A DNA stretch of 64,000 nucleotides, from assembly GCA_902386205.1 (NCBI GenBank), contig CABMIH010000075.1:1-64000 (forward strand), in the 5' to 3' direction. A program made the translations under genes and the position numbers. This DNA is from an uncultured archaeon (GTDB taxonomy: Archaea > Halobacteriota > Methanosarcinia > Methanosarcinales > Methanoperedenaceae). Positions 1 through 64,000 of the stretch are shown here, piece after piece; positions within the stretch are counted from its first letter, which is position 1; each line of letters starts with the position of its first letter. The notes beneath the pieces are model-generated. The model was not told the origin of the DNA and searched no databases. It saw nothing but the letters and a program-made list of their open reading frames with translations.

Positions 1-84
1 AGAATTGGGGTACAATCCTTAACCAGCTTAGAGTGTACTTCGATGAACGAGTGGATGGATATTTATAGGGATGGTGAGAAATGA
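1..84 (+). CDS. Possible 3' end of a gene cut by the window edge
   Basis: The frame is open from base 1 to a TGA at 82-84. It has an internal ATG at 43 and ends in MNEWMDIYRDGEK. The stop overlaps the ATG of the next short frame as ATGA, the usual spacing of coupled genes, which is the main reason to list it. No family is recognised. It could equally be non-coding sequence. Confidence 0.2.
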   Translation, partial: RIGVQSLTSLECTSMNEWMDIYRDGEK

Positions 85-215
85 AGATTCAAAGTTTCAG
101 CAAAAACGGTTACACTCCCAAAATCCTTCTTAACTTTTCGGGGGGAGAGTCAAAAACTGCCTCGTTGGTTTTTCAACTGATCAGGCAATTCTCTTTTTGC
201 CTTCTGCCGGTTTGA
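81..215 (+). pseudogene. Truncated PP-loop-like fragment (44 codons)
   Basis: ATG at 81 overlaps the preceding stop. The frame encodes KILLNFSGGESKTASLVFQL near its middle, which resembles the SGGxxS pyrophosphatase loop that opens PAPS-reductase and N-type ATPase domains. It then ends at a TGA (213-215) inside the 3' end of the convergent flavoprotein gene. Real PP-loop proteins have 200 or more residues, so if the match is genuine this is a 5' remnant cut by a rearrangement at about position 180. The likeness rests on one short motif. Confidence 0.25.
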
Positions 216-597
216 GATGATATATCTCTTCTATGCTAACAAGCAGCACTGCTTTTGGCTTGATCTTACCGCCAAATCGCTTGTTTATACGCTCTTTGAA
301 ATCTTCAAAATATTTTCCTGAATCCAATACCTCTCCGCTTCCTTTAATCATGTAGCCATTTGGATATACTGCATTTCCAACGGCTACGCGGGATCCATTC
401 TTGATATTTGATGCTGTCTTTGAAATAAAGGAGACACCAATCAGCAATTTATCATTATCTATTGCCTTGACAAAACAGACTGGAGCAAGATGGGGATCTC
501 CATCTTCTGTTACAGTCGACACCCATGTCAGAACTTTTTGTTTATCGCAGTCAGGATTCTCAAATGTTTTAATAACGTCATCCGGCATTGCTACCAT
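181..597 (-). CDS. Pyridoxamine 5'-phosphate oxidase-like flavin protein
   Basis: This 138-residue protein has the length and order of a single FMN-binding split barrel: a short N-terminal helix, the strand pair around VSTVTEDGDPHLAPV, then SRVAVGNAVYPNGYMIKG and a final strand LLVSIEEIYHLKP. Family members bind FMN or F420 and reduce small substrates; the substrate cannot be read from sequence. I start it at the ATG at 597 because GAGGTG lies five bases upstream. A GTG six bases further upstream would leave no room for the ribosome site. An inverted repeat overlaps its probable TATA box. Confidence 0.8.
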   Translation of the reverse strand: MVAMPDDVIKTFENPDCDKQKVLTWVSTVTEDGDPHLAPVCFVKAIDNDKLLIGVSFISKTASNIKNGSRVAVGNAVYPNGYMIKGSGEVLDSGKYFEDFKERINKRFGGKIKPKAVLLVSIEEIYHLKPAEGKKRIA

Positions 598-633
598 ACT
601 CACACCTCATATCATTATTTTTTTTCATGATAT

Positions 634-654
634 AAAAACGTTACACCCGTTTTT
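634..654. promoter_or_regulatory. Inverted repeat overlapping the TATA box of the split-barrel gene
   Basis: AAAAACG (634-640) and CGTTTTT (648-654) form perfect 7-bp arms around a 7-base spacer. On the minus strand the right arm runs into TTTTTATATC, a plausible TATA box about 40 bases before the start codon at 597. This position suits a repressor site. The binding protein is unknown. Confidence 0.35.
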
Positions 655-785
655 GTAATGGACTCTTCCCTGCTCATAATCCTCCCCTACCATTTCATGC
701 CCCTTCTTATTGCATGCCAGTGAGCAGACGGGACGAGGATGCAGGTGTTTTCAATGATCATGTTGCGGCCTGGGATTTTAGGAAA

Positions 786-1391
786 TTATTGCCTTGGCAT
801 TGCTGGAAAAAAATCGCTAACCGTTTGCCTGACTTCTTTCAACCACTCTTTTCTTTGCTCTTCAGAGCTAACAACAATGATGTTGAACATCTTTCGATAG
901 AAGTTATTGACACCACATAAATCGAAAATGCAATTTTTCCAGATGGTTTCAAGAGGATCGCCGAATAGATTTTTCTCTCTTTCAGTTTCTGTATTGGATG
1001 TATTAAATACAATAGCTGATTTTGCCCTCAACAAACCATTTGGTATACCTTCTCCTTTGTCATCTTCAAGAAATTCATAAGCCACTCCCGGGCGAATAAC
1101 TCTGTCAACCCATCCTTTTAAAATTGCTGGTGGCTGGCCCCACCAGTTTGGGTGAATGATAATAACCCCGTCTGCTTCTGAAATTTCGGTACAATATTTT
1201 TCAATTTCTGATGGCAAAGATGCATATTTCGGGATTTCTTCAGTTGGCAATATTGGGTCAAATTTTTCTTCATATAAGTCATGAAAATAGACTTCATGCC
1301 CGTTTTGATTTAGAGTTTTAATAGTCGTAGCTGCTATGGCGTGGTTAAAACTTTTTTTATCAGGGTGAGCAAGTATTACAGATATTCTCAT
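786..1391 (-). CDS. NAD(P)H oxidoreductase, flavodoxin-like fold (Flavodoxin_2/MdaB type)
   Basis: This 201-residue protein begins with a flavodoxin-fold phosphate loop (MRISVILAHPDKKSFNHAI) and contains HPNWWGQPPAILKGWVDRV, the signature of FMN/FAD quinone reductases of the NQO/MdaB/KefF group. It probably does two-electron reduction of quinones or similar acceptors. I use the ATG at 1391 rather than one nine codons upstream because the phosphate-binding strand then sits at residue 2 as usual and AAGGA lies about seven bases before it. Two other flavin proteins lie on either side, so this end of the window looks like a redox-stress patch. Confidence 0.82.
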   Translation of the reverse strand: MRISVILAHPDKKSFNHAIAATTIKTLNQNGHEVYFHDLYEEKFDPILPTEEIPKYASLPSEIEKYCTEISEADGVIIIHPNWWGQPPAILKGWVDRVIRPGVAYEFLEDDKGEGIPNGLLRAKSAIVFNTSNTETEREKNLFGDPLETIWKNCIFDLCGVNNFYRKMFNIIVVSSEEQRKEWLKEVRQTVSDFFPAMPRQ

Positions 1392-1680
1392 ATTGATTTC
1401 CTTATCATTTTTACACATTGCTATTTGTGTTTTAAAAATTATTCGCGTATGGTAAAAGGCTTTCGTCTCCTTGTGGGTGTAAAATCTTTTGGTGCTAATT
1501 CGAAACCTCAGGACAGTTTATGGTCTCATCAGAGGAGGCGGACTTCCTTCACGCAGAGCCATGCAAGTAACAAGATGCCTGGGATCTGACCACTTGAAGG
1601 CACAGTCCAATAATAGCAGTGTTCAGGTACCATAAGCTATATTGCTTATAGATGCAATCGTTTTATCTGGAGATGGTCAG

Positions 1681-2151
1681 ATGGCTAATAACAAGAAAAT
1701 CCTGATAGCTTATGCATCCAGGACAGGAAGTACTGAAAAGCTTGCGCAGACAATCGCAGAGGGAATCAGAAAAGTGGAAGGTATGTCTGTGGACGTGAAG
1801 AGGGCAAGGGATGTCAGGCCGGATGATGCGGTCTCAGCCGATGGATATGCATTTGGCTCTCATTCTGCTTTTGAGTATATGGGAGGGGAACTTAAAATGC
1901 TCTTTGAGGAACTCTACCATGTAAGAGATAGGGTGAGCGGTAAACCCGTACTACTTTTTACCACAGGACAGGGTGGCCAGGTCGCAGCGCTCGAATCAAT
2001 GGATAGGGTGGTGGGCGTGTTCAATCCCCGCTGGATCAAGCCGGGTGTGGCTGTTGAAGGCATGCCGGGAGAGGCTGATAAGGCAAAAGCTATAGAGATG
2101 GGGAGGAAACTTGCAGAAGCGGTAAAGAAATACGCATATATTGTCGCATAA
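1681..2151 (+). CDS. Flavodoxin domain protein
   Basis: This 156-residue single-domain flavodoxin has the FMN phosphate loop ILIAYASRTGSTEKLAQTIA near the N terminus and FTTGQGGQVAALE in the region of the isoalloxazine loops. It resembles the HemG/flavodoxin_5 group as well as plain electron-carrying flavodoxins, and I cannot separate these. The start is the ATG at 1681, preceded by GGAG with eight bases of spacing; an upstream in-frame TTG lacks a site. A 6-bp inverted repeat, ATAAGC/GCTTAT (1632-1637 and 1644-1649), lies 32 bases upstream and may be an operator. Confidence 0.8.
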   Translation: MANNKKILIAYASRTGSTEKLAQTIAEGIRKVEGMSVDVKRARDVRPDDAVSADGYAFGSHSAFEYMGGELKMLFEELYHVRDRVSGKPVLLFTTGQGGQVAALESMDRVVGVFNPRWIKPGVAVEGMPGEADKAKAIEMGRKLAEAVKKYAYIVA

Positions 2152-2174
2152 TAATTATATAAATTCAGATAGAA

Positions 2175-2218
2175 AACAATTAAATAGGACATAATTAGTA
2201 ACAATTAAATAGGACATA
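2175..2218. repeat. Two 19-bp direct repeats, each containing a TATA-like core
   Basis: An identical 19-bp unit (beginning AACAATTAAATAGG) occurs at 2175-2193 and 2200-2218, a 25-bp period. Each copy contains ATTAAATAGG, which reads as an archaeal TATA element. The second copy lies 17 bases before the small gene at 2235. The pair may be a duplicated promoter or a direct-repeat operator. Confidence 0.5.
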
Positions 2219-2234
2219 TTGTAGTAATACAATT

Positions 2235-2462
2235 ATGCAAAAAAAAGATTTATGGAATTTATACCAGTGGGTTCGGAAAAGACTGACAGAAAAGGAAAGG
2301 AAATTGATTGAAGCCACAAAACCAAATCTATTGATAGCAACAGAAAGAGAGCTGGCGATCCAGTTAAAATCAAAGATGGTATTGATTATGAAAATTATTG
2401 GGGATTCTGCATCTTTAGATTATCTTGAGCATAATAACCGGGATAGCAAAAAAAATATGTAA
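2235..2462 (+). CDS. Small charged protein of unknown function
   Basis: This 75-residue protein has no family I recognise. It is rich in Lys, Arg and Glu (KRLTEKERKLIEATKP) and looks mainly helical; the stretch ATERELAIQLKSKMVLIMKI could be part of a small helix-turn-helix or coiled coil. There is no good Shine-Dalgarno site. If translated it is probably read from a short or absent leader driven by the duplicated TATA-like repeats just upstream. The gene-poor region with the palindromic operator follows it. Confidence 0.4.
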   Translation: MQKKDLWNLYQWVRKRLTEKERKLIEATKPNLLIATERELAIQLKSKMVLIMKIIGDSASLDYLEHNNRDSKKNM

Positions 2463-2487
2463 ATTTTTTGTGAATCAAGCAGTAACC

Positions 2488-2523
2488 TTAAATACTATAG
2501 TTCGTAAATATACGAACTATAGT
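2488..2523 (+). promoter_or_regulatory. TATA box with abutting 13-bp palindromic operator, MsvR-box-like
   Basis: TTAAATAC (2488-2495) is a strong archaeal TATA box preceded by an A/C-rich BRE-like AACC. It runs directly into a perfect inverted repeat with arms 2494-2506 and 2511-2523 around the four bases AATA. The core is TTCGTA-N4-TACGAA, which matches the inverted repeat described for MsvR, the methanogen V4R-family redox regulator. The expected start of transcription is near 2515-2520, so a bound repressor would block it. No annotated gene follows on this strand, so the controlled transcript is probably a short RNA or the 55-codon frame. Confidence 0.6.
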
Positions 2524-2573
2524 GGGCAGATATAAAACTTTTTTTACCACCATAAACCCTACCTGCCCACTAT
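2519..2573 (+). repeat. Inverted repeat (11-bp arms), possible small-RNA stem
   Basis: ATAGTGGGCAG (2519-2529) pairs perfectly with CTGCCCACTAT (2563-2573) across a 33-base loop containing a run of seven T and a C-rich tract. The left arm overlaps the right end of the operator and lies where transcription should begin. An RNA from this promoter would therefore start with this stem. Confidence 0.5.
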
Positions 2574-2689
2574 CCTCCTACCATTTCCTGACAACAAGCC
2601 AAGGATATATATTTCCAGATGAAATTGAGGATACTCTGTTAAAAACATTATTACAGAAAGGAAAAATGTTAAAATTGAATCGCAATTGA
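2522..2689 (+). CDS. Possible leaderless 55-residue protein starting with GTG
   Basis: A frame opens at GTG (2522), almost exactly where transcription should start from the TATA box at 2488-2495, and runs to TGA at 2687-2689. Its second half (GYIFPDEIEDTLLKTLLQKG, then basic residues) looks like a helical protein, and the first half does not. No family is recognised. It overlaps the inverted repeat at 2519-2573, so the transcript may instead be non-coding. Confidence 0.25.
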   Translation: MGRYKTFFTTINPTCPLSSYHFLTTSQGYIFPDEIEDTLLKTLLQKGKMLKLNRN

Positions 2690-2972
2690 GCTTGCTTGTT
2701 TTTATATAAACAAACAGCTCAGGCAGAATTTTCTTCCGGGAAACACATCATTATCATAAGGATAATAATTTATTTTCTCCAATAGAAATAAGGGGGTTAA
2801 ATAATAAGAGCGAAAATTAATAATGCGCAGGCATTCTACAGATAAACCTTCCGTATGTATATTTTTGTACATTTGTGCCCTTTTCTATTCAAAACCTCGC
2901 TTATTGCTTGTGCATTCTCATTTCTGATAATGGTCGAAGAAATTATTATCCATTACGTAATTTTGCTTTTTA

Positions 2973-3037
2973 ATGAGGTTGGCACATTATCCACCTATTC
3001 CTAACCACCACATAGGAACTTTTTTTGCCAACCTCAT
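2973..3037. repeat. 65-bp nested hairpin element
   Basis: Outer arms ATGAGGTTGGCA (2973-2984) and TGCCAACCTCAT (3026-3037) are perfect complements. Inside them TTCCTA (2998-3003) and TAGGAA (3013-3018) form a second perfect stem. Both the loop and the inverted repeat at 2519-2573 contain ACCACCA and ACTTTTTTT, so the two may be related. It could be a small RNA, a terminator for the convergent VOC gene or a miniature mobile element. Confidence 0.5.
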
Positions 3038-3075
3038 AGATTTACCTTAATGTAACATAGTTCATACGGTATAAG

Positions 3076-3654
3076 TCATTTAAAACCGTGGAAAAGTTCA
3101 CTTCCAGCGCCGGGGTAAACTATCCTGTCCCCTGGAGGCGTTACGCGTTTTACTTTCGGCCATTTATCCTGCGGCTCCGGGCCTTCAAGTGCAGTTTTGA
3201 CAGGCTGCCTGTCCCCCATATTCGGGTGTTTCCTGACATCTACCCCTTCCACATTGTGGCTGAACTCAACAGGGATATTATTTGGGTCATAAGCATAAAT
3301 GGAGTGGATGAAACCATGGTCAATGACCTCGGAAACCCAGAAACCTGCGGCTTCCAGTTTGTCTTTCAGTTCCCACAGGTCATCTTCAGTCTCAACACCA
3401 AATGAAACATGATCAAACCCGAACGGGCCCCCGACAGGTCTTCCATGTTCCTTCTTTTTCATAGGTTCCACGCCGTCCCACTCAAAGAACGCTATAAGGT
3501 CAAAAGGTGATATTTCGAAAAAGTAATGCCTGTATCCCGGCTGCCCCAGGCCCGCCACGAGGCGCATGCCAAGAAGGTCGCGCCAGAAGCGTATTGTCCG
3601 GTCCATATCGCCCGTTGCCATTGCAAGATGATTTACTCCGTTGAATTTTATCAT
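3076..3654 (-). CDS. VOC-superfamily (glyoxalase/dioxygenase fold) protein
   Basis: This 192-residue protein starts with NGVNHLAMATGDMDRTIRFW, the first beta-alpha-beta module of vicinal oxygen chelate enzymes, followed by GFDHVSFGVETEDDLWELKD and IYAYDPNNIPVEFS. The histidines of NHLAM and DHVSF and the glutamate of PVEFS match the usual metal ligands. Members include glyoxalase I, ring-cleaving dioxygenases and methylmalonyl-CoA epimerase; the substrate is not evident. The start is the ATG at 3654, with GGAGG five bases upstream. It diverges from the MCM gene. Confidence 0.78.
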   Translation of the reverse strand: MIKFNGVNHLAMATGDMDRTIRFWRDLLGMRLVAGLGQPGYRHYFFEISPFDLIAFFEWDGVEPMKKKEHGRPVGGPFGFDHVSFGVETEDDLWELKDKLEAAGFWVSEVIDHGFIHSIYAYDPNNIPVEFSHNVEGVDVRKHPNMGDRQPVKTALEGPEPQDKWPKVKRVTPPGDRIVYPGAGSELFHGFK

Positions 3655-3735
3655 GATTTCCTCCACTGTTCCATGTCTGCCATGTTAATTCTGTCTCGAA
3701 ACCTTGATGTACTTTTCGGGCTTTAGTAGTTCCAA

Positions 3736-5820
3736 ATGGCACTATCATCGCCCCAGGTCTGGGAAGATTTCTTCAAGCGATATTACTGGGAGAGCATACT
3801 TGAACTTGCGAAATATTATCCTGAAAAACGCAGCCTGTCAGTCAATTTTTCAGACCTTGAACGTTTCGACAGCGAGCTTGCGCGGGAATTTCTCGAACAC
3901 CCGGAGCAGGTCTTAAAACACGCAAACGAGGCGCTTTCGGCGATCGACCTTCCGGCTGATGTTGAATTCACCAATACCCACGTAAGGATAGTCGCTTTGC
4001 CTGAGCGCATCCAGATCAGGGAGCTTCGAAGCTCCAACATCAACAGGTTCATAGCGGTATCTGGCCTTATAAGGAAAGCCACAGAGGTAAGACCGAAAAT
4101 AATCAACGCGGCTTTCAAATGCCAGAGATGCGAGCATGTAACAATGATGCCGCAGGGGGAGGGCAAGTTCGTTGAGCCTTTTGAATGCGAAAACGACGTT
4201 TGCGGACGCAAAGGGCCTTTTAAGCTTGTACATGAGGAATCAGAATTCATCGATGCGCAAAAACTGCGTGTGCAGGAATCACCCGACGACCTGCGCGGGG
4301 GCGAGCAGCCGCAGACGCTGGATGTTGATGTTGACGATGACCTTGCCGGGATAGTGGCCCCCGGGGACCGCGTGGTGGTCTCGGGGATACTGCGCTCATA
4401 CCAGAGAAGCACCCAGCAGGGGAAAAGCACGTTCTTTGACCTTGTGCTTGACGGGGTATCCATCGAGATAGAGGACAAAGAGTTTGAAGATATCGAGATT
4501 TCAAAAGAGGAAATAGAGAACATACTTGCCCTCGGGAAAGACCCTGAGGTTTACAAGAAAGTCATATATTCGATAGCGCCTTCCATCTATGGTTACGAGG
4601 AAGTCAAGGAAGCGATGGCGCTCCAGTTGTTCTCAGGGATCGCCAAAGCCCTTCCTGACGGGACACGGATAAGGGGTGATGTCCACATCCTCCTGGTGGG
4701 AGACCCGGGTGTTGCGAAGTCGCAGCTGCTGCGCTATGGCGTAAGGCTGGCCCCGCGGGGAATATACACAAGCGGCAAAAGCTCCACATCCGCGGGTCTT
4801 ACTGCCACTGCTGTTAAGGATGAATTCGGGGACGGCAGGTGGACGCTTGAAGCCGGGGCGCTTGTCCTTGCGGACATGGGTCTTGCGTGCGTGGACGAGC
4901 TTGACAAGATGGAAGCTGATGACAGGAGTTCTATGCATGAGGCTATGGAGCAGCAGACCATAAGCATCGCCAAGGCAGGAATCATGGCAACATTGAAATC
5001 GCGCTGCGCGCTTCTTGGGGCTGCCAATCCTAAGTTCGGGAGGTTTGACAGGTACGAACCCATAGCAAAACAGATCAACATGCCCCCGGCTCTTCTGTCG
5101 CGTTTCGATCTGATATTTATCCTGACCGATGAGCCTTCGGTCAGCAGGGATACCGCAATTGCAGAGCACATACTTAAAGCTCATTATGCAGGCGAACTCT
5201 CGGTGAGAAGAACCAACGTCATAGGCTCAGGCATAGAAATGGATGAGATAATGAAAGCCATGGAAGTCATCCAGCCGGTTATCCAGGCTGATATGCTGCG
5301 GAAATACATTGCCTATACGAAAAGGAGCATCTTTCCCATCATTCAGGACGAGGCAAGGAAGCAGCTTATTGATTTTTACCTGGGCCTTCGGAAGCAGGGC
5401 GAAGACCCAAATTCCCCGGTACCCGTTACAGCGCGCCAGCTTGAGGCGCTTATCCGCCTTGCCGAGGCAAGCGCCCGCGTGCGCCTGAGCAATGAAATTA
5501 CCACCGAGGATACAGCGCGGGTCATCAGGATAGTGATGGCAAGCCTCAAACAGGTCATGACCGACCCCGAAACAGGAAAACTTGATTCGGATATTATCAA
5601 TGTCGGGATGGGCAAGAGCCAGCGAGTAAAAGCAAAAACATTAAGGGAGATAATCAGGGAGCTACAGGATGAATATAAAGGCGCTGCGCCATTAGAAGAT
5701 ATTATATCAAGGGCAGAAGAATCTGGTATCAAGAAAGACACGGTTGAAGATATGATACAAAAGTTAAAGAGCGCCGGAGAGATAATTGAAGTGAGCAACG
5801 AAAGGTTCAGGGTTGTTTAA
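3736..5820 (+). CDS. mcm: Replicative DNA helicase MCM
   Basis: A full-length 694-residue minichromosome maintenance protein, the ATP-driven ring helicase that unwinds DNA at archaeal forks. The N-terminal region carries a zinc site (C129, C132, C151, C156) inside an OB fold. The AAA+ core has Walker A GDPGVAKSQ at 322-330, Walker B in ACVDELDKM and an arginine finger in SRFDL near 455. A winged-helix tail ends the protein. It heads a tight operon with DUF424 and two coiled-coil proteins. There is no Shine-Dalgarno site, so it may be leaderless. Confidence 0.97.
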   Translation: MALSSPQVWEDFFKRYYWESILELAKYYPEKRSLSVNFSDLERFDSELAREFLEHPEQVLKHANEALSAIDLPADVEFTNTHVRIVALPERIQIRELRSSNINRFIAVSGLIRKATEVRPKIINAAFKCQRCEHVTMMPQGEGKFVEPFECENDVCGRKGPFKLVHEESEFIDAQKLRVQESPDDLRGGEQPQTLDVDVDDDLAGIVAPGDRVVVSGILRSYQRSTQQGKSTFFDLVLDGVSIEIEDKEFEDIEISKEEIENILALGKDPEVYKKVIYSIAPSIYGYEEVKEAMALQLFSGIAKALPDGTRIRGDVHILLVGDPGVAKSQLLRYGVRLAPRGIYTSGKSSTSAGLTATAVKDEFGDGRWTLEAGALVLADMGLACVDELDKMEADDRSSMHEAMEQQTISIAKAGIMATLKSRCALLGAANPKFGRFDRYEPIAKQINMPPALLSRFDLIFILTDEPSVSRDTAIAEHILKAHYAGELSVRRTNVIGSGIEMDEIMKAMEVIQPVIQADMLRKYIAYTKRSIFPIIQDEARKQLIDFYLGLRKQGEDPNSPVPVTARQLEALIRLAEASARVRLSNEITTEDTARVIRIVMASLKQVMTDPETGKLDSDIINVGMGKSQRVKAKTLREIIRELQDEYKGAAPLEDIISRAEESGIKKDTVEDMIQKLKSAGEIIEVSNERFRVV

Positions 5821-5822
5821 AA

Positions 5823-6113
5823 ATGTACATGAAAAAATATGACACGGAAGGGCAAATAATCATAGCGGTCTGCGATAAGGAGATCATAGGGAAAAAATTC
5901 GCAGAGGGGGAGCTTGTCCTCAAGCTGGATGAAGGCTTTTACAGGGGTGACGAGTCGAGTGAAAATGATGTAAAAGAAGCCCTGTCATGTGCGACAATTG
6001 CCAACCTTGCAGGTAAACGATCAATAGCATGCGCGGTGGATTGCGGATGTATAGACCCTGATACTATCATTTTTATCGATGGCATACCCCACGCGCAGAT
6101 GGTAAGAATATGA
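5823..6113 (+). CDS. DUF424 family protein
   Basis: This 96-residue protein matches the archaeal DUF424 pattern: an N-terminal strand IIIAVCDKEIIGKKFAEGEL, a middle helix with ATIANLAGKRSIA, and the C-terminal IDGIPHAQMV. The function is unknown. It starts two bases after the mcm stop and its own stop overlaps the next start as ATGA, so it is translationally coupled to the helicase gene. A start at the second ATG (5829) is equally possible. Confidence 0.85.
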   Translation: MYMKKYDTEGQIIIAVCDKEIIGKKFAEGELVLKLDEGFYRGDESSENDVKEALSCATIANLAGKRSIACAVDCGCIDPDTIIFIDGIPHAQMVRI

Positions 6114-6760
6114 GCGAAATAATTGACGGCAACAGGTTGATCGAACTGGTCATTGAAAAACACAGGAAATTCCTGGATACATATAATAGTGAATTTTCGG
6201 ATATTGATATAAGGCTAAAATCTGTTAAGCAGCAATCAGACGAGATCAAAAAAGAAATAGGCACGGTGGAGTCAAAGATCCTCGTTCTTACTGAAAAATA
6301 CCATTTACTTTTCCACCAGGCAAAAAAACAAAGGGAAGAAATATTTGCCGCTGTACTTGATAAGATGCGCGCTGGAAAGGCCGACCTCCATGATGCGGTA
6401 CGTCTTTCAGGCAGGTTAGATGAGCTTGAGAAAAAACTCCAGACCTCAAGGAACATTGAAGATGAGGAAAAAATGATAGGTGAAATAAAAGCACTCCTGT
6501 ACGAGTTTGAATCCGGGGCCGGGAAAGCTGGAATAACATGCAGAGGAGTTATTGACAAATTGAACGAAGCCAACTCCGCACACAGGGAACTATTGTCTCT
6601 CCAAGATAAACCAAAAGAACAAGTGGCTTCTTCCAAAGAACATGAAAAACAAATCGGTGAAATCGAAGAACGCCATAATTGGTTAAAACACAGGATCGAA
6701 AGCCATAATAACGCTCTTGCGTACTGGGAAAAGCAAAAGGGGGAGATTAAAGTTGAGTGA
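6110..6760 (+). CDS. Coiled-coil protein in the mcm operon
   Basis: This 216-residue protein is almost entirely heptad-like charged helix (for example IRLKSVKQQSDEIKKEIGTV and later KEHEKQIGEIEERH), with no catalytic motif visible. Such proteins next to COG1340 proteins in methanogens are sometimes labelled phosphoserine phosphatase, which the sequence does not support. It overlaps DUF424 by four bases and the next gene by eight. The two coiled coils probably pair with each other, which is inference from context. Confidence 0.7.
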   Translation: MSEIIDGNRLIELVIEKHRKFLDTYNSEFSDIDIRLKSVKQQSDEIKKEIGTVESKILVLTEKYHLLFHQAKKQREEIFAAVLDKMRAGKADLHDAVRLSGRLDELEKKLQTSRNIEDEEKMIGEIKALLYEFESGAGKAGITCRGVIDKLNEANSAHRELLSLQDKPKEQVASSKEHEKQIGEIEERHNWLKHRIESHNNALAYWEKQKGEIKVE

Positions 6761-7769
6761 ATTAACGGATGTACAGGTGGCGAATGCCACTGTTGAAGTC
6801 CCTGAAAAGGAAGATAAGCAGGAACAGGCTGAAAATGTGAAAGAGAAAGCGGCCACACCATTCCCGAAACTTTCCGAACGTGAATTAAAAGAAAAGATCA
6901 ACTTCCTCAGGCAGAGGTTGGAACAAAACGAAAGGGAACTTAAGGCCACTTTTCGCGAAATATCCCTTCATAATGAAGGGGGCCAGGAATTAAAAGCCAA
7001 ACGCGATGGCTTGAATTCAAGGGTTAAAGAGCTTTCTGCAAAGGCACTTGAGATTCGAAAGAAACGGGATGAAGCAAACGCCAGGATCGCGGAATTAAAA
7101 TCACAGAGGGACCAGTACAGGAGCAAGGGAAAAGAATTTGGCGAAAAAATCGGGGAACTTAAGAAAACACGCGACGAACTGAATAAGACAGCAAGGGGGC
7201 GTGTGGAGACCCTTGAGAAAGCTTACAGTGAAGACCTCAATATTTTTTTGACTGCCGATATCCCTCTTGAGCATGAGATTAATCTCTGGAAACGTTTGAT
7301 TGAGTTAAGCCAGAGATTTGATGCCACAAAAAAGGCCAATGAGATCCATGTCGAGATGTCGCAGGAATACAGTAAGGCAAAGGAAATCTATACTGATATG
7401 GATTCTTTGCATGCGCAGATACAGGCTCTTGCACAGGAATCCCAGAAATACCATGAGGAAATGATCGCACTTTATAACGAAATTGATACTATACGCAAAG
7501 AGGCGGACTCTTACCATTCCCAGTTGTCAGAAAAATATAAAGGCATAGCTCCTCTTCGGAAAAGGATAGGCGCTATCAAGGTTGAGATACCAAAACTCAG
7601 GGATGAACTTGATGTGTATCTTGAGCAGATGAAACAAATCCAGCTTGTAAAGGATGAAGAGAAAAATCTGGGGAAAAGGGAGATTGCAAAAGAGAAATTC
7701 AAGAAAAGCGGCCGCCTGAGCCTTGAGGAATTCAAGATCCTTGTTGAACACGACGACATCAAGCTTTAA
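6753..7769 (+). CDS. Long coiled-coil protein, COG1340 type
   Basis: This 338-residue archaeal coiled-coil protein has uninterrupted helical heptads over about residues 40-160 and 185-300, separated by a less charged hinge (IFLTADIPLEHEINLWKRL). It resembles the SMC-like arms of COG1340 proteins but has no ATPase head. I place the start at TTG 6753 because GGGGGAG lies seven bases upstream and the overlap with the previous stop is only eight bases; an ATG at 6717 would force a 44-base overlap. It is the last gene of the mcm operon. Confidence 0.78.
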   Translation: MSELTDVQVANATVEVPEKEDKQEQAENVKEKAATPFPKLSERELKEKINFLRQRLEQNERELKATFREISLHNEGGQELKAKRDGLNSRVKELSAKALEIRKKRDEANARIAELKSQRDQYRSKGKEFGEKIGELKKTRDELNKTARGRVETLEKAYSEDLNIFLTADIPLEHEINLWKRLIELSQRFDATKKANEIHVEMSQEYSKAKEIYTDMDSLHAQIQALAQESQKYHEEMIALYNEIDTIRKEADSYHSQLSEKYKGIAPLRKRIGAIKVEIPKLRDELDVYLEQMKQIQLVKDEEKNLGKREIAKEKFKKSGRLSLEEFKILVEHDDIKL

Positions 7770-7771
7770 AT

Positions 7772-8917
7772 TCAGTCCCCGGCTTCATACTTCATCCTAT
7801 TCAGCAGCCGCCTCCCGATAAATGATGTTTTCAGCTTAACCGCGCCGTTCCTGCACAGTTCATGGCAGCAATAGCATTTTATGCACTTTTCCTGGTCGAT
7901 CAACGGCGCCGGCTCAAGCGTGATTGCAGAGGCTGGACAGCTTTCAATACAGACTCCGCACCGCTTGCAATCATTTTCAGAAATTGCTACTTTTGAAACA
8001 TTTTCAGCAGATTTGAATATGAATTTTCCTAAAAATGCCGGCAATTTATAGTACATATACCTTGATTTCTTAAAATCCAGCCTGACATCTTTTATTCTTT
8101 CACCCATCACCTCTATCTTATCAAGCTCCCCGATTCCCAGCCCCCTTTCGTTCGCGAAATGTGTTGTCAGGATATCATTATGCGGGAATCCCATGATCTC
8201 AGAGGCCACGGCATCCAGGGCCACGCAATCCCTGCATGACAGTATGACATTGGATGCTATCGGCGTCCCGTTCGTGGCGCCTTCCCCCTCCATGCCAACG
8301 ATACCGTCCATTACCGCAAGCTGCGGCTTCAGGGCAGAATAGATATCGACCACGGCCCGGCTCAGGCTCTCCTCGGTGGGCGCCTGCCTGTGTATTGCGG
8401 CCTTCCCCGAACCCGGGATAACGCCGTAAAAATTCTTTACTGCGCCGGTATATTTTGTGAGCTGGTGCGTTTTCATCTTCGGCATGGAAACAAGCACATC
8501 GCAATCGATGGCAGGTTTTGCGATATTGACCGTTTTCAATATCTGGCCCTCGATATTCACTGAATATGCACCTGTTGACTCAAAATTAATGAGCTTGCCT
8601 CCATATTCTTCACAGGCCCCCTTTATCCCCGACAGCTCAAGAGACTTCGCGGTGTAACCGTAGGCGCCCGAGCTATCACCCACCCAGGGAATGCCGCCCG
8701 CCTCATTTACTATCTCTGTCATTGCGCCGACAACTGCGGGATGCGTGGTTGCGGCGCGCTCAGGCGGAAAGCCTATGATGACATTTACCTTGAGCAGCAC
8801 GGTGTCGCCGGCTTTTACTATTTCCCCGATACCGCCGATGAGTTCAAGGCTCCTGAGTATGGCGTTTTTAACCCTGCGGTGCTCATAGTCCTCACATTTT
8901 ACGATTGAAACTTTCAT
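7772..8917 (-). CDS. DUF362 protein with C-terminal 2[4Fe-4S] ferredoxin domain
   Basis: This 381-residue protein has an N-terminal DUF362 domain (VLLKVNVIIGFPPERAATTH, later VSMPKMKTHQLTKYTGAVKN) and a C-terminal ferredoxin domain. The latter has two clusters: CKRCGVCIESCP and CIKCYCCHELC. It is probably an iron-sulfur protein in an unknown redox step. It converges on the coiled-coil gene with two bases between them and precedes surE on the opposite side with its own spacing of 72 bases. Confidence 0.85.
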   Translation of the reverse strand: MKVSIVKCEDYEHRRVKNAILRSLELIGGIGEIVKAGDTVLLKVNVIIGFPPERAATTHPAVVGAMTEIVNEAGGIPWVGDSSGAYGYTAKSLELSGIKGACEEYGGKLINFESTGAYSVNIEGQILKTVNIAKPAIDCDVLVSMPKMKTHQLTKYTGAVKNFYGVIPGSGKAAIHRQAPTEESLSRAVVDIYSALKPQLAVMDGIVGMEGEGATNGTPIASNVILSCRDCVALDAVASEIMGFPHNDILTTHFANERGLGIGELDKIEVMGERIKDVRLDFKKSRYMYYKLPAFLGKFIFKSAENVSKVAISENDCKRCGVCIESCPASAITLEPAPLIDQEKCIKCYCCHELCRNGAVKLKTSFIGRRLLNRMKYEAGD

Positions 8918-8989
8918 TTTTCTTATCCTCTCAGCAGGTGCCCTTCGACTGAGAACAGGGTCAGGAGATTGCTCCTTATGGAATCCGGT

Positions 8990-9775
8990 TCACAATAGCG
9001 CATCTATCTTCCTGAAATCCACACGTGCGGTCGAATCAAGAGAGAGTGGAGTAACCGAGATATGTCCTTTTTTCATTACGGCCTTCACATCAGTACCCTC
9101 TTCCGCGTCCCTGATAAGCTCCCCGTTTATCCAGTAATACGGTCTTCCTCTCGGGTCATGCCGCTCTTCCACACCTGTCACGAATATCTTTCTTGCAAGC
9201 CTTGTTATCTCGATCTCGGTATCCATGGCCGCATGCCTTGGTATATTGACATTGAGAAGGTCAACCCCATCCGGAAGCCCCTTTTTTATCACGTTTTTTG
9301 CTATCCTGTTCACGATCTTTATCCCAACCTCAAAGTCGTAACTGTAAGTGCGGTGGTCATCGAATTTATCCCCTTCATCCAGTACCTGGATGGACGCCGC
9401 TATTGCCGGTATGCCGTAGCTTGCGGCCTCAAGCGCGGCGCCTATTGTCCCGCTTGTGGTAACGGTATCGGTGCTGATATTCTCACCCACATTGAAACCT
9501 GAGAGTACAAGGTCGGGATGCTCTTTCATTATGGAAAATAATCCTATTATCACCGAGTCTGTCGGCGTTCCTGCCACGGCATATGCCCTGAAACCGTTTA
9601 CGCTGGCAAGCGATACGCGGAGGGGTTCAAAAATAGATATACCGCGCCCGACACCGCTTTTTTGGGTTGCCGGTGCGACGACGATCACTTCTCCCAGGTC
9701 TTGCACGCTTTCATAGGCGGCCTTCAGGCCTGTGGAATAGACCCCGTCATCATTCGTCAGAAGAATCTTTGTCAT
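8990..9775 (-). CDS. surE: 5'/3'-nucleotidase SurE
   Basis: This 261-residue protein opens with KILLTNDDGVYSTGLKAAYE, the SurE metal-binding motif (Asn and two Asp at residues 8-10). It continues with LVLSGFNVGENISTDTVTTS and SGTIGAALEA, both typical of the family. SurE dephosphorylates nucleoside 5'- and 3'-monophosphates with a divalent metal in the cytoplasm. The length is normal. It lies downstream of the Cys-rich microprotein and the dCTP deaminase-like gene on the same strand, giving a nucleotide-metabolism flavour to the cluster. Confidence 0.93.
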   Translation of the reverse strand: MTKILLTNDDGVYSTGLKAAYESVQDLGEVIVVAPATQKSGVGRGISIFEPLRVSLASVNGFRAYAVAGTPTDSVIIGLFSIMKEHPDLVLSGFNVGENISTDTVTTSGTIGAALEAASYGIPAIAASIQVLDEGDKFDDHRTYSYDFEVGIKIVNRIAKNVIKKGLPDGVDLLNVNIPRHAAMDTEIEITRLARKIFVTGVEERHDPRGRPYYWINGELIRDAEEGTDVKAVMKKGHISVTPLSLDSTARVDFRKIDALL

Positions 9776-9853
9776 TGGTGTCTGATAGGTTTCAGTTAAA
9801 ATAAATCTGTGGTAGGAACTTGCTATGCAGATTTTTTCATGTGATCCAGGTGA

Positions 9854-10000
9854 TTAACGCAACTGCATAAGCTGCGGCCTTATGAAATAAAGCCTGTATC
9901 TCAGGCACTCTTTGAAATTCTCTCCTTTGAAATCACATGGTTCCAGATCCGTTGCCGTGCATTTTTCTTCAGAGGAGAACTGGCATTTTTCAATTGACAT
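9854..10000 (-). CDS. Cys-rich microprotein (48 residues)
   Basis: A short gene with ATG at 10000 and TAA at 9854-9856. GAGG lies seven bases before the ATG, a good ribosome site. The product has four cysteines at 6, 14, 22 and 31, spaced x7, x7, x8, in a very acidic N-terminal half, then a basic hydrophobic tail (RYRLYFIRPQLMQLR). The pattern suggests a small metal-binding protein. It lies between the dcd-like gene and surE on the same strand, with 35 bases to the former. No family is recognised. Confidence 0.55.
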   Translation of the reverse strand: MSIEKCQFSSEEKCTATDLEPCDFKGENFKECLRYRLYFIRPQLMQLR

Positions 10001-10035
10001 AACTGAACCTCAATATAAGATATCAGAACATTGTA

Positions 10036-10551
10036 TTATTTTTTTCGGTTTTCAACATTCTCGTTCTGGTACACGCCTGAATAGCCTTTCTGTACTTCCT
10101 GGCCAAGCCTGAAAAATAAAAGTTGCAGCATGCGTGCGTTTTTTTTGACATTGAAACCTTTTTTATTGTACACCACAAGAAGGCTTTCGCTCCTTCCGCT
10201 GTAACCGGCATCCCACACGGCAGTCTCGACAGTAACACCGCACCGGAGGAGGCTTGAGCGTGGTTTTGCTATGGCGGCAAGGTTCATGGGGATATTCACG
10301 ATCTCGTTGAATTTTATTTTGTAGCTGCCTTCAGGCAGGTGAACCCAGCCATCCGGGCCAAAGTCAATATTCCTTGTCCCGGGAAGTTTCCTTTCTGAAT
10401 TGTCAAATGCAACAGAACCGGATGTCTCGTGTACTTCGATGCTTTGCAGCGTCAATTCTATGCCATTTGGCTGTACCTGGATATCCGGGTCTATCATGAA
10501 ATCTACAAGTTTTTTATCAACAAGGGAAATAAGTTCGTTATGGGACAGCAT
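10036..10551 (-). CDS. dcd: dCTP deaminase / dUTPase family protein
   Basis: This 171-residue protein belongs to the trimeric dCTP deaminase/dUTPase fold: DPDIQVQPNGIELTLQSIEV at the N terminus, then AIAKPRSSLLRCGV (motif with the phosphate-binding Ser/Arg) and AVWDAGYSGRSE. In methanogens the family includes monofunctional deaminases, dUTPases and bifunctional enzymes that make dUMP from dCTP. I cannot choose safely between them, so dcd is a family-level symbol. It keeps dUTP out of DNA or feeds dTMP synthesis. Confidence 0.8.
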   Translation of the reverse strand: MLSHNELISLVDKKLVDFMIDPDIQVQPNGIELTLQSIEVHETSGSVAFDNSERKLPGTRNIDFGPDGWVHLPEGSYKIKFNEIVNIPMNLAAIAKPRSSLLRCGVTVETAVWDAGYSGRSESLLVVYNKKGFNVKKNARMLQLLFFRLGQEVQKGYSGVYQNENVENRKK

Positions 10552-10672
10552 GATCTTCAGAATAAAGCGTATATGGTATAAACATTGCCCAAAGGCAAAT
10601 ATTAATCTGAATTGAGTTCAATAAATATGCAAACCTACTCCATGCTTTAATACATAATGAAATGTGATCCCG

Positions 10673-10921
10673 ATGACAACAATTGAACTTTATTATTCAG
10701 ATACATGCCGCGACTGCCACCAGTTAAGAACCCTTTTAATGGAGATAATCCCTAAAAACATGAAATTCAAAGAGATCAACATCTCCTATCCCGAAGGGCA
10801 GCGAAGGGCTTCAGAACTGCATATATTATCAGTCCCCACGATCGCTATCGACGGCGAAGTTGCATTTGTAGGGAGGACATCCAGGGAAGAGCTTTTGAAA
10901 GAGATCAATTCAAGAAAGTGA
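10673..10921 (+). CDS. Thioredoxin/glutaredoxin-like protein
   Basis: An 82-residue thiol-disulfide protein. The active-site CxxC is at residues 12-15 (SDTCRDCHQL) and the cis-proline loop is HILSVPTIAID. The length fits small archaeal glutaredoxin-like thioredoxins. The start at 10673 is preferred over an ATG three codons upstream because GTGATC lies just before it. Its 3' end overlaps the convergent trpG by 12 bases. Confidence 0.82.
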   Translation: MTTIELYYSDTCRDCHQLRTLLMEIIPKNMKFKEINISYPEGQRRASELHILSVPTIAIDGEVAFVGRTSREELLKEINSRK

Positions 10922-11479
10922 TCTTAAAAAATTCTCTACTATCTTTAACCCCTGCGGCGTGAGCACAGACTCAGGATGGAACTGAAGCCCGAATATCGGC
11001 CTTCTCTTATGCCTCACTCCCATTATTATACCATCACGCGTCCTTGCCGTAACTTCAAGGTCGCCTGGCAGCTTCGAAATGGCAAGGGAATGATACCGCC
11101 CCCCGACAAGCGGGTTGGGCAGTCCCCGGTATATGCTGTTGCCGTTATGGGTAATGAGCGCAGTTTTCCCGTGAACAGGGCCTGAAGGCGAATGGCTCAC
11201 CTCGCCCCCGAAAGCAACTGCTATTGCCTGGTGGCCGAGACAGACGCCAAGGAGTGGGACATCCGATCTCCTGATTATCTCAAGACAGCTCCCGATATCC
11301 TTCGGATTGGCGGGATGCCCCGGGCCGGGTGATATCACTATGGCGTCAGGTCCAAGTTCCTCCACTTCGTCAAGTGAAATGGTATTGGGTACTACAACAG
11401 TATCAGGCTCGAATATGGACACATAATCCACAAGGTTCCACACAAAGGAATCCTTGTTATTCACAAATAAAACTTTCAA
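10910..11479 (-). CDS. trpG: Anthranilate synthase component II (glutamine amidotransferase)
   Basis: This 189-residue class I amidotransferase supplies ammonia to TrpE for anthranilate formation. The nucleophile is Cys80 in GVCLGHQ; the histidine and glutamate of the triad lie in LQFHPES near the C terminus, and the oxyanion motif is SPGPGHP. It overlaps the end of trpE by four bases (ATGA). It is the last gene of the trp operon. Confidence 0.95.
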
Positions 11480-12996
11480 GTTCCTCCGATGGCCTTTATC
11501 ATTGCCGCCATCTTGCGCTCGGTCGCGTTATATTCATATTCTGGGTCGGAATCCGCCACTATCCCTGCGCCTGCCTGCACCATCGCAGACCTCCCGTTCT
11601 TGATTATCGTCCGTATCACGATAGCAAAGTCCGCATCTCCGTTCCAGGAATAGTAACCCACGCCTCCGCCGTATATGCCCCGCGCATCAGTCTCAAGCTC
11701 ATGTATTATCTCCATGGCGCGTATTTTGGGGGCGCCTGAGAGCGTTCCTGCCGGAAAGATGGCGCGTGTGGCATCGAACTGGTCACATTCATCCCGGAGA
11801 GTCCCGGACACGGTGCTCTCGATATGCTGCACATGGGAATATTTGAGCACCGACATGAAATCATCGACTTTTACCGTGCCGCCTTTTGAGACCATCCTCA
11901 CATCGTTGCGGCCAAGATCGACCAACATCACATGCTCGGCCCGCTCTTTCTCGCTCCCCAGCATCTCTTTTGCGAATTCCTCGTCCTACTTAGGGGTCTT
12001 TCCCCGCGGGCAGGTCCCTGCAATAGGGTTGATAATAACCTTGCGTTTATGGACCGAAAGCAGGGTCTCGGGACTTGCGCCTATGATGCTTGTTCCATCA
12101 AACTCAAAAAGGTACATGTAAGGGCTCGGGTTGACATTCCGGAGTGCTGTATAAAGTTCAAGCGGAGACTGGTCAGTGGTCACTTCATACCTTCGCGAAA
12201 GCACGACCTGGAAGATATCGCCGTCGATTATGTGCTTTTTTGCTTTTCTCACAGAATCTTCATATTCCTTTTGTTCCATGTTGCATCTTATTTCAGCGGG
12301 TTTGTTTTTATGGGGAGCTGCTGGCTTTGCAGATTTTATCAATGATGCAAGTTTATCGGCATCTGCCTGTGCAGTTGTGTATATTTTGTCTGCATCGTCC
12401 CCGTTCAGCACAAAAGGCGTCATGACTATGTATTTATCATCTGTCAGGTGGTCGAATACCACGGTTTTCGTGGTAAGCGCGAACTGCGCGTCAGGAATAT
12501 TGTTTTTTTTTGCCGGGATGTCAAGCCAGCAGTCATAAACCATATCATAAGCGCAAAAGCCGATAGCACCGCCAAGGAATGTCTGCCTGTCAAAACTCTC
12601 CCCTGTGAATTCCAACCCCGAAGCTGCAAAAGCTGACCTGAGGGCATCCATGGTATCAAAACCTTCTCTGATTTTACCAGCTTTTCCATCAAAATCGCAT
12701 ACCTTTGAAAGCGATGAACCGATAAATTCTATTAATCCAGTCTTCTGCATGTAATCAAGCGTTAATATGCGGTTCTTGATGGTGACAATCGCATCGGGTT
12801 CAGCCCCTACGAATGAGAAGCGAGCATGTTTTTTCTCTTTCTCCACAGATTCAAGAAGGTATGCGCATTTTTTATTTAACGAGGCGTACAGGTCAAGAGG
12901 CGAGCATGCTGTTTTCACCTTTGCCATCAACTGGATTATCACTGGCTTTTGTTCAGCAAGATTAACAAATTCCGATTCAGTAATATCAAATTTCAT
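11476..12996 (-). CDS. trpE: Anthranilate synthase component I with an in-frame amber codon
   Basis: The frame encodes a normal-length TrpE (506 positions), which makes anthranilate from chorismate. Codon 337 (11986-11988) is TAG. It falls between PRGKTPK and DEEFAKEML, in the loop where relatives read KTPEEDE, and the frame is unbroken on both sides. Downstream motifs [22 protein letters not shown] and [14 protein letters not shown] are intact. The usually conserved IAGTRPRG reads IAGTCPRG. The gene may be read through, be a recent pseudogene or contain a sequence error. The start at 12996 has GAGG upstream and overlaps trpF by 11 bases. Confidence 0.88.
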
Positions 12997-13636
12997 GCTT
13001 CCTCGCATTATTGATAAAATCAATTACCTTCTTTTCATCTTTTTTCCCATCGGTCTCAACGCCGGAGGCAGTATCTACCGCATATGGTCGCACGCTTCTT
13101 ACGGCATCCCTGATATTTGCAGGATTCAAACCCCCTGCCAGTATCACGGCCATGCCTGCATGAAGGACGACTTCTTTGCTTATTTCCCAGTTGTGGGGAA
13201 CTCCAGTTCCTCCTGTTTTCCCGTCCATGACGGTATCCAGAAGAACTGCATCCACTATACCTTGAAGTTCTTTTGCCTGGTTTATCAGCATCGTTGAATT
13301 TGCATGCGCAGGGACAGGAATGGTCTTAATGAGTTTCACCCCGGTATTCTTGATTTTCTTAAGTTCTGAAATCGTAAGGGAATTATGTACCTGGACAGCA
13401 GCGGGGTTTGCTGCATCAATCATGTCTGCTGCATGGTCAGCGTTTTCGGGCATTATGACAAGCACGGACGTCACAAAGACAGGTACTTTTGAAATTAATC
13501 TCGATGCCTGCCCAAGACTGATCTTCCGCGGGGATTCCACAGGTACATCCGTGATGAAACCCACGGCATCGGCGCCTGCATTTAATGCAATATCAAGGTC
13601 GTATTCTGTCTTGATCCCGCATATTTTTACTTTCAT
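12986..13636 (-). CDS. trpF: Phosphoribosylanthranilate isomerase
   Basis: This 216-residue TIM-barrel enzyme converts phosphoribosylanthranilate to CdRP in tryptophan synthesis. The catalytic Cys is in KVKICGIKTEYD at the N terminus and the catalytic Asp in VLLDTVMDGKTGGTG. The C-terminal phosphate-binding strand reads VILAGGLNPANI, followed by DTASGVETDGKKD. It sits between the embedded methyltransferase and trpE. The indole-glycerol phosphate synthase and tryptophan synthase genes are not in this window. Confidence 0.94.
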   Translation of the reverse strand: MKVKICGIKTEYDLDIALNAGADAVGFITDVPVESPRKISLGQASRLISKVPVFVTSVLVIMPENADHAADMIDAANPAAVQVHNSLTISELKKIKNTGVKLIKTIPVPAHANSTMLINQAKELQGIVDAVLLDTVMDGKTGGTGVPHNWEISKEVVLHAGMAVILAGGLNPANIRDAVRSVRPYAVDTASGVETDGKKDEKKVIDFINNARKHEI

Positions 13637-13646
13637 TTCTGCCTTC

Positions 13647-14378
13647 CTAATTACAACCCGATTTATCTATCAGCATCATTTCATTTCCGTTTTTCACGAA
13701 CTCATAACCCACTTTTTTTATGGATATCTGAAGGTGGTTAAAATCCTCATCATGCATTAAACGGTCTACATATACCGATTTTTTCCCTTTTAAGTTCACG
13801 ATCGGAAAAATACGGATTTCTTTTGATGTAATTCTTAGAAGCTCCCGGATGACCTTCCTGTGGAAATCGTAATTTATATGGTCTTCGTACAGGAACAAAA
13901 AATGTGAGACCAGGGAAACACTAAACTGTTCCTCTTTAAAATCCGTCGTAGGATATTCGGCAGGCATGTATCTTTTTGTTCCATAGTTCTTGAAATCTTC
14001 GATGAATAATTTATATGCCTTTTCTCTATTGGTTTTTAGCGCCTGCACATCCTTGAAAAAATCCCATGCATATAAATCAACAAGGTCGGGCAGTTGATTC
14101 ATTACAGCATCAAGGTCCTGCCTGCATTTACTTTCGATTTCGAGGGGACTGGACGTGTAAACCCTGTCCGATGCGGTAACATTGTATCCTTTTGCGCTGG
14201 CTTCGGCGCAGAAAGAACTTACTCCTGATGCGACATCAAGAATGTGTTCATTTGCTGGCAAATTATCCAGTTCGAACATTTTGTGGTATTCTTCAAATGT
14301 CCGTCCTATCAAAACAATATTTTTAAGGTTCAATTGTTTGTCCATGTGCTGCGAATTAAAACTATAAAAATCGCTCAA
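13647..14378 (-). CDS. Class I SAM-dependent methyltransferase-like protein within the trp operon
   Basis: This 243-residue protein carries a Rossmann motif I, EHILDVASGVSSFCAEASAKG, followed by an acidic strand end (VTASD). A later strand-like stretch (FSVSLVSHFLFLYED) fits the position of motif IV. The substrate is unknown. Its start overlaps the trpD stop by 17 bases, and trpF begins ten bases after its end, so it is co-transcribed with tryptophan genes although no methylation step is known in that pathway. Confidence 0.75.
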   Translation of the reverse strand: MSDFYSFNSQHMDKQLNLKNIVLIGRTFEEYHKMFELDNLPANEHILDVASGVSSFCAEASAKGYNVTASDRVYTSSPLEIESKCRQDLDAVMNQLPDLVDLYAWDFFKDVQALKTNREKAYKLFIEDFKNYGTKRYMPAEYPTTDFKEEQFSVSLVSHFLFLYEDHINYDFHRKVIRELLRITSKEIRIFPIVNLKGKKSVYVDRLMHDEDFNHLQISIKKVGYEFVKNGNEMMLIDKSGCN

Positions 14379-15390
14379 GCTTTTCAGGGTCGCCTGCCGC
14401 TCTCACAAAATCCTTCAGTTTATCCAGGGCTGCGCCGCTGTCGATGGAGTGGAAGGCCATTTTTATCCCCGAACCCAGGTTTTCCACTTTGCCGCTTACC
14501 AGTAACGCCGCACCCGCATTGACTGCTATTACGTCCCGTTTTGCCCCTTTTTTCCCTTTTAATACGTCCACAATATCCCGTGCGTTCTCTTGCGGCGTTC
14601 CGCCTGCGATATCAGTGATCAGGGAACGTTTGATGCCAAGATTCTCAGGTGTGACCGTGTATCGTGAAATTTTGCCGTTGTTCAATTCGACTATTTGCGT
14701 TTCCCCGGAGATGGATATCTCATCCATGCCGCTGCCGTGCACCACAAGCGCCCTTTTTGTCCCCAGGATGTTGAGAACGTTCGCCATAGGTTCGCATAAG
14801 GAACCATCAAAAACCCCGATCACCTGCGCTTTTGCGTTGGCCGGGTTCGTGAGGGGGCCAAGGATATTGAACACAGTCCTGAAACCCAGATCGCGCCTTA
14901 TTTGTGCAACGCGTTTCATAGAAGGGTGGAATACAGGGGCGAGCATAAATCCGATTCCTACTTTTTCGATTGTCTTTTCCACATCACCGGGGGGGAGGTC
15001 TATCTTAATACCAAGCTCCTTGAGAACATCGGCGCTTCCTGATTTTGAAGTGATGGAATAATTGCCATGCTTTGCGACAGGGATACCGCATGACGCTGTA
15101 ACGATCGCGGCCCCAGTGCTCACGTTTATGGTGCCTGTGGAGTCCCCGCCTGTGCCGCAGGTATCAACAAGGATTCCCTGTACGCCGGGATTGATAAGGT
15201 TGGCTGCTTTCTTCATGCCGCGCGCAAGTCCGGCGATTTCAAGAGGTGTCTCGCCTTTCATCTTCAGTGCGGTTAAGAACGCTGCTATCTGCGCGTCCGT
15301 TGCCTCGGTAAAGATCTTGGATATTGCATTTTCAGCTTCTTCTGCAGTCAGGTGCTGGTTCCGGGTAGTTTTCTGGATATATTCTTTCAT
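14362..15390 (-). CDS. trpD: Anthranilate phosphoribosyltransferase
   Basis: This 342-residue enzyme joins anthranilate to PRPP. The PRPP loop DTCGTGGDSTGTINVSTGAA and the following KHGNYSITSKSGSADVL are both intact. The start at 15390 (MKEYIQKT) is chosen because the family begins there; upstream in-frame codons run through the promoter. It ends in TAG, with TAA two codons later. It is the first gene of the trp operon, directly behind the TGTACA-box promoter. Confidence 0.94.
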   Translation of the reverse strand: MKEYIQKTTRNQHLTAEEAENAISKIFTEATDAQIAAFLTALKMKGETPLEIAGLARGMKKAANLINPGVQGILVDTCGTGGDSTGTINVSTGAAIVTASCGIPVAKHGNYSITSKSGSADVLKELGIKIDLPPGDVEKTIEKVGIGFMLAPVFHPSMKRVAQIRRDLGFRTVFNILGPLTNPANAKAQVIGVFDGSLCEPMANVLNILGTKRALVVHGSGMDEISISGETQIVELNNGKISRYTVTPENLGIKRSLITDIAGGTPQENARDIVDVLKGKKGAKRDVIAVNAGAALLVSGKVENLGSGIKMAFHSIDSGAALDKLKDFVRAAGDPEKLERFL

Positions 15391-15399
15391 AAATATCAT

Positions 15400-15448
15400 T
15401 GTACATTTTTGTACATTAATGTATAAACGAGTACATTGTATATAAAAG
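15400..15448 (-). promoter_or_regulatory. trp operon promoter with 10-bp-phased TGTACA boxes (TrpY-type operator)
   Basis: TGTACA occurs at 15400-15405 and 15410-15415, TGTATA at 15420-15425 and AGTACA at 15430-15435, each ten bases apart, with another TGTATA at 15437-15442. TGTACA is the TRP-box core bound by TrpY in Methanothermobacter. On the minus strand TTTTATATAC near 15448-15439 is the likely TATA box, which puts the transcription start inside the boxes just before trpD. The plus-strand reading GTATATAAAAG can serve as TATA box for the divergent gene at 15489, so one operator may control both. Confidence 0.72.
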
Positions 15449-15488
15449 TTACGTGATGTTTTAATATGAGAAACACATAAGAGGGTGC

Positions 15489-16367
15489 ATGAAACAGCAG
15501 GATGCATACAAATTACTTGCCGTATTTTTGATCTTGACAATGGTTTTTTCGGTATTTGCTTATATGTTCAGTGGCCCTATTAATGATACCACGCAAGAGC
15601 AGAACCCGGAAACGCAGCAGGTGAAATATGATCCCCAATTGTGGGAAGTCCACCCGCCTTTTCCTTTTGATTCAATTAATGATGCCCTGAATTTAACACC
15701 TGTGGGGGCAGAGATTGCCAGTTATGCGGATCTTGAAAGAATGTCACCACAAATGGTACAGTGGACCAAAACTGAGTTGCCTGTAACCGAGGTAGATTCG
15801 CTTTATAATTCAAATACTACAAGAATATATTACTCGAGGATCAAGGAAGATAAGAACGAATCGTTCCTCCTGCTGAGCACCATGTATCCTGAAAAGAACG
15901 ATTTTGAATATATTGTAATTCCAAACACAGGTATTCTCAGAAGGCTGGATACAAGAGCTATAAATATCCTGGGCACCCCTGTTATTTATGCGCCTGATGA
16001 TAGGGTGGCCAACGACGTGATAGATATTATTAGCGCTGCCGCAAGCATGAACAAAACCAATACTTCCTATGACCGCTTTGCAGGACTGCTCGATAAAATA
16101 GACCCTGCTCCGTTCCAGATGATAAATTCAAATGTAAGTTATGCAAAACAATTTTACATGGGTATAAAAGAGATCAATGGAAGCTATGAACGGACAACCG
16201 CTTACCTGAATTTGAATTCAAGCACCCTGAAGAAACTCGATCAGTTAAAAGCCAACAGCTCGCAAAATGGTTTTGCACAATATAACATTACGAAGAGCGG
16301 AAACTATACCATAGTCCGGGTAGTTACGCCTGACCTGTTAAAATTATTAACAGAAGAAACTTCTTAA
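15489..16367 (+). CDS. Membrane-anchored extracellular protein of unknown function
   Basis: This 292-residue protein has one N-terminal membrane segment at about residues 8-28 (LLAVFLILTMVFSVFAYMF) and then a hydrophilic domain with many N-glycosylation-type sites (NTT, NES, NKT, NTS, NVS, NSS, NIT). The body is therefore probably outside the cell. No enzyme motif is seen. The start has GAGGGTGC directly before the ATG. It diverges from trpD and shares the TRP-box promoter region, so its expression may respond to tryptophan. Confidence 0.65.
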   Translation: MKQQDAYKLLAVFLILTMVFSVFAYMFSGPINDTTQEQNPETQQVKYDPQLWEVHPPFPFDSINDALNLTPVGAEIASYADLERMSPQMVQWTKTELPVTEVDSLYNSNTTRIYYSRIKEDKNESFLLLSTMYPEKNDFEYIVIPNTGILRRLDTRAINILGTPVIYAPDDRVANDVIDIISAAASMNKTNTSYDRFAGLLDKIDPAPFQMINSNVSYAKQFYMGIKEINGSYERTTAYLNLNSSTLKKLDQLKANSSQNGFAQYNITKSGNYTIVRVVTPDLLKLLTEETS

Positions 16368-16371
16368 GCGC

Positions 16372-16382
16372 AAAATATATAG
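16372..16382 (+). promoter_or_regulatory. TATA box for the L7Ae-S28e-L24e-ndk cluster
   Basis: AAAATATATAG lies about 85 bases before the rpl7ae start. Transcription should begin near 16405, leaving a leader of about 55 bases that contains GGAG nine bases before the ATG. Confidence 0.45.
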
Positions 16383-16459
16383 CACACCATGCTGTAGAAG
16401 AGCCGATACTTTTAACAAATGAATAATGAAGGAAAACAATCCTGAAGGAGTTAATCAAT

Positions 16460-16831
16460 ATGGCACAACCAATGTACATCAAATATGAAGTTCCCGCTGA
16501 ATTAGCCAATAAAGCATTAGAAGCTCTTGAGATGGCACGGGATACTGGAAAGATAAAGAAAGGAACTAACGAGACCACAAAAGCAATCGAACGGGGAGTC
16601 GCTAAACTTGTTATAATAGGCGAAGACGTCAACCCACCAGAGATCGTTGCTCATATGCCTTCACTGTGTGATGAAAAGAACACTCCATATATATTTGTCA
16701 AGAAACAGGTAGAACTTGGAGCAGCGGCAGGATTAAGCGTTGGCAGCGGGGCGGCGGCAATAATTGAACCCGGAAAGGGTAAGGAATTAATCGACGAAGT
16801 TGCACAGAAGGTCCAGGCCCTGAAGAAGTGA
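16460..16831 (+). CDS. rpl7ae: Ribosomal protein L7Ae
   Basis: This 123-residue kink-turn RNA-binding protein is part of the large ribosomal subunit and of archaeal box C/D and H/ACA guide RNPs. The RNA-binding helix-loop [20 protein letters not shown] and [20 protein letters not shown] are standard. It leads the cluster rpl7ae-rps28e-rpl24e-ndk, with five bases to the next gene. Confidence 0.97.
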
Positions 16832-16836
16832 GATAA

Positions 16837-17052
16837 ATGGCAGACGAAGAAACCGGATATCCTGCCGAAGTGATCGAAGTTATCGGCAAGACAGGAATGC
16901 ATGGTGAGGCCATGCAGGTGCAGTGCAGGATACTTGACGGCAGGGACAAAGGCAGGATCATAACACGGAATGTAATCGGGCCAATAAAGAACGGCGATAT
17001 CCTGATACTGCTTGAGACCTCACGTGAAGCAAAGAAATTGATGTCAAGGTGA
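16837..17052 (+). CDS. rps28e: Ribosomal protein S28e
   Basis: This 71-residue small-subunit protein has the S28e OB fold: [40 protein letters not shown] and the basic tail [10 protein letters not shown]. Length and composition are normal. It is spaced five bases from rpl7ae and four from rpl24e, so the three are co-translated. Confidence 0.96.
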
Positions 17053-17056
17053 AGTC

Positions 17057-17251
17057 ATGGAAAAAAAGAAATGTTCTTTTTGCGGCGGCGCTATAGAACT
17101 GGGCACGGGTAAGTTATACGCTAAGAAAGACGGGACCGTACTGTATTTTTGTTCATCGAAGTGCCAGGGCAATTCGGATCTTGGCAGGATACCCCGCAAG
17201 GTCAGATGGACGGAAGCCGGGCGTAAAGCAAGAGGCAAAACAGCTAAATAG
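17057..17251 (+). CDS. rpl24e: Ribosomal protein L24e
   Basis: This 64-residue large-subunit protein has a four-Cys zinc site (C6 and C9 in CSFCGG, C32 and C36 in CSSKC) and the basic [16 protein letters not shown] tail. It ends in TAG; reading through would add about 23 residues out of the ndk frame, so here amber most likely acts as a stop. Confidence 0.96.
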
Positions 17252-17259
17252 GTGAAACC

Positions 17260-17712
17260 TTGGAGCGCACCTATGTTATGGTCAAGCCTGACGGCGTGCA
17301 GCGCGGGCTGGTCGGAGAGGTAATAAGTCGCATTGAAAAGCGCGGACTTAAAATAGCCGCCCTGCGAATGAACACTATCTCCCGAGATTCAGCTTTGAAG
17401 CATTATGCTGAGCATTCCCAGAAACCTTTTTTCAAATCACTGGTCGATTTCATAACCTCAGGGCCGTCGGTTTCAATGGTGGTAGAGGGAAAAAACGCTG
17501 TTGCCGTCATGCGTGCAATAAACGGCGCTACCAATCCCGCGAACGCAGCTACAGGAAGCATACGTGGGGACTTTGCTCTTGATACGGGGAGGAATATCGT
17601 CCATGCCAGCGATTCGCCTGAATCAGCAAGTAGGGAGATCGAAATCCATTTCAAGGAATCCGAAATAGCAGGATATTCACGGATAGATGAAACCTGGGTT
17701 TACGAAACCTGA
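17260..17712 (+). CDS. ndk: Nucleoside diphosphate kinase
   Basis: This 150-residue enzyme transfers the gamma phosphate between NTPs and NDPs through a phosphohistidine. The catalytic histidine is in [13 protein letters not shown], and the N-terminal [18 protein letters not shown] is diagnostic. The start codon is TTG at 17260, preceded by GGTGA; no ATG fits the family N terminus. It follows rpl24e by eight bases. Confidence 0.97.
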
Positions 17713-17736
17713 ATTTTAAAAAAAGCTTCTTTGAAC

Positions 17737-17744
17737 TTAAATAC
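17737..17744 (+). promoter_or_regulatory. TATA box indicating a leaderless aIF5B transcript
   Basis: TTAAATAC is centred about 26 bases before the ATG at 17766, the normal distance from TATA box to transcription start. This suggests a leaderless mRNA beginning at that second ATG rather than at 17760. Confidence 0.5.
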
Positions 17745-17759
17745 TTTTAGTATAATCTA

Positions 17760-19529
17760 ATGACTATGGCACAAAACCTGCGCACTCCCATCGTGTGCGT
17801 TATGGGGCATGTAGACCACGGCAAGACCTCGCTCCTTGACAGGATCCGGGGAACAACAATAGCAGAGCGTGAAGCCGGACTGATAACCCAGCATATCGGT
17901 GCGACCGAAGTAACGCTTGATATAATAAAACGTGTATGTGGGACGGTTTTTAAAGGCGACACAAAAGTACCGGGACTGCTTTTCATAGATACGCCGGGGC
18001 ACAGGGCTTTTACGACATTGAGAGCAAGGGGGGGCGCGCTTGCGGATCTTGCCGTGCTTGTTGTGGATATAAACGAAGGGTTCCAGCCGCAGACCATTGA
18101 AGCCATAGAAATCCTGAAAAGGTTCAAGACCCCGTTCATTGTCGCTGCAAATAAAATGGACAGGATATCGGGCTGGAACTCGCAGCCAGGGCAGCCGTTC
18201 ATACGCTCTTACCCGATGCAGGCAGAGCATGTGAAAACTGCGCTTGATGAAAAAATATATGTTATCATCGGAAAGCTCTATGAAATGGGTTTTAGTTCAG
18301 ACAGGTACGACAGGGTGCGTGATTTCCAGCGAAATATCGGCGTTATACCCTTAAGCGCCAAGACGGGGGAAGGGATAGCGGATCTTCTTATGGTGTTGAT
18401 GGGCCTTGCGCAGAGATTCCTTGAAAAAGACCTGGAATACAGGGCCGTAGGACCCGGGACAGGGACAGTCCTTGAAGTGAAAGAAGAGGTGGGGCTTGGG
18501 ACCACTTTGGATGTGATACTATACGATGGGGAGTTGAATGTCGGGGATACTGTGGTCGTGGGGAGCATGGGTACCCCGATTGTGACGAAAATCAGGGCCC
18601 TCCTGAAACCGCGTCCTCTTTCTGAAATGCGCGCAGAAGAAAAATTCAAGCAGGTAAAGAAGGTAGTTGCGGCTTCGGGTGTCAAGATTGCGGCGCCGGG
18701 GCTTGAAAAATCACTTGCAGGGTCACAGATACGAGTTGTGATTGATAATATCGGCGAAGTTTGCGCGCAGATAAAATCAGAAATAGATGCCGTGAGGATC
18801 GAAACAGAATCAAACGGCGTATTCATCAAGGCCGATACCATCGGCTCGCTTGAAGCCCTTGTGAATGAGTTGAAAAAAGAGAATATACCGATACGCAGGG
18901 CAGACATAGGGGATATATCAAAAAGGGATGTTGCCGAGGTCAAGACCATTAAAGACCCGCTTTTCTCGGTGATCGTCGGGTTCGATGTGGATTTGCTGCC
19001 TGATGCGAAAGAAGAACTTACCGGCTCGGAAATCAAGTTGTTCATAAATGATGTGATATACAAGCTTATTGAGGATTATAAAAAATGGGTGACCGAGCAA
19101 AAACAGCTTATCCAGAAAAAACGTTATGAGACGATCATAAAGCCGGGCAGGTTCATGATACTTCCTGATTGTACGTTCAGGCAGAGCAAGCCCGCTGTTG
19201 TTGGTGTGCGGGTAATGGGAGGTGTCATCAAGACCAACCTTGAGTTGATCAAGGAAGATGGCTCGGTCGTGGGGATAATTAAAGGTATCCAGGAACACAG
19301 CGAGAACCTGAATGAAGCCGCCGCCGGGAAAGAAGTAGCCGTTGCCATAGACGGGCCGATCGTGGGGCGGCAGATCAAGGAAGGGGAGATCCTTTACATA
19401 GACGTGCCTGAGAAACATGCGAAAATCGTGGAACAGGAACTTTTCGAGGCCATGAAAATCGAGGATAAGGAAGCGCTTATGGCTTATATGGAGATAAAGC
19501 GCAGGGGCAATCCTTTCTGGGGGAAGTAG
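17760..19529 (+). CDS. infB: Translation initiation factor aIF5B (IF-2)
   Basis: This 589-residue GTPase promotes subunit joining and initiator tRNA placement. The G1 motif [12 protein letters not shown] begins at residue 16, G3 is DTPGH and G4 is ANKMD; the beta-barrel and C-terminal domains follow at normal length. The start could be 17760 or the ATG at 17766, the latter favoured by the TATA distance. It ends in TAG; the following frame is open for a long way without family resemblance, so TAG is a true stop here. Confidence 0.97.
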   Translation: MTMAQNLRTPIVCVMGHVDHGKTSLLDRIRGTTIAEREAGLITQHIGATEVTLDIIKRVCGTVFKGDTKVPGLLFIDTPGHRAFTTLRARGGALADLAVLVVDINEGFQPQTIEAIEILKRFKTPFIVAANKMDRISGWNSQPGQPFIRSYPMQAEHVKTALDEKIYVIIGKLYEMGFSSDRYDRVRDFQRNIGVIPLSAKTGEGIADLLMVLMGLAQRFLEKDLEYRAVGPGTGTVLEVKEEVGLGTTLDVILYDGELNVGDTVVVGSMGTPIVTKIRALLKPRPLSEMRAEEKFKQVKKVVAASGVKIAAPGLEKSLAGSQIRVVIDNIGEVCAQIKSEIDAVRIETESNGVFIKADTIGSLEALVNELKKENIPIRRADIGDISKRDVAEVKTIKDPLFSVIVGFDVDLLPDAKEELTGSEIKLFINDVIYKLIEDYKKWVTEQKQLIQKKRYETIIKPGRFMILPDCTFRQSKPAVVGVRVMGGVIKTNLELIKEDGSVVGIIKGIQEHSENLNEAAAGKEVAVAIDGPIVGRQIKEGEILYIDVPEKHAKIVEQELFEAMKIEDKEALMAYMEIKRRGNPFWGK

Positions 19530-19690
19530 GTTCCCGGAATACCTCCAAAATACGATTATAGGATTGTGCCAAATTTGTTTGGAGTTATTATTGGGTTTTG
19601 GGGACATAATGTGTAGATGATTTCACAGAAAATATATGAAGCCATTGTATTATCGATATACGGGGAGGCTGGTTTCATTTTTATGCAACC

Positions 19691-19738
19691 GTTTCACCTG
19701 CTGTCTTGCATAAAATGTATCAGTTGTTTCACCTGTTG
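19691..19738. repeat. Direct repeat GTTTCACCTG(C/T)TG upstream of the surface-protein cluster
   Basis: Two 13-bp copies that differ at one base lie at 19691-19703 and 19726-19738, a 35-bp period, about 50-95 bases before the gene at 19786. They are candidate regulator sites for the five-gene surface cluster. The rest of the 256-base gap holds nothing else I can support. Confidence 0.35.
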
Positions 19739-19785
19739 GATGACTTAGAGTGCAAAGATATGCGCTGTAATATAGAGGTGATAAT

Positions 19786-20817
19786 ATGAAAAAATCAATA
19801 CTTATCGGAGTATCCATAGTCGCGGTGCTCGCAATACTCCTTGCAGTAGTCGCGCTGGGCTTTGGCGATGCAAGTACAAAATTCAATGCATTTGCCGATG
19901 CGCAGGCAAATAATAAAATTTCTGAGATTACCATGGAAGGGGCAATCCAACAGGCCCAGTCCAATGTCTCATTCAGGATTCTTGAACCCATGTACATTCC
20001 TTCGGGCTATAAGTTCGATAGCGTAACAGGTACAAAGTTCACGGGGGTTATGATTGACATTGATATGTCATCTTTCTCCTACAAGAATGGAGATGAGCAG
20101 TTAACCATTAAAGAGACAATAGTGGTAAAAACCAGGGATAACAGAACACAATCATCTGACTTACCCAAAGATACAAGGGAAATCGTAAACATAAACGGCA
20201 TCGAAGGACGATATTCTCTGGAAAACGGCATAAAGCTCCTTAGCTGGAAGATCGGGAACCTGAGTTTAAGCATCAAGAGCTGGAAGAATGAAGGCCAGAA
20301 CCAGACAGGCAGTTCCCTTAGCAAAGAAGAGATGATAAAGATCGCGGAATCTGTCAGGGAAAAGACACCTGATGAGGCTGTTGCAGAGGCTCAGGAAAAG
20401 GTTTCATTTAAGATTCTCCAACCTTCTTATATGCCGGCAGGATACAGGATGAACACTTGGCAGGCATCTGGAACAAAGTTCAGGGGATCTTCTCTGGAAG
20501 CTGAACAGGTGATGATTCCCTATATAAAGGGGGATGAGTTCTTCGAGAAGGATGAAAATCTAGACTTAAAAGAACTTTTGATAATAAAAGACGATACCGA
20601 TGTCTCAGAAAGTATATCAGGAACCCCATATAAATTCATAGATATAAACGGGACCCAGGGACGTTTTCTTGAGGAAACAAGCGGTATGAAGTCGCTGAAT
20701 TGGGAAAAAGGCAACCTCAGCCTGACTATCAGCAGTTATGCATATAAAGAGAACAATGTTACAGGTACTTCGATAACCCTGGAAGAGATGGCAAAGATGG
20801 CAAGGTCCGTAAAATGA
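19786..20817 (+). CDS. Membrane-anchored protein with two DUF4367-like repeats
   Basis: This 343-residue protein has an N-terminal hydrophobic segment (residues 4-24, ILIGVSIVAVLAILLAVVAL) and two tandem copies of a DUF4367-like module. The first copy starts near VSFRILEPMYIPSGYKFDSV and the second near VSFKILQPSYMPAGYRMNTW; each ends with INGxxGR and LSW/LNWxxGNLSL, then an EEM helix. The body should face outside. GAGGTG precedes the start. Its last four bases overlap the next gene, so the two are coupled. Function unknown; the duplication is clear. Confidence 0.75.
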   Translation: MKKSILIGVSIVAVLAILLAVVALGFGDASTKFNAFADAQANNKISEITMEGAIQQAQSNVSFRILEPMYIPSGYKFDSVTGTKFTGVMIDIDMSSFSYKNGDEQLTIKETIVVKTRDNRTQSSDLPKDTREIVNINGIEGRYSLENGIKLLSWKIGNLSLSIKSWKNEGQNQTGSSLSKEEMIKIAESVREKTPDEAVAEAQEKVSFKILQPSYMPAGYRMNTWQASGTKFRGSSLEAEQVMIPYIKGDEFFEKDENLDLKELLIIKDDTDVSESISGTPYKFIDINGTQGRFLEETSGMKSLNWEKGNLSLTISSYAYKENNVTGTSITLEEMAKMARSVK

Positions 20818-22577
20818 CCCTGCCATTGGATTTTAAATCACCGCAAAGTTCGCAAAGCATAGCCGCAATGATCTTTGCGCCCTTTGCGTTCCTGCCGATA
20901 AGAGTTCATGCAAATCCCAAGTCAGATCATCGGACACTAACTTTAATACTCTCTGCACTTGTCCTGACAACATCGACGCCTGTCATAGCGCTGGAAGATA
21001 ATCATATTCGTATAGATAACGTCACTTCGATTTCGTCCATCGTCAATCCAGTTATGCTTGATCTTGCAAGGTCTGTTAATGCAGCGCCGGAGCGGAGGAA
21101 TTTTATTCCACCCCAGGCTTTCTGGAGTCCTGATGGAAGCAAGTTGTTAATCAGCAGCATGATAGGATGGTATCCTGGTGATATTGATTTCCGTCCCGCC
21201 AATAGAAACGGGATAGGAGCCATATACATTATGGATGCTGACGGGACCAATCTTACAAAAATAATATCGAACGAGATCAATAATCGCAGTTCTCCGATTT
21301 CGCTATCAATTCCTCTGTATTGGAGCCCTTCGGGAGACAGGATTGCCATCTATGCGCGCAGGTCGAGAATGGGGGGGTTTTATATGCTCGCAAACCCGGA
21401 TGGAACGCAGTTGAGGCCCATCGGCACAAATTTTTCTGACATGGTCTCGATTTTTACGAACCTCTCCGGAACCCAGAACCAGCAGGATTTTGCGTGGAGC
21501 CCGGATGGGACAAAAGCAGTTTTTGTAACGTCTCAAAAGATCTATACAGTAGATGCTGGCGGTTCTGACATGAAACAGCTTGCCAGCGATGTAAATGAAC
21601 CTTATATTACTGGCGTTACATGGAGCTATGATGGAAAAAGAATAGCATTCAGCGGAAAAAACCTGTGGATTATGAATAGCAACGGCACAGATATCAGGTT
21701 GTTCAGTGCTTGCCGCAGTGGGATATGGAGCCCGGATGACAGCAAGATACTGTGTATTTCATCAGAAGAAGCGAATGATCAATTCCTAAGTGTTCTCTAC
21801 CTGATAAATGTAAACAGCGGCAATAAGACCGAGCTTATCAAAAGCGTCGAATTAGGAGACCCTGTCTGGAGTCCGGATGGTAATAGCATATTATTCAAAT
21901 CCTTCACTGAAAGAAAGAATCATGGGATTTATGTAAGCGATTCGCTTGGAAGAAATGTAAAATTAATTTATGATGAAAACAGTTCTTTAGATGCAATTAG
22001 CTGGAATCCTGGGGGGAATAAAATAGCTTTTGCCTCCTTAGAAAACGGAGTAAGTCTTTACACGATAAATCCCGATGGAACGGGGAAGACCCTCCTAACT
22101 TCAAATCTTTCATGGAGCTGGACAAATCCTTATGCATGGAGCCCATCCGGCGATAAGATTGCTTTTTCTTCGAATACTGGTAATGGAGAACATATTTTTA
22201 TTGCGGATCCGGACGGCACTGGACTTACACAGATAACGACAGGTGAAAATAAAGGTTACAGATTGAGCGGTGCGGGGAGCTGGAGTCCGGATGGCAGGAG
22301 ACTTTTGATCGAGTCTATCGGCGGCAGGTCCTGGCAAAGAGAGGTTTTTATAGTCACGCTCTCAGGTTACGATAGTACAATATTCAAACGAGCGCCTGTG
22401 GTTGCCACGCAGGATGTTAGACCCGCAAACAATTCTATCACGATAAAAGAACCACAGGCAGGGCAAACAGACGTGCCGATAGTGATGTCTGATACACCCC
22501 AGCTACCGGGCTTTGATATGATGTTCGCAGCAGAAATTCTATCTGCAATCTATTTAATTAAAAGGAGATATTATTAA
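20814..22577 (+). CDS. Secreted TolB-like beta-propeller with PGF-CTERM anchor signal
   Basis: Up to 587 residues. At least six PD40-type repeats contain variants of W(S/N)PDG or WSPSG (for example FWSPDGSKLLISS, PVWSPDGNSILFKS). A signal-like segment LILSALVLTTSTPVIA lies near residues 44-60. The C terminus LPGFDMMFAAEILSAIYL followed by KRR fits the PGF-CTERM signal cut and lipidated by archaeosortase A. The N terminus is doubtful: the only in-frame ATG choices are 20814 and 20868, and both lie in or beside an 18-bp inverted repeat. Overlaps the previous gene by four bases. Confidence 0.75.
   Translation: MTLPLDFKSPQSSQSIAAMIFAPFAFLPIRVHANPKSDHRTLTLILSALVLTTSTPVIALEDNHIRIDNVTSISSIVNPVMLDLARSVNAAPERRNFIPPQAFWSPDGSKLLISSMIGWYPGDIDFRPANRNGIGAIYIMDADGTNLTKIISNEINNRSSPISLSIPLYWSPSGDRIAIYARRSRMGGFYMLANPDGTQLRPIGTNFSDMVSIFTNLSGTQNQQDFAWSPDGTKAVFVTSQKIYTVDAGGSDMKQLASDVNEPYITGVTWSYDGKRIAFSGKNLWIMNSNGTDIRLFSACRSGIWSPDDSKILCISSEEANDQFLSVLYLINVNSGNKTELIKSVELGDPVWSPDGNSILFKSFTERKNHGIYVSDSLGRNVKLIYDENSSLDAISWNPGGNKIAFASLENGVSLYTINPDGTGKTLLTSNLSWSWTNPYAWSPSGDKIAFSSNTGNGEHIFIADPDGTGLTQITTGENKGYRLSGAGSWSPDGRRLLIESIGGRSWQREVFIVTLSGYDSTIFKRAPVVATQDVRPANNSITIKEPQAGQTDVPIVMSDTPQLPGFDMMFAAEILSAIYLIKRRYY
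20840..20890. repeat. CGCAAAG/CTTTGCG inverted repeat (REP-like hairpin)
   Basis: Arms at 20840-20857 and 20873-20890 pair at 15 of 18 positions; each arm holds two CGCAAAG copies. The loop is 15 bases. Elements of this kind usually sit between genes, but this one lies inside the apparent N terminus of the beta-propeller gene, which suggests that the true start is downstream or that an element inserted there. Confidence 0.6.
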
Positions 22578-22602
22578 GAGAACAGGTAAAGGTGTAATAT
22601 TG

Positions 22603-23193
22603 ATGGTATCAAAAAAAACCGGGATACTTGTAATTGCGGGTGCTGTACTGGTAGTATCCAGTGTAATAGTCACAAGCATGCTGCTTGCAAGCAGGCCCTC
22701 GATCATCCAGGTAAACGACGGGACTTTCAAAATCCTTGAACTTCCTTACACCTATACCAGGAACGATGCTTACGTCCTTGTCATGGGCTCGGCAATCGGC
22801 GGCATGATGCTCTCGTATATTCTCTCATCGTTATTCGCAACAGGAAGAAGTGGGGACAAAGAAATGACAATGATCGAAAAACCGAAAGAAACGCCTTTCC
22901 TGGAAGCTGGCGCATCGGCTATTGCAGAGCAGATTAACGCAGATTCGCAATTGATCGATGCAGTCTTAACAGCGCTGGAAGGGGATGAAAAGAAACTGGT
23001 TAAAGAAATTGCAAGTCACGGAGGTGAGATGCTTCAGAATGAACTTGTACTTACACTGAATTTTTCAAAAGCAAAGGTCTCAAGAATGATTTCGGATCTT
23101 GAAAAAAGAGGATTGGTGGCCAAGAAGCAGTATGGATTGACAAATAAGGTCGCCCTGGTGGATAAACTGAGAGGTGAGAAGAATGAGAAATAA
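22603..23193 (+). CDS. Membrane-bound winged-helix regulator
   Basis: This 196-residue protein has two membrane segments (about residues 7-30 and 60-83) joined by a short outside loop, and a cytoplasmic C-terminal winged helix. In the latter, LVKEIASHGGEMLQNELV and NFSKAKVSRMISDLEKRGLV form helix 2, the recognition helix and the wing. Archaeal proteins of this layout are thought to be membrane-associated transcription regulators. AGGTG lies eight bases before the ATG. It probably senses the envelope or the secreted proteins of its own cluster, which is inference. Confidence 0.75.
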   Translation: MVSKKTGILVIAGAVLVVSSVIVTSMLLASRPSIIQVNDGTFKILELPYTYTRNDAYVLVMGSAIGGMMLSYILSSLFATGRSGDKEMTMIEKPKETPFLEAGASAIAEQINADSQLIDAVLTALEGDEKKLVKEIASHGGEMLQNELVLTLNFSKAKVSRMISDLEKRGLVAKKQYGLTNKVALVDKLRGEKNEK

Positions 23194-24061
23194 AATATTA
23201 ATTGGAATTATTTTGGCAGCGTTGATTTTCGCTACGGTATTTTTCTGGTACACAGGTGAAGCCACTGTGAGCATAGTCAGCCTTGAGTTCCCGCCTGAAA
23301 CTGGACCTTATTATCCTACGATCGGAACACAGGACTCGGGATTCTTATTTATTAACATGCAGAACAATGCCTCCAGTGACGTTAATATAACATTAAAAGT
23401 AAAAAATGCACTTGAAGATGAAAAGGGCAATAGTGTACCATCCTATATATTAGTTTATGGATCATCCAGTCAGCAACCAACAATTTATGAACCTATTGGC
23501 GAAGTCAGGTTAAAGCCAGGCATGAATAACATACGGATTTTTTTCGGCTACCAGGTGCCGGGATCAAAAAAAATCGAAGTTGAAGTTTACCAGAGGGGAA
23601 GGCTTATTGATACGAGGTCAGCAGAAATAGAAGTAGTTCCACCGAATATCGGCGTATCTCTACAATATAGTAATGAATCGCGGCAGGACTATCATATTTA
23701 TAAAGTATTCGGAAGCCTTTCTAATACTGGAATGGGAGCAGCACAGGGCATCGAAGTAAATATCTCTATAATCAACGAAACTACGAACACGGTTGTTTCC
23801 TCGGCCACAAAAGGATACAGTCTTCGAAGGTATGAATTCTACTATCCAATGAGTCTATGGGAAGGAAGTGATAAGAGTCAGGCCACACTGGGTCCAATCG
23901 CTGTTATTGAACTCGCAGAGGGCACTCCTTCCGATGAGAAATACCTGCCTGCATCAACTGTTGCGAAAGGCAGGATCGGGGATAATTTTAAAGTTGTGGT
24001 CACCGCCCGGTGGAGGGATCAAACGGCAAAAGCTGAAATGGATATACCACCAAATACATGA
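23183..24061 (+). CDS. Membrane-anchored extracellular protein with Ig-like/CARDB-type beta domains
   Basis: This 292-residue protein has one N-terminal membrane segment (LIGIILAALIFATVFFWY) and a beta-rich body with about five NxS/T sites (NASSDVNIT, YSNES, VNISIINETT), as in outside-facing glycoproteins. The two halves, ending near VPPNIGVSL, look like tandem immunoglobulin-like domains of the CARDB sort, though no exact family is assigned. The start at 23183 follows GAGGTGA by five bases and overlaps the regulator gene by 11 bases. Confidence 0.65.
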   Translation: MRNKILIGIILAALIFATVFFWYTGEATVSIVSLEFPPETGPYYPTIGTQDSGFLFINMQNNASSDVNITLKVKNALEDEKGNSVPSYILVYGSSSQQPTIYEPIGEVRLKPGMNNIRIFFGYQVPGSKKIEVEVYQRGRLIDTRSAEIEVVPPNIGVSLQYSNESRQDYHIYKVFGSLSNTGMGAAQGIEVNISIINETTNTVVSSATKGYSLRRYEFYYPMSLWEGSDKSQATLGPIAVIELAEGTPSDEKYLPASTVAKGRIGDNFKVVVTARWRDQTAKAEMDIPPNT

Positions 24062-24083
24062 AACATAATGGAGGAACCTGAGA

Positions 24084-24638
24084 TTGATTCAAATAAATAA
24101 AATAAAAAAATCTGGAAAAAACATAGCAATATCATTTGCGCTTTTACTTGTACTGTTTGCGCTGCCCTTCACAGCAAGTGCAGCCCAGGAAAAAAGGGTA
24201 ATGATAAAGGTAGGCGATACCTGGGAAAAAGACGGCTGGAATATTTCTGTGAAATCTATAGATACACAAGGAAAACCGAATTTCGTCATGGTTTCACTTT
24301 CATACTTGGAAAGAACTATCGGAGATACTAAAATTGAGACTGGTAAATCCTATACCTTTAAAGGCAGGAATCCCGATGGCTCAGAAGTGCCGTTATTTAC
24401 TATCAAAGACAGCGGCTTATTTGTTGGTGTAGAGACGAAGGCGTTCAGTCTGGATTTAAACTGGTCAATACCAGATAAAGATGTAGAGATAATTGATGTA
24501 CCTGAAGTGTCCGATCCTGTAAAACCTGAGAGGCCTGTCCCATCACCTACGGCACAGGCAAGCCCTGAAGTGCCGGGATTTGAAGTTTTTGTCGGGATTA
24601 TTGGGATTCTTGTTGTGTGGCTTGGACTAAAAAAATAG
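24084..24638 (+). CDS. Secreted PGF-CTERM surface protein
   Basis: This 184-residue protein has a signal peptide (FALLLVLFALPFTASA, residues 18-33, cut near ASA-AQE), one beta domain and a Pro/Ser-rich stalk (PVPSPTAQASPEVPGF). It closes with PGF, a hydrophobic stretch GIIGILVVWLGL and KK. This is the layout of PGF-CTERM proteins processed by archaeosortase A, whose gene lies 6 kb downstream. No catalytic motif is seen. It is the last of the five genes and ends in TAG. Confidence 0.75.
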   Translation: MIQINKIKKSGKNIAISFALLLVLFALPFTASAAQEKRVMIKVGDTWEKDGWNISVKSIDTQGKPNFVMVSLSYLERTIGDTKIETGKSYTFKGRNPDGSEVPLFTIKDSGLFVGVETKAFSLDLNWSIPDKDVEIIDVPEVSDPVKPERPVPSPTAQASPEVPGFEVFVGIIGILVVWLGLKK

Positions 24639-24642
24639 GGGA

Positions 24643-25164
24643 TCAGCCAATATAACTTGTGCTTCCCCTGTCAAAATCCCCAACAAGCTCAAGCCTCATG
24701 TCGTCTGGCTGCCATGCCGCGTCCGGATACACGAGGTTCTTGAAGAAAAGGGTAGTGTCAGCCGCTATCATGGTCGCAAGATGCTCATCTCCGAAGACAT
24801 TTCTTGTGATATCATGCGCCATGGCCCTTACCCCGCTTTCATCCAGGTAGCCCAGCGTATGCAGGTATTCATGCAGCAGGACATGGAAGATGTAAGGTTT
24901 ATAAAGCTCAGGCCTTGTTTCCTTGATCCTCTCAAGAGGGATTTTGTTCATCACAATAACATTGGAGCCGACAGGATAGAATGCCCCGAAAAAACCCTGC
25001 GGATGGTTCCCCAGGTTAGCAAGTCCGAGCATCAAGCCTGCGCGGCTTTTTTTCTGGCTCACCCACACCGAAGATTTTACTATCTCGAATATATCCGCCA
25101 GTGTCTTTGCATTTTCCAGTCTTGAAGGAAAGTCCCTCTTCATTATGATATTTTTCATTTCCAT
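24643..25164 (-). CDS. Zincin-like metallopeptidase (HExxH)
   Basis: This 173-residue protein contains HVLLHEYLHTLGYLDESG, an extended zinc-binding motif HExxHxxG-like with a third ligand nearby, near residue 93. No signal peptide is visible, so it is probably cytoplasmic. Substrate unknown. It converges on the PGF-CTERM gene with four bases between stops. Three ATG codons at 25164, 25158 and 25143 compete as start; I keep the first. A palindrome resembling the MsvR box lies 27 bases upstream. Confidence 0.72.
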   Translation of the reverse strand: MEMKNIIMKRDFPSRLENAKTLADIFEIVKSSVWVSQKKSRAGLMLGLANLGNHPQGFFGAFYPVGSNVIVMNKIPLERIKETRPELYKPYIFHVLLHEYLHTLGYLDESGVRAMAHDITRNVFGDEHLATMIAADTTLFFKNLVYPDAAWQPDDMRLELVGDFDRGSTSYIG

Positions 25165-25190
25165 CTGTATTCTTTTACCTCTCTATATTA

Positions 25191-25206
25191 TTCGTTATAT
25201 TACGAA
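25191..25206 (-). promoter_or_regulatory. MsvR-box-like palindrome before the metallopeptidase gene
   Basis: TTCGTTATATTACGAA differs at one base from TTCGTA-N4-TACGAA. It lies between the stop of the nob1 gene and the metallopeptidase start, over an A/T-rich stretch that could be the TATA region on the minus strand. The same core occurs exactly at 2501-2516. Confidence 0.5.
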
Positions 25207-25275
25207 CATTCATACAATGACGATTAGTAATTAAATAACTTGTGGTCAAAATTGAAAACTTAAGGAAAAAGCTGA

Positions 25276-25755
25276 TCAGCGAGTTCTTGCTTTACCTTTT
25301 CTCCTTTTATTCATGGGAGAGCCGCAAACGGGACAGACATCACCCCCCGGGAACCGGCGCTTGCACCCGATGCATTGTTTTTCCCAGAGCAATATATCTT
25401 TTATTTTCCTCTGCCCTGCCGGCATTACCCTTATCCCGAGCTGGATAGCGGTGTTCTGGATCGCAAAATCATCAGTAACAAGCACAGTTTCCTCGCGTCC
25501 TGAATATTCCAGCGCCTTTGCAAGGATTTCAATATCAGTGCCGGAAAGCTCTTCGCTGTCCTTTGTAACATTGGCTTTTAATTTCACTTCCTTTATGAAA
25601 TCCCGGACCGGGGGTTCGACTCTTACGTTCATTAATTCCATCGTTGTGCGGGCATTCTCGTCCCTGAGCTCTTCAACTACCGAGGGGACTGTAATAACGC
25701 TTCCTTCCAGTCTTTTTCGTATAATGAAAAGGGAAGCGTCGGCGATGTAGATCAT
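25276..25755 (-). CDS. nob1: rRNA maturation endonuclease Nob1
   Basis: This 159-residue protein joins a PIN nuclease domain to a zinc ribbon, the layout of Nob1, which trims the 3' end of 16S rRNA. Acidic active-site residues are visible at D6 (IADAS), the glutamate of VEELRDEN, GTDIEIL and VTDDFAIQN. The ribbon has CIGCKRRFPGGDVCPVCG. The length is normal. It lies between the metallopeptidase and bioY on the same strand. Confidence 0.92.
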   Translation of the reverse strand: MIYIADASLFIIRKRLEGSVITVPSVVEELRDENARTTMELMNVRVEPPVRDFIKEVKLKANVTKDSEELSGTDIEILAKALEYSGREETVLVTDDFAIQNTAIQLGIRVMPAGQRKIKDILLWEKQCIGCKRRFPGGDVCPVCGSPMNKRRKGKARTR

Positions 25756-25787
25756 CTGCGAATGATTCTTTTCACATGAATTAATAC

Positions 25788-26426
25788 TTATCTGGAATCA
25801 AGCTCATTACCGTATGCTGTCCTGGGGACCAATGCAGCCGCTATCGCAGAGGCTATTAATGCTTTGTATATATCAACAGCTATGAAAGGCAGGGCCCCGA
25901 GCTCAATTGCTTTTTGCGCATTTACACCGAGTACGAATGATAACTGGATAACGCCTGCAAGGTAGATCAATACGATTCCGATCATCATGAGACAGAATAT
26001 CCCTCTAAAACTGCGGGATTTGACGTACATATCTGTGAACCATCCTATGACAAGGGAGGCCGCAATAAAACCAAGTAAATAACCGCCGGTTACTCCAAGA
26101 AGGATAGCCATACCGCTTTTCGCATCAGCGAACCATGGAACCCCGAGTGCGCCGATGACAGTGTAGAATCCCTGGCTCAATCCACCGTACCACTTTCCAA
26201 GGATAACGCCTGAAAGGAGCACTGCAAAAACCTGTCCGGTGACAGGCACAGGCGTATATGGAAGGTAGAACCGCATCTGGGCAAGCAGCCCTGTCAGGCA
26301 TGCAAACCCAAGCGCAAGGATAACTTTGTTCGTGAATGTCGATTCAAACCGCCATTTAAAGAGGTTGTACTTAACAGACTCATATTTTACGAATGCATTT
26401 TTTAGTTCATTGCCAAATTCGGACAT
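25788..26426 (-). CDS. bioY: Biotin transporter substrate-binding subunit BioY
   Basis: This 212-residue ECF S-component has about six membrane helices. The BioY signature PYTPVPVTGQVFAVLLSGVI is present, and VTGGYLLGFIAASLVIGW follows. It binds biotin in the membrane and works with an ECF energising module, which is not in the window. The start has AGGTGG four bases upstream. A TTGTAAAC/GTAGACAA repeat overlaps the leader, which suggests biotin-dependent repression. Confidence 0.93.
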   Translation of the reverse strand: MSEFGNELKNAFVKYESVKYNLFKWRFESTFTNKVILALGFACLTGLLAQMRFYLPYTPVPVTGQVFAVLLSGVILGKWYGGLSQGFYTVIGALGVPWFADAKSGMAILLGVTGGYLLGFIAASLVIGWFTDMYVKSRSFRGIFCLMMIGIVLIYLAGVIQLSFVLGVNAQKAIELGALPFIAVDIYKALIASAIAAALVPRTAYGNELDSR

Positions 26427-26436
26427 AAGCCACCTA

Positions 26437-26467
26437 TTGTAAACTTTTTTCCTCCAAAGGTAGACAA
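26437..26467 (-). promoter_or_regulatory. BirA-type operator at the bioY promoter
   Basis: TTGTAAAC (26437-26444) and GTAGACAA (26460-26467) face each other across 15 bases. The BirA operator consensus is TTGTAAACC and GGTTTACAA with a similar spacer; two bases differ in one arm. On the minus strand the site begins right after a TATA-like TTAAATAG and ends eleven bases before the bioY start. Confidence 0.5.
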
Positions 26468-26542
26468 TCTATTTAAGGTTTATTGATTAACAGTAGTCGT
26501 ATTTAAATACTAAAAACCCTATAATAAAGAGGGGTGGAACGT

Positions 26543-27025
26543 ATGGAACTAATTTCTATAAAAATAGATTCGCCGGAAGATGCGAATATGATACTCGGCC
26601 AGACACATTTCATCAAGAGCGCGCAGGATTTATACGAAGCACTGATTTCATCGGCTCCTGGAATAAAATTCGGGATCGCATTTAGCGAAGCTTCCGGGAA
26701 ATGCCTGGTCAGGAGCGACGGGAATGAAGAAGAACTCAAGAAGGCAGCGGAAATCAATGCGCTTGACCTTGGATGCGGGCACAGCTTTATAATATTCATG
26801 AGGAACGCATATCCGATAAATGTTCTGAACGCGATAAAGAACGTGCAGGAAGTATGCAATATTTTCTGCGCCACCGCAAACCCTGTTGAAGTCATCATAG
26901 CCCAGACGCAAATGGGCAGGGGAATTCTTGGCGTGATAGATGGGGAAAGCCCGAAAGGCATCGAGACTTCAAAAGATGTAGAAGATAGGAAAAAATTCCT
27001 GCAGGCTATCGGATATAAGAGATAA
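26543..27025 (+). CDS. Adenosine-specific kinase (DUF355 family)
   Basis: This 160-residue protein matches the archaeal adenosine-specific kinase family across its length: [35 protein letters not shown] and [20 protein letters not shown]. The proposed role is adenosine phosphorylation, known from few biochemical studies. The start is the ATG at 26543 after GAGGGG; a GTG three codons earlier is possible. The next gene, thrB, overlaps its stop by one base (TAATG). Confidence 0.85.
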
Positions 27026-27918
27026 TGGAAAAGGATTATCTGAAAGTCAGGGTTCCTGCCACTTCTGCAAATCTTGGGGCAGGATTTGATGTGTTCGGCA
27101 TCGCCCTGGAAGTACCTTTTGACATACTGGAGATTGAAAAAAGCGACAGGATAGAGATCATAGTCAGGGGAAAAGGTTCTGAACACATACCTACTGACCC
27201 GCGAAATAACACTGCCGGGGTTGTGGCTTCCATCCTTGGAAAAACCGTGAAGATCATAATAAACAGGAATATTCCCTTAAGCAGCGGGCTTGGTAGCAGC
27301 GCAGCGCCTGCTGCCGGGGTTGCCTGGGCGCTGAACGAGATGTATGAACTCGGGCTTTCAAGAGAAGAGCTTGTAAGAATCGCTGCCAGGGGCGAACAGG
27401 CAGCATCAGGGGTTGCGCATGCCGATAACGTGGCGCCGGCGATATACGGAGGTTTTGTGATAGTTCATAAGGATAAAATAATTTCCCTGAAGGTGGAAAA
27501 TATCGGGATCGTTGCAGTACATCCCGAGATAATCGTAAGCACGCGGGTAGCCCGTGCCATGCTGCCGGGAAAAATGAATATCGATGATGTTTCATTTAAC
27601 ATCGGGAGTGCGGCGTCAATGGTAGTGGGCATGATGAAAAGTGACATAAAGCTAATAGGAGAAAGTATGGAGAGCAGGGTCATAGAAAGGATACGCTCAG
27701 GGCTCATAAGGGGGTATTCCCTGGTAAAGAAAAAGGCGCTTGACGCCGGAGCTGCCGGGGTGACGATAAGTGGCTCAGGGCCGACCATGATAGCTGTCTG
27801 CAGGATGGATGAGAGGGAGAGAATCGCAAAAGCCATGATGCAAGGTTTTTCAGAAAGCCATGTCAGGAGCGAGGCTTTTATTACAACTATCGGGAGAGGG
27901 GTGGAGATAATAGGGTAA
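27025..27918 (+). CDS. thrB: Homoserine kinase
   Basis: This 297-residue GHMP kinase phosphorylates homoserine on the way to threonine. The N terminus VRVPATSANLGAGFDVFGIA and the ATP loop IPLSSGLGSSAAPAAG are diagnostic, and GVTISGSGPTMIAV near residue 250 is GHMP motif 3. The length is normal. Confidence 0.95.
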   Translation: MEKDYLKVRVPATSANLGAGFDVFGIALEVPFDILEIEKSDRIEIIVRGKGSEHIPTDPRNNTAGVVASILGKTVKIIINRNIPLSSGLGSSAAPAAGVAWALNEMYELGLSREELVRIAARGEQAASGVAHADNVAPAIYGGFVIVHKDKIISLKVENIGIVAVHPEIIVSTRVARAMLPGKMNIDDVSFNIGSAASMVVGMMKSDIKLIGESMESRVIERIRSGLIRGYSLVKKKALDAGAAGVTISGSGPTMIAVCRMDERERIAKAMMQGFSESHVRSEAFITTIGRGVEIIG

Positions 27919-27966
27919 TTTTTTTAATATCGCAACCTTTTAGACTTATAAAACCTACAAGCAATT

Positions 27967-29121
27967 ATGATCGACAGGAAGGAGATTATCGAAGTATTAT
28001 CTGATTACGACCTCAGCGAAACCACCATTGGAGTCCTTGCATCCCACTCCGCCCTTGATGTCTGTGACGGCGCCGTGGAAGAAGGGTTCATGACTCATGC
28101 TGTATGTGAGAAAGGGCGCGAGAAGACATATACTGAATATTTCAGGGCAGAGAGGCAGGACGGAAAACTCATCCGCGGTATCGTTGACAGCGCAGATGTT
28201 TATACTAAATTCAATGAGATCCTAAAACCCGATAACCAGAAGAAACTGCGGGATAAGAACACGATTTTCATACCGAATCGCTCGTTCACTTCTTATTGCG
28301 GTATAGACGAAATTGAAGATGACTTCAAGGTCCCTATGTTCGGGAGCAGGAACCTGCTGCGAAGCGAAGAGCGCGGCATTGAGCGGGATTATTACTGGCT
28401 GCTTGAGAAAGCAGGTCTCCCGTATCCTGAAAAGATCGGAAAACCCGAAGACATCGACTGCCTTGTGATGGTTAAGCTCCCGCATGCTGTCAAGAAACTT
28501 GAGCGCGGGTTCTTCACAGCCTCCTCCTATGATGAATTCAAACAGAAATCAGAAGCGCTTATGGAACAGGGTGTGATAACGCAGGATGCGCTTGCGGAGG
28601 CAAGGATAGAGAGGTATATAATCGGCCCTGTCTTCAACCTTGACATGTTCTATTCACCAATAGAAGAAAAGATGAGCAGGATCGAACTTCTGGGCATCGA
28701 CTGGCGTTTCGAGACAAGCCTTGACGGGCATGTGCGATTGCCTGCGCCCCAGCAGATGACGCTCAATGAGCGCCAGATTACTCCCGAATACACGGTATGC
28801 GGGCACAATTCCGCAACGCTTCGTGAGTCTTTGCTTGAGGACGCGTTCGAGCTTGCAGAAAAATACGTAAAGGCGACCCAGAAATACTATAAACCCGGCA
28901 TTATCGGGCCCTTCTGCCTCCAGACATGCGTGGATAAAGACCTTAATTTCTATGTTTACGATGTGGCGCCGCGCGTGGGAGGGGGGACCAATGTGCACGT
29001 TTCTGTAGGTCATCCTTACGGCAATACCCTCTGGCGCAGACCCATGAGCACGGGGCGCCGCGTGGCGATGGAGATAAGAAAGGCTATCGAGCAGGAAAGG
29101 ATGGAAGAGATAGTGACTTAG
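27967..29121 (+). CDS. purP: FAICAR synthetase (archaeal PurP)
   Basis: This 384-residue ATP-grasp enzyme forms FAICAR from AICAR, formate and ATP, the archaeal route for the ninth purine step. Recognisable segments are TTIGVLASHSALDVCDGA, MFGSRNLLRSEERG and VYDVAPRVGGGTNVHVSVGH near the C terminus. A TATA-like CTTATAAAA lies about 20 bases before the ATG, so the mRNA is nearly leaderless. It ends in TAG and converges on mptD. Confidence 0.95.
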   Translation: MIDRKEIIEVLSDYDLSETTIGVLASHSALDVCDGAVEEGFMTHAVCEKGREKTYTEYFRAERQDGKLIRGIVDSADVYTKFNEILKPDNQKKLRDKNTIFIPNRSFTSYCGIDEIEDDFKVPMFGSRNLLRSEERGIERDYYWLLEKAGLPYPEKIGKPEDIDCLVMVKLPHAVKKLERGFFTASSYDEFKQKSEALMEQGVITQDALAEARIERYIIGPVFNLDMFYSPIEEKMSRIELLGIDWRFETSLDGHVRLPAPQQMTLNERQITPEYTVCGHNSATLRESLLEDAFELAEKYVKATQKYYKPGIIGPFCLQTCVDKDLNFYVYDVAPRVGGGTNVHVSVGHPYGNTLWRRPMSTGRRVAMEIRKAIEQERMEEIVT

Positions 29122-29125
29122 GTGC

Positions 29126-29482
29126 TTACATCTCCTCGATCCGTTTAACGCTCATCATCGGGTAATCATTTTCCTCATCGTATGCCAGCTCTGCATACGC
29201 TATCGTACTCTTATACCGTACCTGCAGGCTCACATGCAGCATTCTCCCTTCCAGTTCACAGTACCCGAATTTGGGATTCTCCCTTTTCGCAACCATTTCC
29301 CTGTCGATCGAAACGCTGATGCTTCTCACATACGGCTGGAGAATAATGCTGTCCTCTATAGTCCGCTCCATGCTCTCAGCCGTATCCTTGCTGATTGGAG
29401 TTCCAATGAACTGGTGATACAATGCGCCAAGTTTAATCCCTGCTTCAAAAACCGCCTTATCGCGGTCATTCACTTCTTCCAT
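29126..29482 (-). CDS. mptD: Archaeal dihydroneopterin aldolase (MptD-like)
   Basis: This 118-residue protein fits the MptD/DUF372 family, which releases glycolaldehyde from 7,8-dihydroneopterin during tetrahydromethanopterin synthesis. It shows AVFEAGIKLGALYHQFIGTP, a central RSISVSIDREM and CELEGRMLHVSLQVRYKS. The start is the ATG at 29482, preceded by GGAGG, which overlaps the pssA stop by 17 bases. It is the last gene of the artA-pssD-pssA-mptD run. Confidence 0.82.
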   Translation of the reverse strand: MEEVNDRDKAVFEAGIKLGALYHQFIGTPISKDTAESMERTIEDSIILQPYVRSISVSIDREMVAKRENPKFGYCELEGRMLHVSLQVRYKSTIAYAELAYDEENDYPMMSVKRIEEM

Positions 29483-30158
29483 AAATCCTCCTTCCGATAG
29501 GAACCAGTATATACGCAAACACAAGGCCAAACAATACAAGTGATACAGGCCTTACGATTTCAGTATATCCCAGGTAAAATGCCATAATATCAAGAACAAG
29601 CATTATTCCCATGGGCGCAAGGATGACCGGGTGTTTCAATTTGGGGTAACTGATCGTGCTGACCATTAGAATTGATATCATAATAAGAAATAAACCAAAA
29701 GCGGGTTTTACATACGGATCTGGAAGATAATCTTTCACAAGGAGAAATAACGCCACGATAAAACCGCCTGATGTTATAGGTATTCCTTCAAAACCATCTT
29801 TTTTTCCTGTCACGTTGAACCTGGCAAGACGAAGGATGCCGCATACCAGGAAAAGCCCTGCGGCAAGCCATGCAAAGATCCCTGAATCGAGCAGGAAAAC
29901 AAGGGCAGCAACGGCGGGTGCGGCTCCGAAAGATATGGCATCTGAAAGTGAATCAAGGTTGGCGCCAAGAACGCCAAAACCAGAGTACCTTGCCACTGCC
30001 CCGTCCGCCCCGTCCGCTATGACGGCCAGAAGGATCAGCACGAGCGCGCTGTTAAACTGGCCCTGGAATATCATTATTATCGAGGCAAAACCAAGCAGCG
30101 CATTTATAAGAGTGACAATATCCGCAGGTTTGATAAGTTTAAGGATGTTCTCACTCAT
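29466..30158 (-). CDS. pssA: Archaetidylserine synthase (CDP-alcohol phosphatidyltransferase)
   Basis: This 230-residue membrane enzyme has the CDP-alcohol transferase signature DGADGAVARYSGFGV followed by NLDSLSD, with the aspartates in the required spacing, and about seven membrane helices. By its partner gene it most likely makes archaetidylserine from CDP-archaeol and serine. The start at 30158 has AAGGTGA upstream. In Haloferax, PssA and PssD are needed for archaeosortase-dependent lipid anchoring, which fits its place here. Confidence 0.88.
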   Translation of the reverse strand: MSENILKLIKPADIVTLINALLGFASIIMIFQGQFNSALVLILLAVIADGADGAVARYSGFGVLGANLDSLSDAISFGAAPAVAALVFLLDSGIFAWLAAGLFLVCGILRLARFNVTGKKDGFEGIPITSGGFIVALFLLVKDYLPDPYVKPAFGLFLIMISILMVSTISYPKLKHPVILAPMGIMLVLDIMAFYLGYTEIVRPVSLVLFGLVFAYILVPIGRRIYGRSE

Positions 30159-30163
30159 GCTTA

Positions 30164-30793
30164 TCACCTTGTTTTTTCTTTTTTCATTGCGATCACGGTC
30201 TCTCCGGCTTTTACTTTATCATTTATCCCGACCGTGAATTCATATATTTCAGGGACGACCACGTCCACGCGCGAGCCAAAACGTATCATACCTATGCGCT
30301 CACCCCTCTTCACATGGCTCCCTTCACTGATATACGAAACTATGCGCCTGGTCAGGACACCTGCTATCTGGGTCAGCTCAAGGGTGCCGTGGTCAGTGCT
30401 TAATACAACGTGGTTGCGCTCATTCACAAATGAATCCTTGTTGAACGCCGGGATATAACCTCCCGGCTTATAATCGAGATGTGTAACAGTACCGCCAAGA
30501 GGGGCACGGTTCACATGGACATTATGTATGTTCATAAAAATGCAGACAGTCCGGTTCTTTATTGATATCACTTTACCATCTGCCGGCGATACAGCGTCGT
30601 CCTCATTTCCCAGGGGCTTACGTTGGGGGTCGCGGAAGAAAATAATAAAAAAGATCGAAAGGAGCATTCCTGTAATAGACAGGAAATATAACAGGATCGA
30701 CAGGTAGCCGCTTGAAATCCATGCGGAATATCCTGTTACAATAGTTGAAAGCAACACCGCGCCGATCCAGGAAAATGAACCCTTAGCCATCAT
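30164..30793 (-). CDS. pssD: Archaetidylserine decarboxylase (proenzyme)
   Basis: This 209-residue protein is a phosphatidylserine decarboxylase-type proenzyme with two N-terminal membrane segments. IHNVHVNRAPLGGTVTHLDY and the C-terminal MIRFGSRVDVVVP are diagnostic. Self-cleavage before the serine of GS gives the pyruvoyl group. The product would be archaetidylethanolamine. GGAGG lies eleven bases before the start; the gene overlaps artA by 11 bases. Confidence 0.92.
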   Translation of the reverse strand: MMAKGSFSWIGAVLLSTIVTGYSAWISSGYLSILLYFLSITGMLLSIFFIIFFRDPQRKPLGNEDDAVSPADGKVISIKNRTVCIFMNIHNVHVNRAPLGGTVTHLDYKPGGYIPAFNKDSFVNERNHVVLSTDHGTLELTQIAGVLTRRIVSYISEGSHVKRGERIGMIRFGSRVDVVVPEIYEFTVGINDKVKAGETVIAMKKEKTR

Positions 30794-31598
30794 TTTTGAG
30801 TATACCTCCGACCAGGTTCAAAACACCGTCTATCATATCAAGAATTTCTGGAAGTATTTTCAATACCGCATAGGCTATTAAGAACAGCGCGACAAGAGAA
30901 CCCACTTTTGCGATGACCGTATGCGCAATATAAAAACTCATATCAGGGTCGCCGAACCAGTTCATCCCGTACGCATCAACCACAAAGACATTTCGTATCA
31001 GGTTCAAAACGTAGATAACTGGAACCGATACAAGGAATGCGGATGCAAGCCGTTTGATCGGTGCGTTAACGCTTGCGATTATACCGATGAACAGGGCTAT
31101 GCTTTCAATCGCCGTGCATGCAAGTATTATTTCGACTTTGTACCCATTGACCGCGATAAGGTTCCAGTCCAGCCTTGTTATCATTATACCTAAAACCGAT
31201 GCAAGCCAGACGGTCTGGTCTGTTACTGTTGATATGATCCATGTATTCATTACATCGATTTCTGAAAAGATAAAATAAGAGATTCCCCCGATGGCCGCAG
31301 CAGTTGTGGCCATGAAAAGCGAGGTAGTAATATTAATGCCATTAATGTCCCTCTGTATCCTTTTATCATGGCGCATCATGACATAACCGATGAAAACGCA
31401 TAATATAGCGGCAAGTACCGTAACGGCCACATTCACATAGTCACCCAGTTGGGCATAATGCGGTGACTGGAATAACCAGTGAACGGCAAAAAACGCCCAG
31501 CCCGCGCCGGCAACTGAAAGTTTGAGGTTTTTCTGCCCTGGTATGACCGAGGCCGCAATAAGTAATCCGAGGGCTATCCAGAGTATGTTTTCTATCAT
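30783..31598 (-). CDS. artA: Archaeosortase A
   Basis: This 271-residue polytopic membrane protease-transpeptidase processes PGF-CTERM proteins. The catalytic triad appears as Cys161 (EIILACTAIES), Arg202 (LNLIRNVF) and His226 (FYIAHTVIAK), between predicted helices. I place the start at 31598 (MIENILWIAL) because upstream codons show no membrane-protein character. No ribosome site is seen and an A/T-rich TATA-like region lies about 30 bases upstream, so it may be leaderless. Two likely substrates are encoded at 20.8-24.6 kb. Confidence 0.92.
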   Translation of the reverse strand: MIENILWIALGLLIAASVIPGQKNLKLSVAGAGWAFFAVHWLFQSPHYAQLGDYVNVAVTVLAAILCVFIGYVMMRHDKRIQRDINGINITTSLFMATTAAAIGGISYFIFSEIDVMNTWIISTVTDQTVWLASVLGIMITRLDWNLIAVNGYKVEIILACTAIESIALFIGIIASVNAPIKRLASAFLVSVPVIYVLNLIRNVFVVDAYGMNWFGDPDMSFYIAHTVIAKVGSLVALFLIAYAVLKILPEILDMIDGVLNLVGGILKNDG

Positions 31599-31910
31599 AT
31601 TATAATCACATATTATTTCATAAAAGATAATATAATTTGGTACGATTTTTTCTTGAATCCCACCTTTTGTCTGCAAGGTTATTAAATCTCTCGTTATCCA
31701 ATAAAAAAAATTGAACGTACAGCGAAAACCTCAGGCAAAAAACAATCTACGTTAGCTTTATGTAATATGAAAGGTATCTGGAGGAACACTGAATCATCTT
31801 TTTATGATTCTAATTCGTAGCAAGCATCCGCTTGTGGCGTATGGATCGAAACGATCCGAACGCAGGAATGTTGCGTGAGTCGGACCATGAAAGGTCTTAC
31901 GGAGGAAAGA
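31599..31910. other. 312-base intergenic region between artA and rpl18e
   Basis: The left third is the A/T-rich artA promoter region. The right part (31791-31896) folds into a series of short hairpins listed separately. A GGAGG at 31781-31785 precedes a 24-codon frame (ATG at 31804) with no resemblance to a known protein. No RNA gene of a known class is recognised. Confidence 0.5.
31791..31896 (+). promoter_or_regulatory. Structured 5' leader of the rpl18e operon
   Basis: Perfect stems in order: GAATCAT/ATGATTC (31791-31797, 31804-31810), CAAGC/GCTTG (31821-31825, 31830-31834), GGATCG/CGATCC (31843-31848, 31852-31857) with outer GCGT/ACGC (31837-31840, 31860-31863), and GACC/GGTC (31883-31886, 31893-31896). 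CGCA/TGCG (31861-31864, 31872-31875) competes with the outer stem. The last hairpin ends five bases before the GGAGG of rpl18e. The layout suits autoregulation by a ribosomal protein or a riboswitch; a separate small RNA is also possible. Confidence 0.5.
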
Positions 31911-32273
31911 ATGAAAAATAATTACAAAACAAATATTCAGCTTTTAGACCTGATATCGGGTCTTAAGAAGCAGTCGAGGGAAAAAGAAGTACCTCTCTGG
32001 CGGGATATTGCCATCAGGCTTGAGCGCCCGACCCGTAATTGTCCTGAAGTCAACCTCAGCAGGATAAACAGGTACACGAAAGAAAATGATCTGATACTTG
32101 TTCCTGGAAAAGTCCTTGGAGCGGGTGAAGTGGATCACCAGTTAACTGTGGCTGCATTAAGTTTCAGCGGTAGCGCGAGGAACAAAATAACGGCTGCCGG
32201 CGGTTCCTGCCTTTCTATCCGGGAGCTTATGAACAAGAACCCCGAAGGTTCAAAAGTAAGGATAATGGGGTGA
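31911..32273 (+). CDS. rpl18e: Ribosomal protein L18e
   Basis: This 120-residue large-subunit protein (L15/L18e fold) is recognised by REKEVPLWRDIAIRLERPTR, VNLSRINRYTKENDLILVPG and the C-terminal GGSCLSIRELMNKNPEGSKV. The start is the ATG at 31911 with GGAGG five bases upstream; two earlier in-frame ATGs lie in the structured leader. It heads rpl18e-rpl13-rps9-rpoN, a standard euryarchaeal operon. Confidence 0.96.
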   Translation: MKNNYKTNIQLLDLISGLKKQSREKEVPLWRDIAIRLERPTRNCPEVNLSRINRYTKENDLILVPGKVLGAGEVDHQLTVAALSFSGSARNKITAAGGSCLSIRELMNKNPEGSKVRIMG

Positions 32274-32277
32274 AAAA

Positions 32278-32697
32278 ATGGTAGTAATCGACGCTAATAA
32301 TCTCATTCTGGGAAGAATGGCCAGTATAGTCGCACAGCGATTATTAAATGGCGAAGAAATCAAAATCATAAATGCAGAAAAAGCGATTATTTCAGGAAGA
32401 AAGGACACGACATTTGATCGATATAAAAAATACGTTGCAAGGGGCTCAAGGGAATTCGGACCCCATTTCCCGAGACGTCCTGACCAGATAATTGCAAGGA
32501 CTGTAAGAGGAATGATCCCCCATACGAAAATGACGGGAAGGGAAGCACATAACAGGTTAAAAGTATATGTCGGCGTACCTGTGGAATTGAGCAAAGAACC
32601 GGCCAGCACGCTGGAAAACGCAAGCATCACACGCCTCAGCACGAGCAATTACACCGTGCTTGGGGAGCTTAGCAAAAGATTAGGTTCAAAATATTAG
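32278..32697 (+). CDS. rpl13: Ribosomal protein L13
   Basis: This 139-residue protein contains VVIDANNLILGRMASIVAQR at its N terminus and RTVRGMIPHTKMTGREAHNR in the middle, both diagnostic of archaeal L13. Spacing to rpl18e is four bases. It ends in TAG, immediately followed by the AGGTG site of rps9. Confidence 0.97.
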   Translation: MVVIDANNLILGRMASIVAQRLLNGEEIKIINAEKAIISGRKDTTFDRYKKYVARGSREFGPHFPRRPDQIIARTVRGMIPHTKMTGREAHNRLKVYVGVPVELSKEPASTLENASITRLSTSNYTVLGELSKRLGSKY

Positions 32698-32706
32698 GTG
32701 TTATAC

Positions 32707-33105
32707 ATGAAAATCGTTAATTCATCTGGAAAAAGAAAAACCGCAATCGCCCGGGCAACCCTCCGGGAAGGAAAAGGACGGATAAGGGTAAACAAGAAAC
32801 CTATCGAGATAGTAGAGCCCGAACTGATCCGCCTCAAGATGTCAGAACCTCTTGAATTTGCAAATAACGTTCTCCCGACAGTAGATATTGATGTCAATGT
32901 GCACGGAGGCGGTATCTTCGGTCAAGCGGGCGCGGTCCGCACGGCCATCGCAAGAGGTCTTGTAGAATGGACGAATGATACTGCGCTCAGGGATGCAATG
33001 GCACAGTATGACAGGAGTCTGCTCGTAAACGACACACGCTATAAACTTCCCAAGAAATTCGGTGGGCGTGGTGCCAGGAAGAGAAGACAGAAATCATACA
33101 GGTGA
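32707..33105 (+). CDS. rps9: Ribosomal protein S9
   Basis: This 132-residue protein starts [20 protein letters not shown] and ends in the basic tail [17 protein letters not shown] that reaches the P site. The start at 32707 has AGGTG seven bases before it; an in-frame upstream TTG overlapping the rpl13 stop is less likely. Confidence 0.97.
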
Positions 33106-33108
33106 AAC

Positions 33109-33294
33109 ATGATCCCGGTACGGTGCTTTTCATGTGGTAATGTCATCTCAAGCGTATGGGATGAATATAAAAAGCGAATCCAGACAGAAGACCCCGGTAA
33201 AGTGCTTGATGACCTGGGTATTGAACGATACTGCTGCAGGAGAATGCTGCTGACCCACGTAGAGTTGGTGGACCTGCTGGCGCCGTACCAGTGA
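33109..33294 (+). CDS. rpoN: RNA polymerase subunit Rpo10 (RpoN)
   Basis: This 61-residue zinc-binding subunit is homologous to eukaryotic Rpb10. It has CFSCG at residues 6-10 and the CC of [19 protein letters not shown], the atypical CX2C...CC site. It is spaced three bases from rps9 and is followed at once by tRNA-Pro. Confidence 0.97.
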
Positions 33295-33297
33295 GGA

Positions 33298-33372
33298 GGG
33301 GTTGTAGGGTAGCCTGGTCCATCCTATGGCGTTCGGGACGCCGTGACCTGAGTTCAAATCTCAGCAACCCCA
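33298..33372 (+). tRNA. tRNA-Pro (anticodon CGG)
   Basis: The acceptor stem GGGGTTG (33298-33304) pairs with CAACCCC (33365-33371), followed by discriminator A. The anticodon arm is TGGCG-TTCGGGA-CGCCG with anticodon CGG, and the T arm is CTGAG-TTCAAAT-CTCAG. No intron and no encoded CCA are seen. It starts four bases after the rpoN stop, so it is probably cut from the operon transcript. Confidence 0.93.
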
Positions 33373-33491
33373 TTCAGGTTATGGCATTGGAAAAGAACAT
33401 GAACCACTCCCGGAGGGACTCCGGGAAAAATAATAGTTAGTTGGAATTAAAAATCTTTGAACTTTCAGCTGTTTGTTTTTGAGGTGATTAG

Positions 33492-33680
33492 GTGATTGAG
33501 ACTAAGTTTACACGCTATGAGCGTGCAAGAATTATCGGAGCCAGAGCCCTGCAAATTTCAATGGGAGCCCCGGTATTGATAAAAGTTGACAGAAAAGAAC
33601 CTATAGATATTGCAATGATGGAGCTTGAAAAGGGAGTCATCCCTATTACAGTGAAACGAACGCTGAAAGTGGAGAACTGA
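33492..33680 (+). CDS. rpoK: RNA polymerase subunit Rpo6 (RpoK)
   Basis: This 62-residue subunit (Rpb6/omega homologue) reads [20 protein letters not shown] and [19 protein letters not shown], both diagnostic. The start is GTG at 33492 with GAGGTGA four bases upstream; there is no in-frame ATG that keeps the N terminus. It precedes rps2. Confidence 0.96.
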
Positions 33681-33708
33681 AAATCATAGTAAATTAAAAG
33701 GTGAGAAA

Positions 33709-34335
33709 ATGGAAAATGTTATTGATTTTAAACAGGATGTAAAGCAGGATACAGGTTATGAATCAATTATTCCCCAGGATGAGTACCTGACCGCAGGAAT
33801 TCACATCGGTACCCAGCAAAAGACAAAAGAGATGATGCGCTTTGTGTACCGCGTAAGGACTGACGGCCTTTATGTTCTTGATATACAGGCAACCGACCAG
33901 AGAATAAGGCTTGCTGCAAAAATGCTCGCAAAATATGACCCCTCAAGGATACTGATAGTATCTGCAAGGCAATATGGCCATTATCCTTCTGAAGTGTTCG
34001 CAAAAGCGGTCGGCACGAAGGTAATAACAGGACGGTTCATTCCCGGAACCCTGACAAACCCGAAATTACATCTGTACGTGGAACCTGATGTTTTAATAGT
34101 GACGGATCCAAGCGGAGATCTCCAGGCCGTAAATGAAGCGATTAATGTCGGGATACCGGTCATCGCTCTTTGCGATACCAATAATTCCACATCCAATGTG
34201 GACCTTGTTATTCCCACAAACAATAAGGGAAGAAAAGCCCTGGCACTGATATACTGGCTCCTTGCAAAGAAAACTCTTGAAGAAAGAGGAGACACCATCA
34301 ATTACACGGTCGCTGATTTTGAAGCAGAATTATAA
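33709..34335 (+). CDS. rps2: Ribosomal protein S2
   Basis: This 208-residue small-subunit protein shows [40 protein letters not shown] and [20 protein letters not shown], all standard for archaeal S2. The N-terminal 25 residues are an acidic extension. GGTGAG lies upstream of the ATG. The MEMO gene starts five bases downstream. Confidence 0.97.
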
Positions 34336-34340
34336 AAGAT

Positions 34341-35135
34341 ATGAGGGATCCGGCAGTTTCCGGGCAATTCTACCCGCGCAGTAAAAACGACCTGAATCGC
34401 CAGATAAGCAGATGCTTTGAAGGTGTGCCGCAGGTTGAAAAAGCGGTCATGGGCGCGGTTGTGCCCCATGCCGGGTACATTTATTCGGGAAACACGGCCG
34501 CGTATGTTTATTCCGCTTTGCCCAAGGCCGACACTTTTGTGTTGCTGGGGCCGAACCATACAGGTTACGGCTCCCCGGTGGCAGTCTCCCGCGAAACATG
34601 GAGAACTCCGCTGGGTGAGGTAAAATCAGACCTTTAGTTCATCAGGGCGCTTCCCGGAAAAATCATCGACCTTGATGAAAGCGCCCACAGGTACGAGCAT
34701 TCTATTGAGGTACAGCTTCCTTTCCTGCAGCACAGGTTCGGGGATTTTAACGTAGTCCCCATCTGCATGGGTATGCAGGATGAGGAAACCGCGCTTGATG
34801 TTGGCAATGAAATATCAGAAGCTGTGAATAAAACGAATAAGAAAACCGTTATAATAGCATCAAGCGATTTCACCCACTACAGGCCTGATAAGATCGCGCG
34901 GGAAAACGACGCTTATTTCATAAATGCAATTCTTGATCTGGATATCCCGGAATTCTATCGACGGTTATTTGAGCGTGATGCTTCAGTATGCGGATATGGC
35001 CCGATTGCGGCAATGATGGCGGCAGTTAAGAACATGGGAGGCAGGAAGGCCAGTCTGCTAAAATACAGCACGAGCGGGGATACAACGGGTGACGTATCGG
35101 CTGTCGTGGGGTATGCAGGGATAATTGTGGAATAA
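34341..35135 (+). CDS. MEMO-family protein with an in-frame amber codon
   Basis: The frame encodes a normal-length MEMO/AmmeMemoRadiSam-B protein (264 positions), related to non-haem dioxygenases but of unclear function. Codon 99 (34635-34637) is TAG, between GEVKSDL and FIRALPGKIIDLDES, where relatives have an acidic residue. Both sides are intact: RDPAVSGQFYP, VVPHAGYIYSG, LGPNHTGYG before; YEHSIEVQLPFLQ, VVPICMGMQDEETA and SSDFTHY after. No frameshift is needed. It follows rps2 and precedes a PAC2 gene. Confidence 0.88.
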
Positions 35136-35182
35136 TCGATGCTTTTATTAGCAATACCCCTAATCTATAACGTGGTGGAAGT

Positions 35183-35923
35183 ATGGCCTTAGAACCAGAA
35201 CAATTTGTGAAAATCATAAACGAACCCCTGAAATCAAAGAATCCGATCGTAATTGCAGGCTTTCCAGGCATAGGCCTTGTGGGGAACATAACATGCCAGC
35301 ACATTATTGAAGAGCTTGAAATGAAATACATAGGCTCGATAGATTCGAGATATTTCCCGCCTCTTGCTGTGCTTTTTAACGGGATCATCACAATGCCTGT
35401 GCGTATATATGAGTCTGCCAAAAAAGGGATCGTTATTATAATCTCCGATATACCGATACATCCGACGGCTTCATATGACATCAGCAAGGCATTGATAGAA
35501 TGGATCCTGTCCATTAAGGCAAAAAGTATCATTTCCATAGCAGGGATCGCTACGACAACAGGCGAAAGGAGGGTATTTGGAGGTGCAACAAATGCTGAAA
35601 TGCTGGAAATGATCAAAGATAAGACAGAGATTTTCCAGGTGGGTACCATTTCAGGCATTTCTGGCAGCATTATGACGGAGTGCTATCTGCGAAATATCCA
35701 TGCAGTGAGCCTGCTTGGTGAGACCCCGGGACCAAATCCTGATCCCAGGGCCGCAGTTGAAGTTATTAACGTACTTAATAAGATATTTGATCTATCTATA
35801 AATAAGGAAAAATTAATGAGCCAGGCCGAGCAGATCGAACTTGAACTTTCCAAGCTTGCAGATCAGGTAAAAACCACCGAAGCACCTATGCTTCCAAAGA
35901 AAGAGTTCCCGATGTACGGGTGA
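35183..35923 (+). CDS. PAC2-family proteasome assembly chaperone-like protein
   Basis: This 246-residue protein has the PAC2 core: IVIAGFPGIGLVGNITCQHI, later IISIAGIATTTGERRVFGG and GLVG-type loops, then a C-terminal helix and a final HbYX-like region ending PMYG. Archaeal members bind 20S proteasome alpha rings or related complexes. The next gene overlaps by four bases. Confidence 0.85.
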   Translation: MALEPEQFVKIINEPLKSKNPIVIAGFPGIGLVGNITCQHIIEELEMKYIGSIDSRYFPPLAVLFNGIITMPVRIYESAKKGIVIIISDIPIHPTASYDISKALIEWILSIKAKSIISIAGIATTTGERRVFGGATNAEMLEMIKDKTEIFQVGTISGISGSIMTECYLRNIHAVSLLGETPGPNPDPRAAVEVINVLNKIFDLSINKEKLMSQAEQIELELSKLADQVKTTEAPMLPKKEFPMYG

Positions 35924-35928
35924 GAATC

Positions 35929-36318
35929 ATGCAATATGTTGTGCTGAGCGGAATTTCCCATCATGTCTTAAAGGATCTTGAACATGACAAGATCAAAACA
36001 ATTGAGATCAGGAGTCCTCATAATTTTCTTTCTGCACTTGAGACAAATGTTGGGGATATAATATTCCTGACGCCGACAAGCCTTGAGGATGTAAGGCCGG
36101 GGACGACAGGAGTTTTTGCCAGGATACGTGAAAAGCAGATAGCAATGCACAGGGTAATTGCAAAGACTGAAGAGTTTTTTGAGGAAGCTGAGGTACAGAT
36201 GGCCAGGCTCCAATTGGAACTCAAAGGGCATGCAAGGGTACGCAGGGCGGAATGCTGCGCGCTTGGTGAAGCCACGGTCGTTGATGCCGATGAAATAAAG
36301 TTTTTCGAAGGGAGATAA
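35929..36318 (+). CDS. DUF473 family protein
   Basis: This 129-residue protein matches methanogen DUF473 proteins: SGISHHVLKDLEHDKIKTIE, GDIIFLTPTSLEDVRPGTTG and RLQLELKGHARVRRAEC. The fold may be PUA/ASCH-like, but no function is known. The start could be GTG 35920 or the ATG at 35929; GGTGA before the latter favours it. It is coupled to the PAC2 gene. Confidence 0.82.
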   Translation: MQYVVLSGISHHVLKDLEHDKIKTIEIRSPHNFLSALETNVGDIIFLTPTSLEDVRPGTTGVFARIREKQIAMHRVIAKTEEFFEEAEVQMARLQLELKGHARVRRAECCALGEATVVDADEIKFFEGR

Positions 36319-36341
36319 GGTTCATTACTGCATCGCATATT

Positions 36342-36704
36342 TCAATATAAGTGTGTGGAATCCCCTTCAGCTATGAGCTTACTTACCTCGTCTATGAATT
36401 CCTGCATGTATCTTTCAAGATGACCTTTGCGCAGTTCGCAGGTTTCCTTGTCGGCCGGGTATTTGTCAATGAGTTCTGAGAATTCACTGTAAATCTCCAT
36501 TGTTTTATCCATCATTTCTTTTTTCGTGGCCCCGGTTTCTGCCATGTGAACAATATAGCGGCGCAGGCGGATGCACCCCCTGTTCCTCCCGAAACTTTTA
36601 TCGAAATAGACCGGGATCCTCCACAACCCGCGCTCGACAACACCGCTCTTGACAGATGGGAAAAGCCTTACGATCTCAGGGTCGATATTTTCTGGCAGTA
36701 TCAT
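36342..36704 (-). CDS. Conserved-looking protein of unknown function
   Basis: This 120-residue helical protein is not recognised. It has an N-terminal basic segment (GLWRIPVYFDKSFGRNRGCI) and an acidic helical C-terminal half (KEMMDKTMEIYSEFSELIDK). It lies 12 bases after another small gene on the same strand, and the two probably form one unit. Both sit at the left edge of the accessory region. Confidence 0.55.
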   Translation of the reverse strand: MILPENIDPEIVRLFPSVKSGVVERGLWRIPVYFDKSFGRNRGCIRLRRYIVHMAETGATKKEMMDKTMEIYSEFSELIDKYPADKETCELRKGHLERYMQEFIDEVSKLIAEGDSTHLY

Positions 36705-36716
36705 GTTAATGGTGTC

Positions 36717-36908
36717 TTAGAACTCTTCCATCAGGTCAAGTTCGTGTTCGAAACGGGTAGGAATACATTTTGGCCTGTTCCTGTCCCTTTCACGGATCTT
36801 GTCTTGCAGGGTTTTATAAGCCACGTGATATTCAGCATCACACGAGGGATTGCGCTTTGCTTCTTCCTTCAGCTCATCTGTAATGTCCTGCAATTGTCTT
36901 ATGGACAT
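36717..36908 (-). CDS. Small protein of unknown function
   Basis: This 63-residue, highly charged helical protein (QLQDITDELKEEAKRNPSCD, YKTLQDKIRERDRNRPK) has no recognised family. It precedes the 120-residue gene on the minus strand with 12 bases between them. Confidence 0.45.
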   Translation of the reverse strand: MSIRQLQDITDELKEEAKRNPSCDAEYHVAYKTLQDKIRERDRNRPKCIPTRFEHELDLMEEF

Positions 36909-37066
36909 GTACTTGTAACGGTCGGCGCCTGTGTTAATAATAACACCTCAATATTACTCATATCTGCGGTTATATAAAATAATCACATTGTAAAAAAGTA
37001 GACTTTTTCAGGTCACTAAATGATAAAGCACTTTATTAATTCGCTCTATTGAAAAACATTAAATAT

Positions 37067-37089
37067 AATTAGTTCAATTGTATCTAATT
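37067..37089 (+). promoter_or_regulatory. Inverted-repeat operator of the VapBC-like pair
   Basis: AATTAG (37067-37072) and CTAATT (37084-37089) flank 11 bases, between a TTAAATATAAT TATA box (about 37059-37069) and the ATG at 37104. The position and symmetry suit autorepression by the ribbon-helix-helix antitoxin. Confidence 0.45.
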
Positions 37090-37103
37090 AGAGGTAAAAG
37101 ACT

Positions 37104-37376
37104 ATGACAAAGCGTCAGATATGCATTCAGGTTGATGAAGATATCGCCAGGGAAATGGAAGAGATCAGGGATAAGACCGGCATACCTGTAAGCAGACAAA
37201 TCGAGCTTAAACTCAAAGGCTTCAAAATAGTCGAGGATGAAGAAGGGACATTTGGTGATCTCTATGACAATCCCAAAAAATTAACGAAAGTCAGGAAGCG
37301 CTGGGATAAAGCATTCGGAAAAAAAACCGCAGTGGAGATATTAGATTCTGTACAGAAAAAAAGAGTAAAAAGCTAA
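37104..37376 (+). CDS. Ribbon-helix-helix antitoxin (VapB-like)
   Basis: This 90-residue protein begins with QICIQVDEDIAREMEEIRD, a ribbon-helix-helix DNA-binding module, followed by SRQIELKLKGFKIV and a charged C-terminal region that should wrap the toxin. GAGGT lies eight bases before the start. The PIN toxin follows nine bases after its stop. Together they form a toxin-antitoxin pair, probably autoregulated through the upstream inverted repeat. Confidence 0.75.
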   Translation: MTKRQICIQVDEDIAREMEEIRDKTGIPVSRQIELKLKGFKIVEDEEGTFGDLYDNPKKLTKVRKRWDKAFGKKTAVEILDSVQKKRVKS

Positions 37377-37385
37377 TACCGGTTT

Positions 37386-37838
37386 ATGCATTCCTTTTTT
37401 ATTGATACAAGTGTATTCATAAGTACCATCAAAACCGATGATGCTTCCGAAGTATGTGAGAAGTTCATAAGACGGATAAGAAACAAGTTTTTCAATGGGT
37501 ACATATCTCCTTATGTGGCAGGCGAGATGATTCATGCTATTCTCTATTCAGATGAGATCAAGCAGAATAAGAAAACAGGATATCTGTTCGATTCTTTAGA
37601 AATAATCATTTCTTCTAACGCTGAATGGTTCATACCTGAGAATAACGATTTATGTTTATTTTCGCAGCTTAGAGAAGTCGATAATCGAGTAGAAGATGGG
37701 GATATCCTCCATGCAACATGCGCTAAGATTCTCAATATTCCACTTGTTACAATTGATGGGAAATTATTGAGAAGCCGGGGATTAAAAGACCAGGGCGTGG
37801 AAATTTTGCATCCATCCAGGGTTATTGAGAAGCCTTGA
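37386..37838 (+). CDS. PIN-domain ribonuclease toxin (VapC-like)
   Basis: This 150-residue PIN protein has acidic active-site residues at D7 (FFIDTSVF), the glutamate of VAGEMIHA, VEDGDILHATCAK and VTIDGKLLRSR. VapC toxins cut tRNA or rRNA; the target here is unknown. It follows its RHH antitoxin. Confidence 0.8.
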   Translation: MHSFFIDTSVFISTIKTDDASEVCEKFIRRIRNKFFNGYISPYVAGEMIHAILYSDEIKQNKKTGYLFDSLEIIISSNAEWFIPENNDLCLFSQLREVDNRVEDGDILHATCAKILNIPLVTIDGKLLRSRGLKDQGVEILHPSRVIEKP

Positions 37839-37879
37839 AAAGCATGTCAATACGGATGAGCGACCTGAAATAAGTATAT

Positions 37880-39361
37880 TCATTGCAAAGGCATGACAGT
37901 CGTATTTCTCGTGATAAGCAGGTTATATGATGAAAACTCCTTGTTCTCCCTGACAAGAGTATTGAATATCTCAACAATGCTGCCATATCCCGCCTTTAGT
38001 AGCAACTTGTTCTGCTCTGTTATGTGGAAAGCCGGGAGCACGGCATAACACGGTTTCGAAGTTGTCGCATCGCATAACTTGAATACGAAAGTTTTCTCAT
38101 CTCCCAGATTTCCGGACATGACTGAAGCCACGATATTGATCCGTTTCCCGATATGCTTTTCAAGGTTGGCAAGGCGCACGAATTTTCCTTTCGCCTCATA
38201 TGAATATTTTGTCTTCCCGTCTTTCTTTAATATTGCGAAGGAGAATTTCATATCCGTGTTTAGATACCTGTAAGGTTCCCGCGTCCCTGCTATCTTTCTC
38301 ATGAAACCCGGCACCTGGATATTGCCAGGTTCATAGAAGCTCCAGCAGTCGCTGCAACTGCATCCCAGTCCCCATATGAGGGTGCACGGGCTGAAGATAT
38401 TGAAACCTTTTTTGACCAGCGCGTTCTGGGTAATACGGAGCGCTTTTGAATTAACGAGGTCGGCAGGCTCTATTATGATAACAGCAGGATTTTTACTGGT
38501 GGAGGCGATCCGCTCGACCACGCCCGCGCGTTCGGGGGGCGGGGAGCGCAATTCGGCCAGTACATTTGAGAATATTATGAAATCGACATCTTTCCGGGTT
38601 TTTGCCTTCTCAACCGGCGCATGGACAGGTTCATTAAGTGTGATATTTGTGTTCAAAAGCGCCATTTTTGACAGATAAAGTGACGTAAGCTCCCTGTAGC
38701 AATCGATATTTTCCTGTTCCTTCTCGATAGAATCTATCCTGATATTCATTTTCACATCGATATTTTTCCTTGAATAGATGCCCTGAAGTTTATCCAGGAA
38801 ATCAAGCGTTGAGAGCGTTATAGTTCCCGGCCCCGCGCCCGCATCAAGGAAGCTCATCCTTGTCGTGAGCAAACCGCACTTGAACAAATCAAGCAGCAGG
38901 TACTGGAACTGGCAGAAATAAACAGGGAAATGGTACAGCAGGTAAGATATCATCCTTATCTTTGGGTACTGCGATTTGCCTTTCCAGTATTCTTCTTTCT
39001 GTTTTACGATATTCTCGCGGATCACCTGCGCCGTCCCGCCCCTGTGCCAGTCCTTCCCGCAGGAGTTCTCGATATACGATTCGACCAGTTTCTCGATGGG
39101 CGCGGGGAGGCGGGGGGATTTGAAGAGATTTTCAAGTTCTCTTATGATAGTCTCGTCTGCCAGAAGCGGGCGGTTTATGAGTTTCTGGCATCTGTAATTC
39201 GCATCGCAGAAAAGGGAGAGGTCGTACAGGTGAGGTTTTAAGATGGCGTAGAGGTCTTTTTCTTCGTGCTTCTGGCTGAGGTAAAGGTTCATCTCGGAGA
39301 GGGTGAATTCGGTGCGCGAGGAGGCGAGGTATTTTGCGAGGGAGAGGGGTTCGGTGGTCAT
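37880..39361 (-). CDS. Rsm22/METTL17-family methyltransferase-like protein
   Basis: This 493-residue protein contains a Rossmann motif FLDAGAGPGTITLSTLDF near residue 160 and a cysteine group IWGLGCSCSDCW, the conserved Cys set of Rsm22. The mitochondrial relative METTL17 binds a 4Fe-4S cluster and assists small-subunit assembly. The C-terminal 100 residues resemble a KH/OB-like domain. It is probably a ribosome biogenesis factor. The start MTTEPLSLAKYLAS has no strong ribosome site. Confidence 0.8.
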   Translation of the reverse strand: MTTEPLSLAKYLASSRTEFTLSEMNLYLSQKHEEKDLYAILKPHLYDLSLFCDANYRCQKLINRPLLADETIIRELENLFKSPRLPAPIEKLVESYIENSCGKDWHRGGTAQVIRENIVKQKEEYWKGKSQYPKIRMISYLLYHFPVYFCQFQYLLLDLFKCGLLTTRMSFLDAGAGPGTITLSTLDFLDKLQGIYSRKNIDVKMNIRIDSIEKEQENIDCYRELTSLYLSKMALLNTNITLNEPVHAPVEKAKTRKDVDFIIFSNVLAELRSPPPERAGVVERIASTSKNPAVIIIEPADLVNSKALRITQNALVKKGFNIFSPCTLIWGLGCSCSDCWSFYEPGNIQVPGFMRKIAGTREPYRYLNTDMKFSFAILKKDGKTKYSYEAKGKFVRLANLEKHIGKRINIVASVMSGNLGDEKTFVFKLCDATTSKPCYAVLPAFHITEQNKLLLKAGYGSIVEIFNTLVRENKEFSSYNLLITRNTTVMPLQ

Positions 39362-39457
39362 AGGTGATGGATTGTGGGAAAATTATGAAATTTTTTGAAT
39401 AGAGTTTAATTTCTGAAACTGTGTATCTCGATAAGTTACTATAATTTTAAATAAATA

Positions 39458-40393
39458 TTATAACCCAATATCATGTCTTAATTCTTTTAACTGCAATTCA
39501 GACGAATATAACTCGCCAATTAGATCAAAAGGAATGTTTTTATAACGATGATTATATTCTGGAAAAGAGTTCATAACCTGTCTATATTTTCGTGAATCAT
39601 TTGAGATAATATATAATTTTACATTACTGTAATCAATCAAACTTGCCAATCTACCAACTCCCGACCAAGTTCCGGTATTAAGTTCTATTTCAAATGCAGA
39701 TTCAGGTATAAAATTTCTGCCTTTTTCACGAAACCAAATTACATCAATATATCGCAAAACATCATAATCCGAAAACTGCAAATCTGGACAAGTCTCCAAG
39801 GTAGAAATATCTGATAATCTGATACCATTAAACTTTTTTGTCTTATCAGGGCAATAAGTTTGAAAGCCCCGAATAGCACCAATTTCTAACAATCTTCCCT
39901 GCAAAATTGAATGCAGACTTACTTCAATTGTATTTTTTTCATCCTTTAAATTTGTAGATGTCAGAAGCGATTCCCAAGCATTAATATATCTACCGCAATC
40001 CAACCTGTTATTGCGCCCTGATAAAACAATATTCAAATCCTTATCGATGTTTATTTTATACTCCCCATTTCTATCGTGGCTAATCTGCTGTAAATTTTTA
40101 AATAGAATCAGAGCGGGGATAATAATTGTTCTATCCAATGAACCGCAAATAAAAGCAATGAACGGATTATCAAGATTTGCCATTTCCTCTGCCGTGATGT
40201 AATTTAAGCCAAAGAAATACCTTCTATTTCCTTCCGATGCCGCACGTATTAAAACATTTGCTTCGGCAATTTTATATGTTCGTGATTTCAGAACTTTAAT
40301 CAATTCAACATTGGTTTGAAATTCTTTAGCTTTTTGCAGGAATTCATCAACTAAATGTTCGGTTGGTGATGGCTTTTTTAAACGTTCACTCAT
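39458..40393 (-). CDS. Possible PD-(D/E)XK nuclease-like protein
   Basis: This 311-residue protein is not assigned to a family. The C-terminal half has YIDVIWFREKG followed by SAFEIELNTGTWSGVGRLAS, which matches the D...ExE(K/T) pattern of restriction-like nuclease cores, then LIDYSNVKLYIISND. The N-terminal half is helical with an AFICGSLDRTIIIPALILFK segment and GRNNRLDCGRYINAWE. It overlaps a 71-residue gene by eight bases. The A/T-rich sequence and the TA neighbours suggest a mobile or defence-related module. Confidence 0.55.
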   Translation of the reverse strand: MSERLKKPSPTEHLVDEFLQKAKEFQTNVELIKVLKSRTYKIAEANVLIRAASEGNRRYFFGLNYITAEEMANLDNPFIAFICGSLDRTIIIPALILFKNLQQISHDRNGEYKINIDKDLNIVLSGRNNRLDCGRYINAWESLLTSTNLKDEKNTIEVSLHSILQGRLLEIGAIRGFQTYCPDKTKKFNGIRLSDISTLETCPDLQFSDYDVLRYIDVIWFREKGRNFIPESAFEIELNTGTWSGVGRLASLIDYSNVKLYIISNDSRKYRQVMNSFPEYNHRYKNIPFDLIGELYSSELQLKELRHDIGL

Positions 40394-40601
40394 GATCTCT
40401 TACTTCTTCAACGTCAATGGCATCATTTATAGCGGGCTCGATTTCTTTGATCGAAAATTTATATTCCTGCCTATCTTTTAAAGTAGAAGCATCTGAACAA
40501 TCACCTATAAAAAATTCTGCATACCTGCATGCATTTTCTTTATTTTCCGCCTCAATAGTTACAACATATGCCCTTGATAAAGCCACTTTGTATATCTTCA
40601 T
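40386..40601 (-). CDS. Small DpnD/PcfM-like protein
   Basis: This 71-residue protein opens KIYKVALSRAYVVTIEAENK followed by ENACRYAE, the strand-strand-helix order of DpnD/PcfM-like proteins, which occur next to restriction enzymes and on plasmids. The C terminus is very acidic. It is coupled to the nuclease-like gene (ATG overlaps its TGA). It may be a partner or control protein; the family match is tentative. Confidence 0.5.
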   Translation of the reverse strand: MKIYKVALSRAYVVTIEAENKENACRYAEFFIGDCSDASTLKDRQEYKFSIKEIEPAINDAIDVEEVRDHE

Positions 40602-40785
40602 ATTAATCTAATGCAAGTTTAAACAAACCTTTTTTTGCTTTGAACCTTTCAAATTGATTAATTGTTTAATAGTATCTTACCTATATAATATTTCTTCCTA
40701 AACCTGATGAGTTCATTTTTTCATACTTCGGTTTACTTGTTTTCTGTAATCTAATTCAGGCGCAGGATTCTCATCTAAAAAGTTG

Positions 40786-41034
40786 TTATTTATTTCCTCT
40801 GTATTTGGAATACAGTTCGATAAACTCCTCTAAACTCATTTCCAAATCTTCTCGTATTATCTTGCGCAGAAGCCCTTTAGGAATATCCTTACTTCCATGC
40901 ACGGGAACACTTGTCACCCTTCCGTCGCCTGATTTCAACCTTGCATGAGAACCTTTAGTCCTTGTAACTTGAAACCCCAGGTATTCTAAGAACATTATAA
41001 GCTCTTTGCCTCTGAATACAGGAATTTTAGGCAT
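40786..41034 (-). CDS. hicA: HicA-type toxin
   Basis: This 82-residue double-stranded RNA-binding-fold ribonuclease is recognised by GKELIMFLEYLGFQVTRTKG and the catalytic histidine of KGSHARLKSGDGR, then VPVHGSKDIPKGLLRKIIRE. HicA toxins cut mRNA. It overlaps hicB by eight bases; here the antitoxin gene comes first. Confidence 0.88.
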   Translation of the reverse strand: MPKIPVFRGKELIMFLEYLGFQVTRTKGSHARLKSGDGRVTSVPVHGSKDIPKGLLRKIIREDLEMSLEEFIELYSKYRGNK

Positions 41035-41248
41035 TCTGAGTAACTTCCAACTCTCTAAATCCTACGAACTTATTCAGTTCTTCCACCTTCGTTTCTTCGA
41101 GGCACATCTCTATGACTTCTTTTATATTTTCCAATGCCTCATCTATGGTTTCGCCGTATGAATGGCAACCTTTGAACACAGGGCAACTTACTATGTAATA
41201 CCCATCTTCGTCCATTTCAATGATTATGGGTAGATGTAATTTTTCCAT
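41027..41248 (-). CDS. hicB: HicB-type antitoxin
   Basis: This 73-residue protein has the partial RNase-H fold of HicB: LPIIIEMDEDGYYIVSCPVF, GCHSYGETIDEALENIKEVI. It lacks the C-terminal DNA-binding domain of larger HicB proteins, so autoregulation by it alone is uncertain. It is the first gene of the pair. A TATA-like A/T-rich region precedes it. Confidence 0.87.
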   Translation of the reverse strand: MEKLHLPIIIEMDEDGYYIVSCPVFKGCHSYGETIDEALENIKEVIEMCLEETKVEELNKFVGFRELEVTQNA

Positions 41249-41336
41249 ATCTGCTATTTCCTATTAGATAGATAAGCTTCAAGTATTAAGATATTTTGCA
41301 TAATGTTTTTAATACAGGAATATAACCTTTACAGAT

Positions 41337-41963
41337 TCATCTCGGCTCATACCGTGTCTTATATCCCGGATTCCTCTCAGGCCTTAAATCATTGGGATAA
41401 TTCCAGTCGGTTTTGATATCCACAGATACTTCTTTGATCCTTTTGAACACCTCATAAGGTTCAGGAATGGCAATGAATTTATCATAAATGTTTGCGCCTT
41501 TGCTGGTTGTCCTGCCTGAGAAAGCCTGTACCGTGCCCACGCCCAATAAATTCTCTATCGGGTTTACGTTCACCTCGATGTCGGATATCTTATCATAATC
41601 TATCGCCTTGAAATCAGTCCCCCAGAACCCGCTTCTCATCAACAGCCGCTTATTCGTATATGCATAGAACGTATTGCCATGGACAAGGAACAGGCGGACC
41701 ATATTGAAGATGCTTGCATAGAACGGGAAAAGGTGAATGGCGAAAAATGGCACGATGAACCATGTTCCTTCGTCGTTCAAGCTCAAATTCACATTCCTGA
41801 TAAACCCGAAATAATCAAAAGCGCCCCAGAGCAACCCTAAGATCAAAAATGGGATTCCACTCATAATGAATGGTATAAATGCAGGCTTCCCAACCCAGAG
41901 TATCCTTTCATCCTTATCCCTTACAGCTTCAAATTGCGGAGGGATGCTTGTATCAGTTAACAT
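41337..41963 (-). CDS. PH-domain membrane protein
   Basis: This 208-residue protein has two membrane helices (FIMSGIPFLILGLLWGAFDY and WFIVPFFAIHLFPFYASIFN) followed by a prokaryotic PH domain (TFYAYTNKRLLMRSGFWGTD, YDKISDIEVNVNPIENLLGV), the layout of YdbT/bPH2 proteins. The function is unknown. GGAGATATAT precedes the start. It marks the return to ordinary chromosomal genes after the toxin-antitoxin region. Confidence 0.8.
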   Translation of the reverse strand: MLTDTSIPPQFEAVRDKDERILWVGKPAFIPFIMSGIPFLILGLLWGAFDYFGFIRNVNLSLNDEGTWFIVPFFAIHLFPFYASIFNMVRLFLVHGNTFYAYTNKRLLMRSGFWGTDFKAIDYDKISDIEVNVNPIENLLGVGTVQAFSGRTTSKGANIYDKFIAIPEPYEVFKRIKEVSVDIKTDWNYPNDLRPERNPGYKTRYEPR

Positions 41964-42049
41964 ATATATCTCCTTTTCATTCTGGCCACCATTCCAGTAT
42001 GTTTTAAAATCTAAACTATCCTAATGGATTTATAATTTTCTCCAGGAGA

Positions 42050-43216
42050 TTAAAAAAGTGTCCTGAATGCAGCCCCCAATAATTTAATAAGCCTCTTCTT
42101 ATCCCCTCCCATGATAAGTTTCTGCATGAGGATAGAAGGGTGGTCCATGTCGCCGTATTCCGTGATGACATCCCTTATCCCTGGCTGGTTCAGGTATGCT
42201 ATCAACTCATTCAGGCCGTCATCGCCCAGTTTACCGAGACCATTATGGATCCTCATTCCAATAGAAAGTTCCCGCCCTACAGCTTTGCGCCATCCTTTTT
42301 CGTACTCCTCCAGGCTCGCTTCTTTCCTTGAAGCACGGGCTGCGACCTCACCCGCTATCTTTGCGCACACGGCACCCATGTAAACACCTCCACCTGAGGT
42401 TGGCTTCACCTGCCCGGCCGCATCGCCCACAAGCAGCACATTGTCATTTATGGTCTTATCCGGCGGGCCAAGCGGGATGCCGCCGAGCACATGCTCCATG
42501 CGCGAACCCATATATCTTGAAGCCACAACAGGATGGCCCAGGAGTTTTTCAAGGCACTGGCGCGGTGAAATATCATCCGGGTTCTTTGCAAGACCTATGC
42601 GTGACATTTCGCCAAAAGGTACAGCCCATGCAAAAAAACCCGGAGCAACATCATTTCCTGTGAATATTTCAACGAATTGCGGGTCTTTTGCATTGTATGG
42701 GGCTTCGAATTGTATCCCTGACAGGAATTTTTTGCAGCGCGAAATTCCGGCGGAGCGGCCAACGCTGCTCTGTATCCCGTCCGCGCCGATTATGATACTT
42801 GAATGGATCTCCCTTTTCTCACCTTCCGATATTACCGATATTTTACCATTTTCCATACCTGTAAAACGTGTCCTTAACAGGAGGTCCGTTCCCTCATCCA
42901 GCGAGCGCTCAACAAGATCCCTGTCGAACATTTTCCTGTCTATGACATACGCTTTCACATCTTTTCCGCGTATGCACAGTTCCTCACGGTTCGGGGCATA
43001 TACAAATGCCCCTTTCATCTTTGCAAGAACATAACTTCCCTCCCCGACTTCGCATTCCCCAAGGGCTGCCGTACTTACAAGCCCCGTGCACTGGACGGGA
43101 GAGCCTATGCTGGCATGTTCCTCTATAAGCAGGGTGCTTGCCCCGTTCCGGGATGCATATTTTGAGGCCATAGCGCCCGCAGGCCCGGCGCCAACGACCA
43201 CGACATCATATTTCAT
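42050..43216 (-). CDS. Geranylgeranyl reductase-family flavoprotein
   Basis: This 388-residue FAD protein has the dinucleotide motif VVVGAGPAGAMASKYASRNG at the N terminus, the PVQCTG segment typical of geranylgeranyl reductases and the FAD motif LLVGDAAGQVKPTSGGGVYM. Archaeal members saturate the isoprenoid chains of archaeol lipids or menaquinone side chains. Which one it acts on is not evident. The length is normal. Confidence 0.88.
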   Translation of the reverse strand: MKYDVVVVGAGPAGAMASKYASRNGASTLLIEEHASIGSPVQCTGLVSTAALGECEVGEGSYVLAKMKGAFVYAPNREELCIRGKDVKAYVIDRKMFDRDLVERSLDEGTDLLLRTRFTGMENGKISVISEGEKREIHSSIIIGADGIQSSVGRSAGISRCKKFLSGIQFEAPYNAKDPQFVEIFTGNDVAPGFFAWAVPFGEMSRIGLAKNPDDISPRQCLEKLLGHPVVASRYMGSRMEHVLGGIPLGPPDKTINDNVLLVGDAAGQVKPTSGGGVYMGAVCAKIAGEVAARASRKEASLEEYEKGWRKAVGRELSIGMRIHNGLGKLGDDGLNELIAYLNQPGIRDVITEYGDMDHPSILMQKLIMGGDKKRLIKLLGAAFRTLF

Positions 43217-43273
43217 GTGCCCAATAATGTTCAGGTGGATAAATAACCCTTAGCAGAAAGCTTTTAAGAATCC

Positions 43274-43774
43274 ATGACGATACAACATACCATGAAGCGT
43301 ACTTATCACCAGTTCCCCCAGAAACCCGAGTTTGAGCAAAAGTATAATTTCAAGGCTGACCTTCCCTATATCGTAAAAGTAATGGCAGGGATGGACGGGC
43401 AGTTCGGGACTTTTATTACGGACACACCCGACCTTAAAGGGCGTCCCATAACTGCAAAACGAACAATAGATATTGAGATCGCAGACAGAAGAACAGATTT
43501 CACTTCGCTTAACAAATATTCCCTTGATCCCATACTTGAAGATGTGGACAGCGAAGGAACAATAGATTTCAAAGTTGTCCTGAAATACTCATTCCTTGAT
43601 AAAAAATACGACCGGGTGCCATTCAAGGGAGACTCTTTTTTTGTGCGCACAAATCTTGAGAACAGCGTGCTTGCCCTGAAAGTACATCATATCGAGGGAA
43701 TGGGCAGGACCGAATGCGCAAGGATAGCAGATACTATTGTTGAAGAAATAAGAAGAAACGCGCCAGATGTCTGA
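43274..43774 (+). CDS. Conserved archaeal protein of unknown function
   Basis: This 166-residue protein is mixed alpha/beta with a basic N terminus (MKRTYHQFPQKPEFEQKYNF), a middle FGTFITDTPDLKGRPITAKR and a C-terminal helix with GRTECARIADTIVEEI. I do not recognise the family. It overlaps the DUF2240 gene by eight bases, so the two are co-translated. The start may be the ATG at 43292 instead. Confidence 0.65.
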   Translation: MTIQHTMKRTYHQFPQKPEFEQKYNFKADLPYIVKVMAGMDGQFGTFITDTPDLKGRPITAKRTIDIEIADRRTDFTSLNKYSLDPILEDVDSEGTIDFKVVLKYSFLDKKYDRVPFKGDSFFVRTNLENSVLALKVHHIEGMGRTECARIADTIVEEIRRNAPDV

Positions 43775-44240
43775 CCTTATTTATACTGTTTCGATGCCCT
43801 TTTTAAGAAAGGGGAAAGAAACGCTCAAAGAGAGCGAATTTGTGCTCGCGCTTGCAATTGATCTTAACTGGTTCACTCCTGAGGCCGCAAAAAACATACT
43901 GGCCCTTGCCGGAAAAGAGGGGCTTTTAAAAAAGGAAGGGGATATTATAAGTCCTGCATTTGATCTTGGCTCAGTAAAAATACCTTCAGGATTCAAACCC
44001 CAACAGGTTGTTGTTGAAAAAAAATCGCTTTTTGACAGGACGATCGATCGTATCATACAGGGCACAGGCATGGAAAAACGTAAAGTGATATCACTGATAA
44101 ATAAAAAACAGGAAGACCTGTGCAAACTTGTTGAAATCGAGGTAAGCGCCATCCTCGTTGCCCTGGAGCACGGGATAGCTGCCGATGACCTCATCGAGGA
44201 AGAATATAAAGCTTTAATTAATCCTTTGCCTTCTTCGTGA
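43767..44240 (+). CDS. DUF2240 family protein
   Basis: This 157-residue helical protein matches archaeal DUF2240: MSDLIYTVSMPFLRKGKETL at the N terminus, LNWFTPEAAKNILALAGKEG (winged-helix-like) and a C-terminal segment DRIIQGTGMEKRKVISLINK. It may bind nucleic acid, but no function is known. Its 3' end overlaps the convergent rpoL by 23 bases. Confidence 0.8.
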   Translation: MSDLIYTVSMPFLRKGKETLKESEFVLALAIDLNWFTPEAAKNILALAGKEGLLKKEGDIISPAFDLGSVKIPSGFKPQQVVVEKKSLFDRTIDRIIQGTGMEKRKVISLINKKQEDLCKLVEIEVSAILVALEHGIAADDLIEEEYKALINPLPSS

Positions 44241-44496
44241 AGAGGTCAATAAATTCATCGCATTCCTTGATGACCTCTTTTGCAGCTTTTTTAATTACTG
44301 CTATCGGATCTGCGCCGTCGGTCCTCACGAAAAGGATGGGATCGCTTATAGTCGTATGTTTAATATCATATGATGCTATTTCAACGTGTTTGTTGTTCAG
44401 CAAAGCGGTTTTCAGTGTATTCAGGAGCGTATGGGTTTCCCCGACTACTTTGATGCTTATCTCGTTCTCGGTCTTATTGACGATTGTAAGTTCCAT
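44218..44496 (-). CDS. rpoL: RNA polymerase subunit Rpo11 (RpoL)
   Basis: This 92-residue subunit pairs with Rpo3 in the polymerase assembly platform. It reads NEISIKVVGETHTLLNTLKT and VEIASYDIKHTTISDPILFV; the C-terminal helix is normal. GGTGAG precedes the start just after the csl4 stop, so both are in one operon. Confidence 0.95.
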   Translation of the reverse strand: MELTIVNKTENEISIKVVGETHTLLNTLKTALLNNKHVEIASYDIKHTTISDPILFVRTDGADPIAVIKKAAKEVIKECDEFIDLFTKKAKD

Positions 44497-44504
44497 GATC
44501 TCAC

Positions 44505-45134
44505 CTAAATAATGCCAGTCCCGTAATCAGAGGACAGTTTTCTTGTCTCGTTCCTGTTGCATTTGGGACATTTGAGTTTCCCATTATCCCTTTTCAATAC
44601 GGTCCTGCAATTGCCGCAATAAGCCTTCGTTACGCCGAGTTCCTTATTCACTGTGGTAAGGCGCATGTTCCTCATGTCTATGACCCTTGCTTTTACAATG
44701 TCAAAAGGTGAAAATTCATAATATAATTCCTTCACGTAAGCGTCCTTGACATTTGAAACGTGGATCGCGGCCTGTTCCGCATTGAATATCTCCCGCTCGC
44801 CCCTGCCTTTGATACCTGCGATCTCAACAAGAGCTACGGAATCTTTCACATCAGTCACCTGGCCGATAACGATATCCCCAACCTGCAGGTTAGGGGGCGT
44901 GTTCGTGACAGGGGAAATAGAGATCGAGCGCTCTTTACTGTTAATCTTTACCATCCCGGTGGTTGCGGCATAGATGTTGCCTTTATCCACGAACGTCCCG
45001 GTTTTTGCCGTGAACTCCTCCGATGTTCCTATGAGGTCTCCAGGCAGTACGATTCTGGTTTCTTCCTGTACTTCCTCCTCCTCTTCGGGTTGTTCCATCT
45101 CCTCTTCTATTTCCTCTTCAATTTCCTGGGGCAC
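44505..45134 (-). CDS. csl4: Exosome RNA-binding protein Csl4
   Basis: The core is a normal Csl4: N-terminal LPGDLIGTSEEFTAKTGTFV, an S1 domain (VGDIVIGQVTDVKDSVALVE) and a zinc ribbon CGNCRTVLKRDNGKLKCPKC. It caps the archaeal exosome. A low-complexity acidic stretch (EEEIEEEMEQPEEEEEVQEE) precedes the core. The listed start is GTG at 45134; an ATG at 45098 is also possible. The frame stays open upstream for about 40 more codons (basic, then acidic) without any start codon. It ends in TAG. Confidence 0.9.
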   Translation of the reverse strand: MPQEIEEEIEEEMEQPEEEEEVQEETRIVLPGDLIGTSEEFTAKTGTFVDKGNIYAATTGMVKINSKERSISISPVTNTPPNLQVGDIVIGQVTDVKDSVALVEIAGIKGRGEREIFNAEQAAIHVSNVKDAYVKELYYEFSPFDIVKARVIDMRNMRLTTVNKELGVTKAYCGNCRTVLKRDNGKLKCPKCNRNETRKLSSDYGTGII

Positions 45135-45252
45135 TTCTTCTGTCTCTACGATCTCTTTTTCTTCAGTTTTATCAGCTTTCTCACTTTCTTCGCCTTTTCC
45201 AAGCTTTCTCCTGCTTGTAATCTTCCTTCTCTTTATTCTAATAACAATCCCT

Positions 45253-45843
45253 CTATCTTTTCTCGATCCTGAATATCTCTGCTTTTATGACCTGTACTTC
45301 CCTGGTATGGAACCTGAATGTCCTTTTAATGGGAAAATCAATTAATATATGCTCCGTTATGACCGACGGGCTGATAAATTTTTTTATGAACTCGGCACTT
45401 CCGGCATTGTGTATGGAGTAAACCACGCTACTTAGTTCGAGGGCTTTCCTCAAAAAAGGGCGGTCGCTTCCTTTCACCTGTGCGCCAAACGGGGGGTTCA
45501 TCACCACCGCATGCGCTTTACCGTGCACTTCATTTATGCTGCTGCATACGAACTCGACATCTGCGCCAAGCTTCTGTGCATTTGCCCGTGCAATCTCAAG
45601 AGCGTCTCTATCATCATCAAACCCTATAACCTTTTCTGCTCCAAGGAGCTTTGCCCCGATGGCAAGTATGCCGCAGCCGCATCCAAGGTCATAGACTGTA
45701 CCTGTGATATCCCCTTTCATGAATGCATAATGCAGCAGTTCGGCTGCCACGGTTGCAGGCGTGGAATATTGTTCTTTTGATGGACTGGGGGAAGAAAAGC
45801 CTGAAACTTGTTCCAGCAGCATCTCAAGGTGTTTTTTTCTCAT
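45253..45843 (-). CDS. METTL5-family RNA methyltransferase
   Basis: This 196-residue methyltransferase has GTVYDLGCGCGILAIGAKLL (motif I) and VVMNPPFGAQVKG (NPPF motif of N6-adenine or amino-group methylation). The eukaryotic relative METTL5 modifies 18S rRNA. The archaeal target is probably 16S rRNA, which is inference. It overlaps the next methyltransferase by four bases and ends in TAG before csl4. Confidence 0.88.
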   Translation of the reverse strand: MRKKHLEMLLEQVSGFSSPSPSKEQYSTPATVAAELLHYAFMKGDITGTVYDLGCGCGILAIGAKLLGAEKVIGFDDDRDALEIARANAQKLGADVEFVCSSINEVHGKAHAVVMNPPFGAQVKGSDRPFLRKALELSSVVYSIHNAGSAEFIKKFISPSVITEHILIDFPIKRTFRFHTREVQVIKAEIFRIEKR

Positions 45844-46499
45844 GTTTTTTTGGCTATGAAGTGGAGGGCAGGCAACATGGCTTCCCCGTGGATATTTACC
45901 TGTTCAAAATACTGCTTTGCAAAGGCTTTTATTCCCGACCCGCCCCCGTCGGCATCTTTTTTTACAAGATTTCCAAGCATCAAAAGATGCGACCTTGTAA
46001 AATCCCTTGGCAAAACTATCTCGCGTTTTATGGTTTCGACAGTGATCTCGCCAAAGCCGGATGAGGAAAGCTGCCTGCTTATATCTTCGAATTCATGTGA
46101 ATACAGTGCGCCTGAATTTCGAAGCAGTTCGTTGAATAAAAGGCTTGAACGTTGCGCTTCATTCTGCGGAACCCACAGGAGGATCATGAAAGAAAAAACA
46201 GATCCGCTGTTCAATACTCTTGTCACTTCTTTAAAAACCGGGCCGAGCATGTCAAAAGGGACAAGATCGAAATAATGGTATGAAATAACGGCGTCAAAAG
46301 CCGAATCCTTGAATGGTAAATGTTGCGGTTTTATGAGGACGGAGTTTTTCAAGGGTCTTTTGGTCGTGATCCCGAAGACTGGGGAAGCAAGTTCATCAAA
46401 AAGTGTTCCCCCCAGGTCGAGTACGCGCGCTTCTGGCTTGATATCCGACCGTTTAATGAATTCCTGTCTGTCTTTTGCTGCGTAGGGCATAATGATCAA
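45840..46499 (-). CDS. Class I SAM-dependent methyltransferase-like protein
   Basis: This 219-residue protein has ARVLDLGGTLFDELASPVFG in the place of motif I, an unusual Gly pattern, and FDAVISYHYFDLVPFDMLGP as motif IV. The substrate is unknown. It overlaps the METTL5-like gene by four bases and is probably transcribed with it, Csl4 and Rpo11, which suggests an RNA-related role. Confidence 0.7.
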   Translation of the reverse strand: MIIMPYAAKDRQEFIKRSDIKPEARVLDLGGTLFDELASPVFGITTKRPLKNSVLIKPQHLPFKDSAFDAVISYHYFDLVPFDMLGPVFKEVTRVLNSGSVFSFMILLWVPQNEAQRSSLLFNELLRNSGALYSHEFEDISRQLSSSGFGEITVETIKREIVLPRDFTRSHLLMLGNLVKKDADGGGSGIKAFAKQYFEQVNIHGEAMLPALHFIAKKT

Positions 46500-46589
46500 A
46501 AATTCGGCTGTGTCCGGTTAGAATTCTCCTTCGATTGATCTAATTTTACCTCTGTCCTAATAAATATTAGGTTCACCATTTTAATCTCA

Positions 46590-47609
46590 TTAAATCCTGA
46601 CCTCATCGATCAAAAACGGGGGATAAAAAACACCGTTCTCAGTGATGACCGCGCCAACATATTCCATAGGTGTTGCATCAAAAGCGGGATTATAAACTTC
46701 AACATCAAGGGGCGCTATCTGGCGGTTCCCGAAATACTTTAGCTCATCGGGTTTCCTGAGCTCGATCTCGATTTCATCTTCAAGGTGCTCAAAATCGAAA
46801 GTCGATACCGGCGCAGCAACATAGAACGGTATCCCATGCTCTTTTGCGATAACGGAATGAGTGTATGTCCCTATCTTGTTGAACACCGCGTCCTGTGTTA
46901 TCCTGTCCGCGCCCACGATGACCTTGTCAACCATGCCTTTTCGCATTACATGGCCCGACATGCTGTCCGTGATGAGTGTAACCGGGATCTTATCTTCCAT
47001 CAACTCCCACGCCGTAATGCGGCTTCCCTGGTTAAGCGGGCGGGTCTCGCATGCTATGACCTTTATATCCTTTCCTTCTTCCCGGGCTGAGCGGATAACC
47101 CCGAGAGCAGTTCCCCAGTCCACGCACGCAAGTCTTCCTGCATTGCAGTGGGTCATGACAGTATCACCGTCCTCAAGCAGTGCAGCCCCGTACCCACCCA
47201 ATTCCCTGTTTTTCTCCACATCCTCGTCGGCTATTGCTTTTGCTTCTTCAAGGGAAAACATCTTTACTTCTTTGATATTATTGGCATCTTCAGTCACCCC
47301 CATCACCCGTTTCACTCCCCAGGAGAGATTGACGGCAGTGGGTCTTGTGCTGGTTATGTTTTTGCCGGCTTTGTCCAGTTCGTCCATTAGCGCATCCAGC
47401 GTCGAGGCATTGCTCCTGTAAGCCGCAAGGGCAACACCGAACCCGCCTGCCGCGCCAAGCGCAGGAGCCCCCCGCACGCGAAGGGATTTTATGGCCTCGC
47501 ACAGGGACTCGATTGTGCCGCATTCGATTATTTTGTAATCCCCGGGCAGAAGGGTCTGGTCTATCATAATTATATTGTTTTTCTTAGAATCCCAGTCTAT
47601 CGTTCTCAT
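46590..47609 (-). CDS. mtnA: S-methyl-5-thioribose-1-phosphate isomerase (MtnA family)
   Basis: This 339-residue isomerase shows IDQTLLPGDYKIIECGTIES, RVRGAPALGAAGGFGVALAA, the catalytic Cys in THCNAGRLACVDWG and the catalytic Asp in VIVGADRITQDAVFNKIGTY. In methanogens MtnA-type proteins serve methionine salvage or isomerise 5-deoxyribose or ribose phosphates. The length is normal. Confidence 0.92.
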   Translation of the reverse strand: MRTIDWDSKKNNIIMIDQTLLPGDYKIIECGTIESLCEAIKSLRVRGAPALGAAGGFGVALAAYRSNASTLDALMDELDKAGKNITSTRPTAVNLSWGVKRVMGVTEDANNIKEVKMFSLEEAKAIADEDVEKNRELGGYGAALLEDGDTVMTHCNAGRLACVDWGTALGVIRSAREEGKDIKVIACETRPLNQGSRITAWELMEDKIPVTLITDSMSGHVMRKGMVDKVIVGADRITQDAVFNKIGTYTHSVIAKEHGIPFYVAAPVSTFDFEHLEDEIEIELRKPDELKYFGNRQIAPLDVEVYNPAFDATPMEYVGAVITENGVFYPPFLIDEVRI

Positions 47610-47665
47610 TTTAATGGCTATTACATGCCGTTACATATTTAAACTCTTCAGGTCAGTAAAAAGAG

Positions 47666-48265
47666 ATGATAATTATAAAGCTCGGAGGCAGCCTGATAAA
47701 CAGCGCAAAAGGGCTTGTAAAAGAGATAATCGATCATTCAGATAAGTGCAGGGATGAAATCCTGATAGTCCCGGGTGGTTCGGTCTTTGCAGACACCGTG
47801 CGTAAAATAGATGCTTCACAGGAAGCTGCCCACTGGATGGCTGTTCTTGCAATGGAACAGTATGCCTATTATCTGGCAGACGGGACAGGAGCAAAACTCA
47901 TAGACAGCCTTAAAATCGATTGTATTGGGACATATATCCTTCTGCCCTATAATCTTCTTAAAGAAAAAGATGAACTTCCGCACACATGGGATGTTACTTC
48001 TGATACTATTGCAGCATGGGTGGCAAAACAGCTCGATGCGCGATTTATCAAAGTCACGGACGTGGACGGGGTTTACATCAACGGGGTGCTGGAAAAAGAG
48101 ATTTATGCAGGTGAACTCATAGGGAAAGAAACCTGTGTGGACAGGGAACTTCCGCATTTCCTCATCAGGAACAGGATGAACTGTGAGATTATCAACGGGA
48201 ATTGCCCCGGAAGATTGGTTAACGCTCTTGCCGGCAATGTAAGCGGGACTCTTATAAAGGGATAA
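47666..48265 (+). CDS. mfnE: MfnE-like amino acid kinase family protein (methanofuran biosynthesis)
   Basis: This 199-residue kinase of the amino-acid-kinase fold starts MIIIKLGGSLINSAKG and has ILIVPGGSVFADTVRK and FIKVTDVDGVYINGV. The size and motif set match MfnE, which phosphorylates 5-(aminomethyl)-3-furanmethanol phosphate in methanofuran synthesis. A different small-molecule kinase cannot be excluded. It diverges from mtnA. Confidence 0.75.
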   Translation: MIIIKLGGSLINSAKGLVKEIIDHSDKCRDEILIVPGGSVFADTVRKIDASQEAAHWMAVLAMEQYAYYLADGTGAKLIDSLKIDCIGTYILLPYNLLKEKDELPHTWDVTSDTIAAWVAKQLDARFIKVTDVDGVYINGVLEKEIYAGELIGKETCVDRELPHFLIRNRMNCEIINGNCPGRLVNALAGNVSGTLIKG

Positions 48266-48312
48266 ATTTAATAGCATTAGATTCTATGGAAGTCCCAAAA
48301 TAGGAGAATATT

Positions 48313-48477
48313 ATGGCAGAACAAAAAAAATGTATATCATGCGGAGTAAATCTTATTGAGCGCGGTTATGCGCGATTCCCGTGCCCACAATGCGGAACAG
48401 AACTTGGAAGATGCGTGCGCTGCAGGCACCAGAGCAATTCTTATAAATGCCCCAACTGCGGGTTTGAGGGACCGTGA
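48313..48477 (+). CDS. Small zinc-ribbon protein (HVO_2753-like)
   Basis: This 54-residue protein has four CxxC motifs at C7/C10, C24/C27, C34/C37 and C46/C49, giving two zinc ribbons. It is widely found in euryarchaea before the aEF1-beta gene. The Haloferax homologue HVO_2753 is linked to motility and biofilm behaviour. AGGAG lies seven bases before the ATG. The aEF1-beta gene starts four bases after its stop. Confidence 0.88.
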
Positions 48478-48481
48478 AAAA

Positions 48482-48748
48482 ATGGGAGAAGTTGCAGCCA
48501 AGATACAGGTAATGCCGTCAGGCATGGACGTTGATTTAAAAGACCTCCAGGAACAGTTAAAAAAAGTTATTCCTAACGGGGCACGCTTGCACAACTTTTC
48601 TGAGCAACCGGTAGCTTTCGGCCTGAAAGCCCTCATAGTTGTAGTCAAAGTAGGCGATATTGAAGGCGGGACAGAGAAGGTCGAAGAAGCTTTCAGTAAA
48701 GTAAAGGGGGTAGAAAGCGTATCAGTGGTAGAGCTCGGCAGGATGTAG
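48482..48748 (+). CDS. aef1b: Elongation factor aEF1-beta
   Basis: This 88-residue nucleotide exchange factor for aEF1-alpha has [20 protein letters not shown] at the N terminus and the C-terminal [20 protein letters not shown]. The full family domain is present. The ATG at 48482 fits the family start; longer upstream readings run through the zinc-ribbon gene. It ends in TAG. Confidence 0.94.
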
Positions 48749-48787
48749 GAAAAATCTTATATTCCTGCATGTGATATTATTTTTTCA

Positions 48788-48859
48788 GGGCCTGTAGATC
48801 AGGGGTAGATCGTTGCGTTCGCAACGCAAAGGCCGCGGGTTCGAATCCCGCCGGGTCCA
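48788..48859 (+). tRNA. tRNA-Ala (anticodon CGC)
   Basis: Acceptor GGGCCTG (48788-48794) pairs with CGGGTCC (48852-48858), allowing two G-U pairs, then discriminator A. The anticodon arm TTGCG-TTCGCAA-CGCAA gives anticodon CGC. The T arm is GCGGG-TTCGAAT-CCCGC. No intron or encoded CCA is seen. Confidence 0.93.
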
Positions 48860-48882
48860 TTTAAAAAAAAGACAACAGCATT

Positions 48883-49629
48883 ATGAATCCCCAATTATCA
48901 GTAATCGTCCCGGTCCTTAATGAAGCAAAATACCTTGAGGAGACGCTTAAAACCATCGCGGAACAGAACACGAACGTATCTTTCGAACTCCTGGTATCGG
49001 ATAACGGGAGCACGGATGATAGTATTGATATTGCAAAGCGTTATGCCGACCGCGTGCTTGTCTGTGAAGAGCGCGGGATCGGAGCAGCAAGACATTATGG
49101 TGCGGTACATGCGCATGAAAAAAGTAGATATTTCATATTTATCGATGCTGACACGCATATACCCGGCTACTACCTCGCTTATGTTTACGAAACCTTCAAA
49201 ACAGAGCCGGAACTTGTGGGATTTTCAACAGTGTTCAAATTTTCAGAATGCTCGGACCAGATAAAACTGGCAGAAAGCGTCTCTAATAAGTATTTCATCA
49301 TGAGGGGAAAATTGCACTCTGCCACATTGCCAGGTTTTAATACATGCGTGCGGCGCGAAGCGTATTTTAAATGCGGCGGCTACCAGAATGTCCTGCTTGA
49401 GGATGTTGATTTCAGCAGGAGGTTGAACAAGACCGGAACCGTGAAATTCTTTTCCAACGTAAAAGTAGTGAATTCATCCCGGCGTCTGGAAGTGATGGGG
49501 CTTCTCGGGACGCTTTATTATTATGCACAACTGGATTTAGGGTGGGAACTTAATTCTTCGTGGGTCGATAAGCTCACAAAGAAACTGGGGATTGCTGACC
49601 TGAGGGAATATATCGGCATTCGCAAATGA
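48883..49629 (+). CDS. GT2-family glycosyltransferase
   Basis: This 248-residue enzyme has the GT-A fold of family 2: SVIVPVLNEAKYLEETLKTI, SDNGSTDDSIDIAKRYADRV, FIDADTHIPGYY (DxD-like) and LLEDVDFSRRLNK (acceptor-site ED). No membrane helix is evident apart from a weak C-terminal segment, so it is probably cytoplasmic or peripheral. The donor and acceptor are unknown. It starts 24 bases after tRNA-Ala. Confidence 0.85.
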   Translation: MNPQLSVIVPVLNEAKYLEETLKTIAEQNTNVSFELLVSDNGSTDDSIDIAKRYADRVLVCEERGIGAARHYGAVHAHEKSRYFIFIDADTHIPGYYLAYVYETFKTEPELVGFSTVFKFSECSDQIKLAESVSNKYFIMRGKLHSATLPGFNTCVRREAYFKCGGYQNVLLEDVDFSRRLNKTGTVKFFSNVKVVNSSRRLEVMGLLGTLYYYAQLDLGWELNSSWVDKLTKKLGIADLREYIGIRK

Positions 49630-49644
49630 TTGCCGGAAAAAAAT

Positions 49645-49794
49645 TTATTTCTTAAACTCGGTATAACCGCATTTCCCGCATGCAAAGCGGTTCTTATGAT
49701 CTGCAAGAAATACCCCGGGTCCGCATCTCGGGCATGACTGCTTTATCTTTTTTGCTTTATTTCCGCTTACTTCGTAAAATTCATGTACTGGCAT
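49645..49794 (-). CDS. rps27ae: Ribosomal protein S27ae
   Basis: This 49-residue small-subunit zinc protein reads [20 protein letters not shown], then CPRC and [11 protein letters not shown]. The four cysteines are at 21, 24, 39 and 42. It follows rps24e on the minus strand, the standard euryarchaeal order. Confidence 0.94.
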
Positions 49795-49813
49795 AAAAAA
49801 TCACTTCTATGGT

Positions 49814-50164
49814 TTATTTTTTATCTTCGGTTTTAGGCTCAACTTTGGGTTTTGCTTCTGGCGCGCTTTCCGCGGCTTTCTCTTCTGTAGCTTTTGGCAC
49901 CCCTCTTATGACAAGATGATTGTGGGCAAGCTGTTTCAAACGCTCTTCGTTCTCATAGATTGTAGCTGCTCCTGTGATTTCCTGCTTCCCGAATTTGGTA
50001 TCAAGACGCTCTATGACTATAAGTTCGGGTTTGGAATTCGCTATCGCTGCCAGCTTATTCTTCACTTCAATCCGTGAGGGTGTCGTTTTGTTCTGGATTT
50101 TTAGGGTTATCTCTCTTCTTTTCAACAGTGGATTTGTCTTATCTTTGATAATCTGAAGTTCCAT
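49814..50164 (-). CDS. rps24e: Ribosomal protein S24e
   Basis: This 116-residue protein has ELQIIKDKTNPLLKRREITL and TPSRIEVKNKLAAIANSKPE, both diagnostic. An Ala/Lys/Glu-rich tail of about 25 residues extends the C terminus. It overlaps the dephospho-CoA kinase stop by one base (TAATG). Confidence 0.96.
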   Translation of the reverse strand: MELQIIKDKTNPLLKRREITLKIQNKTTPSRIEVKNKLAAIANSKPELIVIERLDTKFGKQEITGAATIYENEERLKQLAHNHLVIRGVPKATEEKAAESAPEAKPKVEPKTEDKK

Positions 50165-50700
50165 TATTTTTCCTCCTTACATTTCATTCTGTCAATAAAT
50201 GATTGTATTTCTTTTTTCTTTTTATCGGTCACTTTAACTAATACCGCCCCTTCGTCCGGCAACCCATATATAACTACTGATGAAATAGGCGCCATCGCAA
50301 TAGCCGGGAGGGCTGCAAGATCCTCCTCTCCTTTAATGAATATCCTGACCGGATTGCCTGAATCCATGGCCCTGGATACTTCATGCATTAATTCTTCAGT
50401 TATAGTACCAGGCGGATTATCTACCGTGATAGTTTTAAAACGCGGATGCTTTGTCCCGTGCATTACACTATCAGAAGCCGGGCCGCGCTTTGTCCTGTCA
50501 TCCACAAAAGATATATCCGGGATCAGGCCGGCATTAAGAAGGTTAAAAGTCACGATATCTCCCACAGAGATTATCTTGGTCGGATTGCCGAAGTCCTTGA
50601 TTATCCGTTTTGCGGTGTCAGGACCGTCTCCCTTATAAAGCTCTCCATGGAGTTTTCGAAGCTCTGCCCTTAATTCATTTGGAAGGCAATATCTTTTCAA
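50164..50700 (-). CDS. GTP-dependent dephospho-CoA kinase (DUF359)
   Basis: This 178-residue protein belongs to the archaeal GTP-dependent dephospho-CoA kinase family, which completes coenzyme A synthesis. GDIVTFNLLNAGLIPDISFV, DNPPGTITEELMHEV and IKGEEDLAALPAIAMAPISS are standard. It lies between spt4 and rps24e, coupled to both. Confidence 0.92.
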   Translation of the reverse strand: MKRYCLPNELRAELRKLHGELYKGDGPDTAKRIIKDFGNPTKIISVGDIVTFNLLNAGLIPDISFVDDRTKRGPASDSVMHGTKHPRFKTITVDNPPGTITEELMHEVSRAMDSGNPVRIFIKGEEDLAALPAIAMAPISSVVIYGLPDEGAVLVKVTDKKKKEIQSFIDRMKCKEEK

Positions 50701-50701
50701 G

Positions 50702-50887
50702 CTACCGAACCTTCAACGCATATGCCCCGGCCATTTTTACACCGAGCCGTTTTCCGATCTTGGATTTTTCAGGATCGATAATTACCGCATAACCGCTCCA
50801 GTCAGAAGTAAGGGATGTTGAATTGCAGACCAGGCACACAGGCCCCTTCACTATCCTGTTGCATTCTTTGCAGACATATTCAACCAT
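50702..50887 (-). CDS. spt4: Transcription elongation factor Spt4
   Basis: This 61-residue zinc protein (also called RpoE2) has CKECNR at residues 6-11 and CLVCNS at 19-24, followed by SDWSGYAVIIDPEKSKIGKR. It works with Spt5 on the elongating polymerase. The start overlaps the rpo7 stop by one base and the gene ends in TAG. Confidence 0.95.
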   Translation of the reverse strand: MVEYVCKECNRIVKGPVCLVCNSTSLTSDWSGYAVIIDPEKSKIGKRLGVKMAGAYALKVR

Positions 50888-51537
50888 TATACTCCCTCTG
50901 TCCTGGAGGTTTCATATTTGCCTGTTTCAGGGGCTTCGTCCTTCTTTTTCTTCTTTGGCTTTGATTTCTCTTCTGCGCCCTCTTTCGTCTTGCCTGTCCT
51001 GGCCTCTTCAAGCCACTCGAGTTTGCCCAGGGCGTGCTGGCGCATGGTGAGACCGATCTTGCTATCCCTTGGTTCGCGCTCGTTAAGGCTCACTGCAACT
51101 ATCCTTGCCCTTACACGGTCTCCAACCGTTATCGCACGACCAGATTCTTTGGTTATGAGACGGGAGTTTTTCTCATCGTAGCTCACGAATTCATCTGTCA
51201 TCTGGCTGACATGCACGAGCCCGTCAAGTGGACCTATACCAACAAATATGCCGAACTCAACAACCTCTAAAACGCTGCCCTCAATGATCTCCTGCATTTC
51301 AGGCATGAAAGTCAATGCATCGAAAACCGCATCGTAATATACTCCTGCGTCTCCTGCAAGAATATGCCCCTCGCCTACTTCTATGACATCCTTTATCGCG
51401 ACCATAGCTCCGATCTTCTTGTCCACGAGTCCCTCAAGTTTATCCCGCAGGGCAACCTTGACCGCTTCCTCCACGGGTTCACCGAGTAATTCTGGTGCAA
51501 TTCTCACCGTATCTGCCAATCTCATTTTTCTATACAT
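50887..51537 (-). CDS. rpoE: RNA polymerase subunit Rpo7 (RpoE)
   Basis: This 216-residue subunit has the Rpb7 N-terminal domain (MRLADTVRIAPELLGEPVEE) and an S1 domain (EVVEFGIFVGIGPLDGLVHV, GDRVRARIVAVSLN). A charged Lys/Glu-rich tail of about 25 residues extends beyond the usual end. GAGG precedes the start, with a TATA-like TTAAGTATTTAA further upstream. Confidence 0.95.
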   Translation of the reverse strand: MYRKMRLADTVRIAPELLGEPVEEAVKVALRDKLEGLVDKKIGAMVAIKDVIEVGEGHILAGDAGVYYDAVFDALTFMPEMQEIIEGSVLEVVEFGIFVGIGPLDGLVHVSQMTDEFVSYDEKNSRLITKESGRAITVGDRVRARIVAVSLNEREPRDSKIGLTMRQHALGKLEWLEEARTGKTKEGAEEKSKPKKKKKDEAPETGKYETSRTEGV

Positions 51538-51560
51538 CTAAATCCTCTTAATAAAAGATA

Positions 51561-51929
51561 TTAAATACTTAAACGAGTCTTTTCCCGAAGGTGTATTATA
51601 GTAACTCCCTTACTACATAACCTTTTCTTTAATTCGATATCATTGGTGAGACAGGCTGCTTCCTTATCAATAGCCATTTCTGCGATAATATCATCTGCAC
51701 ATCCCTCTTTTTCAATAATGGTACACCTTTCAAGCAGTGATAATGCGATTTTTGCCGCCACCTTGTCTTTACCATGCCCCTGTGAAGATATTTTTTCAAG
51801 CTCCCTGACTGATGCCCTGGGAATGATGCACGAATCAAAACCCAGTCTCTTCAATTCTGAAAAAATATCCACACCGAACTGGCCCGGGATCATCAATCCA
51901 TTGGTGTCAATAATGACTTTCCTTGTCAT
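51561..51929 (-). CDS. PIN-domain RNase (Fcf1/Utp24-like)
   Basis: This 122-residue PIN protein starts [20 protein letters not shown] and has [14 protein letters not shown] and the acidic ends of [13 protein letters not shown] and [10 protein letters not shown]. Its fixed place between aIF2-gamma and rpo7 in euryarchaea, with no antitoxin partner, suggests an rRNA-processing role rather than a VapC toxin. The start overlaps the aIF2-gamma stop by four bases. Confidence 0.82.
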
Positions 51930-53155
51930 TTAAACTCTTTCAATATACCTGAACCGATGAGCCTCCAGCGTGCTCCGACACGGCGGCTGATGGCTATTGG
52001 GGCGCCTTTGTCCGCGCATACTGGCCTTTTAAGCTTGACCTCTGCATCATTGGGTCTTGCGCTTGTGACGACACCGATAGTTGTTGCAGTTCCCAGATTC
52101 AGCATCAGGGGTTCATTTGAACGTATCGGATCCACATTGGATTCATCGCTCACCCCGACCACGCGCGGAAGCAATTTGGTCTCCATGATAAAACCGTCAA
52201 TGGTAGGAGGGATCGATCCCGGGATACCGGCGACCTGGCCCACAAGGGCATCGCTCTTTGTAAGAAAGGGATCAAGTTTTGTACCCACACCTATGAGACC
52301 GCCCGGAGTTGCCTCTTCGATCTCTTCATTTCCAGAAAAAATCTTTGTAATAACTGTTTTAATAGGATGCCACTTAACTGTCCCGCCGGCCTCGACTTTT
52401 CTTCCGGGGCGAAGTTCTATCTCATTCCCTGGGCGCAGTCGCCCGCAATTTAAAGAACCGCCTATTACGCCGCCCATAAGTTGGTCTGGCGTTGCCCCGG
52501 GCTTGTTCACGTCAAAGGATCGCGCGACGAACATCAAAGGCGGTTTATCCAGGTCATGAGCAGGAGTAGGGATATATTTCTCAATAGCTTCAATGACAAG
52601 GTCAATATTGGTATTCTGCTGGGCTGATACAGGGATGATAGGAGCATTCTCAGCCACTGTCCCTTTCACAAAAGCAATTATTTGCTTGTAATTCTCTATG
52701 ACCTTATCCCGTGGCACGAGGTCTATCTTATTCTGGATTATCACGATGTTTTTTATCCCGATGATATTCAGGGCCATAAGATGCTCTTTTGTCTGCGGCT
52801 GGGGGCACTGTTCATTTGCGGCTATGACAAGGAGTGCGCCATCCATCAGCGCCGCTCCCGATAACATGGTCGCCATCAGCGTTTCATGGCCAGGGGAATC
52901 AACAAAAGAGATGGGACGCAGTACCTGCGTTTTCGCCCCGCATTTTTCGCATACGTCCTTAGTCGTATATGCCTCGGGTTCGGAGCAATTCGGGCATTTC
53001 TTTAGCACAACGTCCGCATAGCCGAGCCTGATAGATATTCCCCGTTTTATCTCTTCGCTATGCCTGTCTGTCCAGACGCCGGAAAGTGCCCTGACCAGCG
53101 TGGTCTTGCCATGATCAACATGTCCTACGATGCCTATATTAACAACAGATTGCAA
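51926..53155 (-). CDS. eif2g: Translation initiation factor aIF2 gamma
   Basis: This 409-residue GTPase delivers initiator tRNA to the ribosome. The G1 motif [20 protein letters not shown] begins near residue 8, the zinc knuckle is [21 protein letters not shown]3 is DSPGH and G4 is NKID. I place the start at TTG 53155 because GGAGG lies five bases upstream; a TTG four codons earlier lacks a site. A TTAAATAC TATA box is at 53196-53203 on the minus strand. Confidence 0.95.
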
Positions 53156-53195
53156 TGAAACCTCCAATAGAAATATGCTTTACATTAGACTCCTT

Positions 53196-53203
53196 GTATT
53201 TAA
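53196..53203 (-). promoter_or_regulatory. TATA box of the aIF2-gamma operon
   Basis: TTAAATAC on the minus strand lies about 45 bases before the TTG start, leaving a leader of about 20 bases that contains the GGAGG site. Confidence 0.45.
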
Positions 53204-53271
53204 CGGCTTTTACAATCAGGGCTGAAGATGGTTGTAAAAAAGAGAAAAAAGAATGTCAGGAAGAGATACGG

Positions 53272-54030
53272 CTATTCACTCTTCTCGGCTTCGTGCTCCC
53301 CGGATTCCGATGGCACCGCCTTGCCGCTCATCTTATTGTAGCCCCTGGCAAGATTGGTGTTGACGTGCACCACGCCTTCATTGAGGTGTTTGAACACATA
53401 GTCCTCGGTTATCACTGGTAAAGCGTCCGCTGCCGACTGGTTGTTAACGATCATTCCAAGGGGTACGTACCTCCCGTCCGGAATGGTCACGCCAACGATC
53501 TTTGCGCCAGGTTCGAGCACCACATTGCTCCCTACTTTTGACTTGAATACAAAAGCCTGCATGCCCACAAAGGTATCATCTCCTATGCTTGCAGGGCCGT
53601 GCACCTGGGACTGGTGGGCAAGGGAGACACGTTCTCCGATATACACAGCGTATTTCTTACCATCGACCTCTACCAGGTTCCCCTCGACAGGTTTACCTTC
53701 TTCGTCCCGCGTCTCAAGGGCATGGATCGCTACACCATCCTGGACATTTGAATCGCTGCCGATATGTATGGGTGCGCCTTCATCGCCCCTGACAGCAGCC
53801 TGCGGTGAGACCATCACGTTCTTGCCCACATACACATCCCCGATGACTGATGCCTGGGGATGGATGTAGGCCGATAGCTCGATACCAGGCATTTTATTTT
53901 CCTCGTTCCAGGGGGTTATCGGGCTTGCGCCGGTGTTCGGTTTGTTATATATCGTTTCTACCCGGTCAACGCAACCGGTTACCAGCAAAGCTGCCAGTAC
54001 TAAAAGTACAGTTATTTTCATAGGGGTCAT
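53272..54030 (-). CDS. cam: Cam-type gamma carbonic anhydrase, probable lipoprotein
   Basis: This 252-residue left-handed beta-helix protein keeps the Cam metal and proton-transfer residues: AAVRGDEGAPIH, IHALE (His and Glu) and LAHQSQVHGPA with two zinc-ligand histidines. It hydrates CO2 outside the cell. A signal peptide ends in LVTGCVD, a lipobox with Cys20, so it is probably lipid-anchored. The start could be 54030 or the ATG at 54021. It ends in TAG and follows queC on the same strand. Confidence 0.9.
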   Translation of the reverse strand: MTPMKITVLLVLAALLVTGCVDRVETIYNKPNTGASPITPWNEENKMPGIELSAYIHPQASVIGDVYVGKNVMVSPQAAVRGDEGAPIHIGSDSNVQDGVAIHALETRDEEGKPVEGNLVEVDGKKYAVYIGERVSLAHQSQVHGPASIGDDTFVGMQAFVFKSKVGSNVVLEPGAKIVGVTIPDGRYVPLGMIVNNQSAADALPVITEDYVFKHLNEGVVHVNTNLARGYNKMSGKAVPSESGEHEAEKSE

Positions 54031-54110
54031 TCTAATAAATACCACCAGAGGAGGGGGAATATACTTTTGGTATTTAAGTTTTTTTAAATCTTCCTGATAA
54101 AAAAAGACCA

Positions 54111-54791
54111 TCAGTGTTTCAGGCGTTCAAGCAACGGGTCTTTCGTGCCCGCAAGGTCAAAAGCCCTCTTGCGCCTGAGACACGATTCACATACCATGCA
54201 CGGCTTTTCTTTGCCCTCGTAGCATGACCACGACCACTCAAGAGGTGCATCTATCTCAAGCCCTCTTTTTACTATTTCGGCCTTATCCAAGGAAATAAGG
54301 GGGGTGTAAACCACGGGATGTTTGAGAGTACCGAATTTTAGCATGTCATTGAATTTCTCAACGAATTCGGGCGTATTGTCCGGGAATGTTGCCGCTTCCT
54401 CTGCATCAAACCCCGTAACGATCAGGTCGAATCCATAATTTTCAGCAAGAGCCGCTCCTATTGAGAGAAAGACAACATTGCGCGCGGGTACCCAGACCTG
54501 TTCGGCTGTCTTCCGGGTGATCTCTATCTCATCCAGTTCATTTCCGGATATCCTGGGAAGTTCCCCTCCGCCTGTCAGTGCTCCGTGAAATATCCTGTAC
54601 CACGGAAGGTCAATGATAATATGGCCCACATGGAAGTGCTCGCAGATAGTTTTTGAGAACGCGAGTTCTTTTTCCCTGGCCCTCTGGCCGTAGTCAAAGG
54701 TCACGCACAGCACTTCATCGCACCTGTTGTACGCGTCTTTGAACGCTACTGTGGAATCAAGGCCTGAGGAGAGGAGGACGATGGATTTCAT
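54111..54791 (-). CDS. queC: 7-cyano-7-deazaguanine synthase QueC
   Basis: This 226-residue PP-loop enzyme makes preQ0, the precursor of archaeosine in archaeal tRNA. SIVLLSSGLDSTVAFKDAYN is the ATP loop, and the zinc cysteines are in SCYEGKEKPCMVCESCLRR. The start at 54791 is chosen because a TATA box at 54816-54823 predicts transcription near 54793, a leaderless mRNA; an ATG four codons upstream is the alternative. Confidence 0.94.
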   Translation of the reverse strand: MKSIVLLSSGLDSTVAFKDAYNRCDEVLCVTFDYGQRAREKELAFSKTICEHFHVGHIIIDLPWYRIFHGALTGGGELPRISGNELDEIEITRKTAEQVWVPARNVVFLSIGAALAENYGFDLIVTGFDAEEAATFPDNTPEFVEKFNDMLKFGTLKHPVVYTPLISLDKAEIVKRGLEIDAPLEWSWSCYEGKEKPCMVCESCLRRKRAFDLAGTKDPLLERLKH

Positions 54792-54930
54792 ATAATGAAT
54801 CATTGTTTGAATGATATTATAAATCCTTGGGATGCAATGAATTTAAAGAAACGAAGAGGTAATATATGGAAGCAGATATGACCAAGTTGGGTGAAACCTG
54901 AACATCGATAAACCGACAACCTGATAAAGA

Positions 54931-55659
54931 ATGATACATATGAAAACTGAATACGATGAAAATTATAATATAAACAGGATGGGATTTTACTCGTCAATTT
55001 TTTTGACTGTAATAACTTTGATCACATTCGGATTTGCAATAACAGCTATACCAATATCAGGGATAAATTGTCCTGATTGTTTAGAATATCCTTATCTGGA
55101 TACTCTCTCTCAATTCCCCGGGGATTATCTCTGGATGTTTCCTGCAACTCTACTAATTCTGACTTATTTGATTTTTATTGTATCTGTTCATTCCTTTGCA
55201 TCGAGAAAAAACAAAATATTCAGTCGCATAAGTTTAGCTTTTGCTATAATTTCCTCTGTTGTTTTATTATCATGTTATTTTATTCAATTTTCTGTAATTC
55301 CAGCAAGCTTAATGAATGGTGAAACTGAAGGTATCGCATTATTAACGCAATACAATCCTCATGGGGTGTTTATTGCTTTAGAAGAGTTGGGATACCTTAT
55401 GATGAGTTTTTCATTTCTATTTATTGCTCCCGTGTTTACAAACAATAACCGTGTTGAAAATTCTATTCGATGGATTTTTATCATTGCATTTATTTTGGCA
55501 ACTATTGCGTTTGCTTTTGTTACTATTAAACATGGGATTGTAAGGAAAGACCGTTTTGAAATTATGGTGATTTTAATTAACTGGTTAGTATTAATGACCA
55601 ATGGAATATTGACGAGTATAGTTTTTAAAAGAGCATTGAAACAAATTAAAAGCGAGTAA
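54931..55659 (+). CDS. Polytopic membrane protein of unknown function
   Basis: This 242-residue protein has about six membrane segments (for example FYSSIFLTVITLITFGFAIT and YLMMSFSFLFIAPVFT) and resembles DUF4386-type proteins in layout, though I cannot confirm the family. Its A/T-rich codon use differs from the neighbouring queC and hisD, which suggests recent acquisition. The start may be the ATG at 54940 instead. Confidence 0.6.
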   Translation: MIHMKTEYDENYNINRMGFYSSIFLTVITLITFGFAITAIPISGINCPDCLEYPYLDTLSQFPGDYLWMFPATLLILTYLIFIVSVHSFASRKNKIFSRISLAFAIISSVVLLSCYFIQFSVIPASLMNGETEGIALLTQYNPHGVFIALEELGYLMMSFSFLFIAPVFTNNNRVENSIRWIFIIAFILATIAFAFVTIKHGIVRKDRFEIMVILINWLVLMTNGILTSIVFKRALKQIKSE

Positions 55660-55722
55660 GATTGATATAAAATAGGTAGCACCCAACAACGTGTATAAAA
55701 CATATTTTTCGCTGCTTCCCAT

Positions 55723-56982
55723 TCATCTTCTCCTTATCCTCACAGCATCCGCATGGGCAAAAAGCCCTTCAGCCTCTGCAAGACCCATGATCGTCCCGCC
55801 TATGCTTAGAAGCCCTTTCTTTTCTATTACCTGCACGCTCGATTTTATCACGAAATGGTCGGTATTCAAACCTGAGAACATCCTTGCATACCCTGCTGTC
55901 GGAAGCACATGGTTCGTGCCAGATGCATAATCCCCAGCTGATACTGGCGCGTAAGAACCGATGAATATGGAACCAGCGTGCTGTATCCTGCCAAGGATAT
56001 TTTCCTCTGTCATTATCTCAAGATGCTCAGGCGCGAACTTATTTGAGAAAGCGATGCATTCATCAAGTGTGCCTGTAAGTATGGCTGCATTATCAAGCGA
56101 TTTCCTGATGATCTCTTCTCTTGGCGCTTTTTGAGCCTGTGTCTCTATCTCGCTCTTGACTTTTTCTGCAAGTTCCACAGATGGCGTGACAAGTATCGAA
56201 ACCGCATTCGGGTCATGTTCTGCCTGTGCCACCATATCAGATGCGATAAAATCAGCCCTCGCCGAATCATCCGCAATTATCAGTACCTCGCTTGGGCCCG
56301 CCGGGAAATCGATGGCCGTTCCGCATGCCATCTTTGCAGCCGTGACATATACGTTGCCAGGTCCCACTATCTTATCCACCTTCGGGATAGTTTCTGTTCC
56401 ATAAGCCATACCCGCTATCGCCTGGACGCCCCCAACGCGAAATACCCTGTCCGCGCGGGCTATATGCGCCGCGGCAAGCGTCAGCAGGTTTACCGCCCCG
56501 TCAGGCCCCGGAGGGGTGCATACGATAACCTCTCTCACGCCTGCCACCTTTGCAGGGATTACTGTCATCAATGCCGTGCTCGGATACGATGCCCTGCCGC
56601 CCGGGACATAAGCGCCCACGGCTCCCAATGGTGTAATGCGCTGTCCCAGCCTTATGCCGGGCGCAAATTCCCTCATCCAGTCTTTCGGGATGTGCGCCTC
56701 GTGGAATGCGCGGATATTTTCTGCCGCCTTTTTCAGGTGTGAAAGAAGAACTTTATCAAGTGAGAACACAGCCTCATGGATTTCCTTATGCGTAACTTCA
56801 ATATCACTGATGTCTGCCTTATCGAACTGCTTCGTATATTTCCGAAGGGACAGATCGCCATTTTCCTTTACATCATCCAGTATGGAGATGACAGGCGCCA
56901 TCACGTCCTGAAGTCCTGTTCCCCGGTCAAGCAACCTTCGTGTCTCATCTTTTGAAAGTTCGGAAATGGGTTTGGTTAACAT
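55723..56982 (-). CDS. hisD: Histidinol dehydrogenase
   Basis: This 419-residue enzyme does the last two oxidations of histidine synthesis. [37 protein letters not shown] and [20 protein letters not shown] are diagnostic; the catalytic histidines lie in [10 protein letters not shown] and FAPEHLEI. The length is normal. Other his genes are not in this window. Confidence 0.96.
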
Positions 56983-57066
56983 TACATGCTGGTTTCAGGG
57001 CGGAATAAGATAAAGATTGTTATAAACAGGTTTATTTTAATACTCATCTGTCTTATCTAACATATC

Positions 57067-58878
57067 ATGTCCTCGATCATAGACCCGATTTATGGTCACG
57101 TCAGGATAAGCGGGCTTGAGCAGCTTATTATAAATACTCCACAAATGGCGCGCCTGCGCCGGGTTCAGCAACTGGGTCTTGCCGACCTTGCCTTTCCGGG
57201 TGCGAACCATACCCGTTTCGAACACAGCGTGGGGACGCTTTTTATAGCAGATAAAATTGCCAGGGCCCTGGCCCTTAGCGAAGAAGAGATCGTAAAAGTC
57301 AGATTGGCCGGCCTTCTTCATGATATCGGCCACTGCGCCTTTTCGCACGTTGTGGAAAGCGTCCTGAAACGCAATCCCGGGTTCCAGCCAGTGCTCAATG
57401 GTAAGAAATTCATTCGCCATGAGATGTTCACAAGGCACGTCGTATCTAATTCTTTCCATACAAGGCCGGAAATTGCAGCAAATGCAGAATTATTCGAAAA
57501 GCCGGAGTCTTTCTTCCTGGAGATAGCAAAAATGGCTACAGGTGATCAGAACGGTGTTCCAAAACCCTATCTTGCCCAGATAATATCGGATGACATCGAC
57601 GCTGACAGGATCGATTTCCTGCTTCGCGACTCATACCATACAGGCGTCGAGCTTGGCCTGGTCGATGTTGACCAGATAGTAGGCAGCCTGTCCATAAACA
57701 ATGGCAGGATAGTGCTGGGTGGTTCCCTGAGTTACGATGAGGACATGGCCCTCACAGCGGCAGAATCAATGCTTATCGCAAGGGCCCACCATTATTCGGC
57801 AATAATCCATAATCCCAAAACCCAGGGCGCAAGGGTAATGCTGTTGCACGCCCTTGAGAATGCACTTTCGAATCTTGAAGCAGCGGGCAAAGACGTAAGA
57901 GCACAGGTCCTTGATTTTTTTATTTCATATAATGACGGTGATCTTTTAAATTTCATCGAGACTTATGGGAACAAAGATGCCAAAAAATTAATAATGAACA
58001 TACGCAGTGGCGCTATTTGCACCGCCACGGCGCGTTTCACGGCAAGGAACCTGAATCCAAGAACACGAATGGCCCTATCTACGATCGCAAGGAACGGTGT
58101 TGCAAAGAAGACATTTGAATATGAACTTTCAAAGCGCCTTGGAAAAAAATACGGGGTATCGGTTCTCGTTGACCTTGACGTTGCAGGCGGTATCCCGAAA
58201 AGCACAAGGGTTAAAATAGGAGATGATGAGGGATTTTTTTATGACGAATCCGCGCTTGCGAATGGTCTTGTAAGGGCGATCTCCCGCCAGATATCGCTAT
58301 GCGTATTCGGGAGACCCGATGACAATAAATTGCTCTCCCAGGCATCACATGATTTCCTGCTCGACATTGAAAACCTATCGCCCAGACTTTTGCACTTTAT
58401 AAGGAGTGATGATAACCTGCCTATAGAGGGGCTTCTCCTGGTTTTTTACAGCGCTCACAGGATGTTCAGGAAGGAAGCAGACGGAAGGATCACTATGCCA
58501 AGACTGCGCAATATCGCAAAGATATACCGGCTTGTGGGGGAACTGGGCGGGATCGAGCGGCTGCGTAATTTATTTGATTATAAATTCCACGACCGCTATG
58601 GTTTTCCCTACAGCGACAGGCTTTTTGAGGACATACAACTCCTGGTAGCAATGGGAATGGTGGATGAGGACCTGCGGTATTTTGAAAAGAACGGAAGGTG
58701 GAAACAGAGATACGAGTATGTCCTGACCAGTAACGGTCTTGGATACGCGGAAATGATATCTCCTGCATACCAGAATGAATTAAAAATCATCGATGAGTAT
58801 TTGAGCGTTAACAAGCATTCAATTCCGAGGGATTACGTCACTGTCGCCGAAAGAAGATATAAAAAACAAATAAGATGA
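57067..58878 (+). CDS. HD-domain phosphohydrolase (SAMHD1/dGTPase-like)
   Basis: This 603-residue protein has the N-terminal HD set: FPGANHTRFEHSVGTLFIAD, AGLLHDIGHCAFSHVVE with the HD pair, and ISDDIDADRIDFLLRDSYHT. Relatives hydrolyse dNTPs or nucleotides; the precise substrate is open. A C-terminal region of about 250 residues, including a winged-helix-like end, is not part of the usual HD core. A TATA-like sequence lies close to the ATG, so it may be leaderless. Confidence 0.85.
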   Translation: MSSIIDPIYGHVRISGLEQLIINTPQMARLRRVQQLGLADLAFPGANHTRFEHSVGTLFIADKIARALALSEEEIVKVRLAGLLHDIGHCAFSHVVESVLKRNPGFQPVLNGKKFIRHEMFTRHVVSNSFHTRPEIAANAELFEKPESFFLEIAKMATGDQNGVPKPYLAQIISDDIDADRIDFLLRDSYHTGVELGLVDVDQIVGSLSINNGRIVLGGSLSYDEDMALTAAESMLIARAHHYSAIIHNPKTQGARVMLLHALENALSNLEAAGKDVRAQVLDFFISYNDGDLLNFIETYGNKDAKKLIMNIRSGAICTATARFTARNLNPRTRMALSTIARNGVAKKTFEYELSKRLGKKYGVSVLVDLDVAGGIPKSTRVKIGDDEGFFYDESALANGLVRAISRQISLCVFGRPDDNKLLSQASHDFLLDIENLSPRLLHFIRSDDNLPIEGLLLVFYSAHRMFRKEADGRITMPRLRNIAKIYRLVGELGGIERLRNLFDYKFHDRYGFPYSDRLFEDIQLLVAMGMVDEDLRYFEKNGRWKQRYEYVLTSNGLGYAEMISPAYQNELKIIDEYLSVNKHSIPRDYVTVAERRYKKQIR

Positions 58879-58919
58879 TTTTATATACAATAAAAAAAAT
58901 CAGGGATATCCGTGGAAAA

Positions 58920-59021
58920 ATGAATATTGAAAAAGATGATGTTATTATTGTTTTACTAATTATTATTCTTTTGTTGATTGTAATTGGTTTTTTCAGGTTA
59001 TTCTATACAGTACCAAGATGA
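58920..59021 (+). CDS. Single-pass membrane microprotein (33 residues)
   Basis: ATG at 58920 and TGA at 59019-59021. The sequence is an acidic start (MNIEKDDV), one strong hydrophobic segment IIVLLIIILLLIVIGFFRLF and a short basic end. It lies in the 185-base gap between the HD gene and convergent nfeD. There is no strong ribosome site, so translation is uncertain. Confidence 0.4.
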   Translation: MNIEKDDVIIVLLIIILLLIVIGFFRLFYTVPR

Positions 59022-59063
59022 AATCCATATCGCTTGATTGAATCGCACTCTTAGATTCTTTAC

Positions 59064-60335
59064 TTATAGTTCTTTCCAGGGCTTTACAATGAGCAGCGGC
59101 CCGTCTTTTCCGGTTATAATTACCTTTGTTTTAGGCTCTATCTTCTCATCTGACCGTGCCTGCCAGTACTCGCCCTGGTATCTTACATAGCCCGTGCCAT
59201 CCGGAGTTATTGCATCGATTGTCTCGGCAATATCTCCCACGATGTCACCTATCATCGGTTTTTTCAGGCGTATCTCCATCATTTTATAGATCGCAAATGC
59301 GAGAAATACTCCGAGAACAATAGCCGGGGCGATAAGGCTTATCAGCATGGTAGTCTGGTACTCAGGGGAATACAGGCCGGGATAACCCAACGGTACAAGC
59401 AATACACTCCCCAGGATAATACATGCAATTCCTGCTACACCGATAAGCCCGAAGGCAGAAACGTGCAGTTCGAATAATATTAATGCCATGCCAAGCCCGA
59501 TCAGGAACAGTGCGGCTATATTCACTGAAAAACCCAGCCCCACAAGAGCGAGGCTGATTGAAATAACGCCGAATATCTCTGCGCCATAACCGGGGCTTGT
59601 GAGCCCGAAAACGAGAGAGTAAATGCCCACAAGCAGCAGCAGTGATGCAAGAATTGGATTTGAAAGCAAATTCATAAGATTTGATCTTAATGAAGGGGTG
59701 TAATAAGTAAAACCTGCATTTTTTGTCCTTAATTCTTTGTCTTTTACCTTCATTCCATCCACCTTTACCAACAGTTCTTCTATTCCTGGTGAAACGACTT
59801 CAATCACATTTGCATCTTTTGCCTGTTCGGCATCCAGATTAAGGTTTTTCGTAATGAATTCCCCCGCTGCGCTAACATTCCTTCCATGCTGTTTTGCCTT
59901 TTCCTGGGCAAGCGCCACGACCGCATTAACGATCTTTTCTTCCTGGATTGGTTTCATGCCTTCTGCAGTCACTTCTACCGGTTGGGCCGAACCTATGATG
60001 GTATTCGGGGCCATGGCCGCTATATCGGTGCCTAAAAGTATCAGGGTGCCGGCAGACCATGCGGTAGCGCCCTTGGGATACACATAACCGATAACCGGCA
60101 CAGGGGATGCGTCTATATGATCAAGGATCTTTTTTGTCTCTTCCAGGCCCCCGCCGGGAGTATTAAGAGTGATTATTAAAGCCTCGGCATTCTCCGTCCT
60201 TGCCTTTTCAAGGGCCTCGTAAACAATATCATCGCTTGCAGGCGTTATGGTATCTGTTAACTCCACTACCATGACCTGCGCTCCTGCAGACTGTATAAAT
60301 AAGAAAATAATTAAAAAAAAGGACAAAAGCCTCAT
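59064..60335 (-). CDS. nfeD: NfeD-family membrane serine protease
   Basis: This 423-residue protein has a signal peptide, a ClpP-like protease domain (ALIITLNTPGGGLEETKKIL, GATAWSAGTLILLG with the catalytic Ser), four to five membrane helices and a C-terminal OB-like domain. The long form pairs with slipin and is thought to cut it. It overlaps the slipin gene by four bases. Confidence 0.92.
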   Translation of the reverse strand: MRLLSFFLIIFLFIQSAGAQVMVVELTDTITPASDDIVYEALEKARTENAEALIITLNTPGGGLEETKKILDHIDASPVPVIGYVYPKGATAWSAGTLILLGTDIAAMAPNTIIGSAQPVEVTAEGMKPIQEEKIVNAVVALAQEKAKQHGRNVSAAGEFITKNLNLDAEQAKDANVIEVVSPGIEELLVKVDGMKVKDKELRTKNAGFTYYTPSLRSNLMNLLSNPILASLLLLVGIYSLVFGLTSPGYGAEIFGVISISLALVGLGFSVNIAALFLIGLGMALILFELHVSAFGLIGVAGIACIILGSVLLVPLGYPGLYSPEYQTTMLISLIAPAIVLGVFLAFAIYKMMEIRLKKPMIGDIVGDIAETIDAITPDGTGYVRYQGEYWQARSDEKIEPKTKVIITGKDGPLLIVKPWKEL

Positions 60336-61111
60336 CTGGTTTCAGCCTTCGTAAAAGCTTTTGTCAGGCCTGCGACCGTGCCTGTTTCCCCGGGCGCGCC
60401 TGTCGTAACGACTATCATGTTCTTCTCCCTTGCTATCTCTGCAAGTGTCTGGAGCTCCCTGAGTTTCATGGCGATCGGGACTTTCTGGTACAGTTCTGCC
60501 GCTTCCATCATCTTCTGGCTTGCCTGGAACTCACCGTCTGCAAGTATTATCCTTGACCTGCGTTCCCTCTCGGCCTCTGCCTGCTTTGCTATTGCCCGCA
60601 TCATTGACTCGGGTATCGCCACATCGCGTATCGTGACAGCCGATATCTTGACGCCCCATGGCTCGGTGGCCACATCCAGGACTTCCTGGAGTTTCTTATT
60701 CAATTCTTCCCTCTTTGAAAGAAGGCCATCCAGTTCTATCTGGCCAAGGATATCTCGGAGCGTTGTCTGGCCAAGCATGCTTGTGGCTATCCTGTAATTC
60801 TCAACCTTGGTAATCGCGTATGTAGGGTCAACAACCCGGTAATAAATAACGGCATCAACATCAACGCTCACGTTATCCCTTGTGATGATGGTCTGCTTTG
60901 GCACATCGATCGTGATTACCCTCAGATCCACCTTCATCAGGCTATCCACAATCGGGATTATAAGGAATATACCCGGACCTTTTGCCCCGAATAACCTGCC
61001 CATCCTGAAAATCACAACGCGTTCGTATTCTCTCACGACCTTGATGGCCTGTGCAAGTATCGCACCTATCAATAACAAAACAATTATTCCTATTGGAAAA
61101 AAATCAACCAT
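60332..61111 (-). CDS. Slipin (stomatin/prohibitin-family membrane protein)
   Basis: This 259-residue protein has one N-terminal membrane segment, the SPFH domain (YERVVIFRMGRLFGAKGPGI, DNVSVDVDAVIYYRVVDPTY) and a C-terminal helical region (AKQAEAERERRSRIILADGE). It is translated just before nfeD with a four-base overlap, the standard slipin-NfeD pair of membrane quality control. Confidence 0.94.
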   Translation of the reverse strand: MVDFFPIGIIVLLLIGAILAQAIKVVREYERVVIFRMGRLFGAKGPGIFLIIPIVDSLMKVDLRVITIDVPKQTIITRDNVSVDVDAVIYYRVVDPTYAITKVENYRIATSMLGQTTLRDILGQIELDGLLSKREELNKKLQEVLDVATEPWGVKISAVTIRDVAIPESMMRAIAKQAEAERERRSRIILADGEFQASQKMMEAAELYQKVPIAMKLRELQTLAEIAREKNMIVVTTGAPGETGTVAGLTKAFTKAETR

Positions 61112-61158
61112 TTTTTAACACCCTGTTTGAATTGGCTAACATTCTATAAATAGTTTGG

Positions 61159-61482
61159 TCAGATTTTGATTTTTGGAAGTGCCAGTTCTTTTATCCTCAA
61201 AAGGAAGAAAAAGGCTGCCAGCGTAAGTAATAGGTATAAAGTCTCGATCAATTCAGCTATAACAGGATCCGGGTTTCCAAAAATCCCGTATTTGTACAAT
61301 TCCTTAATGGACAAGGCCAGGATACCCATGCCTAAAAGTGCCAGAGGAACCTGGATCTTGAGATCTTTGCTCAGCAATTGTTTCCCAAAATCCCTTGCGA
61401 CAATGATAATCAATATCAGAAGCGATAAGCCGATCGTGGCGTTAAGCAGTTCCAAATACTGCGAGATCATAATCATCGACAC
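61159..61482 (-). CDS. Small membrane protein of unknown function
   Basis: This 107-residue protein has three predicted membrane helices (IGLSLLILIIIVARDFG, VPLALLGMGILALSIKELYK and a last one near LIETLYLLLTLAAFFFLL). No family is recognised. It lies upstream of the slipin gene on the same strand with 47 bases between them. Confidence 0.6.
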   Translation of the reverse strand: MSMIMISQYLELLNATIGLSLLILIIIVARDFGKQLLSKDLKIQVPLALLGMGILALSIKELYKYGIFGNPDPVIAELIETLYLLLTLAAFFFLLRIKELALPKIKI

Positions 61483-61603
61483 CTGGTTAGATGTTCACAT
61501 TTCATATGAATATGGAGAGGTGAAGAAGTCATCATAGATAAGCATTTCTACCACAGTTAACTGCTTGAACTGATTCAGTCATCTAAAATCATCATAAGTT
61601 CAT

Positions 61604-62161
61604 TCAATACGAATACCGCTCCTCTTTCCATGGATCAGCGCTGTTACTGTATCCCCTTTGCTCCCAGAAACCCAGTTCCAGTTCTTCGGTGAACACAATT
61701 CTCCTAACCCATTTTGCGCTCTTGTATGCATATTTTTTCGGGACCACAAGCCGGAGCGGTCCGCCGTGTACAGGCTCAAGCGGCTTTCCTTCAAAATTAT
61801 AAGCAAAGAGCACATCGGATTCCATAAGCTCATCAAGAGGCAAACTTGTCATGTACCCGCCATCAGACACGATGGTTGCAAACCTGGCATTATTTCCCGG
61901 TTTTACAAGGTTTGCAATATCGCTGAAACGAACTCCTTCCCACCTCATATCGAACCTGCTCCAGCCTGTTACGCAATGGAAATCGCTGACATCTCCTGTC
62001 CTTTCCAGGGCAAGGAATTCATCGTATGTGAGCCTGACAGGATTTTCAACAAGACCTTCGGCACGAAAATCCCAGGTCTTCCTGTCAAACTCCGGCACCC
62101 GGACAAAATGCAATACCGGGAAATCCGTAGTCAGGTGCTGGTTGGGTGGAATTCTCTGCAT
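61604..62161 (-). CDS. Sulfite-oxidase-type molybdopterin-binding protein
   Basis: This 185-residue protein is a stand-alone oxidoreductase molybdopterin domain. The cysteine that ligates Mo is in DFHCVTGWSRFDMRWEGV, and GGPLRLVVPKKYAYKSAKWV follows. It has no signal peptide or dimerisation domain, unlike sulfite oxidases and secreted YedY, so it is probably a cytoplasmic small oxidoreductase. Three bases separate it from kup upstream. Confidence 0.85.
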   Translation of the reverse strand: MQRIPPNQHLTTDFPVLHFVRVPEFDRKTWDFRAEGLVENPVRLTYDEFLALERTGDVSDFHCVTGWSRFDMRWEGVRFSDIANLVKPGNNARFATIVSDGGYMTSLPLDELMESDVLFAYNFEGKPLEPVHGGPLRLVVPKKYAYKSAKWVRRIVFTEELELGFWEQRGYSNSADPWKEERYSY

Positions 62162-62164
62162 AGT

Positions 62165-63976
62165 TCACATCTCTATCCTTGTTATGACCCCATGAAGCTT
62201 CTGGGGCGGGAGTTTATAGAACTGAACAAATGCAGGTGAAATTCTTTTGATCGTAGAATATATCTTCCAGATCAAATTATCAGTAACAATGTCCTCAATA
62301 CCATAGAAAATGGTTTTCTCATTTATCCCTGACTTTTTCAAAATCTTTTCAACATCGACTACTTCCATGTAACCCGCCTGTATCTCAAATACCCTTAATC
62401 CACCTGAAATATTATCCTTAAAAGTGCCGGAAACACCGAAGGGGTCATCCAGCTTTATTATGGAAACAATGATGTTATCTTCATAAACGATGTTGTTATT
62501 GAACATGGTATTGACAATGTAAGGAGGGATCTTTTTTATGTCCTTTGCAAAGAAAAGGGCTGTACCTTTGATTTTAGTTGTGTTTAGATATAATTCGTCA
62601 TATTTTTCAAGAAATGCTTCAAGGTTCATGGGTTTGAGTGAATGATAAAGCTTTTTCTGTCCGGATACAAAAATTATGATTATTCCAAAAGGGATCGAAG
62701 CCAGGATGAGCGACCAGTAGCCCCCGTGAGGTATCTTGTACAGGCTTGAGACGAGGAATGCAATGTCAACAAATGTCACTATCAATGCAATTGCGAATTT
62801 AAACATTTTATTTTTCAGATAAAATATCAAGGTCATCATTATACCCGTAAGGGCCATTGTCCCTGTAACCGCCAGGCCATATGCAGCCGCGAGGCGATGT
62901 GATTCCTTGAATTCTATCATGACAAATAGAACAGAGATCAGAAGCACCCAGTTAACAGCATCAATATATATCTGGGACATGAGTTCAGAGGATGTATAAT
63001 CCACTTTGAGCATGGGCAGTACGCGGGTGGTAATGCCCTGGTAAACTATTGAGAACATCCCGCTGATCATTGCCTGGGAAGCTATGACAGTAGCGCAGAC
63101 ACTGACAATCAGAAAAGGCACATAAAGAACCTGGGCTTGCTGGAAAACCATTTCAAAAAGCACGTTTTTTGAGTCAGGGTGCTGGATGATAAAAGCCCCC
63201 TGGCCAAGGTAATTCAACAAGAGAGCAAAAAATACAAAATACCATGCCCTGATTATCGGGAGTTTCCCGAGTTGCCCCATGTCGGCATATAATGCTTCCC
63301 CGCCTGTGGCGCAAAGGATGACCTGGGATAGCAGAAAGAATCCCGGGATGCCGTTTTCTACCAGGAACCTGAAACCGTAGTAGGGATTGATAGCCGCCAG
63401 TATAGATGGGACATTAAGTATTGAGACGAAACCAGAGATCGCTATTGACAGGAACCATAATACCATCACGGGCCCGAATGCCCATGCAACTTTTTCAGTC
63501 CCTTTTTTCTGTATGCAAAAAAGGATTATTGCAATTATTCCTGCTATTAGCACAAGTATCCCCTGCCCGGTTGTTTCAAGCCCGGGAATCAGTTTCAACC
63601 CTTCGACCGCGCTTAGTATGCTTATTGCAGGGGTGATTACGCCATCACCAAAAAGAAGGGATATACCGATATAGGACAGCAGTGTGATAAAAGTTACTTT
63701 CCTTCCTGATTTTAGCAAACGGATAAGCAACTCCTTCAGGACGATAGTGCCTCCTTCACCTTTCTGGCCCAGGCTCATGGCAAGCCAGGCGTATTCCACA
63801 GTTACAACGATAATAAGCGTCCAGGCAATAAGTGAAAGGATGCCCAGGACATTGGCTTCCGTATGCTCAGTCAGGAGAAAGATTACAGTGAGAGTGTATA
63901 TGGGACTTGTGCCTATATCCCCGAAAACAAGGCCCAGCGATTTAATTATCCCTTTCAGGGTTTCTCGGTTAAGCAT
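62165..63976 (-). CDS. kup: Kup-family potassium uptake transporter
   Basis: This 603-residue protein has the Kup signature SLGLVFGDIGTSPIYTLTVI at the N terminus, GDGVITPAISILSAVEGLKL and about twelve membrane helices, then a cytoplasmic C-terminal part of about 150 residues. It imports K+ with protons. It is complete within the window with 24 bases to spare. Confidence 0.94.
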   Translation of the reverse strand: MLNRETLKGIIKSLGLVFGDIGTSPIYTLTVIFLLTEHTEANVLGILSLIAWTLIIVVTVEYAWLAMSLGQKGEGGTIVLKELLIRLLKSGRKVTFITLLSYIGISLLFGDGVITPAISILSAVEGLKLIPGLETTGQGILVLIAGIIAIILFCIQKKGTEKVAWAFGPVMVLWFLSIAISGFVSILNVPSILAAINPYYGFRFLVENGIPGFFLLSQVILCATGGEALYADMGQLGKLPIIRAWYFVFFALLLNYLGQGAFIIQHPDSKNVLFEMVFQQAQVLYVPFLIVSVCATVIASQAMISGMFSIVYQGITTRVLPMLKVDYTSSELMSQIYIDAVNWVLLISVLFVMIEFKESHRLAAAYGLAVTGTMALTGIMMTLIFYLKNKMFKFAIALIVTFVDIAFLVSSLYKIPHGGYWSLILASIPFGIIIIFVSGQKKLYHSLKPMNLEAFLEKYDELYLNTTKIKGTALFFAKDIKKIPPYIVNTMFNNNIVYEDNIIVSIIKLDDPFGVSGTFKDNISGGLRVFEIQAGYMEVVDVEKILKKSGINEKTIFYGIEDIVTDNLIWKIYSTIKRISPAFVQFYKLPPQKLHGVITRIEM

Positions 63977-64000
63977 GATAATTTTTTTTAATGTAATGAA

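Follow-up and report, generated by a model that had tools for sequence, protein, structure and literature searches.

Y RNAs and other end-to-end-paired RNAs have paired 5′ and 3′ ends, an open pyrimidine-rich loop and a promoter of their own. The RNA gene described here, found in a window of 64,000 nucleotides (the whole stretch of DNA analysed), is like the Y RNAs in these respects but has no sequence match to them (no Rfam hit). Among archaeal RNAs, sRNA41 and sRNA154 of Methanosarcina mazei cover ribosome-binding sites (reviewed in PMC5867862), and sRNA162 of the same species is 191 nt long, forms three stem loops and was found only in Methanosarcina (PMC3510493). All are intergenic, as is the window RNA. 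The RNA family to which the latter belongs differs from sRNA162 in its length of about 65–90 nt, its single closing stem and its class-wide, multi-copy occurrence; it is not known to have been described as a family and is absent from Rfam. Its likeness to sRNA41 and sRNA154 is that of a free-standing intergenic RNA with its own promoter.

The second point of comparison is the MsvR regulon of methanogens (MthMsvR, MaMsvR), with its motifs TTCGTA-N4-TACGAA and TTCG-N7-9-CGAA at the promoter; MaMsvR of M. acetivorans binds DNA only when reduced and represses its own gene (PMC3729527). Binding failed once its AT-rich flanks were exchanged for sequence of more than 40% G+C, and at M. acetivorans rpoK a motif match alone was insufficient (PMC3729527). 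The window carries the same kind of motif at a promoter, and its own genome encodes an MsvR with a V4R domain, the three cysteine positions and a site at the msvR promoter. Known MaMsvR sites are upstream of the TATA box, whereas the operators of the RNA genes are downstream of it, and known MsvR sites control protein genes, whereas here the site belongs to a small RNA gene and is repeated over many paralogues.

Layout of the locus and conservation of the hairpin

The BRE/TATA promoter element AGTAACCTTAAATA (2481–2494, plus strand) can be read directly from the sequence. Between it and the predicted transcription start is a motif match to the MsvR operator TTCGTA-N4-TACGAA, TTCGTAAATATACGAA (2501–2516), which is the sole exact match within the 64 kb window. 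It forms the core of a palindrome with fully (100%) complementary arms of 13 bp (2494–2506 and 2511–2523) and a spacer of 4 nt. Judged from the sequence, the arm length of the window copy is partly chance, and the conserved portion is the 16 bp core. The predicted 5′ end of the RNA is at 2516–2522, and an 11 bp closing stem begins at this expected start, its 5′ arm AUAGUGGGCAG (2519–2529) pairing with the 3′ arm CUGCCCACUAU (2563–2573) by both folding and alignment. The alignment of copies further defines a U7 run inside the loop (2539–2545), conserved as a U-run, and a pyrimidine-rich loop ACCACCAUAAACCCUAC (2546–2562; family form ACCACCAUAAUCCCC). A single-stranded tail, CCUCCUA (2574–2580), is similar to the anti-Shine-Dalgarno end of 16S rRNA. 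Covariance model R3 matches 2517–2580 on the plus strand with 66 bits (E 2.5e-17, E-values being rough because the calibration was shortened). The 66 nt RNA folds at −16.7 kcal/mol (z = −5.6), and with the palindrome included z is −7.3, a value equalled by none of 200 shuffles. The original prediction had described the TATA box, the perfect palindrome and a stem at 2519–2573 opening at the expected start, all of which are there, and the core it had ascribed to MsvR is indeed a motif given in PMC3729527.

A TATA match of at least 7/8 stands about 25 nt 5′ of the RNA in 56 of 57 fetched copies from the Methanoperedens family, in 9/9 further copies of the own genome and in 46 of 49 copies from outside the family. 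In the family alignment 95.6% of stem cells are paired; where one side alone has changed, G-C has become G-U in the sense strand, so that the plus-strand RNA keeps the pair. A covariance model also found diverged copies outside the family, with a different stem (GUGAGCGGG/CCCGCUCAC) and the loop CUAACCCCCACUCCCC, which these copies have in common even though it is absent from the search model. When both sets were aligned jointly, both sides had changed at 10 of the 13 stem pairs, giving 66 such cells where shuffles gave 26.8 (0/500); these pair counts are biased towards structure because the sequences were chosen by a structure model, a bias of which the shared loop, the fixed-distance TATA box and the distribution are free.

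Distribution, gene context and two forms of the RNA

Copies of the RNA were found in 32 of the 34 genomes of the family (the Methanoperedens group) by DNA similarity and in all 34 by covariance model. With the wider model R3 they were found in 175/186 genomes at the level of the order and in 221/238 at that of the class; when genomes were sampled across the phylum and searched at the same R3 threshold, 83 of 84 class genomes and none of 309 others had a copy, among the genomes listed. Most genomes of the order outside the family have one to five copies by R3, and those inside have 3 to 25. About 14 are present in the own genome, and in the further copies located there by DNA search the parts follow one another as in the window. 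Wherever a contig bearing the full layout is named, it comes from Candidatus Methanoperedens or a close relative. The aligned family copies have in common the promoter, operator, stem, U-run and loop ACCACCAUAAUCCCC, and often also a CCUCC tail. A known RNA family was rejected, since Rfam gave no match other than tRNAs, either at the gathering threshold or at E 0.1. A plasmid-borne repeat was likewise set aside for want of a relevant match, as were the non-archaeal matches of a pattern scan of the genome collection, which, among the matches listed, look like chance and do not have the layout of TATA box, U-run and loop. Literature searches with the loop sequences returned unrelated papers only, and neither MsvR nor small RNAs in Methanoperedens were the subject of any paper in the literature searched.

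The GTG-started frame of 55 codons noted in the original prediction is open at 2522–2689, but the same position yields anything from 3 to 92 codons in other copies, and the frame is put down to chance. It also has no Pfam match, and that it is a small protein gene has next to no chance of being right; the protein-coding reading was rejected on the lack of conservation. The next gene 3′ of the window RNA (3076–3666) is convergent, and among the fetched family regions 42 downstream genes were convergent against 9 on the same strand (p 3e-6, the tandem copies not being independent). In a smaller set, in which regions from outside the family predominate, the counts were 15 and 10 and the bias was not significant. 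Because the frame is unconserved and the next gene usually faces the RNA, the element is best read as a free-standing non-coding RNA gene, intergenic and with its own promoter. The same orientation bias led us to reject the idea that the element acts in cis as the 5′ leader (an attenuator or riboswitch) of the downstream gene; this reading is highly improbable even though one locus of the own genome has such an arrangement. There, at G000:C67:9771 (L182, L006), an ORF with a CxxCH motif and a ribosome-binding site is preceded by a pair of operator-like repeats and by a short, variant hairpin, possibly an instance of the element turned leader. A miniature, MITE-like mobile element that has inverted repeats and merely spreads would fit the tandem and dispersed multiple copies in Methanoperedens and the second conserved block found about 200 bp downstream in one subgroup. 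Such an element is nevertheless very unlikely, given the compensatory stem changes, the fixed TATA spacing, the conservation across the class and the mostly one or two copies per genome in the sister family f7. The window element is almost certainly a conserved non-coding RNA gene, and the proposal that gene calling had missed a transcript here is strongly supported by the conserved promoter, the covarying hairpin and the class-wide spread. The gene facing the RNA is an hdrB-like 3′ end at several copies and unrelated at others, so no single target gene is implied.

The RNA occurs in two forms. A universal form, present in the own genome and throughout the class, has the loop CUAACCCCCACUCCCC and no palindrome; this loop is nearly invariant across the class and is sometimes repeated. 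The form seen in the window has the loop ACCACCAUAAUCCCC together with the palindrome, and coexists with the universal form in the own genome, where copies that have no operator mostly carry the universal loop. Presence of the operator is associated with loop type (Fisher p 7e-5). If the palindrome mattered, it might be expected to persist in relatives, as the original prediction had implied, and family copies do keep it: the operator stands in the same place in 52 of the 57 fetched family copies, these regions having been chosen largely by operator-containing searches, against 1 of 49 copies outside the family. A CCTCC tail is found in 23 of 53 operator-bearing copies, 1 of 13 family copies that have no operator and 2 of 36 copies outside the family. 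With the operator confined largely to the family and tied to loop type, the window RNA is seen as a derived offshoot, equipped with the operator, of an old RNA. One copy outside the family (L248:811–902, minus strand, genome G053) has an operator, TTCGTATATAGACGAA, with a wholly different stem and a similar loop.

The predicted MsvR site

The own genome encodes an MsvR (a match to the NCBIfam equivalog NF053755 at 269.6 bits, the cut-off being 220) with an ArsR-type helix-turn-helix and a V4R domain, in which three cysteines are spaced 26 and 8 apart, as are C206, C232 and C240 of MaMsvR. A TTCG-N8-CGAA site is present at 7/7 msvR promoters of the family (the own genome and six orthologues); the site of the own genome is TTCGTACAAAAACGAA, and sites of this type stand just before the TATA box. 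Operator-related sites number 11 in the own genome, compared with 4 for a reversed control pattern. Lying between TATA box and start, the RNA-gene operator is placed as would suit a repressor. From this sequence evidence the palindrome is probably an MsvR site, and we lean, less firmly, towards induction of the operator-bearing RNA by oxidation.

Some other regulator, an ArsR/TrmB-type protein apart from MsvR, could instead read the operator of the same RNA gene, in which case the RNA would not be redox-controlled. The flanks give some reason to consider this, the left 17 bp being about 24% G+C and the right 17 bp about 41% G+C, the latter set against the need of MaMsvR for AT-rich flanks (PMC3729527); a motif was not enough at rpoK, and the family has a V4R paralogue with a different palindrome of its own. 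On the other side are the msvR genes themselves, all seven of which bear a site of this kind at a constant position in the promoter, and a further site 5′ of hdrA2 in the own genome. Another regulator is, on balance, unlikely, and MsvR is retained as the probable ligand of the operator. The hdrA2 site, TTCGTATTAATACGAA (G000:C80:1638; L193:1638–1653), is 5′ of a gene matching NCBIfam HdrA2, and control of this heterodisulfide reductase by MsvR is possible. The V4R paralogues of Methanoperedens (L168, L170, L171) do not have the MsvR motif, and near their promoter is a palindrome of their own (for example TTAGATATTTATCTAA in L170). An ORF of genome G091, itself with no Pfam match, has in its 5′ region TTCGCATACATACGAA and then an unrelated 10 bp hairpin (L250:1501–1640).

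Mode of action and neighbouring elements

Pairing with translation starts was scored for 93 genes, each loop being compared with 60 shuffles of itself; the genes were chosen for Shine-Dalgarno-type starts, which makes the test rough. The consensus loop of the operator type paired better than 60/60 shuffles, while the 16S tail, used as a positive control, was matched by 1/60. For the window copy, neither its own loop (24/60 shuffles as good) nor its tail (7/60) clearly favoured the translation starts. The universal loop showed no preference for the translation starts of the 93 genes (52/60 shuffles as good). These results make anti-RBS action possible for the derived branch, going by predicted pairing; for the universal form, protein binding looks the more likely role. 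The two modes of action are about equally probable.

From the observed structure, conservation, covariation, operator and presence of MsvR, we infer with good confidence a free-standing sRNA that would be repressed by MsvR under reducing conditions, released on oxidation and active in trans. Its gene is one among some 14 paralogues in the own genome and belongs to the class-wide archaeal family. Transcription would begin about 25 nt 3′ of the TATA box, and the 5′ and 3′ parts of the RNA would pair, exposing the U-run and the pyrimidine-rich loop. Reduced MsvR would occupy the operator and block the promoter; oxidised MsvR would leave it, and the RNA would be made. The RNA may then act in trans via the loop and the CCUCC tail. 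The likeliest way would be to mask G-rich ribosome-binding sites, with the sequestration of an RNA-binding protein common to the operator-less sister RNAs about as probable.

The strongest competitor, to which we give somewhat less than an even chance, is that the RNA acts as a protein-binding sponge or forms part of an RNP, the protein being, for example, Sm-like or of another pyrimidine-binding kind; copies with an operator would then serve as inducible decoys of the universal form. The near-invariance of the universal loop is more easily reconciled with binding by a protein than with a variety of mRNA targets, and its indifference to translation starts points the same way, whereas the altered loop of the operator-bearing branch and its more frequent CCUCC tail do not. 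A related scenario is put forward tentatively: a nearly universal RNA of the class may have a core function via its fixed loop, probably in an RNP, and one lineage may have duplicated it and placed the copies under a thiol-based redox repressor, giving a whole set of oxidation-induced variants that compete with the housekeeping form. If the trans-acting, MsvR-controlled model is true, the operator-bearing branch would give the MsvR redox response its first small-RNA arm, as far as the literature search showed. Anaerobic methane oxidisers, which meet nitrate, nitrite and oxygen, would then turn a redox signal into post-transcriptional control. As the class includes Methanosarcina and the ANME-2 lineages as well as Methanoperedens, the function of so nearly universal an RNA is testable in a genetically tractable host.

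Other elements were seen around the RNA gene. A second conserved non-coding block (2741–2815), CATCATnATnATnAnnATnATnAT then TTTYTCCAATAGAAATAAAGGGGTTGAATAAT, is about 180–210 nt 3′ of the RNA and recurs, after an unconserved spacer, in one subgroup (L002, L018, L019, L020, L027, L029, L030, L033, L200 and L290); its GGGGGTTA is complementary to UAACCCCC of the universal loop. At 2973–3037, a perfect 12 bp inverted repeat (ATGAGGTTGGCA/TGCCAACCTCAT) encloses CCACC and a T7 run (z = −6.2 as RNA). Its likeness to the small RNA is only marginal (15 bits by covariance model), and it was not merged with the copies. A 75-codon ORF at 2235–2462 has no family match, and is conserved at the DNA level in the related locus L018. 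The hairpin GAGCTTGCTTGTTT/AAACAAACAGCTC at 2688–2720 has its pairing kept in L018 despite changes on both sides.
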